A stretch of 64,000 nucleotides of DNA from assembly GCA_023910605.1 (NCBI GenBank), contig JAAVVV010000001.1, forward strand, positions 2,160,698-2,224,697, in the 5' to 3' direction. A program made the translations under genes and the position numbers. The stretch comes from Bosea sp. (in: a-proteobacteria). Lineage in GTDB: Bacteria > Pseudomonadota > Alphaproteobacteria > Rhizobiales > Beijerinckiaceae. The notes beneath the pieces were generated by a model, which was given only the letters and a program-made list of their open reading frames with translations, made no database searches and was not told where the DNA came from. This document shows positions 1 through 64,000 of the stretch, in pieces; the stretch's first letter is position 1; every line of letters starts with the position of its first letter.

Positions 1-74
1 CGAGGGCCGCCTGAAGCTTGCGAAAAGGCTTCCGGGTTTGCCGGGGCGCAGGCGCGCCCCCGCTTCGAACCCGC

Positions 75-1793
75 TCAGTTCCGGCCCTGACGCATCGCCC
101 GGGTCAGCATCAGCACCGGCACGATGCCGATCGCCACGATCGCCAGGGCGGCGGTCGACGATTGCGCCAGTCTTTCGTCGGAGGCGAGCTGGTAGACACG
201 CACGGCCAGCGTGTCGAAGTTGAACGGTCGCACGATCAGCGTGGCCGGCAGTTCCTTCATCACATCCACGAACACCACGAGCGCGGCAGTGATCAGCGAC
301 CGGCGCAGCATCGGGACATGGATGCGCTGCGCCACCGAGCTCTGGCTCGAGCCGAGCGTGCGCGCGGCATGGTCTATGCTCATGCCGATGCGCGCATAGC
401 CAGCCTCGATGCCGCCCGTCGCAATAGCCAGGAACCGGACCAGATAGGCGAACAGCAGGGCGACAAGCGTGCCGCTGAGCAACAGGCCCGTCGAGATGCC
501 GAAGCTGTCTCGCATCAGCCTGTCGAGGGCATTGTCGAACAGGCCGAGCGGCAGCAAGACGCCGACAGCCACCACGGTGCCCGGAATGGCGTAGCCCAAG
601 GTTGCGAAGCGCACCGCGCCTCGCACGGCATCCGAGCGCGAGACGCGCAGCGCATAGGCGAGCAGCGCCCCCGCCGCCACGATGATCACCGCCCCAAGAC
701 TGGCCAGCACGAAGGAATTGCCCGCATAGGTGAGGAAGCGCGAGCCGAAGAACGGATCGCCGCCCTGTGCGTGCAGGTTCAGCAAGATCAGCACCGGCAC
801 GATGAAGCCGAGCAGCACCGGCAGGAAGCACATGCCAAAGGCCAGCGCCGCGCGCCAGCCGCGCAACTGACGGGCGCCCAGCACGCGCTCGCGTCGCGAA
901 GTGCGGCCATAGCGCCGCTGGCCGCGCGAATGCTGCTCAAGCGCCACGAGCGCCATGACGAAGCACAGCAGCCCGATGGAGAGTTGGGCGGCGGCGATGC
1001 GGTCGCCCATGCCGAACCAGGTGCGGTAGATCAGCGTCGTGAACGTGTTCACGCCGAAGTATTGCACCGTGCCGAAGTCGGCGAGCGTTTCCATCAAGGC
1101 GAGCGCCGTGCCGGCCGCAATGGCCGGGCGCGCCAGCGGCAACGCGATGCGGCGGAAACTTTCGCCCATGCCCCCGCCAAGCGTGCGCGAGGCATCGATG
1201 ATGCAGGCCGATTGCTCCACGAAAGCGGCCCGCGCGAGCATGTAGACATAAGGGTAGAGCACCAGCGTGAGCATGACGCTGACGCCGCCGAGATTGTGGA
1301 TGTCGGGGAACCAGTAATCTCCGCGCGACCAGCCGAAGGTCTCGCGCAGCCCTGTCTGAACGGGGCCGGCGAAGGTGAGCGCGTCGGTATAGGCATAGCC
1401 GATGATGTAGGCCGGCATCGCCATCGGCAGCAGCAGCAGCCAGTGCAGCGCCGTCGATCCCGCAAATCGGAAGGCGGTGACCGTCCAGGCCGTGGCGACG
1501 CCCAGCATGACGCAGCCGCCGCCCACCAGCACGAGCAGGCCGAGCGTGTTCAGCATGGCTTCGGGCAGGATGGTGCGCATCAGATGGTCGATGCTGCCCG
1601 ATCCGCTCTGCGTCAGGCTGAGCGCGAGGCTGAGCAGCGGCAGCGCGACGAGCAGCGCGAGCATCAGCGCGGCGAGCGTCACCGGCGTGTGTCCGCTGGG
1701 GAGCCTGAACGCCGGTGAAGGCCGCGCGGGGGCGCGGCCTTCGAAGCGGATCGGATTGCGTGCCGGCGTGGCCGGCGCAGGCTCATGCGCCAT
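75..1793 (-). CDS. fbpB: Ferric iron ABC transporter permease (FbpB-like)
   Basis: Inner-membrane permease of a ferric-iron importer of the FbpABC/SfuABC type. The 572-residue protein has the doubled architecture of this family: two binding-protein-dependent permease domains of about six membrane segments each. Each half ends with an EAA-type cytoplasmic loop that contacts the ATPase: around residues 210-240 (DASRTLGGGMGESF) and around 470-500 (DHAARTLGSSQSSV). The start lies 3 bp after the stop of the upstream binding-protein gene, so the two are co-transcribed. The ATPase gene that normally completes the system is not in the window; only 74 bases remain on the downstream side. Thiamine or putrescine permeases look similar, but the neighbouring binding protein points to iron. 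Confidence 0.9.
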   Translation of the reverse strand: MAHEPAPATPARNPIRFEGRAPARPSPAFRLPSGHTPVTLAALMLALLVALPLLSLALSLTQSGSGSIDHLMRTILPEAMLNTLGLLVLVGGGCVMLGVATAWTVTAFRFAGSTALHWLLLLPMAMPAYIIGYAYTDALTFAGPVQTGLRETFGWSRGDYWFPDIHNLGGVSVMLTLVLYPYVYMLARAAFVEQSACIIDASRTLGGGMGESFRRIALPLARPAIAAGTALALMETLADFGTVQYFGVNTFTTLIYRTWFGMGDRIAAAQLSIGLLCFVMALVALEQHSRGQRRYGRTSRRERVLGARQLRGWRAALAFGMCFLPVLLGFIVPVLILLNLHAQGGDPFFGSRFLTYAGNSFVLASLGAVIIVAAGALLAYALRVSRSDAVRGAVRFATLGYAIPGTVVAVGVLLPLGLFDNALDRLMRDSFGISTGLLLSGTLVALLFAYLVRFLAIATGGIEAGYARIGMSIDHAARTLGSSQSSVAQRIHVPMLRRSLITAALVVFVDVMKELPATLIVRPFNFDTLAVRVYQLASDERLAQSSTAALAIVAIGIVPVLMLTRAMRQGRN

Positions 1794-1796
1794 GCA

Positions 1797-2840
1797 TCAT
1801 TTCCAGCCGGCGCGGTCCATGATCTGGAGAGCCTGCGCGTTGTTGCGCGCGAAGACGCGGGCATTGATCGTGTCGGACTTGAAGGCGCCGAAACGGGCGA
1901 TGGTCGGCGGCGGCGCAACCCCATCGACGACTGGATACTCGTCATTGCCTTCCGCGAGGAAGCGCTGGGCGGCGGGCGAGATGAGATGCTCCATGAAGCG
2001 GATGCCCGCCTCGCGGTTCTTGGCTGTCGCGCAGAGCGCCACGCCGGAGATGTTCACATGGCTTCCGCGATTGCCCTGATTAGGGAAGAACACGCCGATC
2101 TTGTCGATCAGCGCTGCATCCTGCGTCGCAGATTTGCGGATGATGTTGCCGAGGTAATAGGTGTTGGAAATCGCCAGATCGCCTTCGCCGGCGAAGGCCG
2201 CGCGGATTTGGTCGGTGTCGCCGCCGCGCGGCTGGCGCGTGAAATTGGCGACAATGCCCCGGCACCAGGCCTCCGTCGCCGCTTCGCCATTGGCCGCGAG
2301 AATCGCGCCGGTCATCGACTGGCTGTAGATGTTGGTCGAGGAGCGCATCAGCACCTTGCCGCGCCATTTCGGGTCGGCCAGATCCTCATAGGTCGAGAGC
2401 TGCGACGGGTTCACGCGGTCCTTGTGATACATGATCACCCGGGCGCGCGTGGACACGCCGAACCAATGCCCGTCGGGATCGCGCAGGTTGGCAGGAACGC
2501 GCGAGACGAGCGCTTCCGAATTGATGGGGGCCAGCAGGCCCAGCTCCCGCGCCCGCTCGATGCGTCCGGCATCGACCGAGATGAAGACATCGGCGGGGCT
2601 GTTGGCACCTTCGGCGCGCATGCGCTCGATCAGCGCATCGGGCGCCGCCTCGACCCGGTTGACCCGGATGCCCGTGGCCGCGGTGAAGGTCTGATAAAGC
2701 GCCTCATCCGTGTCGTAATGGCGCGAGGAATACAGGTTCAGCGTCTGCGTGGACTGCGCCCGGACAATGGCAGGCGCGGCGAGCAGGGCGCCAAGGCCGG
2801 CGCTTCCAGCCAGGAAACTGCGGCGGTCGAGTGAATTCAT
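1797..2840 (-). CDS. fbpA: Ferric iron ABC transporter substrate-binding protein (FbpA/FutA-like)
   Basis: Periplasmic iron-binding protein delivering Fe(III) to the permease encoded just downstream. It has 347 residues from the chosen ATG. The start is set by a GGAG ribosome site about 8 bases upstream and by a twin-arginine signal peptide (RRSFLAGSAG, then a hydrophobic stretch ending IVRA|Q), so export is probably by the Tat route. A longer reading frame upstream is AT-rich and has no signal. The family's paired tyrosines are seen in the motif SNTYYLGN around residue 230, and the typing FPNQGNRGSHVN follows. First gene of a two-gene unit in this window. The region upstream is AT-rich and may carry iron control, but no confident operator was found. 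Confidence 0.9.
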   Translation of the reverse strand: MNSLDRRSFLAGSAGLGALLAAPAIVRAQSTQTLNLYSSRHYDTDEALYQTFTAATGIRVNRVEAAPDALIERMRAEGANSPADVFISVDAGRIERARELGLLAPINSEALVSRVPANLRDPDGHWFGVSTRARVIMYHKDRVNPSQLSTYEDLADPKWRGKVLMRSSTNIYSQSMTGAILAANGEAATEAWCRGIVANFTRQPRGGDTDQIRAAFAGEGDLAISNTYYLGNIIRKSATQDAALIDKIGVFFPNQGNRGSHVNISGVALCATAKNREAGIRFMEHLISPAAQRFLAEGNDEYPVVDGVAPPPTIARFGAFKSDTINARVFARNNAQALQIMDRAGWK

Positions 2841-3448
2841 CGGTTTCTCCTTGTCTCGCGGATTCAAGGTCCGCGCTGGCAGATCGACATCCGCCACGAT
2901 GCTTGGGTTAATCGTCGCCGCTGGAGTGGTCAAGAAAAAATCGATATAAAACAATAACTTATATAGATTCTAAACTGCATGAACAGGCCATGCAGTCTGG
3001 AACGGATCGAACCAGGCCGAAAAGCTCGGCTGCGACAGCGCGTTGCGCGGCCGCGTGGCGGGATCGATGCGGTCGGCGGCCGTCCGGATGAAGCCTGTCG
3101 AAATGGCCTGGCTTGTCCGCGGCGCGGGAGCTCGATCATCCGGATGGTGGCGGAAGGACGCGAAGCCCCGCCGGAGATCACGTCGATGGCCGTGTCCCGT
3201 GCGCCGGCATTCGCCACCAGCACGCGCGCCACCCGCCGCGTCTCCCGCTGAAGCCGCTCTGGCGGCTTGCGCCGGCAATCTCATCCATTCGCTTGCGTGC
3301 GGCATCGGAAATGGTCGGCGCCGAACGGCGGTCCCGGAAGTTCGTGGCGGCGCAGGGATGGCTATGCCTGCCAGGCCTCAATCGACCACGGCCTGCGCCC
3401 GTTGACGACGCCCCGGGGCATCCAGCTTCAGTGTCTTGAGCAGTGTCT
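2841..3448. other. Gene-poor region between fbpA and the RND pump gene
   Basis: About 600 bases with no convincing intact gene. Bases 2925-2975 are strikingly AT-rich against a GC-rich background and probably hold the fbpA promoter. From about 3000 to 3400 the minus strand shows short protein-like stretches that change frame (for example ISDAARKRMDEIAGASRQ near 3300, and ARVLVANAGARDTAIDVISG near 3200). This could be a decayed gene of unknown family, but no homologue was recognised and it may be chance coding in GC-rich DNA. Confidence 0.4.
2975..2995. promoter_or_regulatory. Perfect 7-bp inverted repeat upstream of fbpA
   Basis: CTGCATG at 2975-2981 is mirrored by CATGCAG at 2989-2995 across a 7-base spacer. 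It lies about 135 bases upstream of the fbpA start, next to a TTCTAAA (2968-2974) that resembles one half of the Irr ICE motif. Either could take part in iron control. The distance is long and no -10/-35 pair is certain, so this is a candidate only. Confidence 0.25.
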
Positions 3449-6400
3449 TCATTCCGCCGGCTGGACGATGACGGGCTTGTCTGCGGCCGGCCGATCCCGG
3501 CCCGAGATCAGCGCATCGAGCTTGTCGAGGTAGAAATAGACTACCGGCGTGATGAACAGGGTCAGGAACTGCGAGACGATCAGGCCGCCGACCACCGCCA
3601 CGCCCAGGGGCTGGCGCAGCTCCGCGCCTGCGCCGGAGCCCAGCGCGATGGGAAGGATGGCGAAGATGGCCGCGAAGCTCGTCATCATGATCGGGCGGAA
3701 GCGGACGATCGCGGCCTCGCGGATCGCGGTCATGGCGTCGCAGTTTTCGCTGCGCCGTTTCTCGATCGCGAAATCGACCATCATGATCGCGTTCTTCTTC
3801 ACGATGCCGACCAGCATCAGGATGCCGATGATGGCGATCACCGACAGATCCATGCCCCACCACTGCAGCGCGAGAAGCGCGCCCAGACCAGCCGAGGGCA
3901 GGCCGGACAGGATGGTGATCGGGTGGATGAAGCTCTCATAGAGGATGCCGAGCACGATGTAGATCACGAGCACCGCCGCGAGGATCAGGAGGCCCTGGCC
4001 CTTGAGCGCATCCTGGAAGAGCTGCGCCGAGCCCGAGAAGTTGGTGTTCATGGAGGCGGGGATGTTGATTTCCTGCTCGGCCATGCGGATGGCCGCGACC
4101 GCATCGCCGATCGCCACCCCCGGCGCGGTGTTGAAGGAGAAGGTCACGGCCGGTTGCTGCGCAATGCGGTTTACTGCGAGCGGGCCCACTGACGGCGTGA
4201 TCTTGGCGACCGCTTCCAGCGGCACGTTCTGGCCGCCGGCCGTGCGCAGCAGCAGGCGCGACAGCACGGCCGGCTCGAGCTGGAAGGCCCGGTCCGCCTC
4301 CATGATCACCTGATAGTCGCTCGATGCGGTGAAGATGGTGGCGATCTGGCGCTGGCCGAACGCGTTGTAGAGCGTCTGCCGGATCTGGTCCGAGGTGATG
4401 CCGAGGCTGGCGGCGCGGTCGCGGTCCAGTTCGACCGAGACCTGAGGGTTGCGCAATTGCAGGTCGAGAGCCACGTCGCGAAGCTGCGGCAACTGGGACA
4501 GCCGCTCCCGCAGGCGCGGGGCCAGGTTGAACAGCTGCTCAAGATCAGGCCCCGCAACCGAATACTGGTAGGCGGCGCGCGAGGCACGACCGGAGTTCAG
4601 GTTGATGTTCTGAACCGGCTGGAACACGGCGGTGAGGCCGGGCACGCCGGAACTCGCGCGCCTGAGCCGACCGATGATATCCTGCGCGCTGTCGCGCTCG
4701 TTCCGCGGCTTCAGCGAGATGAACATGAAGCCGGTGTTGACGGCGCTGAAGCCGCCGATGTTGACGGTCATGTATTCGACGGCCGGGTCCGCGCGCACGA
4801 TATCTGCGACACGCTGAACCCGCGCTGACATAGCCTCGAAGGACGTGTCGGCCGGTCCTTCGATCGCGCCGCGCAGCAGGCCGGTGTCCTCGATGGGGAA
4901 GAAGCCCTTGGGGATGTCCATGTAAAGCTTCACGCTGATGCCCACCGTGGCGAGCGTGATGACGAGCATCAGCAGGCGGGCGCGCAGCACCCAGTCCAGC
5001 GACCAGCGATAGCCGGCCAGGACCGCATCGAAGACAGGGTCGACGAGCTTGTCCATGAAGGTCTTCTTGTCGCCCTCATGGCCATGGCCGCCCTTGAGCA
5101 ACCGTGCGCACATCATGGGCGTGAGCGTGAGCGACACGAAGCCGGACACCAGGATGGCGGCCGAGATCGTGCCGGCGAACTCCCGGAACACGCGCCCGAC
5201 GACCCCGCCCATGAGGAAGACCGGGATGAACACCGCCACCAGCGAAAGCGTGATGGAGATGATGGTGAAGCCGATCTCGCGCGAGCCGATCAGCGCCGCC
5301 TCGAAGGGTTTCTTGCCCATCTCGATATGGCGAACGATGTTCTCGAGCACGACGATGGCATCATCCACCACGAGCCCCACGGCGAGCGTGAGCGCGAGAA
5401 GCGAAATGTTGTCGAGCGAATAGCCGAACGCATACATGAAACCGAACGTGCCCATCAGCGAAATGGGCAAGGTGATGGTCGGGATCAGCGTCGCCGTCAG
5501 GCGCTTGAGGAAGATGAAGATCACCACGATCACGCAAAGCGTCGCGACGACGAGCTTCTCCAGCACCTTCTCCACCGATTCCTTGATTGGCTGCGCGCGG
5601 TCGTTCAGCACCGCAAGATCGATCGACGCCGGCAACTGGTCGCGATAGGCCGGGATGCGGTTGCGGATCTGCTGCACCACATCCACCGTGTTTGCATCGG
5701 ACTGGCGGAACACGGCGAGAATGATCGAGCGCTGGCCATTGTACCAGCTTGCCGTCTGATTGTTCTCGACCGAGTCGATGACCGTCGCGACATCTTCGAG
5801 CTTGATCGGGATGCCGTTGCGCTGGGCGATGATGAGGCCGCCATAATCGCCCGCTCGTTCGAGCTGGCCCGTCGCGCCGAGCGTCAGGCGCTGGCGTTCG
5901 CCCGAGATGGTGCCGACTGGCGAGTTCGAGTTGGCGGCCTGCACCGCGGCGCGCACCTCGTTGAGGGTCATGCCGCGCGCGGACACCGAGTCCGGGTTGA
6001 CGAGGATACGCACGGCATATTTCTGCGCGCCGAACACGTTCACCTGCGCGACGCCCGCGATCTGCGAGATCTGCTGCTGCAGGATGTTTTCGGCGTATTC
6101 GTTGACGCTCGACAGCGGCTGCGTGCCGGAGGTGAGCACCAGGAACAGGATGGGTTGGTCGGCCGGATTGACCTTCCGGAACGAGGGCGGCGCAGGCAGA
6201 TCCTGCGGCAGGCGGCGCGCCGAGGCGCTGATCGCCGACTGAACGTCGAGCGCAGCCCCGTCGATGTTGCGGTCAAGGTCGAACTGCAGCGTGATCGAGG
6301 TCGACCCCTGCTGCGAGATCGAGGAAAGGGATGCGATCCCCGCGATCGAGGACAGCTCACGCTCGAGCGGCGCAGCGACCGAGGTGGCCATCGTTTCCGG

Positions 6401-6565
6401 GCTCGCGCCGGGCAGGCGCACATTGACGTTGATGGTGGGGAAGTCCACCCGCGGCAGCGCGGCGACCGGCAGCTGCCGGAACGCGAAGAAGCCGAAGACC
6501 ACGAAGGACAGCATCATCAGCGTCGTCATCACCGGACGACGGATGCACAGCTCGGGCAGCGACAT
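3449..6565 (-). CDS. RND multidrug efflux transporter, inner-membrane pump
   Basis: Proton-driven pump of the hydrophobe/amphiphile efflux (HAE-1) group, close to MdtB/MdtC and MexF-type proteins. Its 1038 residues match the family length. It begins with the family's cytoplasmic/TM1 signature (SLPELCIRRPVMTTLMML). The proton-relay aspartate pair is present in TM4 (GLVVDDAIVVLEN, around residue 400). Two large periplasmic porter/docking loops lie between TM1-2 and TM7-8, giving 12 membrane segments overall. It is encoded after its periplasmic adaptor with a 77-base gap, which suggests one operon. No outer-membrane channel gene lies alongside, so it presumably shares a TolC-type channel encoded elsewhere. 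The substrate cannot be told from sequence. Confidence 0.93.
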   Translation of the reverse strand: MSLPELCIRRPVMTTLMMLSFVVFGFFAFRQLPVAALPRVDFPTINVNVRLPGASPETMATSVAAPLERELSSIAGIASLSSISQQGSTSITLQFDLDRNIDGAALDVQSAISASARRLPQDLPAPPSFRKVNPADQPILFLVLTSGTQPLSSVNEYAENILQQQISQIAGVAQVNVFGAQKYAVRILVNPDSVSARGMTLNEVRAAVQAANSNSPVGTISGERQRLTLGATGQLERAGDYGGLIIAQRNGIPIKLEDVATVIDSVENNQTASWYNGQRSIILAVFRQSDANTVDVVQQIRNRIPAYRDQLPASIDLAVLNDRAQPIKESVEKVLEKLVVATLCVIVVIFIFLKRLTATLIPTITLPISLMGTFGFMYAFGYSLDNISLLALTLAVGLVVDDAIVVLENIVRHIEMGKKPFEAALIGSREIGFTIISITLSLVAVFIPVFLMGGVVGRVFREFAGTISAAILVSGFVSLTLTPMMCARLLKGGHGHEGDKKTFMDKLVDPVFDAVLAGYRWSLDWVLRARLLMLVITLATVGISVKLYMDIPKGFFPIEDTGLLRGAIEGPADTSFEAMSARVQRVADIVRADPAVEYMTVNIGGFSAVNTGFMFISLKPRNERDSAQDIIGRLRRASSGVPGLTAVFQPVQNINLNSGRASRAAYQYSVAGPDLEQLFNLAPRLRERLSQLPQLRDVALDLQLRNPQVSVELDRDRAASLGITSDQIRQTLYNAFGQRQIATIFTASSDYQVIMEADRAFQLEPAVLSRLLLRTAGGQNVPLEAVAKITPSVGPLAVNRIAQQPAVTFSFNTAPGVAIGDAVAAIRMAEQEINIPASMNTNFSGSAQLFQDALKGQGLLILAAVLVIYIVLGILYESFIHPITILSGLPSAGLGALLALQWWGMDLSVIAIIGILMLVGIVKKNAIMMVDFAIEKRRSENCDAMTAIREAAIVRFRPIMMTSFAAIFAILPIALGSGAGAELRQPLGVAVVGGLIVSQFLTLFITPVVYFYLDKLDALISGRDRPAADKPVIVQPAE

Positions 6566-6642
6566 GGGCAGCTCCTTCTGTCGTTCGGTTCATGACGGGC
6601 CCACCATAGGGTCCGTCAGGTCATCGCGCCGCTTCGTGCAGT

Positions 6643-7929
6643 TCAGCCCTGGTTGGGGAGCTGCCGCTGCGCAGCCGGCGGCCCGCCGGGATTGCCGCCC
6701 GGCTGCCGGACCGCGACGCGCGCGCCGTTGGTCAGGAGCAACTGGCCGTCGGTCACGACCGTCTCGCCACCAGTCAGCCCGCTTGCCAGCACTGTCTCGC
6801 CTTCCATCACGCGGTTGACGACCACGGGTCGGACGCGCGCGACATCGCCCTCTACGACGAAGACGAAGCTGCCTGTCTGGCTGGTCTGCACCGCCTCGCG
6901 CGGCACGACCAGCGCATCGGCTTCCGTGCGCAGGATGACCCGGACCGAGCACAGCGCGCCCGGCCAGAGCAGCTCGTCGGCATTTTCGAAGGCCGCGCGC
7001 ACCGTCACCGTGCCGGTGGTTCCATCCACGGCATTGTCCACGAAGGCGACGCGGCCGGTGCTGGATCGCGGCAAGCCTTGCGGCGTCGCCACCACGGACG
7101 AACTCGCATCCGTGACGGCCGCCTTGACGTCGATCAGGTAGCGCTGCGGAACGGAGAAACCGACATAGATGGGACTTGTCTGGTTGATCGAGGCCAGTAT
7201 CGGCGAGCCGTCGCCCGTCTTGGCGATGTTGCCGGCCTTGAGCCCGGCTGCGCCGATGCGCCCCGAGATCGGCGCCGACAGCGTGTAGTAGCTGAGCTGG
7301 ACCCTGAGGTTCTCGATGTTGGCCTCGCTGGCGCGCACCACCGCGCGCTGGGTCTCGGCCAGCGCCTTGGCCTGATCGAGCCGCTGCTCGGACGCGAAGT
7401 CGCGGCGCTGCAGTTCCTGTGCGCGCTTGTAGTCGGCTTCGGCGGCCGCCGCCTGGGCGCGGTCGCGTGCGAGATTGGCCTCGGCCTGCCGGATCTGGGC
7501 CTCGATCTGGCGGGAGTCGAGCCGGAACAGCGTTTCCCCGGCCTTGACATAGGCGCCGTCATTGAACGCGACCTCGAGGATCTGGCTTTCGACGCGCGCG
7601 CGGATCGTCACCGCCGCCATGGTCTGCACGGTGCCGAGCGCGTCAAGGCGCACGGGCATCGGCTTGCGCTTGGCCTGGCCCACGGCCACGGGGACGGGGG
7701 GGCGTGCGGGCGGGCCGCCAGGCGCGCCGGCTTGCAGCTTCGAGACAGGCGCTGCCGTCTTGGGCGCAACCCCGAAGGCGGCCGAGGCGCGCGAGACGCT
7801 CTCGTTGAAATAGGGCATCTGGGTCAGGAAGGCCGGAACCGGCGCGCCGGTATAGCCATAGTAGCCGATGACGCCCCCCGCCATGACAGCCAGCGCCGCC
7901 ATTCCGCGCCAAATCACCCGACCCGACAT
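6643..7929 (-). CDS. RND efflux periplasmic adaptor (MdtA/AcrA-like)
   Basis: Membrane-fusion protein linking the adjacent RND pump to an outer-membrane channel. It has 428 residues from the ATG preceded by GGAAGG. The N-terminus is a membrane anchor (RGMAALAVMAGGVIGYYGY), then a Pro-rich linker, a lipoyl half-domain (VTIRARVESQILEV), and a long alpha-helical hairpin rich in Ala, Glu, Gln and Arg (about residues 145-215). The second lipoyl half follows (YYTLSAPISGRIG), then beta-barrel and membrane-proximal domains. The C-terminus is Pro/Gly/Gln-rich. First gene of the adaptor-pump pair. A longer frame extends 40 codons upstream but has no signal sequence or ribosome site. Confidence 0.92.
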   Translation of the reverse strand: MSGRVIWRGMAALAVMAGGVIGYYGYTGAPVPAFLTQMPYFNESVSRASAAFGVAPKTAAPVSKLQAGAPGGPPARPPVPVAVGQAKRKPMPVRLDALGTVQTMAAVTIRARVESQILEVAFNDGAYVKAGETLFRLDSRQIEAQIRQAEANLARDRAQAAAAEADYKRAQELQRRDFASEQRLDQAKALAETQRAVVRASEANIENLRVQLSYYTLSAPISGRIGAAGLKAGNIAKTGDGSPILASINQTSPIYVGFSVPQRYLIDVKAAVTDASSSVVATPQGLPRSSTGRVAFVDNAVDGTTGTVTVRAAFENADELLWPGALCSVRVILRTEADALVVPREAVQTSQTGSFVFVVEGDVARVRPVVVNRVMEGETVLASGLTGGETVVTDGQLLLTNGARVAVRQPGGNPGGPPAAQRQLPNQG

Positions 7930-8123
7930 TGAACAACCTTCCCAGACCACGACGCGCAGCATCAAGCAGCCATCGACGGCCCAACGCCAGCAATTTGCAC
8001 GCCACGAAGTGCTATTACGCGCAACCGTGTTATGCAACGCTTGAGCCAACGCCGGCCTACACGCTTTGGTGATCTTCCCCTGCCACGGATAATGGTTGTG
8101 GTGAACGGCTCCGCGGGCGTCGC

Positions 8124-8987
8124 TCAGGCCGCACGCACGGGCGCCGCCGCCGGGCGCACAGCGCCGGCCTGATCGAGCACCTTGTGCTGCGCGACCGGGA
8201 TCATCCCGCGCACGCGGCCGATCAGTTCACGATCGATGCGCGTCGCGACGAAGCCGATGCCGTCCGAGGCGCGGGCGACGACATGGCCCCAGGGGTCCAC
8301 CACCAGCGAATGGCCATAGGTGTGCCGCGTTTCCCCGCCAGAGATGAAGGCGCCAGTCTGCGCGCAGGCGACGAAGTAGCTTTGCGTTTCGATGGCGCGG
8401 GCCCGCGACAGCACTTCCCAATGATCCTTGCCGGTCTGGAGCGTGAAGGCAGCCGGCAGCGCGATCAGGTCCACGCCGCGCGCCTGAAGCGCCTGGAACA
8501 GTTCAGGAAAGCGGATGTCGTAGCAGATGGCGCAGCCGATGGTGAGTCCTTCGCAATCATAGGTCGCGACCGCGCGTCCCGGCTTCACCGTCGCGCTCTC
8601 CTTGTAGACCTGCCCGCCGGGCGCCGTGATGTCGAACAGGTGGATCTTCTCGTAGCGGGCCGCCACCCTGCCGCTGCGGTCGAAGGCGACCGTGGTGTTG
8701 TAGATCCGGTTCTCGCCCTCGACCCTGACCATGAACGAGCCTGCATGGATCCACACGCCATGCCGCGCCGCCATATCCTGCGCGAAGTCGAAGGCCGGGC
8801 CGCCGCCGGGCCCGTCGGCATGGGCCAGCTTGTCGGCGCTCGTGCCGCCTGCCCAGTCGAAATGCTCCGGCAGGCAGATCCAGTCAGGGCCTTCCATGTC
8901 GATGGCGCGCGAGATCAGGTCGCGGGCCTGCGCGATGTTCGCGGCCTTGTCGCTGACCGAGTTCATCTGGATGAGGGCGATCTTCAT
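8124..8987 (-). CDS. Carbon-nitrogen hydrolase (nitrilase superfamily)
   Basis: Cytosolic amidase of the nitrilase superfamily, 287 residues. The catalytic Glu-Lys-Cys triad is visible: Glu41 (LPEHF), Lys114 (YEKIHLFD) and Cys155 (ICYDIRFPELF). The Cys motif is that of the Nit1/Nit2 branch (omega-amidase or deaminated-glutathione amidase). Its place directly after a hydantoinase and opposite a hydantoin-type racemase makes an N-carbamoyl or ureido substrate worth testing, but classical D-carbamoylases are longer and differ around the Cys, so the substrate is open. The start is fixed by AGGAG 7 bases upstream; the gene begins 46 bases after the hydantoinase stop. Confidence 0.85.
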   Translation of the reverse strand: MKIALIQMNSVSDKAANIAQARDLISRAIDMEGPDWICLPEHFDWAGGTSADKLAHADGPGGGPAFDFAQDMAARHGVWIHAGSFMVRVEGENRIYNTTVAFDRSGRVAARYEKIHLFDITAPGGQVYKESATVKPGRAVATYDCEGLTIGCAICYDIRFPELFQALQARGVDLIALPAAFTLQTGKDHWEVLSRARAIETQSYFVACAQTGAFISGGETRHTYGHSLVVDPWGHVVARASDGIGFVATRIDRELIGRVRGMIPVAQHKVLDQAGAVRPAAAPVRAA

Positions 8988-9033
8988 GCGGCGCTCCTTG
9001 TCTTGCTGAGTGTCGGCCGCGGGCGCAGGCGCG

Positions 9034-10485
9034 TCAATGCGGCGCTCGGCGCTGGCGCCTGGCCGGTTCTGCCGCCCAGCCCCCGGCGCGCGGTATGTGC
9101 CGGCCCGATCCGGCCACGCCGGTGACCTTGCCGCCCTGCGCCACGATTCGGCCCCGGACCAGCACCGTCTCGGGCCAGCCCTTGACCGTGCGCCCCGCAA
9201 AAGGCGTGTAGCCGGTGTTGCCGAGCATCAGTTCGTCGCTCAGCGTGACGCGCCGGTTGGGGTCCCAGATCGCGATGTCCGCGTCGAGGCCAACGGCGAT
9301 CGACCCCTTGCCGCCCAGATTGTAGATGCGGGCCGGCGCGGTTGCGGTCAGATCGACGAAGGCTTGCAGCGCGCGACCGGCGAACTCGGGCCGCTTGCGC
9401 GAGACCATGGCGTCGAACATCAGCGGCATCCGCGTCTCGAGGCCTGGAAGGCCATTGGCGATCTGCTTGAATGTCGGGTTGGGCCCGCCCGAAAGCTTTC
9501 CGGTTTCGTCGAAGCGGTATGGCGCGTGGTCCGACGAGACGGTCTGAAGGTCGCCGCGCGCCAGCGCCGCCCACAGCGCCTCCTGATCGGCCTTTTCCCG
9601 CGGGGGCGGCGAGCACATGAACTTTGCCCCCTCCAGCCCCGGCCGGTCGAGGTCGGCTGCCGTGAGGAACAGGTATTGCGGGCAGGTTTCGGCGAAGACC
9701 TTCTGCCCCTGGCGCCGCGCATCCGCAACCAGCGCCGCGCCTTCCGCCGTGGAGACATGGAAGATCATGATGGGCTGGTCCACGAGCGCCGCCGCCGCAA
9801 TGAGGCGGGTGAACGCCTCCGTCTCAGATGCGCGCGGATGGCTCTCTGCATGGTGTTTCGGCGCCGTCTTGCCCTCGCTCAGCAGCTTGTGGCTCATCCA
9901 GGCGATCATGCCGTGGTTCTCGGCGTGGACGCAGACCAGCGCGCGGTGCTCTCGCGCCACCGCGAGCACGTAGAGCAACGTCTCGTCTTCGACCTTCAGC
10001 TTGTCATAGGTCATGAACAGCTTGATCGAGGCATGCCCCTCGGCGATCAGCGCCGGCAGGTCGCGCGCCAGAGCCTGCTCGGTCGGGTCCGACAGGATCA
10101 TGTGGAAGGCATAGTCGACCATGGCGCCCCGCGCAGCCAGTGCGGCGTAGTCATCCACCACCTTGCGCAGGCTCATGCCCTTGTGCTGGGCGGCGAAGGA
10201 CATCACGGTCGTCGTGCCCCCGAAGGCCGCGGCGCGCGTCGCGCTCTCGAAGGTGTCGGCGTTCATGATGCCGCCGGCCGAGAGCTGCTCGATATGCGCA
10301 TGGCTGTCGATGCCGCCCGGCAGCACCAGCTTGCCTCTGGCGTCGATGTCCTCGCGTCCGGCTTCGAGGTCGAGCCCCAGCGCCACGATCCGCCCGCCTG
10401 TCACGCCGACATCGGCCCGGAAGACATCGGTCGACGTGGCGACGGAGCCGTTGCGGATGACAAGATCGAAGCGGTTGCGTGACAT
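9034..10485 (-). CDS. Dihydropyrimidinase / D-hydantoinase family amidohydrolase
   Basis: Cyclic-amide hydrolase opening dihydropyrimidine or 5-substituted hydantoin rings. Its 483 residues fit the family. All binuclear-zinc ligands are visible: His62 and His64 (GGIDSHAHIEQ), Lys155 expected to be carboxylated (ASIKLFMTY), His187 (VHAEN), His243 (FHVST) and Asp319 (SSDHAPY). The C-terminus is Arg-rich and without defined fold. It heads a minus-strand pair with the nitrilase-like gene and is divergent from the racemase gene with 55 bases between starts, so the three probably share one promoter region. The reductive pyrimidine pathway would also need a dehydrogenase, not found here, so hydantoin or ureide use is at least as likely. 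Confidence 0.9.
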   Translation of the reverse strand: MSRNRFDLVIRNGSVATSTDVFRADVGVTGGRIVALGLDLEAGREDIDARGKLVLPGGIDSHAHIEQLSAGGIMNADTFESATRAAAFGGTTTVMSFAAQHKGMSLRKVVDDYAALAARGAMVDYAFHMILSDPTEQALARDLPALIAEGHASIKLFMTYDKLKVEDETLLYVLAVAREHRALVCVHAENHGMIAWMSHKLLSEGKTAPKHHAESHPRASETEAFTRLIAAAALVDQPIMIFHVSTAEGAALVADARRQGQKVFAETCPQYLFLTAADLDRPGLEGAKFMCSPPPREKADQEALWAALARGDLQTVSSDHAPYRFDETGKLSGGPNPTFKQIANGLPGLETRMPLMFDAMVSRKRPEFAGRALQAFVDLTATAPARIYNLGGKGSIAVGLDADIAIWDPNRRVTLSDELMLGNTGYTPFAGRTVKGWPETVLVRGRIVAQGGKVTGVAGSGRHIPRAGGWAAEPARRQRRAPH

Positions 10486-10540
10486 GGCTGGACTTTCTCG
10501 GGCAAGGCGTGGAAGTTCCCGGCCTCACCGGAACGGCCCC

Positions 10541-11194
10541 ATGACACTCAAACGCATCCTTGTCGTCAACCCGAACGCGAACGAGGCCGTCACGCAAGGA
10601 TTGCGGGACGCGCTGACCGGTTTCGCCAACGCCGCCGGCCCCGAGATCGTGTGCGCCACGCTGGCGGGCGGCCCCTTCGGCATCGAGACGCAAGAGCACA
10701 TCGAAAGCGTGACGCTGCCGCTGCGGCGCCTCATGGAAAGCGATTCCGAAAGCGCCGCCTTCATCATTGCCTGCTATTCCGATCCTGGCCTGCATGTCTG
10801 CCGTGAAGCCACTGCGCGCCCTGTCTTCGGCATCGCCGAATGCGGCGTTCTCACCGCGCTGGCCCGCGCCGACACTTTCGGCGTCATCGCCATCAAGACC
10901 CGCTCGATTGCCCGCCATTATCGCTACATGCGCCAGATGGGCCTCACCGACCGGCTGGTGGGCGAGCGGGCGCTCGAAATGAGCGTCGCGGAGACGGCCT
11001 CGGGCGAGGGCACGCTGGCCAGGATGATCGAGGCGGGTCTGGCTTTGAAGGCTGACGGCGCTGGCGCGGTGGTGATGGGCTGCGCCGGCATGGCCCGCCA
11101 TCGCAAGCCGCTGGAGGAGGCCATCGGTGTGCCTGTGATCGATCCCGTCCAGGCGGCGGTCGCCATGGCGATCGGGGCCGTGGCCGTTTCGTAA
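10541..11194 (+). CDS. Asp/Glu/hydantoin racemase family protein
   Basis: Cofactor-independent racemase of the Asp/Glu/hydantoin superfamily, 217 residues. The two catalytic cysteines are in place: Cys78 (IIACYSDPGL) and Cys181 (VVMGCAGM), as in hydantoin racemase HyuE and aspartate racemases. The N-terminus RILVVNPNAN is the usual first strand of the fold. It is transcribed away from the hydantoinase gene. A racemase beside a hydantoinase is the classic arrangement for converting racemic hydantoins. The ribosome site is weak. Allantoin racemase or maleate isomerase are related alternatives. Confidence 0.85.
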   Translation: MTLKRILVVNPNANEAVTQGLRDALTGFANAAGPEIVCATLAGGPFGIETQEHIESVTLPLRRLMESDSESAAFIIACYSDPGLHVCREATARPVFGIAECGVLTALARADTFGVIAIKTRSIARHYRYMRQMGLTDRLVGERALEMSVAETASGEGTLARMIEAGLALKADGAGAVVMGCAGMARHRKPLEEAIGVPVIDPVQAAVAMAIGAVAVS

Positions 11195-11231
11195 ATGCCC
11201 TCAAGGGGGCGTTTGACCCAGCATTGAGGCA

Positions 11232-11477
11232 ATGTTTCGTGACAAAGCGTTGCCGCGGCTTGTGTCGCATGACGCCTTTATCCGTATTGGTGCGCCAGAC
11301 CAGGCTGCTCGACACCGGCAGTGCGCCGTGCGCACCATGTCCGAAACCGGCGCGCATCTTGAGATCCCGAGTGGCGCATTCCTGCCGGACTGCTTCGTCC
11401 CCGATGTTCCGGTGCGCGTCATGCGCGTTCCATCTGCCGTTGTCTGGCGCAAGCCTGCGGCCGTGGGCGTGCGCTGA
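11232..11477 (+). CDS. Small PilZ-like protein, possibly truncated
   Basis: A short frame of about 81 codons. Its second half resembles the small single-domain PilZ proteins common in this order: CAVRTMSETGAHLEI matches the usual 'C-x-V-x-N-x-S-x-x-G-A' strand pair, and SAVVWRKPAAVGVR matches the closing 'R-V-V-W-R-...-G-V-x-F' strand. PilZ domains bind cyclic di-GMP, but the N-terminal RxxxR switch is only poorly represented here (ARHRQ is the nearest). The start codon is uncertain and the frame stops right at the last strand. It could be a functional small receptor or a degenerate copy. Confidence 0.45.
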   Translation: MFRDKALPRLVSHDAFIRIGAPDQAARHRQCAVRTMSETGAHLEIPSGAFLPDCFVPDVPVRVMRVPSAVVWRKPAAVGVR

Positions 11478-11507
11478 GGGCGGGGATGAGCGGCCCAGCC
11501 GGGTGAC

Positions 11508-11724
11508 CTAGAGCGGCAGCGTCAACTGCGGCGAGGGCGCGCTCCCGAGGCCCGGCCCGGGCTCTGCGGAAGCCTCCAGCGAGGACAGGAACCGCGCCGC
11601 ATCCGCCATGATTTCGGCCCGGCGTTCATCGCTGAAGCGCGCAAGGTTGCGGTAAGGCATGGCCAGGCGCTGATTGCTCCCGAGAGACGCCTGATTCCCG
11701 ATCAGAAAATTCCAGTACAAGTAA
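11508..11724 (-). pseudogene. phrB: 3' fragment of the interrupted PhrB-type photolyase gene
   Basis: This frame encodes the last 70 residues of a photolyase. It begins LYWNFLIGNQ and continues MAMPYRN-like (LAMPYRNLARFSDERR) into a short disordered tail. LYW[DN]FL directly follows the last cluster cysteine in FeS bacterial photolyases. The rest of the gene is on the far side of the insertion nest, from 18046 up. Joining 18046 to 11721 and keeping one copy of the duplicated TAA at 11722-11724 / 18046-18048 gives the in-frame junction CPFNY-LYWNF. The fragment has no start signal of its own and is not expected to be expressed as a protein. Confidence 0.85.
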
Positions 11725-11736
11725 TACTAACGGCCC

Positions 11737-12459
11737 TTACAACTGACCTGTTTGCGCCCAGTGGCGCATCCCGATTGATGTGATGACGTCGGGCCTTTCG
11801 GTGAGCCTGTTCCAGGCCTCGCAGGCTGCATTGATGATGTCGGCGTATGTCTCGAAGACGCGGTTCGAGAGGTAGTTGGCACGCAGATACTGCCAGATAT
11901 TCTCCACGGGGTTCAGTTCCGGCGCGCGCGAGGGCAGCAGGATCGGCGTGATGTTCTTCGGCCAGTTCAGGTCGCCGGTGATGTGCCATCCGGCTCGATC
12001 CAGCAGCAGCACGGCATGAGCGCCTTTGGCGACGTGCAGGGATATCTCGTCGATATGCAGTTGCATCATGTCGGTGTCAGCATGGGGCAAAGCGAGGGCC
12101 GCGCCCACGCCTCTTTCGGGGCAGATGGCACCGAAGAGATAGGCGTTCTCATAGCGTTGGTCGGCAGGCTGGGTAGGTCTTGTGCCGCGCCTCGCCCATT
12201 GCCGGACGAGCCCGTTCTTCTGGCCGATGCGGGCCTCATCCTGAAACCAGATCTCGATCTTCGTCTTGCGCGTCACGCCCTTGATGTGCGCCGCGAGCGT
12301 GTTGGGCCAGTTTTTTTAAAAGCCGCGATGACCTCGCCATCTTGCCCGGGATGCCGTGGCCGGGCGCTGATGTGCGAGAAGCCCAGGTGCTTCAGCAGCT
12401 TGCCGATGCTGCGCTGGTGATACGCGATCTTGAACTTGTCCGCGATGACACGTTGCAGG
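11737..12459 (-). pseudogene. IS630 transposase, 3' part (DDE catalytic domain)
   Basis: C-terminal part of an IS630 transposase, separated from its N-terminal part by IS66 copy 1. The DDE residues are all present: FQDEARIG, LLLDRAGWH and the Glu of LNPVENIW. The reading frame contains a change: upstream sequence (KFKIAYHQRSIGKLLKHLGF..GEVIAAFKK) is in one frame and NWPNTLAAHIKGVTRKTKIEIWF in the -1 frame. They join at a run of seven adenines (12311-12317, read on the minus strand). This is a typical slippery site, so the shift is probably programmed rather than damage. The gene is dead because of the insertion. Confidence 0.85.
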
Positions 12460-12467
12460 GTAAGCGG

Positions 12468-14135
12468 TTAGCTGAGGGCGTTTGACCTGAAGTTCCAGGG
12501 CATGAGGGCGTCGATTTTGGATGCGGGCCATCCTTGGGCGATATGCGCGAGGGTTTGCGACAGCCAGTCGAGAGGATCGACATTGTTCATCCTGGCGGTT
12601 TGCAGAAGCGTTCCCAGTGTAGCCCAGGTCCTGCCACCGCCTTCACTTCCGGCAAAGAGGCTGTTCTTTCGCGTAATGGTTTGGGGCCTGATGGCCCGTT
12701 CGACGATGTTGGAGTCGATTTCAATGCGACCGTCGGAGAGGAACCGTTCGAGTGCTTCACGGCGGGCGAGCGCATAGCGGATTGCTTCCGCCGTCTTGGA
12801 CTTGCCGGAGACCTTGCCGAGCTCCCGTTCCCAAAGATCGAAGAGGCGCGCGACGACAGGCGCAGACTTTTCCTGCCGGAGCTTCGCGCGGGTGTCTGCA
12901 TTCCGGCCGCGCACGTCATCTTCGACCCTCCACAGCTCGGTCATGGCCATGACGCTGTCCGTGGCAGCCTGCGAGACGCCGCTGATGTGCAGATCGTAGA
13001 ACCTGCGCCTGAGATGCGCCCAGCATCCGGCAAGCCTCATCGTTTCTGTGCTGCCGGTTTTGGCCTGGCTTTTGGCGTGGCTCTTGGCCTGGCTCTTGGC
13101 CTGGCTCTTGGCAAGGCTGCTATAGGCCACGTATCCATCGACCTGCAGGATGCCGTTGTACCCGGACAGATGACGGGCCACACATTCAGCGCCTCTGCCG
13201 TCTTCGAAGCGATAGGCCACCATTGGCGGACTGGTGCCGCCATAGGGGCGATCATCGCGCGCGTAGGCCCATAACCAGGCCTTGGTTGCTTTCCCCGATC
13301 CGGGAGCCAGAGTGGGCAAGCTCGTTTCGTCGGCAAAGATCCGCTCACCCTCCTTGATCTTTTCGAGGATGTAATCGGCCAGTATCTGCAGTTCAAACCC
13401 AAGATGGCCCATCCATTGGGCCATCAGGGATCGGCTGATCTCGACCCCGTCGCGCAGGTAGATCGCCTCCTGACGGTAAAGCGGAAGACCGTCGGCATAT
13501 TTGGAGACCGCGATAAAGGCGAGCAGCCGTTCCGTTGGCAATCCGGCTTCGATGATGTGTGCCGGTGCGAGCGCCTGGATCACGCCGTCATGGCCACGGA
13601 AGGCATATTTGGGACGGCGCGTCACGATGACCCTGAACTTCGGCGGAATGACATCGAGCCGTTCGGAACGGTCTTCGCTGATCAGCACCTTCTCCAGGCC
13701 CTCATATCCAGCGGGGAGTTCCGGCTCGATGACCTCCTCGATGCGCTCAAGATGCGCAGCAAAGCCTTTGCGCGGGCGTGGAGCGCGTTTCGGCTTGTCC
13801 CTGGCGCCCCGGTCGAGTTCGCTCTGGACGCTCGAAAGGCCGGTCTCCACCTCCTCGAAGGCAAAGGCAATCTGCTCGTCGTCGAGGACCCCAGGACCAC
13901 CGGCGCGGAGCCGTTCAGAGCGCTTGCCATGTTGCGCGCGCTGCAAGACCTTCATGATCAGCGTCAGGTTGGCAATCCGCTCGTTGGCGCTCTGTTCGAT
14001 CGCCTCCAGCCGGGCGATTTCAGCCTCCGCGGCTCTTAATCGAACATCCCCTTGCGCCTGCGCACGCGCCAGGGCGAGCACCATCGCCTTGAGCGCATCC
14101 ACGTCGTCCGGCAAGGTGTTCAGGGGTAAATCCAT
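12468..14135 (-). CDS. tnpC: IS66 transposase TnpC, copy 1
   Basis: DDE transposase of the IS66 element, 555 residues. An N-terminal coiled-coil/leucine-zipper region (about 15-75) is followed by the IS66 core. Candidate catalytic acids are the Asp of FADETSLP, the Asp of ILQVDGYVAY and the Glu of SNIVERAIRP. The region where many IS66 proteins have a Cys-rich zinc finger (about 130-175) has no such cysteines here. Just after the second Asp there is a run of KSQA units (12 bp each; two perfect copies at 13086-13109 plus variants). The frame is intact. Confidence 0.93.
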   Translation of the reverse strand: MDLPLNTLPDDVDALKAMVLALARAQAQGDVRLRAAEAEIARLEAIEQSANERIANLTLIMKVLQRAQHGKRSERLRAGGPGVLDDEQIAFAFEEVETGLSSVQSELDRGARDKPKRAPRPRKGFAAHLERIEEVIEPELPAGYEGLEKVLISEDRSERLDVIPPKFRVIVTRRPKYAFRGHDGVIQALAPAHIIEAGLPTERLLAFIAVSKYADGLPLYRQEAIYLRDGVEISRSLMAQWMGHLGFELQILADYILEKIKEGERIFADETSLPTLAPGSGKATKAWLWAYARDDRPYGGTSPPMVAYRFEDGRGAECVARHLSGYNGILQVDGYVAYSSLAKSQAKSQAKSHAKSQAKTGSTETMRLAGCWAHLRRRFYDLHISGVSQAATDSVMAMTELWRVEDDVRGRNADTRAKLRQEKSAPVVARLFDLWERELGKVSGKSKTAEAIRYALARREALERFLSDGRIEIDSNIVERAIRPQTITRKNSLFAGSEGGGRTWATLGTLLQTARMNNVDPLDWLSQTLAHIAQGWPASKIDALMPWNFRSNALS

Positions 14136-14211
14136 GGGTGCAAATAGAGCACAAAACCGCTCACTTTCCCAATGATTACAGCAGCATGATTCATCTTGCC
14201 GCAGATCGACA

Positions 14212-14556
14212 TCATCCCGTCAGCAAGGGTCGCCGCACCTTTGTCGGACGGATCTTCTTCCAGTCCATCCCGGCCAGAAGAGCCATCAGCTGCGAATGGT
14301 CCAGGCGAATGCGAGCCGCCGATAGGGCAGGCCAGCAAAAGCCTTGCTCCTCAAGCGTCTTCGAATAGAGACAAACGCCGCTGCCATCCCACCACACGAT
14401 CCGAACACGGTCCGCACGTTTCGACCGAAACACGTAAAGCGCGCCGTTGAACGGGTCGAGGCCGCCATCCCGGACAAGCACCATCAGGGATGCGGCACCT
14501 TTACGAAAGTCGACGGGCTGGCACGACACGTAAACGACGACACCCAGGCCAATCAT
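14212..14556 (-). CDS. tnpB: IS66 accessory protein TnpB, copy 1
   Basis: 114-residue Orf2 protein of IS66 elements (VYVSCQPVDFRKGAASL, then RSKRADRVRIVWWDGSG). It is needed with TnpA and TnpC for transposition in studied IS66 members, though its biochemical role is unclear. Its ATG overlaps the tnpA stop as ATGA, so translation is coupled. Identical in protein sequence to the copy-2 gene. Confidence 0.93.
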   Translation of the reverse strand: MIGLGVVVYVSCQPVDFRKGAASLMVLVRDGGLDPFNGALYVFRSKRADRVRIVWWDGSGVCLYSKTLEEQGFCWPALSAARIRLDHSQLMALLAGMDWKKIRPTKVRRPLLTG

Positions 14557-14936
14557 GCTTTGCGCACCGCCCTCAGTATCACGGTCAGATGATCCGCATC
14601 GATGTCGCCGCCAACGCGGACAACCGTATCCCGAATGACAATCTCCACAGCCCAGTTGCCAGCCGCCTCGACGCGCGCAAACTTCACCTCATCGTGCGCA
14701 ACGGGCATGGCTTTGACCGCCCCGGATGCCCGGGCCTGTCGCCGCCATCCATAAAGCTGCGAAGGGTCAACCCCGGCAGAACGCGCAATCGCCGAAACAT
14801 TCGCACCAGGCAACAGCGTCTGGGAAATCAGTCGTGCCTTCTCGTCGACCGACCAATCACGTAGCCTGCGCCTCGTCCGCACCGGCGCTGCCGTCAAAAC
14901 CTCAAAAACTCGATCTTGATTCATACTCTCGCTCAT
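14553..14936 (-). CDS. tnpA: IS66 accessory protein TnpA, copy 1
   Basis: 127-residue Orf1 protein of IS66, a Tn3/IS3-type helix-turn-helix DNA-binding protein (DEKARLISQTLLPGANVS then IARSAGVDPSQLYGWRRQ). The chosen ATG follows a GGGG-rich ribosome site; another ATG lies four codons on. It differs from copy 2 at one residue seen by eye: Leu here versus Pro there in TRRR-x-RDWS. Confidence 0.92.
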   Translation of the reverse strand: MSESMNQDRVFEVLTAAPVRTRRRLRDWSVDEKARLISQTLLPGANVSAIARSAGVDPSQLYGWRRQARASGAVKAMPVAHDEVKFARVEAAGNWAVEIVIRDTVVRVGGDIDADHLTVILRAVRKA

Positions 14937-15013
14937 AGGATTCCCCACATGATTCACCGGGAAAATGAGCGATCAGAACACCAAAAGATACGTGGGGTTG
15001 CCTACACGCTTAC

Positions 15014-15365
15014 GTTGCAGGTCGATCCGCCGCCAGCGCACCACGCCGTCTACAGCGCGGTTGGGGCCGGTCTCGACGATCTCGGACAGCTCCACCAGTT
15101 GCGCCTGCGACAGACGTCTTGGGTTCCCCCGGCGACGGTTGTCCTTCAACCCGGCAGGGCCTTGCTCATTAAACCGATGCGCCCAGTCCCGTAGCGTCTG
15201 GCGGTCCATGCCGCCGATCTTGGCGGCCTCCGCCCGGCTCATCCCGTCCAGCGCCGCAGCGATGGACAGCAATCGTCGACTTTGGTTCGCATCCTTGCCC
15301 GATGCCGCCAGGCGGCGCAGCTCGGCGGGAGTATGGCTCGGCTTGATCTCGACAACCTTCGGCAT
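15014..15365 (-). pseudogene. IS630 transposase, 5' part (helix-turn-helix domain)
   Basis: First 114 codons of the IS630 transposase, from an ATG with GGAGG nine bases upstream. It contains the paired helix-turn-helix of the family: TPAELRRLAASGKDANQSRR, then MSRAEAAKIGGMDRQTLRDW. The frame runs VVRWRRIDLQR into the terminal repeat of IS66 copy 1 and then ends in that element. Across the 8-bp duplication it continues at 12459 as DLQRVIADKFK. Without the insertion, and with the -1 shift at the A7 run, the enzyme would be about 355 residues, normal for IS630. Confidence 0.87.
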
Positions 15366-15513
15366 GGCGTGGGTCCTCCACGCACTTTGAATCACGCCGC
15401 AGTCAGTTTGGGAACCCTCGGTGAGTCAGGTCAAAGGTAAGCGTGTAGGCAACCCCACGTATCTTTTGGTGTTCTGATCGCTCATTTTCCCGGTGAATCA
15501 TGTGGGGAATCCT

Positions 15514-15897
15514 ATGAGCGAGAGTATGAATCAAGATCGAGTTTTTGAGGTTTTGACGGCAGCGCCGGTGCGGACGAGGCGCAGGCCACGTGATTGGTCG
15601 GTCGACGAGAAGGCACGACTGATTTCCCAGACGCTGTTGCCTGGTGCGAATGTTTCGGCGATTGCGCGTTCTGCCGGGGTTGACCCTTCGCAGCTTTATG
15701 GATGGCGGCGACAGGCCCGGGCATCCGGGGCGGTCAAAGCCATGCCCGTTGCGCACGATGAGGTGAAGTTTGCGCGCGTCGAGGCGGCTGGCAACTGGGC
15801 TGTGGAGATTGTCATTCGGGATACGGTTGTCCGTGTTGGCGGCGACATCGATGCGGATCATCTGACCGTGATACTGAGGGCGGTGCGCAAAGCATGA
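15514..15897 (+). CDS. tnpA: IS66 accessory protein TnpA, copy 2
   Basis: 127-residue helix-turn-helix Orf1 protein, start chosen at the ATG after GTGGGGAATCCT. It differs from the copy-1 protein by Pro instead of Leu in TRRR-x-RDWS. A silent third-position change is also seen near 15837 (CGT versus CGC). Stop and tnpB start overlap as ATGA. Confidence 0.92.
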   Translation: MSESMNQDRVFEVLTAAPVRTRRRPRDWSVDEKARLISQTLLPGANVSAIARSAGVDPSQLYGWRRQARASGAVKAMPVAHDEVKFARVEAAGNWAVEIVIRDTVVRVGGDIDADHLTVILRAVRKA

Positions 15898-16238
15898 TTG
15901 GCCTGGGTGTCGTCGTTTACGTGTCGTGCCAGCCCGTCGACTTTCGTAAAGGTGCCGCATCCCTGATGGTGCTTGTCCGGGATGGCGGCCTCGACCCGTT
16001 CAACGGCGCGCTTTACGTGTTTCGGTCGAAACGTGCGGACCGTGTTCGGATCGTGTGGTGGGATGGCAGCGGCGTTTGTCTCTATTCGAAGACGCTTGAG
16101 GAGCAAGGCTTTTGCTGGCCTGCCCTATCGGCGGCTCGCATTCGCCTGGACCATTCGCAGCTGATGGCTCTTCTGGCCGGGATGGACTGGAAGAAGATCC
16201 GTCCGACAAAGGTGCGGCGACCCTTGCTGACGGGATGA
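15894..16238 (+). CDS. tnpB: IS66 accessory protein TnpB, copy 2
   Basis: 114-residue IS66 Orf2 protein, same sequence as the copy-1 product. It carries the family stretch VDFRKGAASLMVLVRDG and WWDGSGVCLYSKTLE. Translationally coupled to tnpA through an ATGA overlap; a gap of 76 bases separates it from tnpC. Confidence 0.93.
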   Translation: MIGLGVVVYVSCQPVDFRKGAASLMVLVRDGGLDPFNGALYVFRSKRADRVRIVWWDGSGVCLYSKTLEEQGFCWPALSAARIRLDHSQLMALLAGMDWKKIRPTKVRRPLLTG

Positions 16239-16314
16239 TGTCGATCTGCGGCAAGATGAATCATGCTGCTGTAATCATTGGGAAAGTGAGCGGTTTTGTG
16301 CTCTATTTGCACCC

Positions 16315-18018
16315 ATGGATTTACCCCTGAACACCTTGCCGGACGACGTGGATGCGCTCAAGGCGATGGTGCTCGCCCTGGCGCGTGCGCAGGCGCAAGG
16401 GGATGTTCGATTAAGAGCCGCGGAGGCTGAAATCGCCCGGCTGGAGGCGATCGAACAGAGCGCCAACGAGCGGATTGCCAACCTGACGCTGATCATGAAG
16501 GTCTTGCAGCGCGCGCAACATGGCAAGCGCTCTGAACGGCTCCGCGCCGGTGGTCCTGGGGTCCTCGACGACGAGCAGATTGCCTTTGCCTTCGAGGAGG
16601 TGGAGACCGGCCTTTCGAGCGTCCAGAGCGAACTCGACCGGGGCGCCAGGGACAAGCCGAAACGCGCTCCACGCCCGCGCAAAGGCTTTGCTGCGCATCT
16701 TGAGCGCATCGAGGAGGTCATCGAGCCGGAACTCCCCGCTGGATATGAGGGCCTGGAGAAGGTGCTGATCAGCGAAGACCGTTCCGAACGGCTCGATGTC
16801 ATTCCGCCGAAGTTCAGGGTCATCGTGACGCGCCGTCCCAAATATGCCTTCCGTGGCCATGACGGCGTGATCCAGGCGCTCGCACCGGCACACATCATCG
16901 AAGCCGGATTGCCAACGGAACGGCTGCTCGCCTTTATCGCGGTCTCCAAATATGCCGACGGTCTTCCGCTTTACCGTCAGGAGGCGATCTACCTGCGCGA
17001 CGGGGTCGAGATCAGCCGATCCCTGATGGCCCAATGGATGGGCCATCTTGGGTTTGAACTGCAGATACTGGCCGATTACATCCTCGAAAAGATCAAGGAG
17101 GGTGAGCGGATCTTTGCCGACGAAACGAGCTTGCCCACTCTGGCTCCCGGATCGGGGAAAGCAACCAAGGCCTGGTTATGGGCCTACGCGCGCGATGATC
17201 GCCCCTATGGCGGCACCAGTCCGCCAATGGTGGCCTATCGCTTCGAAGACGGCAGAGGCGCTGAATGTGTGGCCCGTCATCTGTCCGGGTACAACGGCAT
17301 CCTGCAGGTCGATGGATACGTGGCCTATAGCAGCCTTGCCAAGAGCCAGGCCAAGAGCCAGGCCAAGAGCCAGGCCAAGAGCCAGGCCAAGAGCCAGGCC
17401 AAGAGCCACGCCAAAAGCCAGGCCAAAACCGGCAGCACAGAAACGATGAGGCTTGCCGGATGCTGGGCGCATCTCAGGCGCAGGTTCTACGATCTGCACA
17501 TCAGCGGCGTCTCGCAGGCTGCCACGGACAGCGTCATGGCCATGACCGAGCTGTGGAGGGTCGAAGATGACGTGCGCGGCCGGAATGCAGACACCCGCGC
17601 GAAGCTCCGGCAGGAAAAGTCTGCGCCTGTCGTCGCGCGCCTCTTCGATCTTTGGGAACGGGAGCTCGGCAAGGTCTCCGGCAAGTCCAAGACGGCGGAA
17701 GCAATCCGCTATGCGCTCGCCCGCCGTGAAGCACTCGAACGGTTCCTCTCCGACGGTCGCATTGAAATCGACTCCAACATCGTCGAACGGGCCATCAGGC
17801 CCCAAACCATTACGCGAAAGAACAGCCTCTTTGCCGGAAGTGAAGGCGGTGGCAGGACCTGGGCTACACTGGGAACGCTTCTGCAAACCGCCAGGATGAA
17901 CAATGTCGATCCTCTCGACTGGCTGTCGCAAACCCTCGCGCATATCGCCCAAGGATGGCCCGCATCCAAAATCGACGCCCTCATGCCCTGGAACTTCAGG
18001 TCAAACGCCCTCAGCTAA
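16315..18018 (+). CDS. tnpC: IS66 transposase TnpC, copy 2
   Basis: 567-residue DDE transposase of IS66 copy 2, 12 residues longer than the copy-1 protein because of three extra KSQA units after the second catalytic Asp (ILQVDGYVAY). All three catalytic acids and the N-terminal coiled coil are intact, so this copy is probably active. The expansion lies in an insertion between core strands and may be tolerated as a flexible loop. Confidence 0.93.
   Translation: MDLPLNTLPDDVDALKAMVLALARAQAQGDVRLRAAEAEIARLEAIEQSANERIANLTLIMKVLQRAQHGKRSERLRAGGPGVLDDEQIAFAFEEVETGLSSVQSELDRGARDKPKRAPRPRKGFAAHLERIEEVIEPELPAGYEGLEKVLISEDRSERLDVIPPKFRVIVTRRPKYAFRGHDGVIQALAPAHIIEAGLPTERLLAFIAVSKYADGLPLYRQEAIYLRDGVEISRSLMAQWMGHLGFELQILADYILEKIKEGERIFADETSLPTLAPGSGKATKAWLWAYARDDRPYGGTSPPMVAYRFEDGRGAECVARHLSGYNGILQVDGYVAYSSLAKSQAKSQAKSQAKSQAKSQAKSHAKSQAKTGSTETMRLAGCWAHLRRRFYDLHISGVSQAATDSVMAMTELWRVEDDVRGRNADTRAKLRQEKSAPVVARLFDLWERELGKVSGKSKTAEAIRYALARREALERFLSDGRIEIDSNIVERAIRPQTITRKNSLFAGSEGGGRTWATLGTLLQTARMNNVDPLDWLSQTLAHIAQGWPASKIDALMPWNFRSNALS
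17341..17400 (+). repeat. 12-bp tandem repeat in tnpC (five perfect units)
   Basis: AAGAGCCAGGCC is repeated five times in a row, coding KSQA each time, followed by two variant units. The other IS66 copy has two perfect units (13086-13109) before the same variants. The difference of three units equals the whole 36-bp length difference between the elements. Confidence 0.95.
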
Positions 18019-18045
18019 CCGCTTACGGTCAAAGGGCCTTTGGTA

Positions 18046-19418
18046 TAATTGAACGGACAAGCCTTTGGACCGGATTTCGCGTTCACGTCATAATGGCACG
18101 CGCCGCAATAGTCGGACATGCGGCCGATGTAGGCGCCCGATGCGGCATAGGGCTTGGAGGCCAGCAGGCCGCCATCGGCGAACATGACCATGCCGTGGAC
18201 ATTCGGCAGCTCCACCCAGTCATAGGCATCGACGTAGACCGCCAGATACCATCGTTCGATCTGGGCCGGTTCCACCCCGGCCAGCAGCGCGAAGTTCCCT
18301 GTCACCATCAGCCGGTGGATATGGTGGTCATAGGCATGGCGCCGCACATTGCCGATGGCCTGCGCCATGCAATTCATCGTGGTCTCGCCGCTCCAGTAAA
18401 GCCATGGCAGCGGCCGCGATGCTCCAAGCGCGTTGGTCGCCGCATAGTCCGGCATCCGGTGCCAGTAGATCCCGCGCACGTATTCGCGCCAGCCGAGAAT
18501 CTGCCGGATGAAGCCTTCGACCGCGTTGAGCGGCGCGGCGCCGTCATGCCACGCGGTCTGCGCGCGCTCGCAAACCTCGCGCGCGGTCAGCAGCCCCGCA
18601 TTGAGGTAGGGCGAGATCACGGCATGGAACAGGAAAGGTTCGCCGCTCTTCATCGCGTCCTGATAGTCGCCGAAGCCGGCCAGCACATCTGTGATGAAAT
18701 GGTCGAGAGCCTCCAGCGCCTGCGCCCGCGTCACGGCCCACCCAAAGGGCGCAAGGTCTCCGAAGTTGCCGGCGAAGCGGCGCCCGGCAAGCGCCATCAC
18801 CTCCTGCGTGATCGCATCCGGCTCGAACCGGACGCGCCGCGGCAGGCTGGCGCCAGCGGGGAGGGGCTTGCGGTTCTCGCTGTCGAAGTTCCATTGCCCC
18901 CCAATCGGTTCGTCGCCGTCCATCAGCAGGTCATGCTCGCGGCGCATTTCCCGATAGAAGAACTCCATGCGGTAGCTCGAGCGCCCCTCGGCCCAGCGGC
19001 GGAAGCGCTCGCGGCTCGCATAGAAGCGGTCGTCGCACAGCAGCGTCACGGGCAGGCCGAATTCGTCCTCCCAGGATTGCATGGCGCTGAGCACGCGCCA
19101 TTCGCCGGGCTCTGTGACCACGATCCTGTCCGGTCGGTGCCGTGCGATGGCGCGCCGCACCTCGCCCGTGAAGGAGCCGGCATTGGCGGGATCGTCGAGC
19201 TTCACATAGTCGACCGTGAAGCCGCGCTCGCTGAGTTCGGCCGCGAAATGGCGCATGGCCGAAAGCACGAACACGATCTTCTGCTTGTGATGCGGCACAT
19301 AGACGGTCTCGTCGTGCACCTCGGCCATCAGCACCACATCGCGGACCGGGTCGCAATCGGACAGCGACGACAGCCCGTGGCTGAGCTGGTCGCCCAGGAC
19401 AAGCCGCAAGGTTTTCAC
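18046..19418 (-). pseudogene. phrB: 5' part of an interrupted FeS (6-4) photolyase gene (PhrB/CryPro type)
   Basis: DNA-repair photolyase of the FeS-BCP/CryPro family (Pfam DPRP), light-driven repair of (6-4) photoproducts. The N-terminal MKTLRLVLGDQLS is the family start, read from a GTG that overlaps the stop of the DUF2256 gene. All four iron-sulfur ligands are present at Cys350, Cys438, Cys441 and Cys454, the same numbering I recall for Agrobacterium PhrB. After CPFNY the frame runs into IS630/IS66 DNA and ends at 18015 with a nine-residue foreign tail. The last 70 residues lie at 11508-11720. Intact length would be about 528 residues. Loss of the C-terminal helices packing near the cluster and FAD very likely inactivates the enzyme. 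Confidence 0.92.
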
Positions 19419-19576
19419 GTGGTTTTTCCGCGCCGCCGCAGCTCGCCCTTGCATCGTTCCGAGCAGGTCTTCACCTCGTCCCAGACGCGCGCCCACTTCT
19501 TGCGCCAGGCGAAGGGCCGGCCGCAGGCTTCGCACGGCTTCTGGGGCAGATCCCCCTTGCGAACCATCGCGGGCAT
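19415..19576 (-). CDS. DUF2256 zinc-binding mini-protein
   Basis: A 53-residue protein recognised as DUF2256: GDLPQKPCEACGRPF, then WRKKWARVWDEVK, then TCSERCKGELRRRG. Four cysteines (15, 18, 38, 42) in a C-x2-C...C-x3-C pattern suggest one structural zinc. Function is unknown, but genes of this family commonly sit next to photolyase/cryptochrome-like genes. The start lies 5 bases after the SDR stop, and its TGA overlaps the photolyase GTG, so the three genes look translationally coupled. A second ATG three codons in (19567) is a possible start and matches the usual family N-terminus better. Confidence 0.88.
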   Translation of the reverse strand: MPAMVRKGDLPQKPCEACGRPFAWRKKWARVWDEVKTCSERCKGELRRRGKTT

Positions 19577-19581
19577 GGCGC

Positions 19582-20310
19582 TCAGCCCTTCGTGCGCAGC
19601 GTGGACCGGCCCCCGTCCACGCCGATCACCTGACCGGTGATCCAGCCGGCATCAGGAGACATCAGGAAAGCGCCCATGGCGGCGATGTCCTCCGCTTCCC
19701 CAAGGCGCTGCATGGGATGAAGCTGCGCTATGGCGCTCGCCATCTGTTCGTTGACTGTGAGGCTGGCCGCCAGGGGCGTGCGGGTGAGCGACGGGGCAAT
19801 GCAGTTCACCCGCACCTTTGGCGCAAGTTCCGCCGCGAGCGCGAGCGTCAGCCCTTCCACGGCGCCCTTGGCCATCGCGACCGAGGCATGGGCGGTGAAG
19901 CCTTGCGCCACCGCGATCGTCGAGAAGAGCAGGATCGCGCTCGTGCCGTCGCCAGCCTTGAGCGCGGGCAGGGCGGCCTGCGCTGCCTGGAAGGCGCCCA
20001 GAGCGTTCAGGCGAAAATCGCCCATGATGTCGGTTTCGGTGAGCCTGTTGGCAGGCTTGAGGTTGATCGAGCCCACCGCATAGACGAGGCCGCTGACGGC
20101 GGGGCCGGCAGCCTCGATCGCGGCCTTGAGGGAAGGGGCATCGTGCACGTCGGCGATCGCGTGGCTGGCGCCCGTCTCGTTGGCGACGGCCAGCAGCTTC
20201 GCTCCGTCACGCCCGATGAGGTGAACCTTGCGGCCTGCTGCGACGATACGGCGCGCCAGTGCCGAGCCGATGCCGCCGGCCCCGCCGACGATGATGGTGA
20301 GATGGTTCAT
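19582..20310 (-). CDS. SDR-family oxidoreductase lacking the catalytic tyrosine
   Basis: Short-chain dehydrogenase/reductase fold, 242 residues. The nucleotide-binding glycine motif is clear (VGGAGGIGSALARR, residues 6-20), as is the C-terminal closing motif (WITGQVIGVDGG). The active-site serine is present (LLFSTIAVAQG), but the Y-x-x-x-K motif reads V-A-M-A-K (HASVAMAKGAVEG), so Tyr is replaced by Val. Classical dehydrogenase chemistry is therefore doubtful; it may bind a dinucleotide or FAD-related ligand without reducing a carbonyl. First gene of the SDR-DUF2256-photolyase unit. The start is the ATG after AAGG; a longer upstream frame has no support. Confidence 0.88.
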   Translation of the reverse strand: MNHLTIIVGGAGGIGSALARRIVAAGRKVHLIGRDGAKLLAVANETGASHAIADVHDAPSLKAAIEAAGPAVSGLVYAVGSINLKPANRLTETDIMGDFRLNALGAFQAAQAALPALKAGDGTSAILLFSTIAVAQGFTAHASVAMAKGAVEGLTLALAAELAPKVRVNCIAPSLTRTPLAASLTVNEQMASAIAQLHPMQRLGEAEDIAAMGAFLMSPDAGWITGQVIGVDGGRSTLRTKG

Positions 20311-20467
20311 GGCCTTGGAAACCTTGATCTGTCGGCGCAGTTTCACGGGCTTACGGGATTCCGGCGCGAATGGTTCAGCTCGTCTGGTTCAAGCGTGACC
20401 CCAGGACGCAGGACCATGCGCCGCTGGCGGAGGCCGGGACAGCGGGCACGCAACCGGGCTCCGATCT

Positions 20468-20908
20468 CTAGCCCAGACGAGCCCGCGTGCTGCGGGGCGT
20501 GGCGAGCAGAAGGTTGGTTTCGGAGCCGGTGATGCCTTGGATCAGGCGGATGCGGCGCAGCGCCGCATCGAGCGCGGAAAGATCGAATGTCGCAAGTTCC
20601 GCGATCAGGTCCCACTTGCCGTTGGTGGTGTGGACTGCCGTGACCTCCGGAATGTTGCCGAGGCTGTCCACCACCCGGTCGGCCGCTCGGCCCTCGATCT
20701 CGATCAGCATCAGGCCGCGCACCGGCATGTCCACCGTCTCCGAGCGCAGGATCACCGTGTAGCCCACGATTTCGCCAGAGCGTTCCAGCCTCTCCATCCG
20801 CGCCCGCACTGTGGCGCGGGACAGCCCCATCTCGCCGGCGAGATCGGAGATGCTGCGCCGTCCATCATGGCGCAGAAGCTGGATGAGGCGCGCGTCGATG
20901 TCGTCCAT
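20468..20908 (-). CDS. Lrp/AsnC-family transcriptional regulator
   Basis: 146-residue feast/famine regulator. The N-terminal helix-turn-helix is plain (SISDLAGEMGLSRATVRARM, about residues 18-40), followed by the RAM ligand-binding domain (about 65-140, VTAVHTTNGKWDLIAEL). Divergent from the arginase gene with 150 bases between starts; this layout is usual for regulators that sense arginine, ornithine or another amino acid and switch on their breakdown. The inducer is not deducible. A 157-base stretch separates it from the SDR gene downstream and holds nothing recognised. Confidence 0.92.
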   Translation of the reverse strand: MDDIDARLIQLLRHDGRRSISDLAGEMGLSRATVRARMERLERSGEIVGYTVILRSETVDMPVRGLMLIEIEGRAADRVVDSLGNIPEVTAVHTTNGKWDLIAELATFDLSALDAALRRIRLIQGITGSETNLLLATPRSTRARLG

Positions 20909-20947
20909 GAGATATCGGCCCTTCGCATTTCGATGCAAAATAGTGCC

Positions 20948-20970
20948 AGTCTGATAGGTTAATTCAGACT
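20948..20970. promoter_or_regulatory. Candidate operator between the Lrp-type regulator and arginase
   Basis: AGTCTGA at 20948-20954 and TCAGACT at 20964-20970 form a perfect inverted repeat with a 9-base AT-rich centre. It lies midway between the two divergent starts, in an AT-rich stretch, where an Lrp-type dimer would be expected to act. No experimental motif is known to me for this protein. Confidence 0.5.
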
Positions 20971-21058
20971 TTTTGACAATATGGACTGTTCTGATCGCCG
21001 GCAGGATCGGCCACATTGCGCAGAGCGAGGCCAAACGACATCGCGGAGGACGCGCATC

Positions 21059-21991
21059 ATGAACTGCGTGCTGATCGGAATGCCGGTCGCCGACGGAGCC
21101 GGTCGTGCAGGGGCGGATGCGGGTCCGCGCGCGCTGCGCGCCGCCGGCATTCGCGAGGCTCTGCAGGCCACCGGCGTCGCCGTTCACGACAGGGGCAACC
21201 TCGCTCTCGGCGAGGCCCGGCCTGAAGCTGGCGCTCACCCCAATCCTGCGCTCAAGGCGCTCAGTGAGGTCGCGGCCTGGACTGCGGCCATCGCCGATGC
21301 CGTCAGCGCGGTGCCCCATGGCCAGGTGCCGGTCATGCTGGGCGGGGATCACTCCATTTCCATGGGAACGCTGACGGGGCTGTCGCGCCGCGCGGCTGCG
21401 ATGGGCCGCCCGCTTTTCGTGCTCTGGATCGATGCGCACCCCGATTGCCACACCCTCGACACCACCGAAAGCGGCCATCTCCATGGCACGCCGGTCGCGT
21501 ATGCACTGGGTGTCGATGGTTTCGGCAAGGCCTTTCCCGCGGTCACGCAGACGCTTGCGCCGTCCCACCTCTGCATGATCGGCCTGCGCAGCATAGACGC
21601 AGCGGAAGCATCGCTCATCGCGCGGCTTGGCATCGAGGCCCACGCTGCGGCGGCTCTGACACGTCAGGGCGTGGCGGCGACGCTGGAGCCTTTTCTCGAG
21701 CGCGTGCGTGCCGCTAATGGCCTGCTGCATGTCAGCTTCGATGCCGACGCCATCGACCCCTCCGAGGCGCCGGGCGTCGGCACGCCAGTCGCTGACGGGC
21801 TCTCGCTCGGCGAGGCGCGCGCGATCATGGCCACCGTCCGTCGCAGCGGGCTTCTGGCCAGCCTCGATCTGGTCGAGGTCAACCCGTTTCTCGATCGCGA
21901 CCGCCGCACCGCCCGGCTGATGGCGAGCCTGGCGGCGGACGCCATCGATGCGCGTTCACGCGACTGCGGCAACCGGAGGGCTTCGGCATGA
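21059..21991 (+). CDS. rocF: Arginase
   Basis: Manganese enzyme splitting arginine into ornithine and urea, 310 residues, cytosolic. Metal ligands are visible: His98 (GGDHS), Asp125/His127/Asp129 (IDAHPDC), and the Asp pair of SFDADAIDPSEAPG. The last of these also holds the family signature. The start is the ATG after GGAGGA; an upstream frame extension is not needed. It is regulated probably by the divergent Lrp-type gene. The next gene on the same strand, ornithine cyclodeaminase, is broken, so ornithine must be handled elsewhere. Agmatinase and formiminoglutamase are related but arginase with ocd next door is the classic pair in this order. Confidence 0.92.
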   Translation: MNCVLIGMPVADGAGRAGADAGPRALRAAGIREALQATGVAVHDRGNLALGEARPEAGAHPNPALKALSEVAAWTAAIADAVSAVPHGQVPVMLGGDHSISMGTLTGLSRRAAAMGRPLFVLWIDAHPDCHTLDTTESGHLHGTPVAYALGVDGFGKAFPAVTQTLAPSHLCMIGLRSIDAAEASLIARLGIEAHAAAALTRQGVAATLEPFLERVRAANGLLHVSFDADAIDPSEAPGVGTPVADGLSLGEARAIMATVRRSGLLASLDLVEVNPFLDRDRRTARLMASLAADAIDARSRDCGNRRASA

Positions 21992-22021
21992 TTCTCGCCC
22001 CGCTCGCCCCGATCGCACGCG

Positions 22022-22321
22022 CTGAATGTCGTGCCCTTCGTAAGCGTGGACCAGATGATGCGTCTGGTGAACAGTCGCGGCATCGCGACCGTGCTGGCGG
22101 AACTGGCCTCTCGCATCGAAGCCGACTTCCGCCGCTGGCCCGACTTTGAGAAAAGCGCACGGCTGGCATCGCACAGCGCCGGCTTCGCCATCGAGGATTT
22201 CTCGGCGCTGAGCTATGTCCGGGATCAGCTCACCCATGCCGGCCTGTTCACCGGGCTCGACCTCGTCGCTGACCCTGACGATCCGCGGGATCTTTTCGGA
22301 ATGCTTCTGCGAGCCGCTTGA
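22022..22321 (+). pseudogene. Ornithine cyclodeaminase remnant with internal deletion
   Basis: The reading frame joins two ends of an ornithine cyclodeaminase (proline-forming, NAD-dependent). LNVVPFVSVDQMM and EADFRRWPDFEKSARLASHS are the family N-terminus. They are followed at once by GFAIEDFSALSYVRDQL and ADPDDPRDLFGMLLR, the family C-terminus. About 250 residues, including the whole NAD-binding and catalytic core, are missing, and the fusion is in frame (about 100 codons). No good start codon exists in this frame: the ATG overlapping the arginase stop (21988) is in a different frame. The deletion point is near 22183. Confidence 0.85.
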
Positions 22322-22450
22322 AGCCCGGTTCTGGTCCGATCGCCGCTCCAGCAGGAAACGGGCCTCGCGGCCAACCGCGCCTTGAATGCGCAATGAGACC
22401 GCCCTAGGATCGCCGGGTCTTTGCCATCTGCCATGGGGAGCGGTGCAAGT

Positions 22451-23149
22451 ATGGCCTCACGGCTCTTTTGGTCTGCAACTGCCGCGTTTGGCGCCCTCGT
22501 CCTTGCGGCTGCGCCCGCTTGCGCCATGCAGTTCTCGCTGTCCCGACTGCCTGACGGCGCCTGCACGGCCGATTGCCCGGAGGTGATCGTCGCATCCGGC
22601 GAGATCGAACTGGACTCGGATGATCGCTTCTTCCGCTTCGTGAAGTCCGATGTGATGGGCCGCAAGGTCACCAGCGTGGTGCTGATGACCTCGCCGGGCG
22701 GCAATCTTGTGGGCTCGCTCAAGCTCGGCATCGTCATGCGCCAGCTCGGCTTTTCGATCATGGTCGGGCAGGTGCGCGGCGATGCCTTCATCACGGGCCG
22801 CTGCTATTCGGCCTGCGCCTATGCCCTGGCCGGAGGGCGTCGCCGCATCGTGCCGGAAGGCAGCGAGGTCGGGGTGCACAAGGCCTGGACCTTGCCGCCC
22901 GCTGGGCCGTCCCGGACGGGCGAGGACGGAGCACCCGGCTCGGTCGCTGCCCGCATTGCGGTGGAGGGTTATTCGCCCGTGCTCGAGCGCTATCTCGGGA
23001 TGATGGGCGTTTCGCGACGCCTCGTCGCTCTCGCTGACGCCACGCCCAGCACCAGCATCCGCGTGCTCAGCCGCTCCGAACTGGCGCGCCTGCGGGTGAT
23101 CACGCCCGATCGTCCGGCGCCGCGCCGCGCGGGCCGGGAGCGCGGCTGA
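22451..23149 (+). CDS. Exported ClpP/crotonase-like protein (COG3904 type)
   Basis: 232-residue predicted periplasmic protein with a clear signal peptide (SATAAFGALVLAAAPACA|MQF). The mature part has the ClpP-like pattern: SPGGNLVGSLKLG, the oxyanion-type strand and turn, then RCYSACAYALAGG with a candidate nucleophile Ser, then a GVHKAW stretch with a His. This resembles secreted ClpP-like proteins of unknown role in alphaproteobacteria. The start was chosen at the ATG after GGGGAG; the TTG and ATG upstream would spoil the signal peptide. C-terminus Arg/Pro-rich. Substrate unknown. Confidence 0.75.
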   Translation: MASRLFWSATAAFGALVLAAAPACAMQFSLSRLPDGACTADCPEVIVASGEIELDSDDRFFRFVKSDVMGRKVTSVVLMTSPGGNLVGSLKLGIVMRQLGFSIMVGQVRGDAFITGRCYSACAYALAGGRRRIVPEGSEVGVHKAWTLPPAGPSRTGEDGAPGSVAARIAVEGYSPVLERYLGMMGVSRRLVALADATPSTSIRVLSRSELARLRVITPDRPAPRRAGRERG

Positions 23150-23251
23150 AGCCTTTCGTGCCGGGACCATCGTGCCGGACCCGGCGCGCCAACATGCTTG
23201 ACCGGCGCGGGCCTTCTCCGCATGCTCAAAGCGCGCAGGAGAGAGAGAATC

Positions 23252-23695
23252 ATGAGCGTTAAGAGGCTTGTATCGGCACTCGTCTTGCTGACGTGCGCGC
23301 TCGCGGCGCCGGCTGCAGCGCTCACCCCGGCCGAGAACCGCGCCGCCGGCTACGCCGCCATGCGCCTGCCCGGCTGCGCCTCTCCGGAAGTGCTGGAGCA
23401 GGTGAGCGCATGGTTCCATTCGCGCGAGGCGACCTACTGGAATTCCGGCCTGCAGATCGGCGGTTACGACAGGGTTCGCGAGCGTGGCCTGCGTCCATGG
23501 GGCGCCAACTTCGTGCCGCGCCGCTTCTGCTCGGCCCGAGCCCACATGAATGATGGCAAGCTCCGTTACGTCAACTACTTCGTGCGCGAGAGCATCGGCC
23601 CGTTCGGCAACAGCTGGGAAGTCATCTGGTGCGCCGCCGGCCTTGATCGGCACCGCACCTACGCGCCCAATTGTGAGCAGGCGACGCCATGGTGA
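23252..23695 (+). CDS. Small exported protein of unknown function
   Basis: 147 residues with a signal peptide (RLVSALVLLTCALAAPAAA). The mature protein is about 125 residues with four cysteines (LPGCASPE, RRFCSARA, VIWCAAG, APNCEQ) that could form two disulfides, and several aromatic residues. No family was recognised. The stop lies inside the RNase T2 gene (7-base overlap), so the two are translated together. That coupling suggests a partner role for the secreted nuclease, but nothing in the sequence proves it. Start set by GGAG about 10 bases upstream. Confidence 0.7.
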   Translation: MSVKRLVSALVLLTCALAAPAAALTPAENRAAGYAAMRLPGCASPEVLEQVSAWFHSREATYWNSGLQIGGYDRVRERGLRPWGANFVPRRFCSARAHMNDGKLRYVNYFVRESIGPFGNSWEVIWCAAGLDRHRTYAPNCEQATPW

Positions 23696-24414
23696 ATCCG
23701 CCGGGGCGGGCTTCACCCCTCGTCGCGTTGGCTGCCGGCATCTTGCAAGCCGCGATGGTCATGATGGTCACGCTCGGTGCGGGGCCTGGCCTGCCGGTTT
23801 CGGGCGCGCTCGCGCAGGATCGTGTGGTCCGGGGCGGGCCTGCCGGCGAGTTTGATTTCTACGTGCTGGCGCTGTCCTGGTCCCCTGGGTTCTGCGCGCT
23901 GGAAGGCGACCAGAAGAACCGCGATCAGTGCCGCTCCGGTTCGGGCCTCGGCTTCGTCGTTCACGGGCTATGGCCACAGAATGAGCGCGGCTATCCGGTG
24001 GAGTGCGGCCCGGCCGGCCGCACGCCTTCGCGTCAGGCGATGGATGTCGCGCGCAATGTCTTTCCCGAGGAGGGGCTTGCCCGGCATCAATGGCGCAAGC
24101 ACGGCGTCTGCTCCGGCTCAAGCCCGACCGACTACTTCAATGACGTCAGGCGCGCGCGCGAGGCGGTGGTGATCCCGCCGCCCTTCGCAAAGGTGGAAGC
24201 CGTGCAGAACTGGAATCCGCTCGATCTGGAGCGCGCCTTCGCGGCCGCCAATCCCGGCCTCAGGCCCGACATGATGGCCGTGTCCTGCCGCCGCGGCGAA
24301 CTGCAGGAGGTCCGCATATGCCTGACGCGGGATCTGCGTTCCTTCCGCACCTGCGGCGAGGTCGATAGCGGCGGCTGCCGCATCCAGGCCATGAGCGTGC
24401 AGCCTGTCCGCTGA
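23689..24414 (+). CDS. Ribonuclease T2 family protein, exported
   Basis: Secreted or periplasmic endoribonuclease of the T2 family, 241 residues. A hydrophobic N-terminus of about 40 residues ends in SGALA|QD. Both catalytic blocks are complete: CAS I (FVVHGLWPQ) and CAS II (HQWRKHGVCS), giving the two active His residues, Glu replaced by Gln at the position before Trp, and Lys. Several Cys pairs for disulfides are present. Bacterial members (such as E. coli RNase I) scavenge RNA in the periplasm. It overlaps the preceding small exported gene by 7 bases. Confidence 0.9.
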   Translation: MVNPPGRASPLVALAAGILQAAMVMMVTLGAGPGLPVSGALAQDRVVRGGPAGEFDFYVLALSWSPGFCALEGDQKNRDQCRSGSGLGFVVHGLWPQNERGYPVECGPAGRTPSRQAMDVARNVFPEEGLARHQWRKHGVCSGSSPTDYFNDVRRAREAVVIPPPFAKVEAVQNWNPLDLERAFAAANPGLRPDMMAVSCRRGELQEVRICLTRDLRSFRTCGEVDSGGCRIQAMSVQPVR

Positions 24415-24447
24415 CCGCAAGGCGTCGAGCCGCAAGGAGGGCCGTTC

Positions 24448-25290
24448 TTGAACTATCGCCACGCCTTCCATGCTGGCAATTTCGCGGATGTGCTCAAGCA
24501 TGTCGTGCTGGCGCGGGTGATCGCCTATCTGCACATCAAACCTGCGCCCATCCGCGTCATGGAGACCCATGCCGGCGCGGGACTTTATGATCTGTCTGGT
24601 GCCGCGGCGGCGCGGACCGGCGAGTGGCGCGAGGGCGTCGGACGGATGGAGACGCCCTTTTCCGCCGAAGTCGAGACGATCCTCGCCCCCTGGCGCGCCG
24701 CGCTGGCATCCCTTCGCGCTGGTCACGGCGCGGCGAGCTATCCCGGATCGCCCCTGTTCTGCCAGGAATTGCTGCGCTCCGACGACCGCTACATCGGCGC
24801 CGAACTCCATGGCGAGACGAGCTGGCAGTTGCGCAATGCCCTCGGCAAGGACCGGCGCTTCAAGGTTCTGCTGATGGATGGCTGGCACGCGCTGCGCGCC
24901 AATGTCCCGCCAGTGGAGCGGCGTGGCATCGTGCTCATCGATCCGGCCTTCGAGGCCGCCGATGAGTGGGAGCGGATGCAAGGCGAACTGCTCGCCGCGC
25001 ACCGCAAATGGCCCACAGGCTGCTATCTCGTCTGGTATCCCTTGAAGAACCCGCGCCAGGCGGACGATCTGGCACGCGCGGTTCTGGAAGCAGGCGTCCA
25101 TAGCGCGATCCGCATGGACATCCTGGTCGATGACCTCGCCGGCGCCGACCGCCTCGCCGGCTGCGGCCTCATCGCGATCAACCCACCCTGGACCCTGATG
25201 GGGGAGGCAGAGCGCCTCCTGCCGGCTCTGGCCGGGCGTCTTGCCCGATCGGCGCGGGCGGGTTACCGCTGCGAGCGCCTCGCCGGCTGA
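24448..25290 (+). CDS. rlmJ: 23S rRNA (adenine-2030-N6)-methyltransferase
   Basis: RlmJ-type methyltransferase acting on A2030 of 23S rRNA, 280 residues. The N-terminal signature NYRHAFHAGNFADVLKH is diagnostic. The catalytic motif, DPPY in most members, reads DPAF here (VLIDPAFE), keeping the essential Asp; INPPW follows near the end. Translation starts at TTG, with AAGGAGGG well placed upstream; no ATG fits the conserved N-terminus. Confidence 0.92.
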   Translation: MNYRHAFHAGNFADVLKHVVLARVIAYLHIKPAPIRVMETHAGAGLYDLSGAAAARTGEWREGVGRMETPFSAEVETILAPWRAALASLRAGHGAASYPGSPLFCQELLRSDDRYIGAELHGETSWQLRNALGKDRRFKVLLMDGWHALRANVPPVERRGIVLIDPAFEAADEWERMQGELLAAHRKWPTGCYLVWYPLKNPRQADDLARAVLEAGVHSAIRMDILVDDLAGADRLAGCGLIAINPPWTLMGEAERLLPALAGRLARSARAGYRCERLAG

Positions 25291-25338
25291 CGGCCGCAAG
25301 CCGGGGCGCTCCCCGCAACCCCTCGCCAGGGATACTCC

Positions 25339-25944
25339 ATGCTCACGCTTCGCTCCGCACCAGCCTCACCCTATGGCCGGAAGGTCAAGATCTGCGCCGC
25401 TCTGCTCGGGCTGTCCGACCAGATGAGAATCGTCGAGGCAGACACCACCAATCCGGAGGATACGCTGCGCAAGGAGAACCCGCTCGGCAAGATCCCGGTG
25501 CTGATCCTTGAGGACGGCGCCACGGTCTACGACTCGCGCGTGATCGTCGATTATCTCGACCATATGGCGGGCGGCGGGAAGATGGTCCCGCGCGGGGCAA
25601 GGCGCTTTGACGTGCTGCGCCTCCAGGCCCTGACGGATGGGCTCTGCGACGCAGCCCTCATGCAGGTCTATGAGAGCCGCTGGCGCAGCGAGGACAAGCG
25701 CGATGCGAAGTGGCTGGAGCATCAGGCCGGCAAGATCGAGCGGGCGCTCGCCGCGCTGGAAGCAGCGCCACCGAAGCTGACCAGGCAACTCCATGTCGGC
25801 CATGTCATGACTGCCTGCGCGCTCGGCTATCTCGACCTGCGCTTCGCCGGCGCCTGGCGCAAGAAACACCCGAAGCTTCGCAAGTGGCTGGCCAAATTCG
25901 AGGAACGCGTGCCGGCCTTCGAGGCGACCCGTGTCAAGGGCTGA
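25339..25944 (+). CDS. Glutathione S-transferase family protein
   Basis: 201-residue cytosolic GST-like protein. The N-terminal thioredoxin fold carries SPYGRKV (active-site Ser/Tyr region), the cis-Pro motif KIPVL (ENPLGKIPVL) and YDSRVIVDYL, where the Asp-Ser binds glutathione. The C-terminal half is all-helical. Such single-gene GSTs are common in this order and the substrate is unknown. No operon partner: the gene ends before a terminator hairpin serving the opposite strand. Confidence 0.88.
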   Translation: MLTLRSAPASPYGRKVKICAALLGLSDQMRIVEADTTNPEDTLRKENPLGKIPVLILEDGATVYDSRVIVDYLDHMAGGGKMVPRGARRFDVLRLQALTDGLCDAALMQVYESRWRSEDKRDAKWLEHQAGKIERALAALEAAPPKLTRQLHVGHVMTACALGYLDLRFAGAWRKKHPKLRKWLAKFEERVPAFEATRVKG

Positions 25945-25966
25945 GGGACCGCGCCACAAACAAAAA

Positions 25967-25992
25967 ACGGCGGCGCTCAAGGGCGCCGCCGT
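25967..25992 (-). terminator. Rho-independent terminator for the Omp gene
   Basis: A perfect 10-bp stem (ACGGCGGCGC / GCGCCGCCGT) with a 6-base loop. On the minus strand it is followed by TTTTTTG, so it ends transcription of the outer-membrane protein gene. It may also slow the convergent GST transcript. Confidence 0.85.
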
Positions 25993-26015
25993 TGCCGTCA
26001 GATCGCCGGAAGCGA

Positions 26016-26804
26016 TCAGAACTTGTAGTTCACGCCGCCGCGGACGATCGACCCGTTGTTCTGGAACCGGGCCTGATAGGCCACGCCCGGGAACGCGGCT
26101 GCCGTCGCAGCATTGACCGGGCCGGCGGTGACGCTCTGGCGGCCGAGATCGTAATAGAGATACTCGACTTTCGCTGTCCAGTTGTTGGTCAAGGCATATT
26201 CGACGCCGCCACCGATCGTGTAGCCGAAGCGGGTGTTGTCGGAGGAGCCGGCCCACAGGCCTGCGGGCAGGGGCGCCACGGTCGTGACGACAGCCGTGTT
26301 CTGGGGGTTGCCGTAGGCCAGACCACCCGTGACATAGATCATCAGGCGATCCATGGGCACATAGCCGAGGCGGGCGCGGACAGTGCCGAGATATTCAAGG
26401 CCGCTGCCGGCGCCGGTGGCGACCGGGCCGTTCGTGAAGACGGTGGCGCGCTTCCCGTCGACATACTGAAGGTCGGCTTCGACACCGGCCACGACTGCGC
26501 CGAACTGGTAGTTGTAGCCGATCTGACCGCCGCCGATGAAACCGTCCTTGCCGGTTGCCAGCGAGCCCGGAACCAGCGGGCCAAGCGCGACGAAAGCCGG
26601 CGTGCCGGTGGTCGTCGCCTTGTTGTCATGGAAGTGGTAGCCCGCGTTCACACCGGCATAAAAGCCGGTCCAGGAGAACATCGTGCTGTACATGACAGGC
26701 GCCGGGACGGGTCCGGTGCGGGCAGGCAGATCGGCCGCGCCCGCAACGCCAGCGCCCATCAGGCCAATGAGGGCGGCGGCGCCGCCGAGCAGGTAGTTTT
26801 TCAT
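26016..26804 (-). CDS. Outer-membrane beta-barrel protein (Omp25/Omp31-like)
   Basis: 262-residue outer-membrane protein. A signal peptide (LLGGAAALIGLMGAGVAGA|AD) is followed by alternating strands typical of the OmpA-like eight-stranded barrel: WTGFYAGVNAGYHF, FGAVVAGVEADLQYV, RARLGYVPMDRLMIYVTGGLAYG, WTAKVEYLYYDLG. The protein ends RGGVNYKF, with the terminal Phe read by the BAM complex. Start set by GGAG upstream. It has its own strong terminator, and an AT-rich upstream region fits a highly expressed monocistronic gene. Confidence 0.92.
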   Translation of the reverse strand: MKNYLLGGAAALIGLMGAGVAGAADLPARTGPVPAPVMYSTMFSWTGFYAGVNAGYHFHDNKATTTGTPAFVALGPLVPGSLATGKDGFIGGGQIGYNYQFGAVVAGVEADLQYVDGKRATVFTNGPVATGAGSGLEYLGTVRARLGYVPMDRLMIYVTGGLAYGNPQNTAVVTTVAPLPAGLWAGSSDNTRFGYTIGGGVEYALTNNWTAKVEYLYYDLGRQSVTAGPVNAATAAAFPGVAYQARFQNNGSIVRGGVNYKF

Positions 26805-26998
26805 GTGACACTCCGTTGGGTGTGAGGGAAGAGCCGGTCTCACGCGCCAGCTGATTTCATCCCGACTGTATATAAGGGATGATGGCCATTGGCGCTGTGA
26901 TATCGAGGTAACATAATGAACAGGGAATATGACGTAAATTCGTTGAAATAAGGCATAAATATGAAGTTCAATTAATAGTCATTCATATTTTAGTTATT

Positions 26999-27583
26999 TC
27001 AGAATTTATAACTGAGTCCGCCACGAAATGAATTGTTGATTGGACGAACATTTTCTGGTCCGCCGATTTTTCCAAAGGAAGATTTCGAATAATTATACCT
27101 CATGAATTCTCCCCTGACGGCTACATTTTCTGTCAGCATCAGTTCCGCCCCCGCGCCGAGCACTGTTCCACCCCTCGTGCGGGAAACCGATCCGGCGGCG
27201 TTCTTGTAGCTCTGGTTGGTCACTGCAATGCCGCCAGTCCCGAAGACCATGACGCGATCGAAGGCATAGCCCACCCGTCCGCGCATCGAGCCGTTGGTTC
27301 CCTGGCGGAATTTGCCTGCGAGGCCGGTGTGCCCGTTTGTGGTGATTCCCGCATCCGCCTCGACCCCGAGCACGACCTTGTCGAACTGGCCGTTTACGCC
27401 CAGATGCGCGCCGGCCAGGAAGCCGTTGGTGTTGGTCGAGCCTGCCGCGCCAACCGAGCCACCGAGATGGCCACCGAGATACACGCCCTGCCAGTTGGTC
27501 TGGCGCGAGGATGTCTCAGCCCATGCCGGCGCGGCAAACGCGCCCGCTGCGACGGCGAGGGCGATCATGATACGCACGGACAT
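26999..27583 (-). CDS. Outer-membrane beta-barrel protein, smaller Omp25-like
   Basis: 194 residues: a signal peptide (IALAVAAGAFAAPAWA|ET), then an eight-strand barrel pattern (WQGVYLGGHLGGSVG, KVVLGVEADAGI, MRGRVGYAFDRVMVFGTGG, VAVRGEFMRYNYS) and the end FRGGLSYKF. A paralogue of the gene at 26016-26804, same strand, but separated by about 190 AT-rich bases, so probably transcribed separately. The 3' end of the gene itself (27000-27110) is unusually AT-rich compared with neighbours. Confidence 0.9.
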   Translation of the reverse strand: MSVRIMIALAVAAGAFAAPAWAETSSRQTNWQGVYLGGHLGGSVGAAGSTNTNGFLAGAHLGVNGQFDKVVLGVEADAGITTNGHTGLAGKFRQGTNGSMRGRVGYAFDRVMVFGTGGIAVTNQSYKNAAGSVSRTRGGTVLGAGAELMLTENVAVRGEFMRYNYSKSSFGKIGGPENVRPINNSFRGGLSYKF

Positions 27584-27799
27584 GCTGCACTCCACCATGG
27601 TTATCGAAGTGCAGTATAAGCCTGTTCAATCAAGTGGGAAGGTTATAGAAAATATTAACGATGATTATGATGTCCAATCCATTAACGTTTCCTGCGTTCG
27701 TCGCGCCTCGACAGGCGCTCCACTCAGGATGATGACGGGCAGGGCGATCGAGGCCCTGCGGACAGGAACTGCGGGCGCTCCGGCGCGGCGCCGTGCCTG

Positions 27800-28657
27800 T
27801 CAGCTTGCGAACACAACTGTCTTTTTGCGGTTGAGGATGATGCGGCTCTCGAGGTGGTAGCTGACGGCGCGCGCCAGAACCCGCCGCTCGATGTCGCGGC
27901 CGCGCCGCACGAGATCTTCAGGATCGTCCCGGTGGCTGATGCGCTCCACATCTTGCTCGATGATCGGCCCCTCATCGAGGTCGGATGTCACGTAATGCGC
28001 CGTGGCTCCGATCAGCTTCACGCCGCGTTCATGCGCCTGGTGGTACGGCTTGGCGCCCTTGAATCCCGGCAGGAAGGAATGGTGGATGTTGATGCATTTT
28101 CCTGAGAGCTTTGCGGCCAGCCCATCGGACAGGACCTGCATGTAGCGGGCGAGCACGACGAGTTCTGTCCCTGTCTCCTTCACCAATTGCCAGAGTTGCT
28201 GCTCCTGCTCGAGCTTCGTGGCTTTGGTCACGGGGCAATGAAAGAACGGCGCACCGCCGAAATCGAGGTGAGCGTAGGTCTCGCGCGGATGATTCGAGAC
28301 GATTCCCGTTACGTCCATGGCGAGTTCGCCGATTCGCCAGCGATATAGCAGATCCGCAAGGCAATGATCGAACTTCGACACCCAGAGCATGACCTTGCGG
28401 CGGGTCGAGCGGGGCGTGATCGACCACGTCATCGCGAACGATTCAGCCAGAGTGTGGAATTCCGCCGCAGGATCGTCCGAGGCGCTTTCATGCGCCTGAT
28501 CGAAGACCACGCGCATGAAGAACTCTCCCGTAAGCCCATCATCGAACTGCTGCGCGTCGAGGATGTTGTAGCCCCTCTCGAAGAGATGGGTCGACACGCG
28601 CGCCACGATGCCGGGTTGATCAGGGCAGGCGAGAAGCAGCACATAAGACTCAGGCAA
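27800..28657 (-). CDS. purU: Formyltetrahydrofolate deformylase
   Basis: PurU hydrolyses 10-formyl-THF to THF and formate, balancing one-carbon pools. An N-terminal ACT domain ([21 protein letters not shown]) is followed by the formyltransferase domain with [19 protein letters not shown] and the catalytic Asp of [18 protein letters not shown] start at 28657 gives [15 protein letters not shown], the usual N-terminus, and 285 residues, the family length; upstream codons add an unrelated extension. A GC hairpin at 27739-27759 beyond the stop could help end the transcript, though it lacks a U-run. Confidence 0.9.
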
Positions 28658-28907
28658 AGCGATGTTCCATGTTGACGGGCGTTCTCTTTCATCAAAGCGG
28701 CAGAAGCGGAGCCTTGGCAAGTCGACTATACGGCATGAGTTTAGCCTGGGAAGCCACCGCGAAATCACCGGGAAAGTGCGGTATGAAGCCAGAAATAGTA
28801 TAAACTTCAGGTTTCAAATAGAAAAACAAAAGTCTATCAATCGATTTAATTATAAATCAAGACGATCGTCCGATGACCGCATCACATAGATTCTGGTGGG
28901 GCTTTCG

Positions 28908-29930
28908 ATGCTGATTTCGCTATCCCGCTTCCCGTCGGGCATGACGTCAGAGAATCTTCATGCTCTGCTCAATATCGTAACCGATCTGTTCCTTCTAGAT
29001 GAAGACCCATCGGAAGGGGGCAGGGCATTTTACGGCGAGATTGCGATCCAGGCCCTGACTGCGCTCGATGCGGAGAGCCGCAAGGAGTATGCCGAGCAGG
29101 TTGCGGCGGCCCCCACGCTGCCCCATGCCGTCGCCATGAAGCTCGCCCACGACCAGGAAGCCGATGTAGCCGGGATTGTGCTCAAGCTTTCGCCGGTTCT
29201 GACCGACATCGACCTTGCCGCCATCGCCGTCAGCCAGAGCCATGGCCACCTCGCCGCCATAGCCGAGCGCGGCCGACTGTCCTGCAGCGTGACCGACATT
29301 CTTGTCGGGTGCGGCGACCAGACCGTTCTGCGCATCGTCAGCGGCAACGAGGGCGCGACCTTCTCCGACGCAAGCTTTGACCGGCTGCTCGAGCGTGGCA
29401 AGGATGACCAGGCTGTCGGAGAGGCGCTGTCAATGCGATCCGACCTTGTTCCGGCGCGCGCCGCGCGCGTTCTGCAGATTGTCGAGCGGTTCGGCGACGG
29501 GCAGCGGCCCGATGCGCCATCCGAACATGTCGCCAACCTCGCAGGGCAGGTTCGACAGCAGCCCCCTGAGGTCAAGATCATGATCGCAGACATCATGGCC
29601 AGGACGCGCGAGGTCGACGATGTCGTGGTTATGCTGGCGGAGGATGATCGGGCCTGTCATCTGGCGCAGGTCATCGGCACGGTTTCCTCGCTGAACGTGG
29701 ACCACGTGCTGCGGGTGATGATGCATCGCGATCCCGCCGGCATCGCGATGGTGTGCCGGTCGCTCAACATGCGCCAGTTCGCCTTCCGCTCGATCCTGGC
29801 CCTGCGCCATCGTCGCCTTGCGCCCGTGGAGCAGGACATCGAGGAGATCATGCTCGATTATGCGCAGCTTGACACGCCCACGGCTGAACGCGCCCTGCGC
29901 TTCCTGAAGCTCAAGACCTCCGTCGTCTGA
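28908..29930 (+). CDS. DUF2336 protein
   Basis: 340-residue protein of the DUF2336 family, found widely in alphaproteobacteria and mostly uncharacterised. It is all-helical with HEAT-like repeating pairs (LPHAVAMKLAHDQEADVAGIV, then HLAAIAERGRLSCSVTDILV, then a row of similar units). No enzyme motif or signal peptide was seen. The start is the ATG after GGTGGGG; a GTG four codons upstream is possible. It ends exactly where the convergent M20 gene ends, with no gap. Confidence 0.8.
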   Translation: MLISLSRFPSGMTSENLHALLNIVTDLFLLDEDPSEGGRAFYGEIAIQALTALDAESRKEYAEQVAAAPTLPHAVAMKLAHDQEADVAGIVLKLSPVLTDIDLAAIAVSQSHGHLAAIAERGRLSCSVTDILVGCGDQTVLRIVSGNEGATFSDASFDRLLERGKDDQAVGEALSMRSDLVPARAARVLQIVERFGDGQRPDAPSEHVANLAGQVRQQPPEVKIMIADIMARTREVDDVVVMLAEDDRACHLAQVIGTVSSLNVDHVLRVMMHRDPAGIAMVCRSLNMRQFAFRSILALRHRRLAPVEQDIEEIMLDYAQLDTPTAERALRFLKLKTSVV

Positions 29931-31349
29931 TCACCCCAGCGACATGGTGAGCGGCGGCTCGACGCCCTCCGGGATCGGGCAGGCATAGGGCGTCGTGGCG
30001 GTTCGAGCGGCAAGGTCCGCCTTGGCTGCGGCCACCAGCCCAGGATCGGTGAGGGCCCTTGCGCCGAGCGTGGCCATGGCTTTTGCGACCTGCGCCATCG
30101 CCTTGTGCGCGGCGGGAGACTTGCCCTGCGCCACCACCTGCCAGGTGTGGAACGCCGTGCCGATCGCAACGGTCGGGGCATGGGCCTGTACCGTCGGGAC
30201 GACCCAGCTCACATCGCCGATGTCGGTTGACCCGATCATCGGCTTGCGCGGCGTGATCGGCGGCACGGTGAAGTTGGCCAGCGGCGCGCGATTATCCTTC
30301 ATCCCGATCGCTGTCCACGCTGCGGCGATGTCCTGCGGCGACAGCGTGGCGCGGATCGCTTCGGCGAAGCGCTTGTCCTCGTCGTCGAAATGCGGCGGGC
30401 CGAGTTCTTCCATGATGCCCTGGAGCGCGGCTTCCAGAGGCTCGTTGCCGACCATGTTCGAGACCGCGCTGATGATGCGCATCTCGACCTTGGTTTCTGT
30501 CATGAGCGCAGCGCCTTGCGCGATCTTGTGGACGCGCCCCACAAGCTCGAGCATGCCAGGCAGGTCGATGGCCCGGATCGAGTAACGCACGCGGGCATGG
30601 GCCTGCACGACATTGGGGGCGATGCCGCCCGTGTCGAGCAGTGCGTAGTGCACGCGCGCGTCGCTGGGCATGTGCTCGCGCATGTAGTTCACGCCAACGC
30701 TCATCAGCTCAACCGCATCGAGCGCGCTGCGGCCCAGATGTGGATAGGCGGCGGCATGGGCGGCGCGGCCTGTGAAGATGAAGTCGGCGCGCGTGTTCGC
30801 CAGCGAAAGCGGCGGCGTCACCTCCCAGAAGCTGTGCGGATGCCAGGAAATGGCGATGTCAGCATCGTTGAAGGCGCCGGCGCGGACCATGAAGGCCTTG
30901 GCCGCGCCGCCTTCCTCGGCCGGGCAGCCATAATATCGCACACGGCCCGGCGTGCCGGTTGCTTCCAGCCAGTTCTTCAGCGCGGCGGCCGCCAGAAGCG
31001 CTGCCGAGCCCAGCAGGTTGTGGCCGCAGCCATGGCCATGGCCATTGGGCTCGATCGGGCGATGCTCCGCCACGCCGGCCTCTTGCGAGAGGCCCGGCAG
31101 CGCATCGTACTCGCCCATGATCGCGATGACGGGTCCACCCTCGCCAGCCTCGCCGACCACTGCCGTGGGGATGCCTGCCACACGTTCGGTGACCCGGAAG
31201 CCCTGCGCCTTCAGCTCCGCCGTATGCTCTGCGCAGGACCGCGCCTCGGTGTAGCAGACCTCGGGCATGCCCCAGACCCGGTCCGACAGCTCCACGAAGC
31301 GCGGCCTGAGTGTGTCGACTTCACGCCAGAGCGTATTGCGGTTGTCCAT
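29931..31349 (-). CDS. M20-family amidohydrolase (AbgB-like)
   Basis: 472-residue metal-dependent amidohydrolase of the M20D branch, nearest in look to p-aminobenzoyl-glutamate hydrolase subunit B and related indole-acetyl or hippurate hydrolases. Metal-binding motifs: GEYDALPGLSQEAG, NGHGHGCGHNLLG, CPAEEGGAAKA with the catalytic Glu pair, and ISWHPHS. The dimerisation 'lid' domain occupies about 190-310. Start at the ATG after an AGG-type site. No neighbour suggests a substrate. Confidence 0.85.
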   Translation of the reverse strand: MDNRNTLWREVDTLRPRFVELSDRVWGMPEVCYTEARSCAEHTAELKAQGFRVTERVAGIPTAVVGEAGEGGPVIAIMGEYDALPGLSQEAGVAEHRPIEPNGHGHGCGHNLLGSAALLAAAALKNWLEATGTPGRVRYYGCPAEEGGAAKAFMVRAGAFNDADIAISWHPHSFWEVTPPLSLANTRADFIFTGRAAHAAAYPHLGRSALDAVELMSVGVNYMREHMPSDARVHYALLDTGGIAPNVVQAHARVRYSIRAIDLPGMLELVGRVHKIAQGAALMTETKVEMRIISAVSNMVGNEPLEAALQGIMEELGPPHFDDEDKRFAEAIRATLSPQDIAAAWTAIGMKDNRAPLANFTVPPITPRKPMIGSTDIGDVSWVVPTVQAHAPTVAIGTAFHTWQVVAQGKSPAAHKAMAQVAKAMATLGARALTDPGLVAAAKADLAARTATTPYACPIPEGVEPPLTMSLG

Positions 31350-31467
31350 GGAGACCTCATGAGGACAAGATTCAGCAGGCACCCATAAGGGCTCCATACG
31401 CCTCCCTGTCCAGCACGAAGCGATACGCCCAGCGCATGGGCTTCATGCAGCAGCGCCCGAGGCGCAC

Positions 31468-32136
31468 TCAGCCACGTGCGCCAAGCCAGATCACATGGCG
31501 CGCGCCGCCGCCGCGGTGGGCATGGACCCGGACTTCCTCCACGCGGAAGCCGGCGCGCGCCATGCGCTGTCCGAAGTCACGGTCGGGTGCGGCCGACCAC
31601 ACGGCCAGTCGCCCGCCGGGCCGCAGCGCCTGCCATGCCGCAGCAAGCCCGGCAGGCCCATAAAGCGCATCGTTCGCAGCGGCCGTCAGGCCATCAGGGC
31701 CATTGTCGACATCGAGTAGGATGGCGTCCCAGGCGCCGCGCCCGGCCCTGATGATCGCAGCCACGTCGCTCTCCACCAGGTCGACGCGCCCGTCGTCGAG
31801 GCTGCCGGCGAACAGGCCGGCCAGCGGACCCCGCGCCCAGGCGCAGACCTGGGGCACGAGTTCCGCAACCGTGATGCGCGCCTGAGGTCCGAAGGCGGCG
31901 AGGGCGGCTCGCAAGGTGAAGCCGAAGCCGAGCCCACCGATCAGGACGCTCGGCTGCGGCCTGCTCGCCAGCCGGGCGGCTGCCAGCCTCGCCAGCGCTT
32001 CCTCCGAATGGCTGAGGCGGCTGTTCATCAGCTCGTTGCCGCCAAGCATGATGGAAAACTCCGCGCCCCTGCGCTTCAGGCGCATCTCGCCCCCGCCCGG
32101 TATCGCGGCGACATCAAGCGTGATCCATGGCTGCAC
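31468..32136 (-). CDS. Spermidine-synthase-like protein
   Basis: 222-residue protein with a Rossmann methyltransferase/aminopropyltransferase fold: VLIGGLGFGFTLRAAL (motif I), ITVAELVPQVCAWA, VDLVESDVAAII, WDAILLDVDNGPDGL. It looks like the short spermidine-synthase-like proteins of Rhizobiales, which lack the N-terminal beta domain of true spermidine synthases, so polyamine synthesis is unproven. It lies 75 bases downstream of ppc on the same strand and might be co-transcribed. Confidence 0.75.
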   Translation of the reverse strand: MQPWITLDVAAIPGGGEMRLKRRGAEFSIMLGGNELMNSRLSHSEEALARLAAARLASRPQPSVLIGGLGFGFTLRAALAAFGPQARITVAELVPQVCAWARGPLAGLFAGSLDDGRVDLVESDVAAIIRAGRGAWDAILLDVDNGPDGLTAAANDALYGPAGLAAAWQALRPGGRLAVWSAAPDRDFGQRMARAGFRVEEVRVHAHRGGGARHVIWLGARG

Positions 32137-32211
32137 GGCTTTGTCTCCGGGAGCGAGCTTCGCCCTGCATCAAGGCAGGCACGCGCGCCCGCATCTGGTC
32201 AAGGGCAAGGC

Positions 32212-35028
32212 TCAGCCGCTGTTGCGCAGGCCTGCGGCGATGCCGTTGATCGTGAGCTGGAGACCTTGCAGGACGGCGTCGTCGCTGCCATCCGCGCGAT
32301 GCTTCTTGAGCAACTCGACCTGCACATGGTTGAGCGGATCGAGATAGGGGAAGCGGTTGCGGATCGAGCGCTCCAGCAGCGGATTGCCCTGGAGCAGCCG
32401 CTCATGCCGCGTCACCGCCAGAAGCGCGTCGATCGACTGCTCCCATTCGGCCGTGATGCGGGCGAAGATGGCGTCACGCAGCGCCTTGTCAGGCACCAGC
32501 TCGCTGTAGCGCGATGCGATGGCGATGGAGCTCTTGGCCAGCACCATGTCCATGTTGGACAGAAGCGTGCGGAAGAAGGGCCATTCGCGATACATGGCGC
32601 GCAGCGTCTCGATTCTGTCGGCATGCGTTGCGCCATAGGCCTTCACCGCAGCGCCGAAGCCGAACCAGCCCGGCAGCATCAGCCGGCATTGCGCCCAGGA
32701 GAACACCCAGGGAATGGCGCGCAGATCCTCGATGCGCCGGGTTTTCGTGCGCGAGGCCGGGCGGCTGCCGATGTTCAGCGTGGCGATCTCGGTGATGACG
32801 GTCGAAGCCCAGAAATAATCCTCGAAGCCCGGCGTCTCGTAGACGAGCCCGCGATAGGCCTTGAAGGCGGCGGCCGAGAGCTCTTCCATGGCATCGAGGA
32901 ATTCGGGACGGGGCGCGCTGTCCTTGCTGGTGAGCAGCGACGCCTCGAAGGTCGCCGCCGCCAGCAATTCGAGGTTGCGGTGCCCGACCTCAGCATTGGA
33001 ATACTTGCTGGAGATGATCTCGCCCTGCTCGGTGATGCGGATGTCGCCCTGCACCGCGCCGCCCGGCTGGGCGAGGATGGCGTCATAGCTCGGCCCGCCG
33101 CCGCGCCCGACCGAGCCGCCGCGACCATGAAAGAGGCGCAGCTTGACCTTGTGCCGCGCGAACACCTCGATCAGCCCGATCTCGGCCTTGTAGATCTCCC
33201 AGCCGGAAGTGACGAAGCCGCCATCCTTGTTGCTGTCCGAATAGCCCAGCATCACCTCCTGCACGCCACCGAGCCCCTCCACGATCCGGCGATAGGCCGG
33301 CATGGAGAGCAGCCGATCCATGATAGCCGCCGACTGGCGCAGATCCTCGATGGTTTCGAACAGCGGCACGATGTTGATGGCGCGTGCGCCATCGGGCGAG
33401 ACGATTCCCGCCTCCTTGAGCAGCACGGCGAGTTCCAGCAGGTCCGAGACGCTGGCCGTCTTGGAGATGATGGCCGTGTCGATGGTGGCGGGCCCATAGT
33501 GCGTGCGCCCGGCGGCGGCAGCCCGCATCACGGCTAATTCGGACGTGGTTTCGGCGCCATAGGCCGCGAAGGGCGACACCAGCGGGCGGGGATTGACAAG
33601 CTCGGCCAGGAGCAGGTCCACGCGGGCGTCCTCGTCGAGCGCGCGATAATCCGAGCCTGGCTGCGCGGTGGCGAGAAGCTCGGCGATCGTGCGCTCATGC
33701 ACGTCCGAATTCTGGCGCATGTCGAGCGTGGCGAGGTGAAAGCCGAAGCAGCGAACGGCGCGCCGCAACGTCCCCAGCCGCCCATCGCCCAGCGCACCGG
33801 CCTGGCCTTGCGCCAGCGAGGCGTCGATGATGTCGAGGTCGGCCAGAAAGCCTTGTGCGTTTTCGTAAGCTTCAGCCTGCCCGGCCGGCGGCGGGTTGGG
33901 CGGCTCCTGCCCGAGGCGCCGTGCTGTCGCGGCCAGGCGCGCATAGATGCCCGAAATGGCCAGCCTGTAAGGCTCCGCACGGCGATGAACCGAATGGTCG
34001 GGCGACGATTCCGCCAATGCCTGCAGCGCAGGGGAGACGGACACCAGCGCGCTGCTGATCGACAGCTCCGCGCCGAGCTTGTGCAACTGCTCGGCGTAGA
34101 ACCGCATCGCCACGCTGCATTGCAGTCGCAGCGTTTCCACCATCACCTCGGCGGTGACGAAGGGGTTTCCGTCCCGGTCGCCGCCGATCCATGAGCCGAT
34201 ATGGAAGAATGTCGGCACATCGGGCCGCCCGCCACCGGGCCGGCGCGCCATAAGGGCCGTCTCGACCGTGCGGTAGATCTGCGGCAGGCGGCGCAGGAAG
34301 GTGTAATCATAATAGGAAAGCCCGTTGGTGACCTCGTCAATCACTGTCAGGCGTGTGCGCCGGAGCAGGCTGGTCTGCCAGAGCGTCAGCACGGCGCGCC
34401 TTAGCTTGGCTTCGTTCTCGGCCAGTTCCTCAGGCGTCAGGCGCATGCGCTCGCGGTCGTCGAGCAGGCCCGCGATCGCGAGCTCACGGGTCAGCGTGCT
34501 CTTGCGCCGCACTTCGGTCGGGTGCGCGGTGAGGACAGGCGCGATCCGGGCTTCCGCAAAAAAAGCCGCCATGCGCTCGGCGCTCACCCCGGCCGCATCC
34601 GCGCGTCTGAGGGCGAGCGCAAGCGTGCCGTCGGCCGGCTCCTCGCCGGCATGGGCCTGCGCCCGCGAGCGGCGAATGTGGTGCTGATCCTCTGCGATGT
34701 TGGCGAGATGAGAGAAATAGCTGAAGGCCCGTACGATGGGAACTGTCTGACCCGGGCCGAGGCTGTCGAGCGTCGATTCAAGCGCAGCCCGCGCCGGCAG
34801 GTCATTGTCGCGATGGAAGCTGATCGAGGTCGTGCGGATGCGCTCGACCAGATCGAAGATCCCGGCGCCTTCCTGTGCATTGACGGTGTCGCCAAGGATG
34901 CGGCCGAGAAGCCGGATGTCATCGCGCAGCGGCGCGTCGCGGTCGGTATCGGCAGGGGGCTGGGGCAGGCGATGATGCGGCACGAGGCGAAAGTCCTGTT
35001 GGTTGCCTGGAACCTCTGCAAGACTCAT
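32212..35028 (-). CDS. ppc: Phosphoenolpyruvate carboxylase
   Basis: Anaplerotic enzyme adding bicarbonate to PEP to give oxaloacetate, 938 residues. Catalytic blocks are intact: [13 protein letters not shown] with the essential His, [11 protein letters not shown], the mobile-loop block [17 protein letters not shown], and the C-terminal [14 protein letters not shown]. It lies 20 bases after the LysR regulator stop on the same strand, so it is the second gene of that operon, opposite dabB-dabA. An ATG at 35052, overlapping the LysR stop as ATGA, would add 8 residues and is a fair alternative start. Bicarbonate, its substrate, is what the DAB transporter provides. Confidence 0.96.
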
Positions 35029-35048
35029 GCCCTGCCGCGAGGTCCATC

Positions 35049-35957
35049 TCATGAAGCGGCGCAGTCTTGCTCGCCGCTGGCGGGATCGCCCATGTCCAGC
35101 AACCGCAGCAGCGGATTGGGAAAACGTCGCCTTCTGGTGATCGCATAGAACGATTCCCGGATCTGCGGCAGGCGGCAGCGCTCGACCAGAAGGCCCGATT
35201 TCAGCTCGTCGATCACTACGACTGGCGGCACCAGCGTCACGCCATGGCTCTCCCGCGCTATCAGGCGCAGCATGGCCATGTCGTCCACCTCCGCGAGAAT
35301 GATGGGCTTGACCCCAGCATCATCGAGCAGCGCGTCGAAGGCGGTGCGGATCGTGCTGCCGCGACCTGGCAGCACAATGGGCACATGCGCCAGATCGTAC
35401 GGAAAGGCGAGGGGGCCGGCGCCGTCCTCCGGATGGCCGACGAGGCTGACAGGCTGGTCCCCGATCAGGGTGTTCTGCCACTCCGAAGCGGCGTCTACCG
35501 TCGCCGGCTGGTTGGCCAGCACCAGATCGAGCGCATGTGTCTCCAGATGCGCCAGAAGATCGGCCACCGCGCCTGATTCCAGCACCAGCTCGACATCGGG
35601 CCGCGCGATCAGAGGGCGCAGCAGGCCCAGCTGGAAGTTGCGCGAGAGGGTGGCGGCGGCGCCGATGCGCAGCACCGGACGGCTCGCGCCGCCAAGGCCC
35701 TTGAGCGTGCTCATCAGATCCTCGCCGGACTGGAAGACCCGGTTGGCGTAATCGAGCGCGATGCGCCCTGCCTCCGTGAGCTGGAGGCTGCGCCCGCGCC
35801 GCTCGAACAGGGCCTGCCCAAGCTGATCCTCGAGCGCCTTGAGCTGAACCGAGAGGGCGGAAGGCGAGATGTTCAGCCGCTGCGCCGCGCGCGTGATGCC
35901 GCCGTCGAGCGCGATCGCCCGGAAATAGCGCAGGTGGTGAAAGTTCAGGAAGGCCAT
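35049..35957 (-). CDS. LysR-family transcriptional regulator next to ppc and dab genes
   Basis: 302-residue LysR regulator. The N-terminal winged helix-turn-helix covers residues 1-60 ([36 protein letters not shown]), followed by a periplasmic-binding-like effector domain. It is reminiscent of regulators found beside dab operons and of CbbR/NhaR relatives. It is divergent from dabB with 160 bases between starts and directly upstream of ppc on its own strand. It could thus control both bicarbonate uptake and bicarbonate use. The effector is not known. Confidence 0.88.
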
Positions 35958-36032
35958 GTCCAGCCGCGCTCGCTCTCCGGCCCAGCCGATCGGACCGCCA
36001 GGCTGACCATTATGTCAAACAGAACGATACGT

Positions 36033-36045
36033 TTCAATCTTTGAA
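36033..36045. promoter_or_regulatory. LysR-type operator (T-N11-A palindrome) between lysR and dabB
   Basis: TTCAA-TCT-TTGAA is a perfect dyad whose outer bases fit the T-N11-A rule for LysR binding sites. It lies 76 bases upstream of the lysR start and 73 upstream of dabB, in an AT-rich patch within the divergent region. An outer GATAC...GTATC pair (36026-36060) surrounds it. Confidence 0.6.
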
Positions 36046-36117
36046 TTTTTCAGAAGTATCGGCAGCGCGTAGAGGCATGGGCGATCACCGCACGGAACTT
36101 CGCCAAAGGGCTTCGCC

Positions 36118-37737
36118 ATGATGTCATTCGCTCCGCTTCTCATCCTGCTGGGACCACTGGCGCTGGTCGCCGCGACGGCCGGCTCCTCCGCCATCGTCAA
36201 TGCAGATGCGGGGGACATGGCGCGCCGAAGCCTCCTTGCGGCGTTTGTGGCTCTGGGGGCGGCGATCGTGGGCGCTGTCTGCGTGATCTGGGCGGGGCCG
36301 CTGGCGACGCCCACCATCGGCGTTTTCGGCGCTGGCCTGGGCGTGCATCTCGACGCGCTCTCGGCGGTGATGTTCGTCCTCGTGGCTTTCCTGGGTGTGG
36401 TCGTTCTGCGCTACAGCCGGAACTACATGGATGGCGATGCCAGGCAGGGCGATTTCCTGAAATGGCTTTCAGTCACGCTGGCGGCGGTGCTGGTGCTCAT
36501 CGTCTCGGGCAATCTCGCGCAGTTCCTCGCCGCGTGGATCGCGACCAGCCTGGGCCTTGGCAAGCTCCTGCTGTTCTATCCCGAGCGGCAGGCGGCGCAG
36601 CTCGCGGCGCGCAAGGAGTTCCTCGCCAGCCGGCTGGGCGATCTGTGCCTGGTCGGCGTCGTGGTCCTGTGCCTCGCCGCATTCGGAACGCTGGAATTCG
36701 GCAAGATATTCGACACTGCACGGACCATGGCCGCCGAGGGCCGGTCTTCGGGCCTGATCACGGTCGCGGCGCTGCTCATCGTCATCGCCGCGCTGCTCAA
36801 GTCTGCTCAGTTGCCTTTCCACGGCTGGCTGACGGAGGTGATGGAAACCCCCACGCCCGTCTCCGCGCTGCTTCATGCCGGCATCATCAATGCGGGCGGC
36901 TTTCTCGTGCTGCGCATGTCGGATCTGCTCGTGCTTGGCGCCGGCGCGCTGCCGCTTCTGGCCATTGTCGGGGGCGCGACGGCGCTCTTTGCCTCAGTCG
37001 TCATGCTGACGCAGACTTCGGTGAAGGTGTCGCTGGCCTGGTCCACCATCGCGCAGATGGGTTTCATGCTGCTGCAATGCGGGCTTGGGGCGTTTTCGGC
37101 CGCGCTGCTGCACATCGTGGCGCATTCGCTGTACAAGGCGCATGCCTTCCTCTCGTCGGGCAGCGTCATCGATCTCGCCCGCTCCTCCTGGAGCCCCAGC
37201 CCGGGCGGGCAGCCGCATCCGGCACGGATCGTCATCGCGCTGCTGGCTGTATTCGCGGTGACGCTTGGTGTCGGCGCGCTGTTTGGCGCGACGCTGGATC
37301 AGAAGCCCGGCGCATTCACGCTGGCAGCCATCCTTCTGATGGGCCTGACACATCTCATCGCCAACGCCATCGACGAACGGCCCAACAGCTTCGTCGTGCT
37401 GCGCGTCGCCGCGCTCGCGCTGGGCGTCGCCGTCGCCTACTTCGCTTTGCAGGCTGTGGCCGAGTGGCTGATGGCGGGAACGCTGCCGCCCACCATGCCG
37501 GCCTCCGGGGCGCTTGATCTCGCGCTTGCAGGCCTGGTGATCCTCTCCTTCTCGGCGGTCACGATCTTCCAGAGCGTGATGGCGCTCCGTGCAGGCTCGC
37601 CGGCCTGGCTCGCGCTGCACACGCACCTCGCCAATGGGCTTTATCTCAACACGATGGCCAATCGCCTCGTTCTGCAGCTGTGGCCTCCCGCCGCTGCGCC
37701 CGCCTCGTCATCCGCCACCGTCAACACCAAGGCCTGA
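36118..37737 (+). CDS. dabB: DAB inorganic carbon transporter, membrane subunit DabB
   Basis: Proton/ion-conducting membrane subunit of the DAB (also MpsAB) energy-coupled CO2/bicarbonate accumulation system. The 539-residue protein belongs to the NuoL/MrpA antiporter superfamily: about 12-14 membrane helices, with LKSAQLPFHGWLTEVME and TPTPVSALLHAGIINAGG carrying the conserved Lys and His of the proton path. It is shorter than NuoL and lacks its long C-terminal lateral helix. The stop is 3 bases before dabA, so they form one operon. Not part of complex I, whose own NuoL is encoded at 52470. It starts at the first of two ATGs. Confidence 0.9.
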   Translation: MMSFAPLLILLGPLALVAATAGSSAIVNADAGDMARRSLLAAFVALGAAIVGAVCVIWAGPLATPTIGVFGAGLGVHLDALSAVMFVLVAFLGVVVLRYSRNYMDGDARQGDFLKWLSVTLAAVLVLIVSGNLAQFLAAWIATSLGLGKLLLFYPERQAAQLAARKEFLASRLGDLCLVGVVVLCLAAFGTLEFGKIFDTARTMAAEGRSSGLITVAALLIVIAALLKSAQLPFHGWLTEVMETPTPVSALLHAGIINAGGFLVLRMSDLLVLGAGALPLLAIVGGATALFASVVMLTQTSVKVSLAWSTIAQMGFMLLQCGLGAFSAALLHIVAHSLYKAHAFLSSGSVIDLARSSWSPSPGGQPHPARIVIALLAVFAVTLGVGALFGATLDQKPGAFTLAAILLMGLTHLIANAIDERPNSFVVLRVAALALGVAVAYFALQAVAEWLMAGTLPPTMPASGALDLALAGLVILSFSAVTIFQSVMALRAGSPAWLALHTHLANGLYLNTMANRLVLQLWPPAAAPASSSATVNTKA

Positions 37738-37740
37738 GTC

Positions 37741-40293
37741 ATGACCGCCCTCGCAACCCATGTCGCGCAGCCCGCTGCGAACGCCGCACCGCAGCCAAAC
37801 GACATCGCCGCGCTCTCCGCCGTGATCGACCGGGCCTGCCGCAAGATCGCGCCGCTCTGGCCGCTCAAGCACTTCGTCGCTGTCAATCCTTTCCTCGGCT
37901 TCACCGGGCAGTCATTCGCCCGCACCTGCGCCACGCTCAAGCGGGTGGCCAATGTCGATATGCTGATGCCGCGCGCTTTCTACCGGCAGGCTCATGCCGA
38001 GGGCTTCATCAGCGATGACGATCTTGCGGCGGCGCTGGCGGCCGGCACGCTGACGAGGAGCGGTCCTTCCGATTTCGCAAGCCTGAAGAATGCGCTGGCG
38101 CGCGATCCGGCGCCCGATGCCGGCAAGCCCGCAGCCGTCGTCGCAACCGTGGCCGAGGTCCTGGACGGCCTGGCCGAAGGCGACAGGCAGGCCTCGCGGG
38201 TGGGCTTCATGATCGACGAGATCTCGCGCTGGTGCGCCGCCTATTTCGACGAGGGCCAGGCGAGCTGGGCCTCGCCGGCGCGCAAGCTCAGGCCCTATGC
38301 GGCCTGGCGGGCGGCTGCCCGGCATGACCTCAACCCCGAGACCATGGGCATCACAGGCTTCCGGCGCTCGGTTGCCAGCTTGCCGGAGGACCCGGTCAAG
38401 GCCATCGCTCTGGTGGTCGCGACGCTTGGCATCCCGGAGCGGGCCGTCGAGGATTATCTTCACCGGGCGCTGTTCGATATCGGCGGCTGGGCGGCCTATG
38501 CCCGCTACATCGTCTGGAATGCCGAGCTGCATGGCGGCGCGGACGACACAATGGTGCAGTTGCTCGCCATCCGCATCGCCTGGGGCCATGCCCTGTTCCA
38601 GGCGCGGGGCGACCGGACCGTGCGGCAGGCCTGGGCCGACGCCATGGCGCGCGCCGCTGCACTGCCGCAGGACCACCAGCTCGGCGAGGACGCCGACCTT
38701 GCAACGGACCTGCTCTGCCAGCAGGCCTACGAGACGGCCTATAAGCGGAGGCTGATCCTGCGGCTCAAGGCGCATGCGAGCGAGGCTGGCCTGGCGCCGG
38801 TTCCGCCGCGCAAGAGCCTGCAGGCGGCATTCTGCATCGATGTCCGGTCGGAAGTGTTCAGGCGCGCGCTGGAGATGGTCTGCCCGCAGGCGCAAACCAT
38901 CGGCTTCGCCGGGTTCTTCGGCTTTCCCATCGAGTATGTGCCGATCGGCCTGAAGCGGGGCGGGGCGCAATGCCCGGTGCTGCTCACGCCGCGTTTCATC
39001 GTGTGCGAGGCCGTCGCCGAAGCTTCCGATGAGCGGGAGGCGGAGGTCATGGGCCTCAGGCTCATGCGGCGGCGGGCCACCAAGGCCTGGAAGTCCTTCA
39101 AACTCTCGGCCGTGTCGTCCTTCTCCTATGTCGAGACGGCCGGGCTGCTCTTCGCGGGCAAGATCGTGTCCGACAGCGTCGGCCTCACCCGCACCGTCTC
39201 CCACCCGGATGAGGATGGGCTCGATGCTGATGTGGCGCGGCGCGCCGGCCCCAGCCTGGAGCCGCGCGAGGTCGCGGGCAGGGCCACCGGCTTCACGCCT
39301 GCCCAACGTGTCGCGATGGCCGAGGCGGTGCTGAAGGCCATGTCGATGACCGGGGATTTCGCCCGGCTCGTGATGTTGACAGGCCATGGCAGCACCACGG
39401 TCAACAACCCTCATGCCTCGGGCCTCGATTGCGGCGCCTGCGGCGGCCATACAGGGCAGGCCAATGCGCGCGTCGCGGCCGCGATTCTCAACGATCCCGA
39501 TGTTCGCAAGGGCCTCAAGGCCAGGGGCCTGGCCGTGCCGGACGATACCTGGTTCATCGGCGCGCTGCACGACACCACAACCGACGAGGTCACGCTTTAT
39601 GGCGATGAGGATGTGCCGGCTTCGCACGCCGCCGATCTCGGCGAACTGAAGCTCTGGCTGGCCAGGGCCGCGGAGCTGGCGCGGATGGAGCGTTCCGTGC
39701 TGCTCGGCATTGCGCCAGGGCCCGATGCGCAGAAGCAGGTTGCGGCCCGGTCGCGCGACTGGTCGCAGGTCAGGCCGGAATGGGGCCTTGCCGGCAACGC
39801 CGCCTTCATCGCCGCGCCGCGGCAGCGTACGCGCGGGCTCGACCTGTCAGGGCGCGCCTTCCTGCACGAATACGAGGAAGCCAGGGATGAGGGCCACGGC
39901 GTGCTTGAGCTCATCATGACCGCGCCGATGGTCGTCGCCAGCTGGATCAACCTGCAATATTACGGCTCGACCGTGAACAACCGCGCCTTCGGTTCAGGCA
40001 ACAAGGCGCTGCACAATGTGGTGGGCCAGCTCGGCGTGCTCGAGGGCAATGCCGGCGACCTCAAGGCCGGATTGCCATGGCAGTCTGTTCATGACGGCCG
40101 GCGCTTCATCCACGAGCCGGTGCGGCTGAACGTGTTCATCGAGGCGGGCGAGGGCGCCATGGACGCCATCATCGCGCGGCATGCCTCGGTGCGCGATCTG
40201 GTCGATCATGGCTGGGTCCATCTTTACGCCATCGCGAAAGAGGGGGCCGTGATCCGGCGCTACCATGCGCCGGGCGAGTGGCGCGACGCCTGA
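37741..40293 (+). CDS. dabA: DAB inorganic carbon transporter, carbonic-anhydrase-like subunit DabA
   Basis: 850-residue DUF2309/UPF0753 protein. DabA is a cytoplasmic zinc protein proposed to hydrate CO2 to bicarbonate in one direction, driven by ion flow through DabB. The zinc/active-site residues are seen as Cys365 and Asp367 (AFCIDVRSE), His549 (LTGHGSTTVNNPH) and Cys564 (GLDCGACGG). The Cys-x-Asp and His-15-Cys spacings match the set I recall for Halothiobacillus DabA (C351, D353, H524, C539). Second gene of the pair, next to a LysR gene and ppc. Such systems occur in autotrophs and also in heterotrophs that need bicarbonate for carboxylases. Confidence 0.93.
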   Translation: MTALATHVAQPAANAAPQPNDIAALSAVIDRACRKIAPLWPLKHFVAVNPFLGFTGQSFARTCATLKRVANVDMLMPRAFYRQAHAEGFISDDDLAAALAAGTLTRSGPSDFASLKNALARDPAPDAGKPAAVVATVAEVLDGLAEGDRQASRVGFMIDEISRWCAAYFDEGQASWASPARKLRPYAAWRAAARHDLNPETMGITGFRRSVASLPEDPVKAIALVVATLGIPERAVEDYLHRALFDIGGWAAYARYIVWNAELHGGADDTMVQLLAIRIAWGHALFQARGDRTVRQAWADAMARAAALPQDHQLGEDADLATDLLCQQAYETAYKRRLILRLKAHASEAGLAPVPPRKSLQAAFCIDVRSEVFRRALEMVCPQAQTIGFAGFFGFPIEYVPIGLKRGGAQCPVLLTPRFIVCEAVAEASDEREAEVMGLRLMRRRATKAWKSFKLSAVSSFSYVETAGLLFAGKIVSDSVGLTRTVSHPDEDGLDADVARRAGPSLEPREVAGRATGFTPAQRVAMAEAVLKAMSMTGDFARLVMLTGHGSTTVNNPHASGLDCGACGGHTGQANARVAAAILNDPDVRKGLKARGLAVPDDTWFIGALHDTTTDEVTLYGDEDVPASHAADLGELKLWLARAAELARMERSVLLGIAPGPDAQKQVAARSRDWSQVRPEWGLAGNAAFIAAPRQRTRGLDLSGRAFLHEYEEARDEGHGVLELIMTAPMVVASWINLQYYGSTVNNRAFGSGNKALHNVVGQLGVLEGNAGDLKAGLPWQSVHDGRRFIHEPVRLNVFIEAGEGAMDAIIARHASVRDLVDHGWVHLYAIAKEGAVIRRYHAPGEWRDA

Positions 40294-40315
40294 GGCGGCG
40301 TCACGCCGATCAGAG

Positions 40316-40343
40316 CCGGCGGGCATGCGAACGAGCCCGCCGG
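40316..40343 (+). terminator. Possible terminator hairpin after dabA
   Basis: CCGGCGGGC and GCCCGCCGG form a 9-bp GC stem with a 10-base loop, 23 bases after the dabA stop. There is no U-run, so it may act as a 3' stabiliser or pause rather than a true intrinsic terminator. Confidence 0.4.
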
Positions 40344-40413
40344 ACCGGCGAGGACCTGGCAGTGATGAAACTGAACGGGGCGGGAGGCGTCAGCGCAGCG
40401 GCTGAAGAAGAAG

Positions 40414-40490
40414 TGGCGCGGGCGACGGGGCTCGAACCCGCGACCTCCGGCGTGACAGGCCGGCACTCTAACCAACTGAGCTACGCCCGC
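40414..40490 (-). tRNA. tRNA-Asp (GTC)
   Basis: 77-nt tRNA on the minus strand. Acceptor GCGGGCG pairs with CGCCCGC, the discriminator is G, and CCA is encoded. The D-arm GTAGCTCAGTTGGTTAGAG, the anticodon arm CCGGCCTGTCACGCCGG with anticodon GTC (40454-40456), and the T-arm GGGTTCGAGCCCC are all regular. It reads Asp codons GAC/GAU. Confidence 0.97.
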
Positions 40491-40602
40491 GCTTGGACCG
40501 CAGAACCATCTGTCTGGACCGCGATGAGGGCGGGATAAGCGAGGGTGCCGGGAGTGTCAAGCGGCCATTGCGGCGGGGCCGCGATTTCGGAAACGGCGCC
40601 GT

Positions 40603-41355
40603 TCACCAGGTGCGCCAGCCGCCCGTATCGACATGGATGAGGCCGTTCCAGTAGACCTTGTGGCCGCCCGTCTCGGGCAACGTCTTGATGAAAGCGAGAA
40701 CATCGCGCGGCGATTGGCCCGGAACGCGGAAATCCACAGCCTGGCAACTGCGGTGGAAGGAGTTGCGCCTGGCGCGCCAGGCCGGCCGATAGGTCGATGT
40801 CACGCGGACGGCGCCGTAGCGCTTGACCACGTAATCGAGCACGCGCTTGAGTTGCGCCGGAAGGCAGGCGACCGAGGTGCCGGGATCTGTGGTGATTCCG
40901 TTGGCGATGACCTCATCAGGCGACGGCACGCGGGGCTCGAAATCGAGGTTGCGCTGGCCCGGCGTGCGGCGCGGCCAGACGTCCTCAGGCTCCTCCTCCT
41001 CGTCTTCCGCAGGCGACAGCGGGGCCGTGAGCGGCCGCGCCGGCGGCAAGGGCACGCCGTTCACCGCGCGCGGCGCTGGGTCGGCAGCCGCGCCGGGCGA
41101 TGCGGCCGGGGGGGCGTCGGCGGGGCTGGGGGGGGCTTCCGGCTGGCGCGGCGGAGTGGGACGCACGCCATCCGCGTTCGGCACCATCAGGTCGAACGGA
41201 CGGGGCGGCGGATAGGGCACGCCGGTGACGCCGCCGTCACGCTCCGCCTGAGCGGTGCGCGTCTGCGCGGCCACGCCGGTTGGCCAGAGCAAAGCCATGC
41301 AGGCCAGAATCGCACAAAGGGCCGATACGGCCGAAGAGTGCCTGCCTGTCCTCAC
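40603..41355 (-). CDS. Exported M15-type peptidase (YcbK-like)
   Basis: 250-residue protein: a signal peptide (ILACMALLWPTGVAAQ), a long Pro/Ala-rich, acidic linker (about 35-140), then a C-terminal zinc-peptidase domain. Motifs of the M15_3/extensin-like group are present: TSTYRPAWRARRNSFHRSCQ followed by AVDFRVPG (zinc His and Asp) and GLIHVDTGGWRTW (third ligand). These act on peptidoglycan peptides. Translation would start at GTG with no clear ribosome site, so the start is uncertain. Monocistronic. Confidence 0.8.
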   Translation of the reverse strand: MRTGRHSSAVSALCAILACMALLWPTGVAAQTRTAQAERDGGVTGVPYPPPRPFDLMVPNADGVRPTPPRQPEAPPSPADAPPAASPGAAADPAPRAVNGVPLPPARPLTAPLSPAEDEEEEPEDVWPRRTPGQRNLDFEPRVPSPDEVIANGITTDPGTSVACLPAQLKRVLDYVVKRYGAVRVTSTYRPAWRARRNSFHRSCQAVDFRVPGQSPRDVLAFIKTLPETGGHKVYWNGLIHVDTGGWRTW

Positions 41356-41646
41356 GTGAGGCTGCTGCCCATGAATGGTCCGAAGCTCCGCCCAATCCCT
41401 GCCCGCCGCGCGAAGCAGCGGATTTCACCGTCGCATCGCGTATAAACAGATGCCCCCCCGGCGTCACTAGCGGCTGTTGCGTCCTTTGACGCACTTGCGA
41501 AGAGCATGGGCGTGGGCTATCCCCGCTCCGTTGCGTAGGGTGGCGCGCTGGCGCGAGGCTCAGCCGATTCCACGCAAAACAGGGCTCGTTCAAGAAGCCC
41601 GGTAAGGCGGTAGGCCATGCCTTCCGCGAAAAGCGGGGTTTAAGTG

Positions 41647-42015
41647 ATGGTGACGGGCGTCCTGGCCGATTATCTGCCACTTGTGATCTTCATCGGCATA
41701 TCCGTGGTGATCGGCATTGCCCTGCTGGTCGCGCCCTTCGTTGTGGCCTATCAGGCGCCGGACTCTGAAAAGCTCTCCGCCTATGAGTGCGGCTTCAACG
41801 CCTTTGACGATGCGCGCATGAAATTTGACGTGCGCTTTTACCTTGTTGCCATTCTGTTCATCATATTCGATCTCGAAGTCGCGTTTCTCTTCCCGTGGGC
41901 CGTGGCGTTCGGGCAGCTTGGCTGGTTCGGCTTCTGGTCGATGATGATCTTCCTCGGCGTGTTGACCGTGGGCTTTGTCTACGAATGGAAAAAGGGAGCG
42001 CTGGACTGGGATTGA
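41647..42015 (+). CDS. nuoA: NADH-quinone oxidoreductase subunit A
   Basis: Small membrane subunit of respiratory complex I, 122 residues with three helices. The conserved loop is present: [20 protein letters not shown], with [11 protein letters not shown] in TM2. First gene of the nuo operon. A GTG one codon upstream is the alternative start. About 290 bases upstream separate it from the divergent M15-peptidase gene and hold the presumed operon promoter; no clear promoter elements were recognised there. Confidence 0.97.
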
Positions 42016-42038
42016 CCCGGTCTGGCGGCATCGCTGTC

Positions 42039-42602
42039 ATGAACACACTGGTTTCCCCCGCGCCGAGAGGCATCCTCGACCCCAACACCGGCAAGCCGGT
42101 CGGGGCCAACGATCCGTTCTTCCTCGGCATGAACGACGAACTGGCCGACAAGGGCTTCCTCGTCACATCGACGGACGACCTCATCAACTGGGCGCGCACC
42201 GGCTCGCTGATGTGGATGACCTTCGGGCTCGCCTGCTGCGCCGTCGAGATGATGCAGCTGTCCATGCCGCGCTACGATGTGGAGCGCTTCGGCTTCGCCC
42301 CGCGCGCCAGCCCGCGCCAGAGCGACGTGATGATCGTCGCCGGCACGCTGACCAACAAGATGGCGCCCGCTTTGCGGAAGGTCTACGACCAGATGCCGGA
42401 GCCGCGCTACGTGATCTCCATGGGCTCCTGCGCCAATGGCGGCGGCTACTATCACTACAGCTATGCCGTGGTGCGCGGCTGCGATCGCGTGGTGCCCGTC
42501 GACATTTATGTGCCGGGCTGCCCGCCGACCGCGGAGGCGCTGCTTTACGGCGTGCTGATGCTGCAAAAGAAGATCAGGCGCACCGGCACGATCGAGCGCT
42601 AG
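42039..42602 (+). CDS. nuoB: NADH-quinone oxidoreductase subunit B
   Basis: Carries cluster N2, the last iron-sulfur centre before quinone. 187 residues from the ATG 24 bases after nuoA. Ligands: tandem Cys in [23 protein letters not shown] and [12 protein letters not shown]. The N-terminal 40 residues ([15 protein letters not shown]) are typical of alphaproteobacterial NuoB. The ribosome site is weak. Confidence 0.97.
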
Positions 42603-42618
42603 GCTGAGACAGGCGCGC

Positions 42619-42752
42619 GGCCCCGTCATCGCGGGGCTTCGCGGGAACGCTAAGGGTCCGCAACCCAGCAACACCAGGGCCGGGCTGACAATCACCATGA
42701 TGGTGTTCACGGGTTCCGGGGGCCGGCCTTGCCGTCCCGGAATGACGGGGCC
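42619..42752. repeat. Intergenic palindromic repeat element between nuoB and nuoC
   Basis: GGCCCCGTCAT at 42619-42629 is matched by ATGACGGGGCC at 42742-42752, an 11-bp perfect inverted repeat bracketing 134 bases. Inside is a smaller palindrome CACCATGATGGTG near the centre (42697-42709). The look is that of a MITE/REP-type dispersed element. This is the only large gap inside the first four nuo genes. Confidence 0.6.
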
Positions 42753-42779
42753 TCGGCTGCGTCAGACAGGGGACGGGAC

Positions 42780-43382
42780 ATGACCGAAGCGCTGCAGGCC
42801 CTCGGCGAGCACATCAAGACGGCGTTGCCCGGCAAGGTGACGCGCGCCGACGTGTCTTTCGGCGAACTCACCGTCGAGGCGCAGGCGGTCGACATCGTTG
42901 CCGTGCTGCGCTTTCTGCACGATGACCCGCGCTGCCTGTTCTTCAACTTCACAGATCTTTGCGGAGCCGATTATCCGGCCCGCGAGCGTCGCTTCGATGT
43001 GGTCTATCACATCCTGTCGCCACGCCTGAATCATCGCATCAGGGTCAAGGTGCAAACCGATGAAATGACTCCGGTTCCGTCGATCATCGAGATCTTCCCG
43101 GCGGCCAACTGGTACGAGCGCGAGGCCTATGATTTCTACGGCATCCTCTTCACCGGCCACCCGGACCTGCGCCGCATCCTCACCGATTACGGCTTCGAAG
43201 GGCACCCGCTGCGCAAGGATTTCCCGCTGACGGGCTTCGTCGAGGTGCGTTACGACGACGCCGAGAAGCGCGTGGTCTATGAGCCGGTGAAGCTGGTGCA
43301 GGAATTCCGCAATTTCGATTTCCTCTCGCCATGGGAAGGCACGAACTACGTGCTGCCGGGCGATGAAAAGGCGAAGGTGTAG
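42780..43382 (+). CDS. nuoC: NADH-quinone oxidoreductase subunit C
   Basis: 200-residue peripheral-arm subunit, separate from NuoD. The family signature is present ([26 protein letters not shown] split over 43110-43190), with HPLRKDFPL after it. Start at the ATG following AGGGGACGGGAC. The frame upstream overlaps the palindromic repeat and is not coding. Confidence 0.97.
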
Positions 43383-43388
43383 TTCGAC

Positions 43389-44579
43389 ATGACCGAACAC
43401 AACATCCGCAACTTCTCGATCAATTTCGGCCCGCAGCACCCGGCGGCACACGGCGTGTTGCGCCTTGTGCTGGAGCTTGATGGCGAGATCGTCGAGCGCG
43501 TCGATCCCCATATCGGCCTTCTGCATCGCGGCACCGAGAAGCTGATCGAGGCCAAGACCTATTTGCAGGCGCTGCCCTATTTCGACCGGCTCGACTATGT
43601 GGCGCCGATGAATCAGGAACATGCCTGGTGCCTTGCCGTGGAGAAGCTTGCCGGCATCACGGTTCCGCGCCGTGGCCAGTTGATCCGCGTGCTCTATTCC
43701 GAGATCGGCCGCATCCTCTCGCATATGCTGAACGTCACCACGCAGGCCATGGACGTGGGCGCGCTGACGCCCCCGCTCTGGGGCTTCGAGGAACGCGAGA
43801 AGCTGATGATCTTCTATGAGCGCGCATCCGGCGCACGCATGCATGCGGCCTATTTCAGGCCTGGCGGCGTCCACCGCGACCTGCCTCGCAAGCTCGTCGA
43901 GGACATCGCGGCCTGGTGCGATCCCTTCCTCAAGGTCTGCGACGACCTGGAAAGCTTGCTGACCGAAAACCGCATCTTCAAGCAGCGCAATGTCGACATC
44001 GGCGTTGTCGATCTCGAGACCTGCTGGAAATGGGGCTTCTCGGGCGTGATGGTGCGCGGCTCGGGCGCGCCCTGGGATCTGCGCAAGAGCCAGCCCTATG
44101 AGTGCTATGAGGAACTCGATTTCGACATTCCCATCGGCAAGAACGGCGATTGCTACGACCGTTACTGCATCCGCATGGAGGAGATGCGTCAGTCAGCCTC
44201 GATCATGAAGCAGTGCTGCAACCTGCTTTTGTCATCGTCCGGCGATGGCCCGGTTTCGGCGACGGACGGCAAGATCGTGCCGCCCAGGCGGGCTGAGATG
44301 AAGCGCTCGATGGAGGCGCTGATCCATCACTTCAAGCTCTACACCGAGGGCTACAAGGTGCCGGAGGGCGAGGTCTATGCCTGCGTCGAGGCACCCAAGG
44401 GTGAATTTGGCGTGTATCTCGTCTCCGACGGCACCAACAAGCCCTATCGCTGCAAGTTGAAGGCGCCGGGCTTCGCCCATCTCCAGGCGATGGACTTCAT
44501 GTGCCGCAAGCACATGCTGGCGGATGTCAGCGCCATCCTCGGCTCGATCGACATCGTGTTTGGCGAGGTGGACCGGTGA
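43389..44579 (+). CDS. nuoD: NADH-quinone oxidoreductase subunit D
   Basis: 49-kDa subunit forming the quinone-binding pocket with NuoB, 396 residues. The N-terminal motif [13 protein letters not shown] and [12 protein letters not shown] are diagnostic; the quinone-site His and Tyr are in these and in [11 protein letters not shown]. It ends FGEVDR. The stop overlaps the GTG start of a small extra gene. Confidence 0.98.
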
Positions 44580-44932
44580 CGCTCGCGGCCCTCCTCAGCA
44601 CGGCGACTTTCATCGCGGCCGGTTTCCTTGGCATGTGCGGCGTGCTGATGCTCAAGCGCGGCGAGCCTGCGCTGGAGATGATGGCCCACAAACGCGCGTC
44701 GCTGGTCCAGGCCTTCGCGGGCCGCTATCTGGCCATGGCGTTCATGCTGCTCGGCCTCACCGTGCTTGCGGAGTGGCGCGCGCTGGCGGTGGTGCTCGCC
44801 GTCGGCGGCGTCATGGGCTTTCTGGATTATCATTATGTCGGCAAGGCCGGCGGCTGGGTCTGGCCCCATGCCGTGGCAGGTCTGGCCTGTTTCGTGCTGG
44901 CGGCGGGCGCTTACTCGCTGTCGCGTGCCTGA
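44576..44932 (+). CDS. Small membrane protein inside the nuo operon (between nuoD and nuoE)
   Basis: 118 residues with four predicted membrane helices ([71 protein letters not shown]) and one charged cytoplasmic loop ([16 protein letters not shown]). No family recognised. Its GTG start overlaps the nuoD TGA (GTGA) and its end is 10 bases before nuoE, so it is made with the complex. It may be an assembly or accessory factor, or unrelated; the standard complex I has no such subunit here. Confidence 0.8.
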
Positions 44933-44942
44933 GGTGCATTGA

Positions 44943-46187
44943 ATGTCCGTCCGCCGTCTCGCCCCTGAAGCCGTGCAGCCCAAGGAATTCGCCTTCACCC
45001 CGGCGAATGACGACTGGGCCAATGGCCAGATCGCCAAGTATCCAAAAGGCCGCGAGGCCTCAGCCGTGATCCCGCTGCTGTGGATGGCGCAGGAGCAGGC
45101 CGGCGGCTGGCTGCCGCAGAAGGCCATCGAGGCCGTGGGGCGCAAGCTCGGCATGCCCTACATGCGCGTTTTCGAGATCGCGACCTTCTACACGATGTTC
45201 AATCTTGCCCCGGCGGGAGAGCATTTCGTGCAGGTCTGCGGCACCGTGCCGTGCCATCTCAAGGGCGCGCGCGAGATCATCAAGGTCTGCGAGGACAAGA
45301 TCGGCCCGCAATCGACCGTGAGCGCCGATGGCAAGCTGTCCTGGCTGGAGGTCGAGTGCCTCGGCGCGTGCTGCAACGCGCCGATGGTGCAGATCAACTA
45401 CGACTACTACGAGGATCTGACGCCGGAGAATTTCGCCGCGCTCCTCGACAACCTGCGCGCCGGCAAGCCTGTGAAGACCGGCCCGCAGGTCGATCGCTCC
45501 TGCTCCGAGCCACTCGGCGGCGGCGAGACCCTGAAAGACAAGGCGCTCTATGACGGCAGCGCCGTCGGTCGCGGCGATTGGCAGGCACGCGTCAAGGCTG
45601 ATCGCGAAGCTGCGAAGAAGGCTGCGGAGGCGGCAGAAGCCGCCAAGGCTGCCGCCGCTGCTGCGCCGACCCAGCCGCCTGCAACGCCTGTGCTTTCTTC
45701 GTCCGCACCCGCCGCCCTGACGCCCGCCACGTCGACGCCCGCTGCCTCCCGTCCGGTCACCGGCAGCCAGCCGACAAACGCATCGCAGGATACGCCGGCC
45801 GCCGGCGGAGCCGCCATCAAGGGCGCAACGACGGCCGCCGAGGTTCGCAAGGATGCGGCGGATGCCGGCCAGTCCGCCGCGGCGGTGCAGGCCGTTTCAG
45901 ATGCCGACAAGCCCGCCATGCTCAACGCTCCGCGCGGTGGCGCGGCGGATGATCTTTGTTTGATCTGGGGCGTGGGCCCCATTCTGGCGAAGAAGCTGAA
46001 TGGCATGGGAGTCTATCATTTCGACCAGATCGCCGCCTGGACGCCAAAGGAGCTGGCTTGGGTGGACGCGCATCTGGAAGGTTTCAAGGGGCGCGCGGTG
46101 CGCGATTCCTGGGTTGATCAGTCGAAGAAGCTCACGACGGGCTGGCGCCCGGACAGCAAGCTCGGCGAACGGCCCAAGGGCAGGTGA
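44943..46187 (+). CDS. nuoE: NADH-quinone oxidoreductase subunit E with C-terminal extension
   Basis: 24-kDa-type subunit. Residues 1-190 are the thioredoxin-like domain holding a [2Fe-2S] cluster: CGTVPCHLKG and VECLGACCNAPM. Then follows an Ala-rich charged stretch (REAAKKAAEAAEAAKAAAA), a Pro/Thr/Ser-rich linker, and a C-terminal domain of about 85 residues (DDLCLIWGVGPILAKKLN, ELAWVDAHLEGFKGRAVRD). That domain resembles helix-hairpin-helix/'H3TH'-like units attached to NuoE in Rhizobiales. Total 414 residues against about 170-220 for the core. The role of the extra domain is unknown. Confidence 0.95.
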   Translation: MSVRRLAPEAVQPKEFAFTPANDDWANGQIAKYPKGREASAVIPLLWMAQEQAGGWLPQKAIEAVGRKLGMPYMRVFEIATFYTMFNLAPAGEHFVQVCGTVPCHLKGAREIIKVCEDKIGPQSTVSADGKLSWLEVECLGACCNAPMVQINYDYYEDLTPENFAALLDNLRAGKPVKTGPQVDRSCSEPLGGGETLKDKALYDGSAVGRGDWQARVKADREAAKKAAEAAEAAKAAAAAAPTQPPATPVLSSSAPAALTPATSTPAASRPVTGSQPTNASQDTPAAGGAAIKGATTAAEVRKDAADAGQSAAAVQAVSDADKPAMLNAPRGGAADDLCLIWGVGPILAKKLNGMGVYHFDQIAAWTPKELAWVDAHLEGFKGRAVRDSWVDQSKKLTTGWRPDSKLGERPKGR

Positions 46188-46200
46188 GGACTGAACGATC

Positions 46201-47505
<1,305 letters not shown>

Positions 47506-47514
47506 GATAGAACC

Positions 47515-49593
47515 ATGACAAAACTCCTCATTGACGGCATCGAGGTCGACGTTCCGGCGGATTTCACTGTGTTGCAGGCCTGCGAGGCGGCGGGCGCGGA
47601 AGTGCCGCGCTTCTGCTTCCATGAGCGCCTGTCCATTGCCGGCAATTGCCGCATGTGCCTTGTCGAGGTGAAGGGCGGCCCGCCGAAGCCCCAGGCGAGC
47701 TGCGCCATCGGCGTGCGCGACCTGCGCCCGGGGCCGAATGGCGAACTGCCAGTGGTGTCCACCAAATCGCCCATGGTGAAGAAGGCGCGCGAGGGCGTGA
47801 TGGAGTTCCTGCTCCTCAATCACCCGCTCGACTGCCCCATCTGCGACCAGGGCGGCGAGTGCGACCTGCAGGACCAGGCCATGGCCTATGGCGTGGATTC
47901 CTCGCGCTTCGCCGAGAACAAGCGCGCCGTCGAGGACAAGTACATCGGCCCGCTGGTGAAGACCGCTATGAACCGCTGCATCCATTGCACGCGGTGCGTC
48001 CGCTTCACCACCGAAGTGGCCGGCGGCACGGACCTCGGCGCCATCGGGCGCGGCGAGGACATGGAGATCACCACCTATCTCGAACAGGCGATGACCTCGG
48101 AACTACAGGGCAACGTGATCGATCTGTGCCCGGTCGGCGCGCTGACCTCCAGGCCCTATGCCTATCATGCGCGGCCCTGGGAGCTTTCCAAGACCGAAAG
48201 CATCGACGTGATGGACGCCGTCGGCTCGGCTATCCGCGTGGATTCGCGCGGCACCGAGGTAATGCGCATCATGCCGCGCGTGAACGATGCGGTGAACGAG
48301 GAGTGGATCTCCGACAAGACCCGCTTCATCTGGGATGGCCTCAAGAGCCAGCGGCTTGACCGCCCCTATGTGCGCAGGAACGGCCGTCTCGAGCCGGCGT
48401 CCTGGAACGAGGCGCTCGCCTTCGTGGCAGCCCGCCTCAAGGCGACGGCGCCGGCCCGCATCGGCGCCCTGGCGGGTGATCTTGCAGCGGTTGAGGACAT
48501 GTTCGCGCTGAAGGCGCTGATGGCCTCCCTCGGGGTCGTCAACATCGACTGCCGATCCGATGGTTCCGCGATCGACCCGGCAATGGGCCGCGCTGGCTAT
48601 GTGCTGAATGCCGGCATTGCCGGTATCGAGGAGGCCGACTCGATCCTGCTTATCGGGACCAATCCCCGCAAGGAAGCGTCGCTGGTCAATACGCGCATCC
48701 GCAAGCGCTTTCTCAAGGGCGGGGTGCTGATCGGCGTCATCGGCGAGAAGGCCGATTTGACCTATGATTACAATTATCTCGGGGCAGGGCCGGATTCGCT
48801 GGCCGAGCTTGTCCGCTCCTATGAGAGCGTCAAGGCGAAGAACCCGCTGGTGATCGTGGGGCAGGGCGCGCTCAGCCGTCCCGACGGCGCGGCGGTCCTC
48901 TCCATGGCGGCGCAGTTCGCCAGCCAGATCGGCGCTGTCCGCGAGGACTGGAACGGCTTTGGCGTGCTTCATACCGCTGCCGCGCGTGTCGGCGGGCTCG
49001 ATCTCGGCTTTGTGCCGGGCGAGGGCGGGTTGACAGCCACGCAGATGCTCGAAGCCGGTGCTCTCGATGTGATTTACGCGCTTGGCTTCGACGAGGCGGA
49101 CATTCCCGCGCCTGCCGCTGGCGGCCCCTTCGTGATCTATCAGGGCAGCCATGGCGATCGCGGCGCGCACCGCGCGGACGTCATCCTGCCGGGCGCGGCC
49201 TATACCGAGAAATCCGGGACCTTCGTCAACACCGAAGGCCGCGTGCAGGTCGCGAGCCGTGCTGTTTTCCCGCCGGGCGAGGCCAAGGAAGACTGGGCCA
49301 TCATCCGCGCCGTGTCGGGCGCGCTCGGCGCGCCGCTGCCTTTCGACTCGCTGGCGCAACTGCGCAAGGCGCTCTACGCCGCGCATCCGCATTTCGCGGC
49401 GGTGGGCGAGGTCGCCGCTGCTGACGGCGCCGCCATCGGCAAGCTCGCGGCTGCAGGCGGCAAGCCGGGCAAGGCCCCTTTCGCATCGGCGGTGAAGGCC
49501 TATTACCAGACCAATCCGATCGCCCGCGCCTCGGCCGTCATGGCCGAGTGCCAGGCTCTGGCGGATGGCCGCGCCCTCCAGGCGGCCGAGTGA
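47515..49593 (+). CDS. nuoG: NADH-quinone oxidoreductase subunit G
   Basis: 75-kDa subunit, 692 residues. N-terminal ferredoxin domain with the [2Fe-2S] site ([18 protein letters not shown]), then [17 protein letters not shown] and [12 protein letters not shown] for the [4Fe-4S] clusters. The molybdopterin-oxidoreductase-like domain that follows has lost its cofactor, as is normal. The extra N7 cluster motif of E. coli-type NuoG was not seen. Ends [13 protein letters not shown], 11 bases before nuoH. Confidence 0.97.
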
Positions 49594-49604
49594 GGAGCCC
49601 ATAG

Positions 49605-50624
49605 ATGCCTGAACTTCTCCTCACGCTCGCGATCATCGTCGGCAAGACGCTGCTGCTGATCGCCTCGCTGCTCGTTTTCATCGCCTACATCCTGTATGCC
49701 GACCGCAAGATCTGGGCGGCCGTGCAGCTTCGCCGCGGCCCGAACGTCGTGGGTCCGTGGGGCCTGCTTCAGTCTTTCGCGGATCTGCTGAAGTTCGTGC
49801 TCAAGGAGCCGATCATCCCTGCAGGCGCCAACAAGGGCGTCTTCCTGCTGGCGCCGCTTGTGACGGTGGTGCTGTCGCTTTCGGCCTGGGCGGTGATCCC
49901 GGTCAACGCAGGCTGGGCGATCGCGGACATCAATGTCGGCATCCTCTTCATTTTCGCGGTGTCGTCGCTGGGCGTCTACGGCATCATCATGGCCGGCTGG
50001 GCCTCGAACTCGAAGTATCCGTTCCTGGGCGCCCTGCGTTCGGCCGCCCAGATGGTGTCCTATGAGGTGTCGATCGGCTTCGTGATCATCACGGTGCTGC
50101 TCTGCGTCGGCTCGCTCAACATGACGCGGATCGTGGAGGCGCAGGCGAGCCCTTACGGGATTCTGGGATGGTTCTTCCTGCCCCTGTTCCCCATGTTCGT
50201 GATCTTCTTCATCTCGGCGCTGGCCGAGACAAACCGCCCGCCCTTTGACCTGCCGGAGGCGGAATCGGAGCTCGTTGCCGGCTTCATGGTCGAGTATTCC
50301 TCGACGCCGTATCTGCTCTTCATGCTCGGCGAGTATGTGGCCATCATGACCATGTGCGCGCTGTGCGTGATCCTGTTCCTCGGGGGCTGGCTCCCGCCCG
50401 TGCCGATCGCGCCGTTCACCTGGGTTCCGGGCGTGGTCTGGTTCGTGCTCAAGGTGTGCCTGGTCTTCTTCATGTTCGCGATGGTGAAGGCGTTCGTGCC
50501 GCGCTACCGCTATGACCAGCTGATGCGCCTTGGCTGGAAGGTCTTCCTGCCGCTGTCGCTGGCCATGGTGGTGGTCACGGCGCTGGTCCTCCAGCTCACG
50601 GGCTGGGGTCCGGTCAAGGGGTGA
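49605..50624 (+). CDS. nuoH: NADH-quinone oxidoreductase subunit H
   Basis: Membrane subunit (ND1) next to the quinone cavity, 339 residues with eight helices. The long conserved loop is present ([20 protein letters not shown], then AGFMVEYSS), as are [15 protein letters not shown] and [18 protein letters not shown]. Good ribosome site GAGGAG. Confidence 0.98.
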
Positions 50625-50628
50625 GGCC

Positions 50629-50865
50629 GTGTCCCTCGCGGCGCTGATCGGCGCCATTGCGGGAGCGGCGCTGGGTTATCTGAATGCCTCCATCGTCTCG
50701 CGCGCCGTCATCACGGCACTGGAGGCGACGGACAGATCCACGAACGAGACGGAGCGCGCCGATTATCGCGCCCGGATAAGGATGTTCTGGTTGATCGTGC
50801 ACGTCGTCTTCATTGGCGGCGGAATGGTTGCCGGTGTTGCAATGGCCCGTTGGCTTTTCAGCTAG
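50629..50865 (+). CDS. Small membrane protein inside the nuo operon (between nuoH and nuoI)
   Basis: 78 residues read from a GTG, 4 bases after nuoH. An N-terminal helix ([20 protein letters not shown]), a charged amphipathic middle ([20 protein letters not shown]) and a C-terminal helix ([21 protein letters not shown]) make a two-helix hairpin membrane protein. No family recognised and not a standard complex I subunit. Its position and tight spacing mean co-expression with the complex. Confidence 0.75.
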
Positions 50866-50891
50866 GCATGGGCCGGAAGGAGGAGAGGCAT

Positions 50892-51386
50892 ATGGCCTTT
50901 CGACTGGATCAGGCGGCGAAGTCGCTTTTGCTGAAGGAGTTCGTCGGCGCGTTCGCATTGTCGATGCGCTACTTCTTCAAGCCCAAGGCGACGCTGAACT
51001 ACCCCTTCGAGAAGGGGCAACTCAGCCCGCGTTTCCGCGGCGAGCACGCGCTGCGCCGGTATCCGAATGGCGAAGAGCGCTGCATCGCCTGCAAGCTGTG
51101 CGAGGCCATATGCCCCGCGCAGGCGATCACCATCGAGGCGGGCCCGCGCCGCAATGACGGCACGCGGCGCACCACGCGCTACGACATCGACATGACCAAA
51201 TGCATCTACTGCGGCTTCTGCCAGGAAGCCTGCCCGGTCGACGCCATCGTCGAGGGGCCGAATTTCGAGTTCGCGACGGAAACGCGCGAGGAGCTGTTCT
51301 ACGACAAGGACCGGCTGCTTGCGAATGGCGACCGATGGGAACGGGAGATCGCGCGCAACATCGCGATGGACGCGCCTTATCGTTGA
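50892..51386 (+). CDS. nuoI: NADH-quinone oxidoreductase subunit I
   Basis: Ferredoxin-like subunit carrying N6a and N6b, 164 residues. Two [4Fe-4S] motifs: [16 protein letters not shown] and [17 protein letters not shown]-terminal amphipathic helices ([19 protein letters not shown]) touch the membrane. Start set by AGGAG. A 154-base gap with no recognised feature follows before nuoJ. Confidence 0.98.
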
Positions 51387-51540
51387 GGGAGGGCCGGTGC
51401 AAGCCGGCGTTCCCTGCTTGGAGGATTGGCCTTGTTTCCCGGTTGTTGGCCGTGGAATCGGGGTCTATAGACACCGGGGCGGCCCCTGTTGCGCCGCACA
51501 AGAAGAACGCCGCCGGTCGGGGCGGGGGAGCTTTTGAACC

Positions 51541-52149
51541 ATGACCGCAGCCGCGGCCTTCTTCTACATGTTCGCATCGATCACGGTGGCGTCGGCGGTG
51601 ATGGTCATCGCCTCGCGCAATCCCGTGCATTCGGTGCTGTTCCTCATCCTCGCCTTCGTGAACGCGGGCGGCTTGTTCCTTCTCATGGGCGCCGAGTTCC
51701 TGGCGATGATCCTGATCGTCGTCTATGTCGGCGCCGTGGCGGTGCTCTTCCTCTTCGTGGTGATGATGCTGGACGTGGACTTCGCCGAGCTGAGGCAGGG
51801 GTTCCTTCAATATCTGCCGATAGGGCTCATCATCGGCTTCATCTTCCTGGTGCAGCTGGCCCTGGTGGTTGGCGCCTGGGTGATCGATCCGGGCGCGCTC
51901 AAGGCCTCGACCTCGCCGATCCCCACCAACGTCACCAACACCGAGGCGCTCGGCCTCGTGCTCTACACCAGGTATGTCTATTATTTTCAGGCTTCGGGCC
52001 TCGTGCTGCTGGTCGCCATGATCGGCGCCATTGTGCTCACGCTTCGCCACAAGGAGGGCGTCAAGCGCCAGAGCGTGGCCGATCAGGTGGCGCGCACCAA
52101 GGCCACTGCCATGGAGGTCCGCAAGGTTCCCTCCCGGACCGGCGTGTAA
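51541..52149 (+). CDS. nuoJ: NADH-quinone oxidoreductase subunit J
   Basis: ND6-type membrane subunit, 202 residues with five helices. TM3 carries the conserved pi-bulge region ([18 protein letters not shown] split over 51690-51740) and [18 protein letters not shown]. Good GGGGGAG ribosome site upstream. Confidence 0.97.
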
Positions 52150-52159
52150 GGAGGCGATC

Positions 52160-52465
52160 ATGATCGGACTGGGCCATTACCTCACCGTCGCCGCCATCCT
52201 CTTCACGCTCGGCGTGCTCGGCATCTTCATCAACCGGAAGAACGTCATCGTCATCCTGATGTCGATCGAGTTGATCCTGCTGAGCGTCAACATCAACCTC
52301 GTGGCCTTCTCGACCTTTCTGAACGACATGGTGGGGCAGGTCTTCGCGCTGCTGGTGCTCACCGTGGCGGCGGCGGAGGCTGCGATCGGGCTCGCCATTC
52401 TCGTCACCTATTTCCGCAACCGCGGCACTATCGCGGTTGAGGACATCAACATGATGAAGGGCTGA
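52160..52465 (+). CDS. nuoK: NADH-quinone oxidoreductase subunit K
   Basis: ND4L-type subunit, 101 residues, three helices. The two proton-path glutamates are present in [17 protein letters not shown] and [14 protein letters not shown]. Start ATG after GGAGGCGATC; length matches the family exactly. Confidence 0.98.
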
Positions 52466-52469
52466 GGCC

Positions 52470-54560
52470 GTGTATCACGCCATTGTCTTTCTTCCGCTTG
52501 TCGGCTTCCTGATCGCAGGGCTGTTTGGCCGCATCATCGGGCCGCGCCCGAGCGAACTCATCACCACCTCGCTGCTCATGATGGCCGCCGTGCTGTCATG
52601 GATCGCCTTCGTGCAGGTCGGCTTCGGCGCCGGCGCCACGCGCATCCAGGTCGCGACATGGATGCAGTCCGGCGGGATGCAGGTGGACTGGGCCTTCCGC
52701 ATCGATACGCTGACCGTGGTGATGCTGGTGGTGGTGAACACCGTTTCGGCGCTCGTCCACCTCTATTCCATCGGTTACATGCACGAGGACGAGCATCGTC
52801 CACGTTTCTTCGCCTATCTGTCGCTGTTCACCTTCGCCATGCTGATGCTGGTGACGAGCGACAACCTCGTCCAGATGTTCTTCGGCTGGGAAGGGGTGGG
52901 CCTGGCGAGCTATCTGCTCATCGGCTTCTGGTTCAAGAAGCCGTCGGCCAACGCCGCCGCCATCAAGGCGTTCGTCGTGAACCGCGTCGGCGATTTCGGC
53001 TTCGCGCTCGGCATCTTCCTTGTGTTCTGGCTTACCGGCTCGGTCGCCTATGACCAGATCTTCGCGCGCATTCCCGAGCTTGCCACCACGACCTTCCGCT
53101 TCATCGGCTTCGAGTGGAACGCGATCACGCTGGCCTGCCTGCTGCTGTTCATGGGTGCCATGGGCAAGTCGGCCCAGTTCATGTTGCACACCTGGCTGCC
53201 GGACGCGATGGAGGGGCCGACGCCCGTCTCCGCGCTGATCCATGCTGCAACCATGGTCACCGCCGGCGTGTTCATGGTCGCGCGCCTGTCGCCGATCTTC
53301 GAGTATTCCGCCACGGCCCTGACTGTGGTGGTGGTGATCGGAGCCATCACGGCCTTCTTCGCCGCCACGGTCGGCCTCGTGCAGAACGACATCAAGCGCG
53401 TCATTGCCTACTCGACCTGTTCGCAGCTCGGCTACATGTTCGTGGCGCTCGGCGTCGGCGCATACTCGGCCGGCATCTTCCACCTCTTCACCCACGCCTT
53501 TTTCAAGGCGCTGCTCTTCCTCGGCGCGGGCTCGGTCATCCACGCGATGCACCATGAGCAGGATATGCGGAACTTGGGCGGCCTGCGCAAACACATCCCT
53601 TTCACCGCCGCCGCCATGACGATCGGCACGCTGGCGCTCACCGGCTTTCCCTTCCTGGCGGGCTATTTCTCGAAGGACGCAATCATCGAGAGCGCCTTCG
53701 CCAAGGGCACCGGCGCGGGTTCGGCCGCCTATGTGCTGCTGGTGACGGCCGCAGCGTTCACCTCGTTCTATTCATGGCGCCTCTATTTCATGACCTTCGA
53801 AGGCAAGCCGCGCTGGGACGAAGGCCATGGCCATGATGCCCATGGCCAAGACGCCGCTCGGGCCTCCGGCCAAGACGCCGCTCGGGCCTCCGGCCAAGAC
53901 GCCGCTCGGGCCTCCGGCCAAGACGCGCAGAGCGAGAGCCATGACAAGCACGGGCACGGCGTCCATGGTGGCGCGCATGGCCATGGCCACGCGCACACGC
54001 CCCATGAAAGCCCCTGGGTGATGCTGGTTCCGCTCGCAGTGCTGTCGGTGGGCGCGGTCGCAGCCGGTTTCGTCTTCAAGGAGGCCTTCATCGGCCACGC
54101 CTACGAGGGCTTCTGGAAGGCGGCGCTGTTCACCGGCAAGGACAACCATATCCTCCACGCCATGCATGACGTGCCCAAATGGGTGGTCTGGTCGCCCTTC
54201 GTGGCCATGGTCATCGGCTTCGTCGGGGCATTCTATTGCTACATCCTCAAGCCGCACGTGCCGGGCGAGATCGCGAAGCGCCACGAGTTCCTGTACCGCT
54301 TCCTGCTCAACAAGTGGTATTTCGACGAGCTTTACGACACGATCTTCGTGCGTCCCGCCAAGGCGCTCGGACGCTTCCTGTGGAAGACGGGTGATGGCCG
54401 CGTGATCGACGGGCTCGGCCCGGACGGGCTGTCGGCGCGGGTCGTGGACGTGACCAATCGCGTCGTGCGTCTGCAGACCGGCTATGTCTACCACTACGCC
54501 TTCACCATGATCATGGGCGTCGGCGGTCTTGTCACCTGGTACCTCCTGACCCGCGGGTGA
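52470..54560 (+). CDS. nuoL: NADH-quinone oxidoreductase subunit L
   Basis: ND5-type antiporter-like proton-pumping subunit, 696 residues from a GTG start. Core motifs: [19 protein letters not shown] with the key Glu, [20 protein letters not shown] with Lys, and [15 protein letters not shown]. After about residue 445 there is an unusual His/Asp/Gly-rich loop of some 65 residues containing three perfect 8-residue repeats (GQDAARAS) and [16 protein letters not shown], then the lateral helix and last TM. The loop is an insertion relative to typical NuoL. Confidence 0.97.
53844..53915 (+). repeat. 24-bp tandem repeat (three units) in nuoL
   Basis: A 24-base unit beginning GGCCAAGACGCC and ending GGGCCTCC occurs three times without mismatch, followed by a partial fourth. 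It codes GQDAARAS three times in frame. Repeat-number change would lengthen or shorten a loop without breaking the gene. Confidence 0.95.
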
Positions 54561-54561
54561 G

Positions 54562-56076
54562 ATGATGTTCGGCTTCGGTATCCTTTCGGGTCTGCTTGTC
54601 CTGCCGCTTGTCGGCGCAGCGTTCATCCTGACGCTGCGGGGCGACGAGGCCTCAGTGCGCTCCAATGCGCGCATGGCGGCCCTGATCGCCACCATCGCGA
54701 CCTTCGCGCTGTCGATCGTGGCCTGGGGGCGCTTCGATTCCGGCAGCGCCCAGTTCCAGCTCATCGAGAGCCACGCCTGGCTGTCGGAAACGATCCGCTT
54801 CAAGCTCGGCGTCGACGGCTTCTCGATGCCGTTTGTTCTGCTCACTGCCTTCCTGATGCCCTTCTGCATCCTTGCATCCTGGCATTCGATCGAGCACCGG
54901 ATGAGGGAGTACATGGTCGCCTTCCTCGTGCTCGAGACGCTGATGATCGGCGTTTTCGTGGCGCTGGACCTTGTGCTCTTCTACATCTTCTTCGAGGCTG
55001 GCCTGATCCCGATGTTCCTGATCATCGGCATCTGGGGCGGCAAGCGGCGCATCTACGCCTCGTTCAAGTTCTTCCTTTACACGCTGCTCGGCTCGCTCCT
55101 GATGCTGCTCGCCATCATGGCGATGTACTGGAGCGCGGGCACCACCGACATAACCCAGCTTCTTGCCCACCGCTTCGGCAAGGAACTGCAGACCTGGCTG
55201 TGGCTGGCCTTCTTCGCCTCTTTCGCGGTGAAGATGCCGATGTGGCCCGTGCACACCTGGTTGCCGGACGCGCACGTCGAGGCGCCCACGGCGGGCTCTG
55301 TGATCCTCGCCGGCATCCTGCTGAAGATGGGCGGCTACGGCTTCATCCGCTTCTCGATCCCGATGTTCCCTGAGGCGTCTCAGCTCTTCGCGCCTTTGGT
55401 GTTCGCGCTTTCGGTCATCGCCATCATCTACACCTCGCTGGTGGCGCTGATGCAGGAGGACATCAAGAAGCTGATCGCCTATTCCTCCGTGGCCCATATG
55501 GGCTTCGTGACCATGGGTCTGTTCACGATGACGCCGCAGGGCATCCAGGGGGCGATGTATCAGATGGTCAGCCATGGCCTCATCTCCGGCGCGCTCTTCC
55601 TGTGCGTCGGCGTGGTCTACGACCGGATGCACACGCGCGAGATCAATGCCTATGGGGGCCTGACCAACCGCATGCCCGTCTATGCCGTGCTGTTCATGGT
55701 CTTCACCATGGCCAATGTCGGACTGCCCGGCACATCGGGCTTTGTCGGCGAGTTCCTCACTTTGCTCGGCGCCTTCAAGGCCAACCCTTGGGTCGCGTTC
55801 TTCGCGACCTTTGGCGTCATCCTTTCGGCGGCCTATGCGCTCTGGCTCTATCGTCGCGTGATGTTCGGCGAACTGGTCAAACCCGAGCTCAAGGGCATCA
55901 CGGATGTCGATCGCCGCGAGATGGCGCTCCTGGTTCCGCTCGCGCTTCTGGTGATCTACTACGGCGTGCGTCCTGGCCCCATCCTGGATGTGTTCGCCGC
56001 GTCGACCGATCTTCTGCTCAAGAACTATCAAGCCGCCCTCAGCGCCGCCAAGCTGGCGATGATGGCCGGCCCGTGA
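54562..56076 (+). CDS. nuoM: NADH-quinone oxidoreductase subunit M
   Basis: ND4-type proton-pumping subunit, 504 residues, 14 helices. [18 protein letters not shown] with the conserved Glu, [19 protein letters not shown] with Lys, and [16 protein letters not shown]. Start ATG overlaps the end region of nuoL closely (2-base gap). Confidence 0.98.
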
Positions 56077-56080
56077 GGAC

Positions 56081-57535
56081 ATGACAGCAATGGCAGCCGT
56101 TCCCGATCTCATGCCGGCTCTGCCCGAGCTGATCCTTGCCGTTGGCGCGCTGGCCATGGTGCTCATCGGCGCGATCCAGGGCGAGCGTTCGCTCCGCCTT
56201 ATGGAGATCATGGCTGTCGTCCTGTTCGCGATCGTGGGCGTGGTCCTGCTCACGCAGACGGGCAAGCAGGTCACCTTCAACGGCGCCTTCGTGGCGGATG
56301 GCTTCGCCCGCTTCATGAAGCTGCTGACGCTTGTCGGCGCGGCCGCCGCCATCATCATGTCCGCCGACTACATCCGGCGCGAGGGCATGGCCAGGTTCGA
56401 GTTCCCCATCCTTGTCGTGCTCTCCACCATCGGCATGATGATGATGATTTCCGCCAATGACCTCATCGCGCTTTATCTCGGCCTCGAACTGCAGTCGCTC
56501 GCTCTGTATGTCGTCGCGGCGATGAACCGTGACGATGCCCGCTCGTCCGAGGCCGGGCTGAAGTTCTTCGTGCTGGGCGCTCTGTCTTCCGGCATGCTGC
56601 TCTACGGCATGTCGCTGGTCTATGGCTTCACCGGCACTGTCAGCTTCGAGGGCATCGCCGCGGCGCTGTCCCATGGCGGGGCAGGGGGGCATTCCATCGG
56701 CATCGGCCTCGTCTTCGGCTTGGTGTTCATTTCAGCCGGCCTCGCCTTCAAGCTCTCGGCCGTGCCCTTCCACATGTGGACGCCAGACGTCTACGAGGGC
56801 TCGCCGACCCCTGTCACGGCCTTCTTTGCCGCTGCGCCCAAGATGGCCGCGATGGCGCTCACCGTGCGCGTCTTCGTCGGCGCTTTCCCGGGCGCGATCG
56901 GTGATTGGCGTCAGATCATCATCTTCGTGGCGCTCGCCTCGATGCTGCTGGGTTCGTTTGCGGCCATCGGCCAACGCAACATCAAGCGGCTGATGGCCTA
57001 TTCCTCCATCGGCCATATGGGCTTCGCGCTGGTGGGTCTCGCCGCAGGCACCGTCAACGGCGTGCAGGGCGTCGCGGTGTACATGGCGATCTACCTTGTG
57101 ATGACGCTCGGGACCTTCGCCTGCATCCTGTGCATGCGCCGCAATGGCCAGATGGTCGAGGACATCGAGGAGTTGGGCGGGCTGTCGCAGTCGCAGCCCT
57201 TCATGGCCTTCTGCCTTGCCATGCTGCTGTTCTCGCTGGCCGGCATCCCGCCGCTGGCCGGCTTCTTCGCGAAGTTCTATGTCTTCACTGCCGCCATCGA
57301 CGCCAAGCTCTATTACCTCGCCGTCATCGGCGTGCTCTCGAGCGTGGTGAGCTGCTACTACTACCTGCGCATCGTGAAGATCATGTACTTCGATCCGCAG
57401 AAGGATGGCTTTGAGGCCATGACGCCCGCGCTCAAGGGCGTGCTGGCCATTTCCAGCGCCGCGATCTTCGTTTTCTGGCTGATCCCGGGCCCCCTGGTCG
57501 CGGCGGCGCATTCGGCGGCGCGCTCGCTGTTCTGA
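56081..57535 (+). CDS. nuoN: NADH-quinone oxidoreductase subunit N
   Basis: ND2-type proton-pumping subunit, 484 residues. [19 protein letters not shown] with the conserved Glu, [18 protein letters not shown] with Lys, and [17 protein letters not shown]. Last gene of the nuo set; a second ATG three codons in is possible. birA follows 5 bases later. Confidence 0.98.
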
Positions 57536-57540
57536 GGCCC

Positions 57541-58326
57541 GTGACGACGCTCATCCTCGCGCCTGAGGCCGCCGCAGCTGGCCATGGGCTGATCCACCGC
57601 ACCATCCTCACCTCGACCATGGACGAGGCGCGCGCGCTGCTGATGGAAGGGCGTGATGGCCCCTTGTGGGTCGTGGCCGACAGCCAGAGCGCCGGGCGTG
57701 GCCGCCACGGGCGGGGCTGGTCCTCGCCGCGCGGCAATCTTTACGCAACGCTGGCCCTGCGCGGGCACTGCGATCCGGCCATTGCCCCTGAACTCGGCTT
57801 TGCAGCAGGGCTGGCGCTGCACCGGGCGGTGGGGGAGGCTGCGAATCTTGGCCATCCTGACCTGTCGATCAAATGGCCGAATGATCTTTTGCTGCGGGGC
57901 GCCAAGATCGCGGGCCTGTTGCTGGAGGGCATGCATGCGCGCGGCGAGTTCGCAGTGCTGATCGGCTTTGGCGTCAACATCGCCTCGGCGCCGACCACAA
58001 CCCCTTATCCAGCGAGCAGCCTGTGCCCGCCCTCCGAACATCTGGAGCTTGCAGCGGAGCGCGCGCTCGCCATGCGTCAGGCGCTGTTCATGGCGCTGAC
58101 CCGCCACTGGATCGGCGCTGAGGCGCTGTGGCGGTCGGGTTTCGTGCATCTGCGTGCGGCCTGGCTGGATGCGGCCCATGGGCTTGGATCGCAGATCATG
58201 GTCCGTCCGCCCAATGAAGAGGTGCGTGGGGTCATGCTCGGCATCGACGATCGCGGCCGCCTGAAGGTCGCGACGGAGGCCGGCGAACGGCGCATTGACG
58301 CGGGTGATCTGTTCTTTGGACATTGA
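57541..58326 (+). CDS. birA: Biotin--[acetyl-CoA-carboxylase] ligase
   Basis: Attaches biotin to carboxylase carrier domains, 261 residues. Biotinyl-AMP site: DSQSAGRGRHGRGWSSPRGN; catalytic Lys region SIKWPNDLLLRGAKIAGLL; GFGVNI. It has no N-terminal helix-turn-helix, so it is a ligase only, not the bio repressor. A GTG start 5 bases after nuoN suggests read-through from the nuo operon. The order nuoN-birA-rnj is usual in this group. Confidence 0.93.
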   Translation: MTTLILAPEAAAAGHGLIHRTILTSTMDEARALLMEGRDGPLWVVADSQSAGRGRHGRGWSSPRGNLYATLALRGHCDPAIAPELGFAAGLALHRAVGEAANLGHPDLSIKWPNDLLLRGAKIAGLLLEGMHARGEFAVLIGFGVNIASAPTTTPYPASSLCPPSEHLELAAERALAMRQALFMALTRHWIGAEALWRSGFVHLRAAWLDAAHGLGSQIMVRPPNEEVRGVMLGIDDRGRLKVATEAGERRIDAGDLFFGH

Positions 58327-58357
58327 CCCCCGCGCTCAGTCCCTTACTGAAACTCGA

Positions 58358-60040
58358 ATGGCAAAATCAGAGCTGAGCAAGACCGATCACCTCGTCTTCT
58401 GCCCGCTTGGCGGACTGGGCGAGATCGGCATGAACGCCGCCCTTTACGGCTTCGGGCCTGAGCGGGCCCGCAAATGGATCATGGTCGACTGCGGCATCAC
58501 CTTCGCCGGGCCGGAAGCGCCGGGCGTGGAACTCGTGCTGCCCGATGTCGGCTTCATCGAGGAGCGCCGCAAGGATCTGCTGGCCATCCTCATCACCCAT
58601 GCGCATGAGGATCATATCGGCGCGCTGGCCTTGCTGTGGCCGAAGCTGCGCGCGCCGGTCTACTGCACGCGCTTCGCCGCAGGGCTGATTTCCACGCGCA
58701 AGCTACAGGAGCCGGGCGCGCCCAAGGTGCCGCTGCATGTTGTGGCGCCAGGCGCGCTGCTCGAGCTTGGCCCGTTCTCGGTGGAGTTCATCAAGGTCGC
58801 CCATTCGATTCCGGAAAGCTGCGGCCTGGCGATCCGCACACCGGCCGGCCTCGTCGTTCACACCGGCGACTGGAAGATCGACGACACCCCCCATGTCGGC
58901 TGGCCGACCGATGCGCGCCGTCTGACCGAACTGGGCGATGAGGGCGTGCTGGCCATGGTCTGCGATTCGACCAATGTCATGCGCGAGGGCGTGAGCCCCG
59001 GTGAGGCGGATGTCGCCCGCACGCTGGCCGAGATGATTGCAGCAGCGCCCGGCCGCGTCGCCGTGACCACCTTCGCCTCGAACGTGGCCCGCATCCGCGC
59101 CGTGGCCGAAGCCGCCGCGGCCTGCAATCGCGAGGTTGTCGTGGTCGGCCGCGCCATGGAGCGGGTCATCGATGTCGCGCGCGAGTGCGGCATGCTCGAC
59201 AATCTGCCCGAGTTCCGTTCCGCTCAGACCTATGGTCATCTCCGCCGCGAGAAGGTTGTCGCGCTGCTGACGGGCAGCCAGGGCGAGCCGCGCGCAGCGC
59301 TCTCGCGCATCGCGCAGGATGAACATCCCGAGATCGCGCTATCGCCCGGTGATCAGGTCATCTTCTCGTCGCGGACCATCCCCGGCAACGAGAAGGCGGT
59401 CTCCGCCATCCACAATGCGCTGGCTCTGCAGGGGATCGACATCATCACCGACCGGCAGGCGCTGGTCCATGTCTCGGGCCATCCGCGCCGCGAGGAGATG
59501 AAGCAGATGTATGGCTGGGTGCGCCCGCGGACCGTCATCCCGGCCCATGGCGAGCCGCTGCATCTCTCCGAGCATGTGAGGCTCGCAAAAGAGATGAAGA
59601 CTCCGCATGTGATGCTGGCGAGCAATGGCGACGTGGTGGCGCTGACGCCGGATGGTCCGATCAAGGTCGATGACGTGCAGGTCGGGCGCATCTACCAGGA
59701 TGGCGAACTCAGGGTCGGCGCCGGCGAAAAGACCATTCCCGACCGGCGCAAGCTCTCCTTCGCCGGCGTCGTGTCGATCGCCATCGCTATCGACGACAAG
59801 GGCAACATTGCCGGCGATCTGTCCATCGCCTGCATGGGCCTGCCGCCCAAGACCGTCGATGGCGACAGCTTCGACGATGTCGTCAACGATGCCGTGCTCG
59901 ATCTTGTCGAGAACATGCCGCGCCAGCGTCGCCGCGATGCCGAGGCCCTGCGCACCTCCATCGAGAAGGCCGTGCGCGGCGCGGTCGGTGAGGAATGGGG
60001 CAAGAAGCCGGTCGTCCATGCCCTGGTGATCGAGGTCTGA
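58358..60040 (+). CDS. rnj: Ribonuclease J
   Basis: Metallo-beta-lactamase/beta-CASP RNase with 5'-exo and endo activity in RNA turnover, 560 residues. Zinc motif THAHEDHIGAL, GDWKIDDTP, beta-CASP motifs and VSGHPRREEMKQMYG near the end of the catalytic part. The C-terminal domain ends KKPVVHALVIEV. The ribosome site is weak. Placed after birA as in other Rhizobiales. Confidence 0.95.
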   Translation: MAKSELSKTDHLVFCPLGGLGEIGMNAALYGFGPERARKWIMVDCGITFAGPEAPGVELVLPDVGFIEERRKDLLAILITHAHEDHIGALALLWPKLRAPVYCTRFAAGLISTRKLQEPGAPKVPLHVVAPGALLELGPFSVEFIKVAHSIPESCGLAIRTPAGLVVHTGDWKIDDTPHVGWPTDARRLTELGDEGVLAMVCDSTNVMREGVSPGEADVARTLAEMIAAAPGRVAVTTFASNVARIRAVAEAAAACNREVVVVGRAMERVIDVARECGMLDNLPEFRSAQTYGHLRREKVVALLTGSQGEPRAALSRIAQDEHPEIALSPGDQVIFSSRTIPGNEKAVSAIHNALALQGIDIITDRQALVHVSGHPRREEMKQMYGWVRPRTVIPAHGEPLHLSEHVRLAKEMKTPHVMLASNGDVVALTPDGPIKVDDVQVGRIYQDGELRVGAGEKTIPDRRKLSFAGVVSIAIAIDDKGNIAGDLSIACMGLPPKTVDGDSFDDVVNDAVLDLVENMPRQRRRDAEALRTSIEKAVRGAVGEEWGKKPVVHALVIEV

Positions 60041-60052
60041 GGGAGCGTTGCC

Positions 60053-60457
60053 ATGATCGGACGGCTGAACCATGTCGCGATTGCGGTGAGTGATCTGGAT
60101 GCGGCGACAGCCCGCTACCGCGACACGCTCGGCGCGCGCGTCACCGCGCCTCAGACACTGCCCGAGCACGGCGTGACTGTCGTGTTCGTCGAACTGCCCA
60201 ACACCAAGATCGAACTCCTTGCGCCCTGGGGCGAGGCGTCTCCCATCGCTCGCTTCCTTGAGAAGAACGCCGATGGCGGCATCCACCACATCTGTTACGA
60301 GGTCGAGGACATCCTTGCCGCCCGCGACCGGATGATCGCTGCGGGCGCGCGCGTCCTCGGCGATGGCCAGCCGAAGATCGGCGCTCACGGCAAGCCGGTG
60401 CTGTTTCTGCACCCCAAGGATTTCTGCGGCACTTTGACGGAGTTGGAACAGGTTTGA
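60053..60457 (+). CDS. mce: Methylmalonyl-CoA epimerase
   Basis: Interconverts (R)- and (S)-methylmalonyl-CoA in propionate breakdown, 134 residues of the vicinal-oxygen-chelate fold. Metal ligands in LNHVAIAVSDLD (His) and GGIHHICYEVED (His); NTKIELLAPWGE and FLHPKDFCGTLTELEQ (Glu) complete the site. Start with GGAGCG upstream, 12 bases after rnj. Confidence 0.95.
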   Translation: MIGRLNHVAIAVSDLDAATARYRDTLGARVTAPQTLPEHGVTVVFVELPNTKIELLAPWGEASPIARFLEKNADGGIHHICYEVEDILAARDRMIAAGARVLGDGQPKIGAHGKPVLFLHPKDFCGTLTELEQV

Positions 60458-60529
60458 CGCCGCGCTATCTGCCGGTCTCAGCGGGCGGGAAAACGGGCTT
60501 TTGACCGACGCAGTTGAAGGAGCCACCCC

Positions 60530-60760
60530 ATGTCGCTGCTCGGCGCCTTTGCCGTTTATTTCGTCATCTGGTGGACTGTGCTGTTCTGCATCCTGCCGAT
60601 GAACATCCGCAGCCAGATCGAGGCAGGCGAGGTCGTGGCCGGCACTGAGCCCGGCGCGCCTGCATCGCCGCAACTGATGCGCAAGGCGGCGATCACGAGC
60701 CTTGTTTCGTTCGGGGTCTTTGCCGTGGTCTATGGCCTGTGGGTCTGGACCGAATTCTGA
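60530..60760 (+). CDS. DUF1467 small membrane protein
   Basis: 76 residues with two membrane helices (GAFAVYFVIWWTVLFCILP and AITSLVSFGVFAVVYGLWVW) joined by a short loop. The N-terminal half with PMNIRSQIEAGEVVAGTEPGAP is the DUF1467 hallmark. Usually found between mce and proS in this order; here proS is not next. Function unknown. Strong GAAGGAG site. Confidence 0.9.
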   Translation: MSLLGAFAVYFVIWWTVLFCILPMNIRSQIEAGEVVAGTEPGAPASPQLMRKAAITSLVSFGVFAVVYGLWVWTEF

Positions 60761-60784
60761 GAAAAAGCGCAACAAAAAGAAAAA

Positions 60785-60822
60785 GCAAGGCCGAAGCCTT
60801 GCCTTGCAGATTATTGTTTTTT
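60785..60822 (+). terminator. Terminator after the birA-rnj-mce-DUF1467 run
   Basis: GCAAGGC-CGAA-GCCTTGC forms a 7-bp stem with a stable tetraloop at 60785-60102-like spacing (60785-60802), followed after 12 bases by TTTTTTT (60816-60822). The distance to the U-run is a little long, so efficiency is uncertain. Confidence 0.6.
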
Positions 60823-61139
60823 TCCGTGATGCGGCGCGCACGCGCTTCGCGTTCTCGACATCAGACGGGCGTTTGCTCCTCCCGAGACCTGGACCGCGGG
60901 AGCCTTGAGGCACCCTCGCTGACCAACCTCATGAACGCTATATGAATTTAAAAATCCTGTCATCTTTTTTAGCAGACTGTGCCTCATATTTCTGCATGGC
61001 TTTGCGATCTGATTTCAGGCAGTTCCGGGGCGATCGATGAGGTCGGGCGTGAACTCTCGCCTTGTCATGACCGCGTTCGCTCGCTACGCAACCTGCGCTT
61101 GAGATTGCACCCGTGAACACACTCGTGCCGGAGATGGAC
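60823..61139. other. Intergenic stretch before the cyclophilin genes
   Basis: About 317 bases with no convincing gene on either strand. An AT-rich patch at 60940-61000 could hold the promoter of the cyclophilin-queA run. No repeats or RNA gene recognised. Confidence 0.5.
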
Positions 61140-61706
61140 ATGACGCTGAAGACCGTGGCGCTTGCGCTGAGCCTCACCACCGCCGCCCTTCTTGGCGCGA
61201 GCGGCGCCGCCATGGCGCAAGGGCAGGCAGATCCGCAGAGCACGATTGTGCTCACCACCAAGGATGGTCCGGTGACGATCCGGCTTCGCCCCGATCTCGC
61301 ACCCAAGCATGTCGAGCGAATCAAGACACTAACCAGGCGCGGCTTTTATGACGGCATCGTCTTCCACCGCGTCATTGACGGCTTCATGGCGCAGACCGGG
61401 GATCCCACCGGCACCGGCACCGGCGGGTCGGATCTGCCGAACCTGCCCGCCGAGTTCACGCGCGAGCCTTACAAGGTTGGCTCGCTTGGCATGGCGCGCG
61501 CCCAGAATCCGAACTCAGCGAATTCCCAGTTCTTCATCTGCTATGAAGGCTGCGCGTCGCTGACGGGGCAGTACACCCTGTTCGGCGAGGTTGTCGCCGG
61601 CATGGAGAACGTCCGCAAGATCAAGAAGGGAGACAGCGCGGCCAACGGCCTCGTGCGCGGCCCGGACAAGATCGTCTCCATGAAACTGCTCGCCGACGCG
61701 CGCTGA
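61140..61706 (+). CDS. Exported cyclophilin-type peptidyl-prolyl isomerase
   Basis: 188 residues with a signal peptide (ALALSLTTAALLGASGAAMA|Q), so it folds proteins in the periplasm. Cyclophilin core: GFYDGIVFHRVIDGFMAQTG (active Arg and Phe), LGMARAQNPNSANSQFFI and the FGEVVAGMENV end strand. The start is the ATG 6 bases after GGAG; GTG and ATG codons upstream would add a few residues before the signal. Paralogue of the next gene. Confidence 0.93.
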   Translation: MTLKTVALALSLTTAALLGASGAAMAQGQADPQSTIVLTTKDGPVTIRLRPDLAPKHVERIKTLTRRGFYDGIVFHRVIDGFMAQTGDPTGTGTGGSDLPNLPAEFTREPYKVGSLGMARAQNPNSANSQFFICYEGCASLTGQYTLFGEVVAGMENVRKIKKGDSAANGLVRGPDKIVSMKLLADAR

Positions 61707-61744
61707 GCATCAATCCGTCCTTCCAGCCCGAACAGAGACCTGTC

Positions 61745-62212
61745 ATGAGCCTCGATCCAGAAAACACGCTGATTCTCGAAACCACCAAGGGCAAGATCGT
61801 CATCGCCCTTCGTCCCGACCTTGCGCCCAACCATGTGGAGCGCCTGAAGACGCTGGCCCGCGAGGGCTTCTATGACGGCATCAAGTTCCACCGCGTCATC
61901 GACGGCTTCATGGCGCAGACCGGCTGCCCGCATGGCACCGGCACGGGCGGCTCCGACATGCCAGACCTCAAGCAGGAGTTCTCGGCCGAGCCGCATGTGC
62001 GCGGCACCTGTTCCATGGCCCGTTCGAGCAACCCGAACTCTGCCAACTCGCAGTTCTTCATCTGCTTCGAGCCTTCGGCCTGGCTCGACAAGCAGTACAC
62101 CGTCTGGGGCCAGGTGGTTGAAGGCATGGACAATGTGGACCGCATCAAGCGCGGCGAGCCTGTCCGCGATCCCGATTCGATCGTCTCCATGAAGGTCATG
62201 GCCGACGCCTGA
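61745..62212 (+). CDS. ppiB: Cytosolic cyclophilin-type peptidyl-prolyl isomerase
   Basis: 155 residues without signal peptide; the cytosolic partner of the upstream exported cyclophilin. Core motifs GFYDGIKFHRVIDGFMAQTG, CSMARSSNPNSANSQFFI and WGQVVEGMDNVDRIK. The two genes arose by duplication and sit together upstream of queA, an order common in this group. Confidence 0.95.
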   Translation: MSLDPENTLILETTKGKIVIALRPDLAPNHVERLKTLAREGFYDGIKFHRVIDGFMAQTGCPHGTGTGGSDMPDLKQEFSAEPHVRGTCSMARSSNPNSANSQFFICFEPSAWLDKQYTVWGQVVEGMDNVDRIKRGEPVRDPDSIVSMKVMADA

Positions 62213-62269
62213 CGCATCTGGGGAAGGCGAGGGTCGTCCCGCCGCCCCGGCCTGGCCAGGATCTTTCCC

Positions 62270-63370
62270 GTGGATGTCTCGCTCTTCGACTTCGAGCTTC
62301 CCGAGAGCGCCATCGCGCTTCGTCCCGTCACGCCGCGCGATGCGGCGCGGATGCTTGTGGTGCGGCCGGGCGAAGCCCCGGCCTTCGAGGACAGGCATGC
62401 CCATGACCTGCCAGCATTGCTGCGCCCCGGCGACGTTCTCGTCCTCAACGATACGCGCGTCATCCCCTCACGCCTTCACGGCATTCGCCTGAAGGAGGGG
62501 GCGGGAGCGCGGGTCGAGATCATGTTGCACAAGCGCGAGGCCGCCGATCGCTGGCTGGCATTCGCGCGGCCCGCCAAGAAGCTGGCGCTTGGCGATGTCA
62601 TCCGGTTCGGCCACACGGGCGCCGGCGCCGCCTGTCAGGCGGTCCGTGTCGATGCCATCGTCAAGGCCAGGGGCGAGGGCGGCGAGGTCGAACTGTGCTT
62701 CGAGGTGTCAGGCCCTCACCTTGACGAGGCGATAGCCCGGCTCGGCGAACTGCCGCTGCCGCCGTACATCGCCGGCAAGCGACGCACCGATGCGCAGGAC
62801 AATGCCGATTACCAGACAGTCTATGCGCGGGAAGACGGTGCAGTGGCAGCGCCGACGGCCGGGCTTCACTTCACCGACGATCTGTTCGCCCGCCTTGCCC
62901 GGAAGGAGATAAGCCGCGAGTTCGTGACGCTGCATGTCGGTGCGGGCACGTTTCTGCCTGTCAAGGCCGAGGACACGCGCGAGCATCGCATGCACGCTGA
63001 ATGGGGCACGATCAGCCCAGCCACCGCCGCGCGCCTGAATGCTGCCCGAGCACGCGGCGGTCGCATCATTGCTGTTGGCACGACATCGCTGCGCCTGCTC
63101 GAAAGCGCCGCGCAAGCGGATGGCTCCATCGCGGCCTTCAGCGCCGACACGTCCATCTTCATCACGCCGGGCCACCGCTTCCGCGGCGTCGATGCGCTGA
63201 TGACCAATTTCCACCTGCCGAAGTCCACGCTCTTCATGCTGGTGAGCGCCTTCAGCGGTCTTGGCGCCATGCGCGCGGCCTACGCCCACGCCATAGCCAG
63301 CGGCTATCGCTTTTATTCCTATGGGGATGCGAGCCTGCTCTTTCCTGCTGGCGACGCGGCGGCGGGTTGA
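62270..63370 (+). CDS. queA: tRNA preQ1(34) S-adenosylmethionine ribosyltransferase-isomerase
   Basis: QueA makes epoxyqueuosine in tRNA by adding a ribosyl group from SAM to preQ1 at position 34, 366 residues. N-terminus [19 protein letters not shown], the block [36 protein letters not shown] and [17 protein letters not shown] are all family signatures. Read from GTG at 62270. The target tRNAs include tRNA-Asp (GTC), one gene of which lies in this window. The usual next gene tgt is absent here. Confidence 0.96.
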
Positions 63371-63439
63371 AGGCGCTCGCCATCCCCGCGCGCCTGTGCT
63401 AACCCCGCGCAACCTTTGACGAACCCCCGACCGCTGGCC

Positions 63440-64000
63440 ATGACCGACAATTTTCTGCGCGAGATCGACGAGGAGGTGCGCCGCGACAAGGCGGCCGACC
63501 TTTGGAAGAAATATGGCAATCTTGTCATCGCGCTGCTCGTCCTGGTCGTGGTCGCGGTGGGCGCCTGGCGGTTCTGGCAGTATCGCCAGGAACTGGCCTC
63601 GCAGGCCGTGAGCGACCGGCTTGAGGTGGCATTGAAGGCCTCGCGCGAAAGCCGCGGTGACGAGGCCGAGAAGGCGTTCGCCGAAATGACCCGCCTGGGC
63701 GGCGAGGGCTACAGGCTGGTCGCCCGCTTCCGTCTGGCGGCCGAGGCCGCGCGGCGCGAGCCGGCCGATGGCGCCGCTGCATTCGATGCGCTCGCCAATG
63801 ATGCAGCGCTTGACCCCATTTTCCGCGATCTCGCCCGGCTGCGCTCAAGCATGATCAAGCTCGACACCGCATCCTATGCCGAGATCAAGGCCGCGCTGGA
63901 GCCGCTGGCCGGTGCGACCAGCGTGTGGCGACATACAGCACGCGAACTTCTGGGCCTTTCCGCATTGAAGGCTCAGGTCTGGGAGGAGGCCGGCCGCTGG
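63440..64000 (+). CDS. Membrane-anchored TPR-like protein (YfgM-type), partial
   Basis: The first 187 codons of a gene that runs off the window. An N-terminal cytoplasmic acidic segment (MTDNFLREIDEEVRRDKAAD) precedes one membrane helix (LVIALLVLVVVAVGAWRFW) and then a helical, tetratricopeptide-21-like periplasmic region (AEKAFAEMTRLGGEGYRLVA, RFRLAAEAARR). This fits the YfgM-like family, often upstream of bamB and der. YfgM relates to the Sec translocon and periplasmic chaperones. Confidence 0.85.
   Translation, partial: MTDNFLREIDEEVRRDKAADLWKKYGNLVIALLVLVVVAVGAWRFWQYRQELASQAVSDRLEVALKASRESRGDEAEKAFAEMTRLGGEGYRLVARFRLAAEAARREPADGAAAFDALANDAALDPIFRDLARLRSSMIKLDTASYAEIKAALEPLAGATSVWRHTARELLGLSALKAQVWEEAGRW

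Follow-up and report, generated by a model that had tools for sequence, protein, structure and literature searches.

Organization of the locus

In the window (the whole stretch of 64,000 nucleotides that was analysed, whose numbering is used here for the cassette and its surroundings), a gene for an Lrp/AsnC-family regulator of 146 aa (20468..20908, minus strand), recognized through Pfam matches of the HTH_AsnC type and to AsnC_trans_reg, is oriented divergently from an arginase gene (21059..21991, plus strand). The arginase, identified with TIGR01229, has an open frame in which the alignment places the motifs GGDHS, DAHPD and SFDAD, and it proves to be unusually diverged in the test described below. 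Downstream, also on the plus strand, lies an open frame (22022-22321) whose translation comprises 99 residues and which corresponds to a severely shortened ornithine cyclodeaminase (OCD) gene, ocd. The original prediction had placed this shortened gene beside an arginase and its regulator, and both neighbors are indeed found.

Genes in the same order and orientation make up an alphaproteobacterial lrp/arginase/ocd cassette, as seen in a Beijerinckiaceae MAG (L101), in Microvirga makkahensis (L129) and in Kaistia dalseonensis (L079); the window differs from these in that its ocd is a remnant and its arginase is unusually diverged. Searches with tblastn yielded 132 fetched loci with an intact ocd, 112 of them distinct in DNA, and a stricter motif test retained 114 ocd loci that encode 91 distinct proteins, on which the counts given below rest. 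By tblastn, 40 of the 91 loci combine the regulator and the arginase with an intact ocd, and in some loci of this kind the spacing of arginase and ocd would accommodate a further gene; in many genomes of the genus, lrp and ocd occur together without an adjacent arginase of the kind present in the window. The existence of 91 intact genes and of 40 three-gene loci points to the descent of the remnant from an intact gene in the same setting, which is what a pseudogene calls for. Two genomes with no match to ocd (G066 and G068) carry arginases of 51% and 53% identity, flanked (L164, L167) by other long frames that look amidohydrolase-like by eye.

The remnant of ornithine cyclodeaminase

The profile NF005762 (ornithine cyclodeaminase, 334 positions) matches the 99-residue frame twice, at positions 1-50 and 291-334, and leaves positions 51-290, which include the NAD-binding region, unmatched. 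Although the whole-protein score of 101.5 bits (E 4.4e-29) falls below the curated cut-off of 350, a match in two pieces of this quality is far beyond chance. The OCD of P. putida (1u7h) also aligns in two pieces by HMMER, through chain residues 4-56 and 292-335. The first kept piece consists of the N-terminal 52 ocd codons (22022..22177, plus strand; LNVVPF...ASHS; profile positions 1-50), and the second of the C-terminal 46 codons with the stop (22181..22321, plus strand; GFAIEDFSAL...RAA; profile positions 291-334) or, when the stop is set aside, of 22181-22318, the two being fused in frame over 22022-22318. The frame is open throughout, and its G+C content by codon position (0.71, 0.43 and 0.76) is still gene-like. 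What the remnant shares with OCD, as represented by NF005762, by PF02423 (OCD_Mu_crystall) and by the P. putida structures 1u7h and 1x7d, is therefore limited to 50 profile positions at the N-terminus and 44 at the C-terminus, and what it lacks is the NAD-binding region, within a loss of approximately 242 codons. These two-piece matches confirm the earlier claim of an ocd gene reduced to its two ends by an in-frame deletion, and the unmatched central positions bear out the accompanying claim that the NAD-binding and catalytic core has disappeared.

In a published account of OCD (PMC3497308), Arg112, Lys69, Glu56 and Asp228 bind or act on ornithine, and Arg45 packs against it. Lys69, Arg112 and Asp228 fall between the two stretches matched by 1u7h and are absent from the remnant, in which the position of Arg45 is retained. 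The first of the HMMER stretches crosses the join and aligns a glutamate with Glu56; comparison with relatives assigns this residue to the FAIE motif of the C-terminal side, and the true Glu56 is almost certainly gone as well. Since these residues and the NAD-binding part are missing, the product cannot be a functional OCD, and the open frame 22022-22321 should not be annotated as an ornithine cyclodeaminase.

The internal deletion

From one serine codon at the join to the other, the missing segment amounts to 726 nt (242 codons) by comparison with 88 of the 91 intact relatives and to 723 nt (241 codons) with the other 3, so that the difference is always a multiple of three; one in three deletions keeps the frame by chance. 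The remnant retains His-Ser from the N-terminal side and Gly-Phe-Ala from the C-terminal side, and the join is thus confined to the few bases between them. On comparison with intact relatives it can be placed at 22172..22183 (plus strand), where His-Ser belongs to the N side and Gly to the C side and the intervening codons are ambiguous, the codon at 22178-22180 being assignable to either side.

The in-frame join had been taken as a hint of recombination between short repeats. In its favor, the ends of the deletion lie within an in-register, imperfect repeat: an exact shared run of at least 5 bases is found near the join, in the same register, in 79 of the 91 relatives. By eye this run is mostly ATCGAG, from the GVIE and FAIE motifs, and it is located downstream of the join. 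At the join itself the agreement is poorer, with a shared run through the first base of the serine codon of 0 bases in 78 relatives, 2 in 2, 4 in 7 and 6 in 4, that is, of 2-6 bases in 13 of 91. Any true microhomology is unreadable at this distance from the nearest intact relatives, to which the best DNA identity is 0.72 for the N-terminal end and 0.78 for the C-terminal end, and the comparison gives no more than a faint hint of recombination between short repeats.

The 5' end of the gene

The codon at 22022 is CTG, and no ATG occurs in the ocd frame between the arginase stop (TGA, 21989-21991), which lies in the same frame as the ocd body, and that body. An ATG at 21988..21990 (plus strand) overlaps the arginase stop and is preceded by GGAGG, an arrangement that is the usual layout for a coupled gene, and it is likely to have been the original ocd start. 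It now precedes the first ocd codon by 34 bases and is consequently out of frame, opening a frame of 53 codons. Among common start codons, the earliest in the ocd frame is a GTG (22031..22033, plus strand), directly upstream of which no Shine-Dalgarno-like sequence can be recognized by eye. In 90 of the 91 intact relatives, an in-frame ATG is kept at most 25 codons before the PFVSV motif. When judged from these rather distant relatives, a second small lesion at the 5' end is likely to have shifted the start frame. The gene thus presents two disabling features of the kind expected in a pseudogene, namely an internal loss of some 726 nt and the absence of an in-frame ATG.

Short and intact ocd genes among relatives

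Matches to the remnant at 1e-8 are found in 43 of 67 genomes of the genus, its own included, and 24 have none. Among the other 42 matching genomes, 41 carry both halves in a single open frame, 357 residues long or longer, and the joined short form occurs in none; its own genome is thus the only one of the 67 to hold it. The same applies to the order, in which the short form was detected in 1 of 397 genomes drawn, again its own, at a threshold of 1e-22, which copies with unjoined halves are not expected to attain. The best 80 of 514 loci from named genomes comprise 78 full-length ocd genes and two (L115 and L124) cut by a contig end. Three loci with matches that looked like a single piece (L091, L133 and L145) were considered as other short copies and proved to be full-length ocd as well. 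On plasmids, ten of the 20 matches considered, out of 342, consist of two pieces approximately 1 kb apart, and two (H9 and H10) are single pieces across the whole query; H9 was rejected as a short copy upon proving to be an annotated ocd of 1050 nt.

One other truncated ocd was encountered in the genus, in G082 (L060, 25-1671). It evidently represents an independent event, as only the 3' end of the gene is left there, in contrast to the internal deletion of the window. By eye, this 3' end adjoins two ORFs that resemble an IS3-type transposase pair. The lack of a match in 24 of 67 genomes, together with the lone 3' piece of G082, suggests that ocd is often dispensable in the genus. None of the literature titles listed describes the present remnant, a statement confined to those titles.

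Wear of the remnant and the nature of its product

With conservation in 95% of the 91 relatives as the criterion, the remnant departs from the consensus at 4 of 45 positions, the join codon being one of the four. When each of the same 91 relatives was left out in turn as a control, with references less than 75% identical, the highest value was 4/48 and the median 0/46. The figures are 6/52 against a top control of 6/54 at the 90% level, and 2/39 against 2/41 at the 99% level, so that at all three levels the remnant ranks, by a narrow margin, as the most deviant sequence among 92. Its ends reach a best identity of 0.71 to a relative, where the lowest nearest-neighbor identity among the 91 is 0.73. 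This closeness to intact, diverged genes suggests that the deletion is fairly young, which is probable on the strength of these comparisons. With regard to purifying selection, two tests on the 40 three-gene loci point in opposite directions: the ends are less conserved than the distance between Lrp regulators predicts (one of 40 loci is lower), and more conserved than predicted from the arginase distance (39 of 40 are lower); a single genome carries the short form.

The slight wear of the ends, the open frame and the gene-like codon composition count against a dead gene, as does the GTG at 22031, which could in principle start a product of 96 residues. Such a product would be a mini-protein under selection, in which the two ends of OCD fold together to act, for instance, as a regulatory partner. 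The ends stand near the most diverged intact relatives in conservation, and an AlphaFold2 model, built with 26 aligned sequences (pTM 0.63), has a mean pLDDT of 75.0, with most of residues 1-40 and 51-70 in blocks averaging 77-95, so that a helical product is possible according to the model. Nothing, however, favors a function. The pLDDT drops below 50 at residues 45-49, which is the join, and in a Foldseek comparison of the model with the PDB, in which E values were allowed to reach 10, all 53 matches listed were weaker than 0.001; 7cxs, aligned over 28 columns at E 6.3, was the sole chain of the OCD family noticed among them. Furthermore, the GTG lacks a visible ribosome-binding site, the ATG in the favorable position is out of frame, no OCD equivalog remains as a partner, and the short form is confined to one of the genomes searched in genus and order, whereas a conserved small protein should recur in relatives. 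A selected mini-protein, which had been put forward earlier as a second possibility, is therefore left unsupported and must be regarded as very improbable.

A similarly low probability is given to an artefact of assembly or culture, by which a clone or the assembly would have lost some 726 bp that the species still carries. The ends are little worn and only one genome of the species was available, as such an artefact would have it; on the other hand, the genome is assembled into 2 contigs with a completeness of 100, the out-of-frame start would require a second, separate error, and the diverged arginase next to the deletion is in keeping with a genuine change in the lineage.

Very probably, then, the ocd remnant is a deletion pseudogene, an ordinary dead gene. 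In this lineage, the ocd of an old lrp/arginase/ocd cassette has been shortened by approximately 726 nt (242 codons) through an internal, in-frame deletion, and the start frame appears to have been lost as well, by a small change within the 34 bases that separate the ATG at 21988 from the ocd body; presumably nothing useful is made from what is left. Understood as a pseudogene, the remnant is a clear example, on a small scale, of how a gene is lost from a conserved cassette.

Fates of ornithine in the genome

The original prediction had further held that the usual next step after ornithine is missing, and had proposed a check for ocd or ornithine aminotransferase elsewhere in the genome. On that check, the NF005762 profile picked out no further OCD equivalog in the genome. 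Two full-length paralogues of the PF02423 family, at 588043 and 2832814 in C1 of the genome, were considered as a second OCD and rejected, with OCD scores of 123.4 and 64.0 against a cut-off of 350; the former exceeds the cut-off of the pyrroline/piperideine-2-carboxylate reductase profile NF004793 (390.7 against 322), and the latter lies above none of the 13 cut-offs shown. At locus L023 (262-3275), an OCD-family paralogue that is above no NCBIfam cut-off shown stands, by eye, between an enolase-superfamily-like frame and a substrate-binding-protein-like frame.

Five class-III aminotransferases are present in the genome, one of them of the ArgD type (L192), and among the matches listed for the five there is no ornithine aminotransferase above cut-off. 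L192 and L196 were rejected as candidates, scoring 285.9 and 198.2 with TIGR01885 against a cut-off of 378.4, and TIGR01885 is absent from the best 25 of 69 matches of each of L193-L195. The claim of a missing next step thus holds for a second OCD and, among the matches listed, for an ornithine aminotransferase, and ornithine is not necessarily a dead end in this genome. Two matches to PF02784 (decarboxylase) were found, one of which (L198) is above none of 7 cut-offs, its substrate being uncertain; proline dehydrogenase is present, and no match to AstA is found in the genome at E 0.01. Ornithine derived from the arginase would presumably now be diverted, for example into arginine synthesis, ArgD-type transamination or decarboxylation.

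The neighboring arginase

The divergence of the arginase was unforeseen, and it is the most interesting part of the locus. The gene had been described as intact, and with respect to its open frame, its conserved metal motifs and a TIGR01229 (rocF_arginase) score of 248.8 bits against a cut-off of 227.6, the description is accurate. It is at odds with the conserved positions, of which 26 of 108 differ, compared to 17/102 and 6/105 in those two controls, out of 40, that deviate most; in this test the controls were set against references less than 70% identical, and the window against all 40. Moreover, the residual of arginase identity given the distance between Lrp regulators is -0.156, below that of all 40 other cassettes (-0.036 to 0.063). 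Because the arginase has diverged further, relative to the Lrp distance, than any of its counterparts in 40 comparable cassettes, decay or a shift of the whole pathway is possible. The divergence itself may reflect a change of role or relaxed constraint, or the gene may be an acquired copy, as far as sequence comparison allows one to say.

These two measurements raise the idea that ocd was lost as part of a shift of the entire cassette, in which the arginase changed its specificity or role and ocd became unneeded, an explanation that is compatible with a pseudogene and that is considered unlikely, if well above the two alternatives weighed earlier. It has to contend with the metal motifs and the profile score above cut-off, with the fact that rapid change of the arginase could equally stem from relaxed constraint or from an acquired copy, and with the impossibility of distinguishing cause from effect. 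Somewhat less likely still is the more specific proposition that the arginase beside the dead ocd gained a new substrate or role, with the loss of ocd as a consequence, in which case a conserved catabolic cassette would have been caught in the middle of its rewiring. Should the divergence of the arginase prove to be functional, the locus would offer an instance of a catabolic pair changing together upon the loss of one partner.

Elsewhere in the window, a gene for an IS66-family transposase (16315-18018) carries an in-frame tandem repeat at 17338-17426, which consists of 7.4 copies of a 12-base unit and is read as repeated AKSQ.
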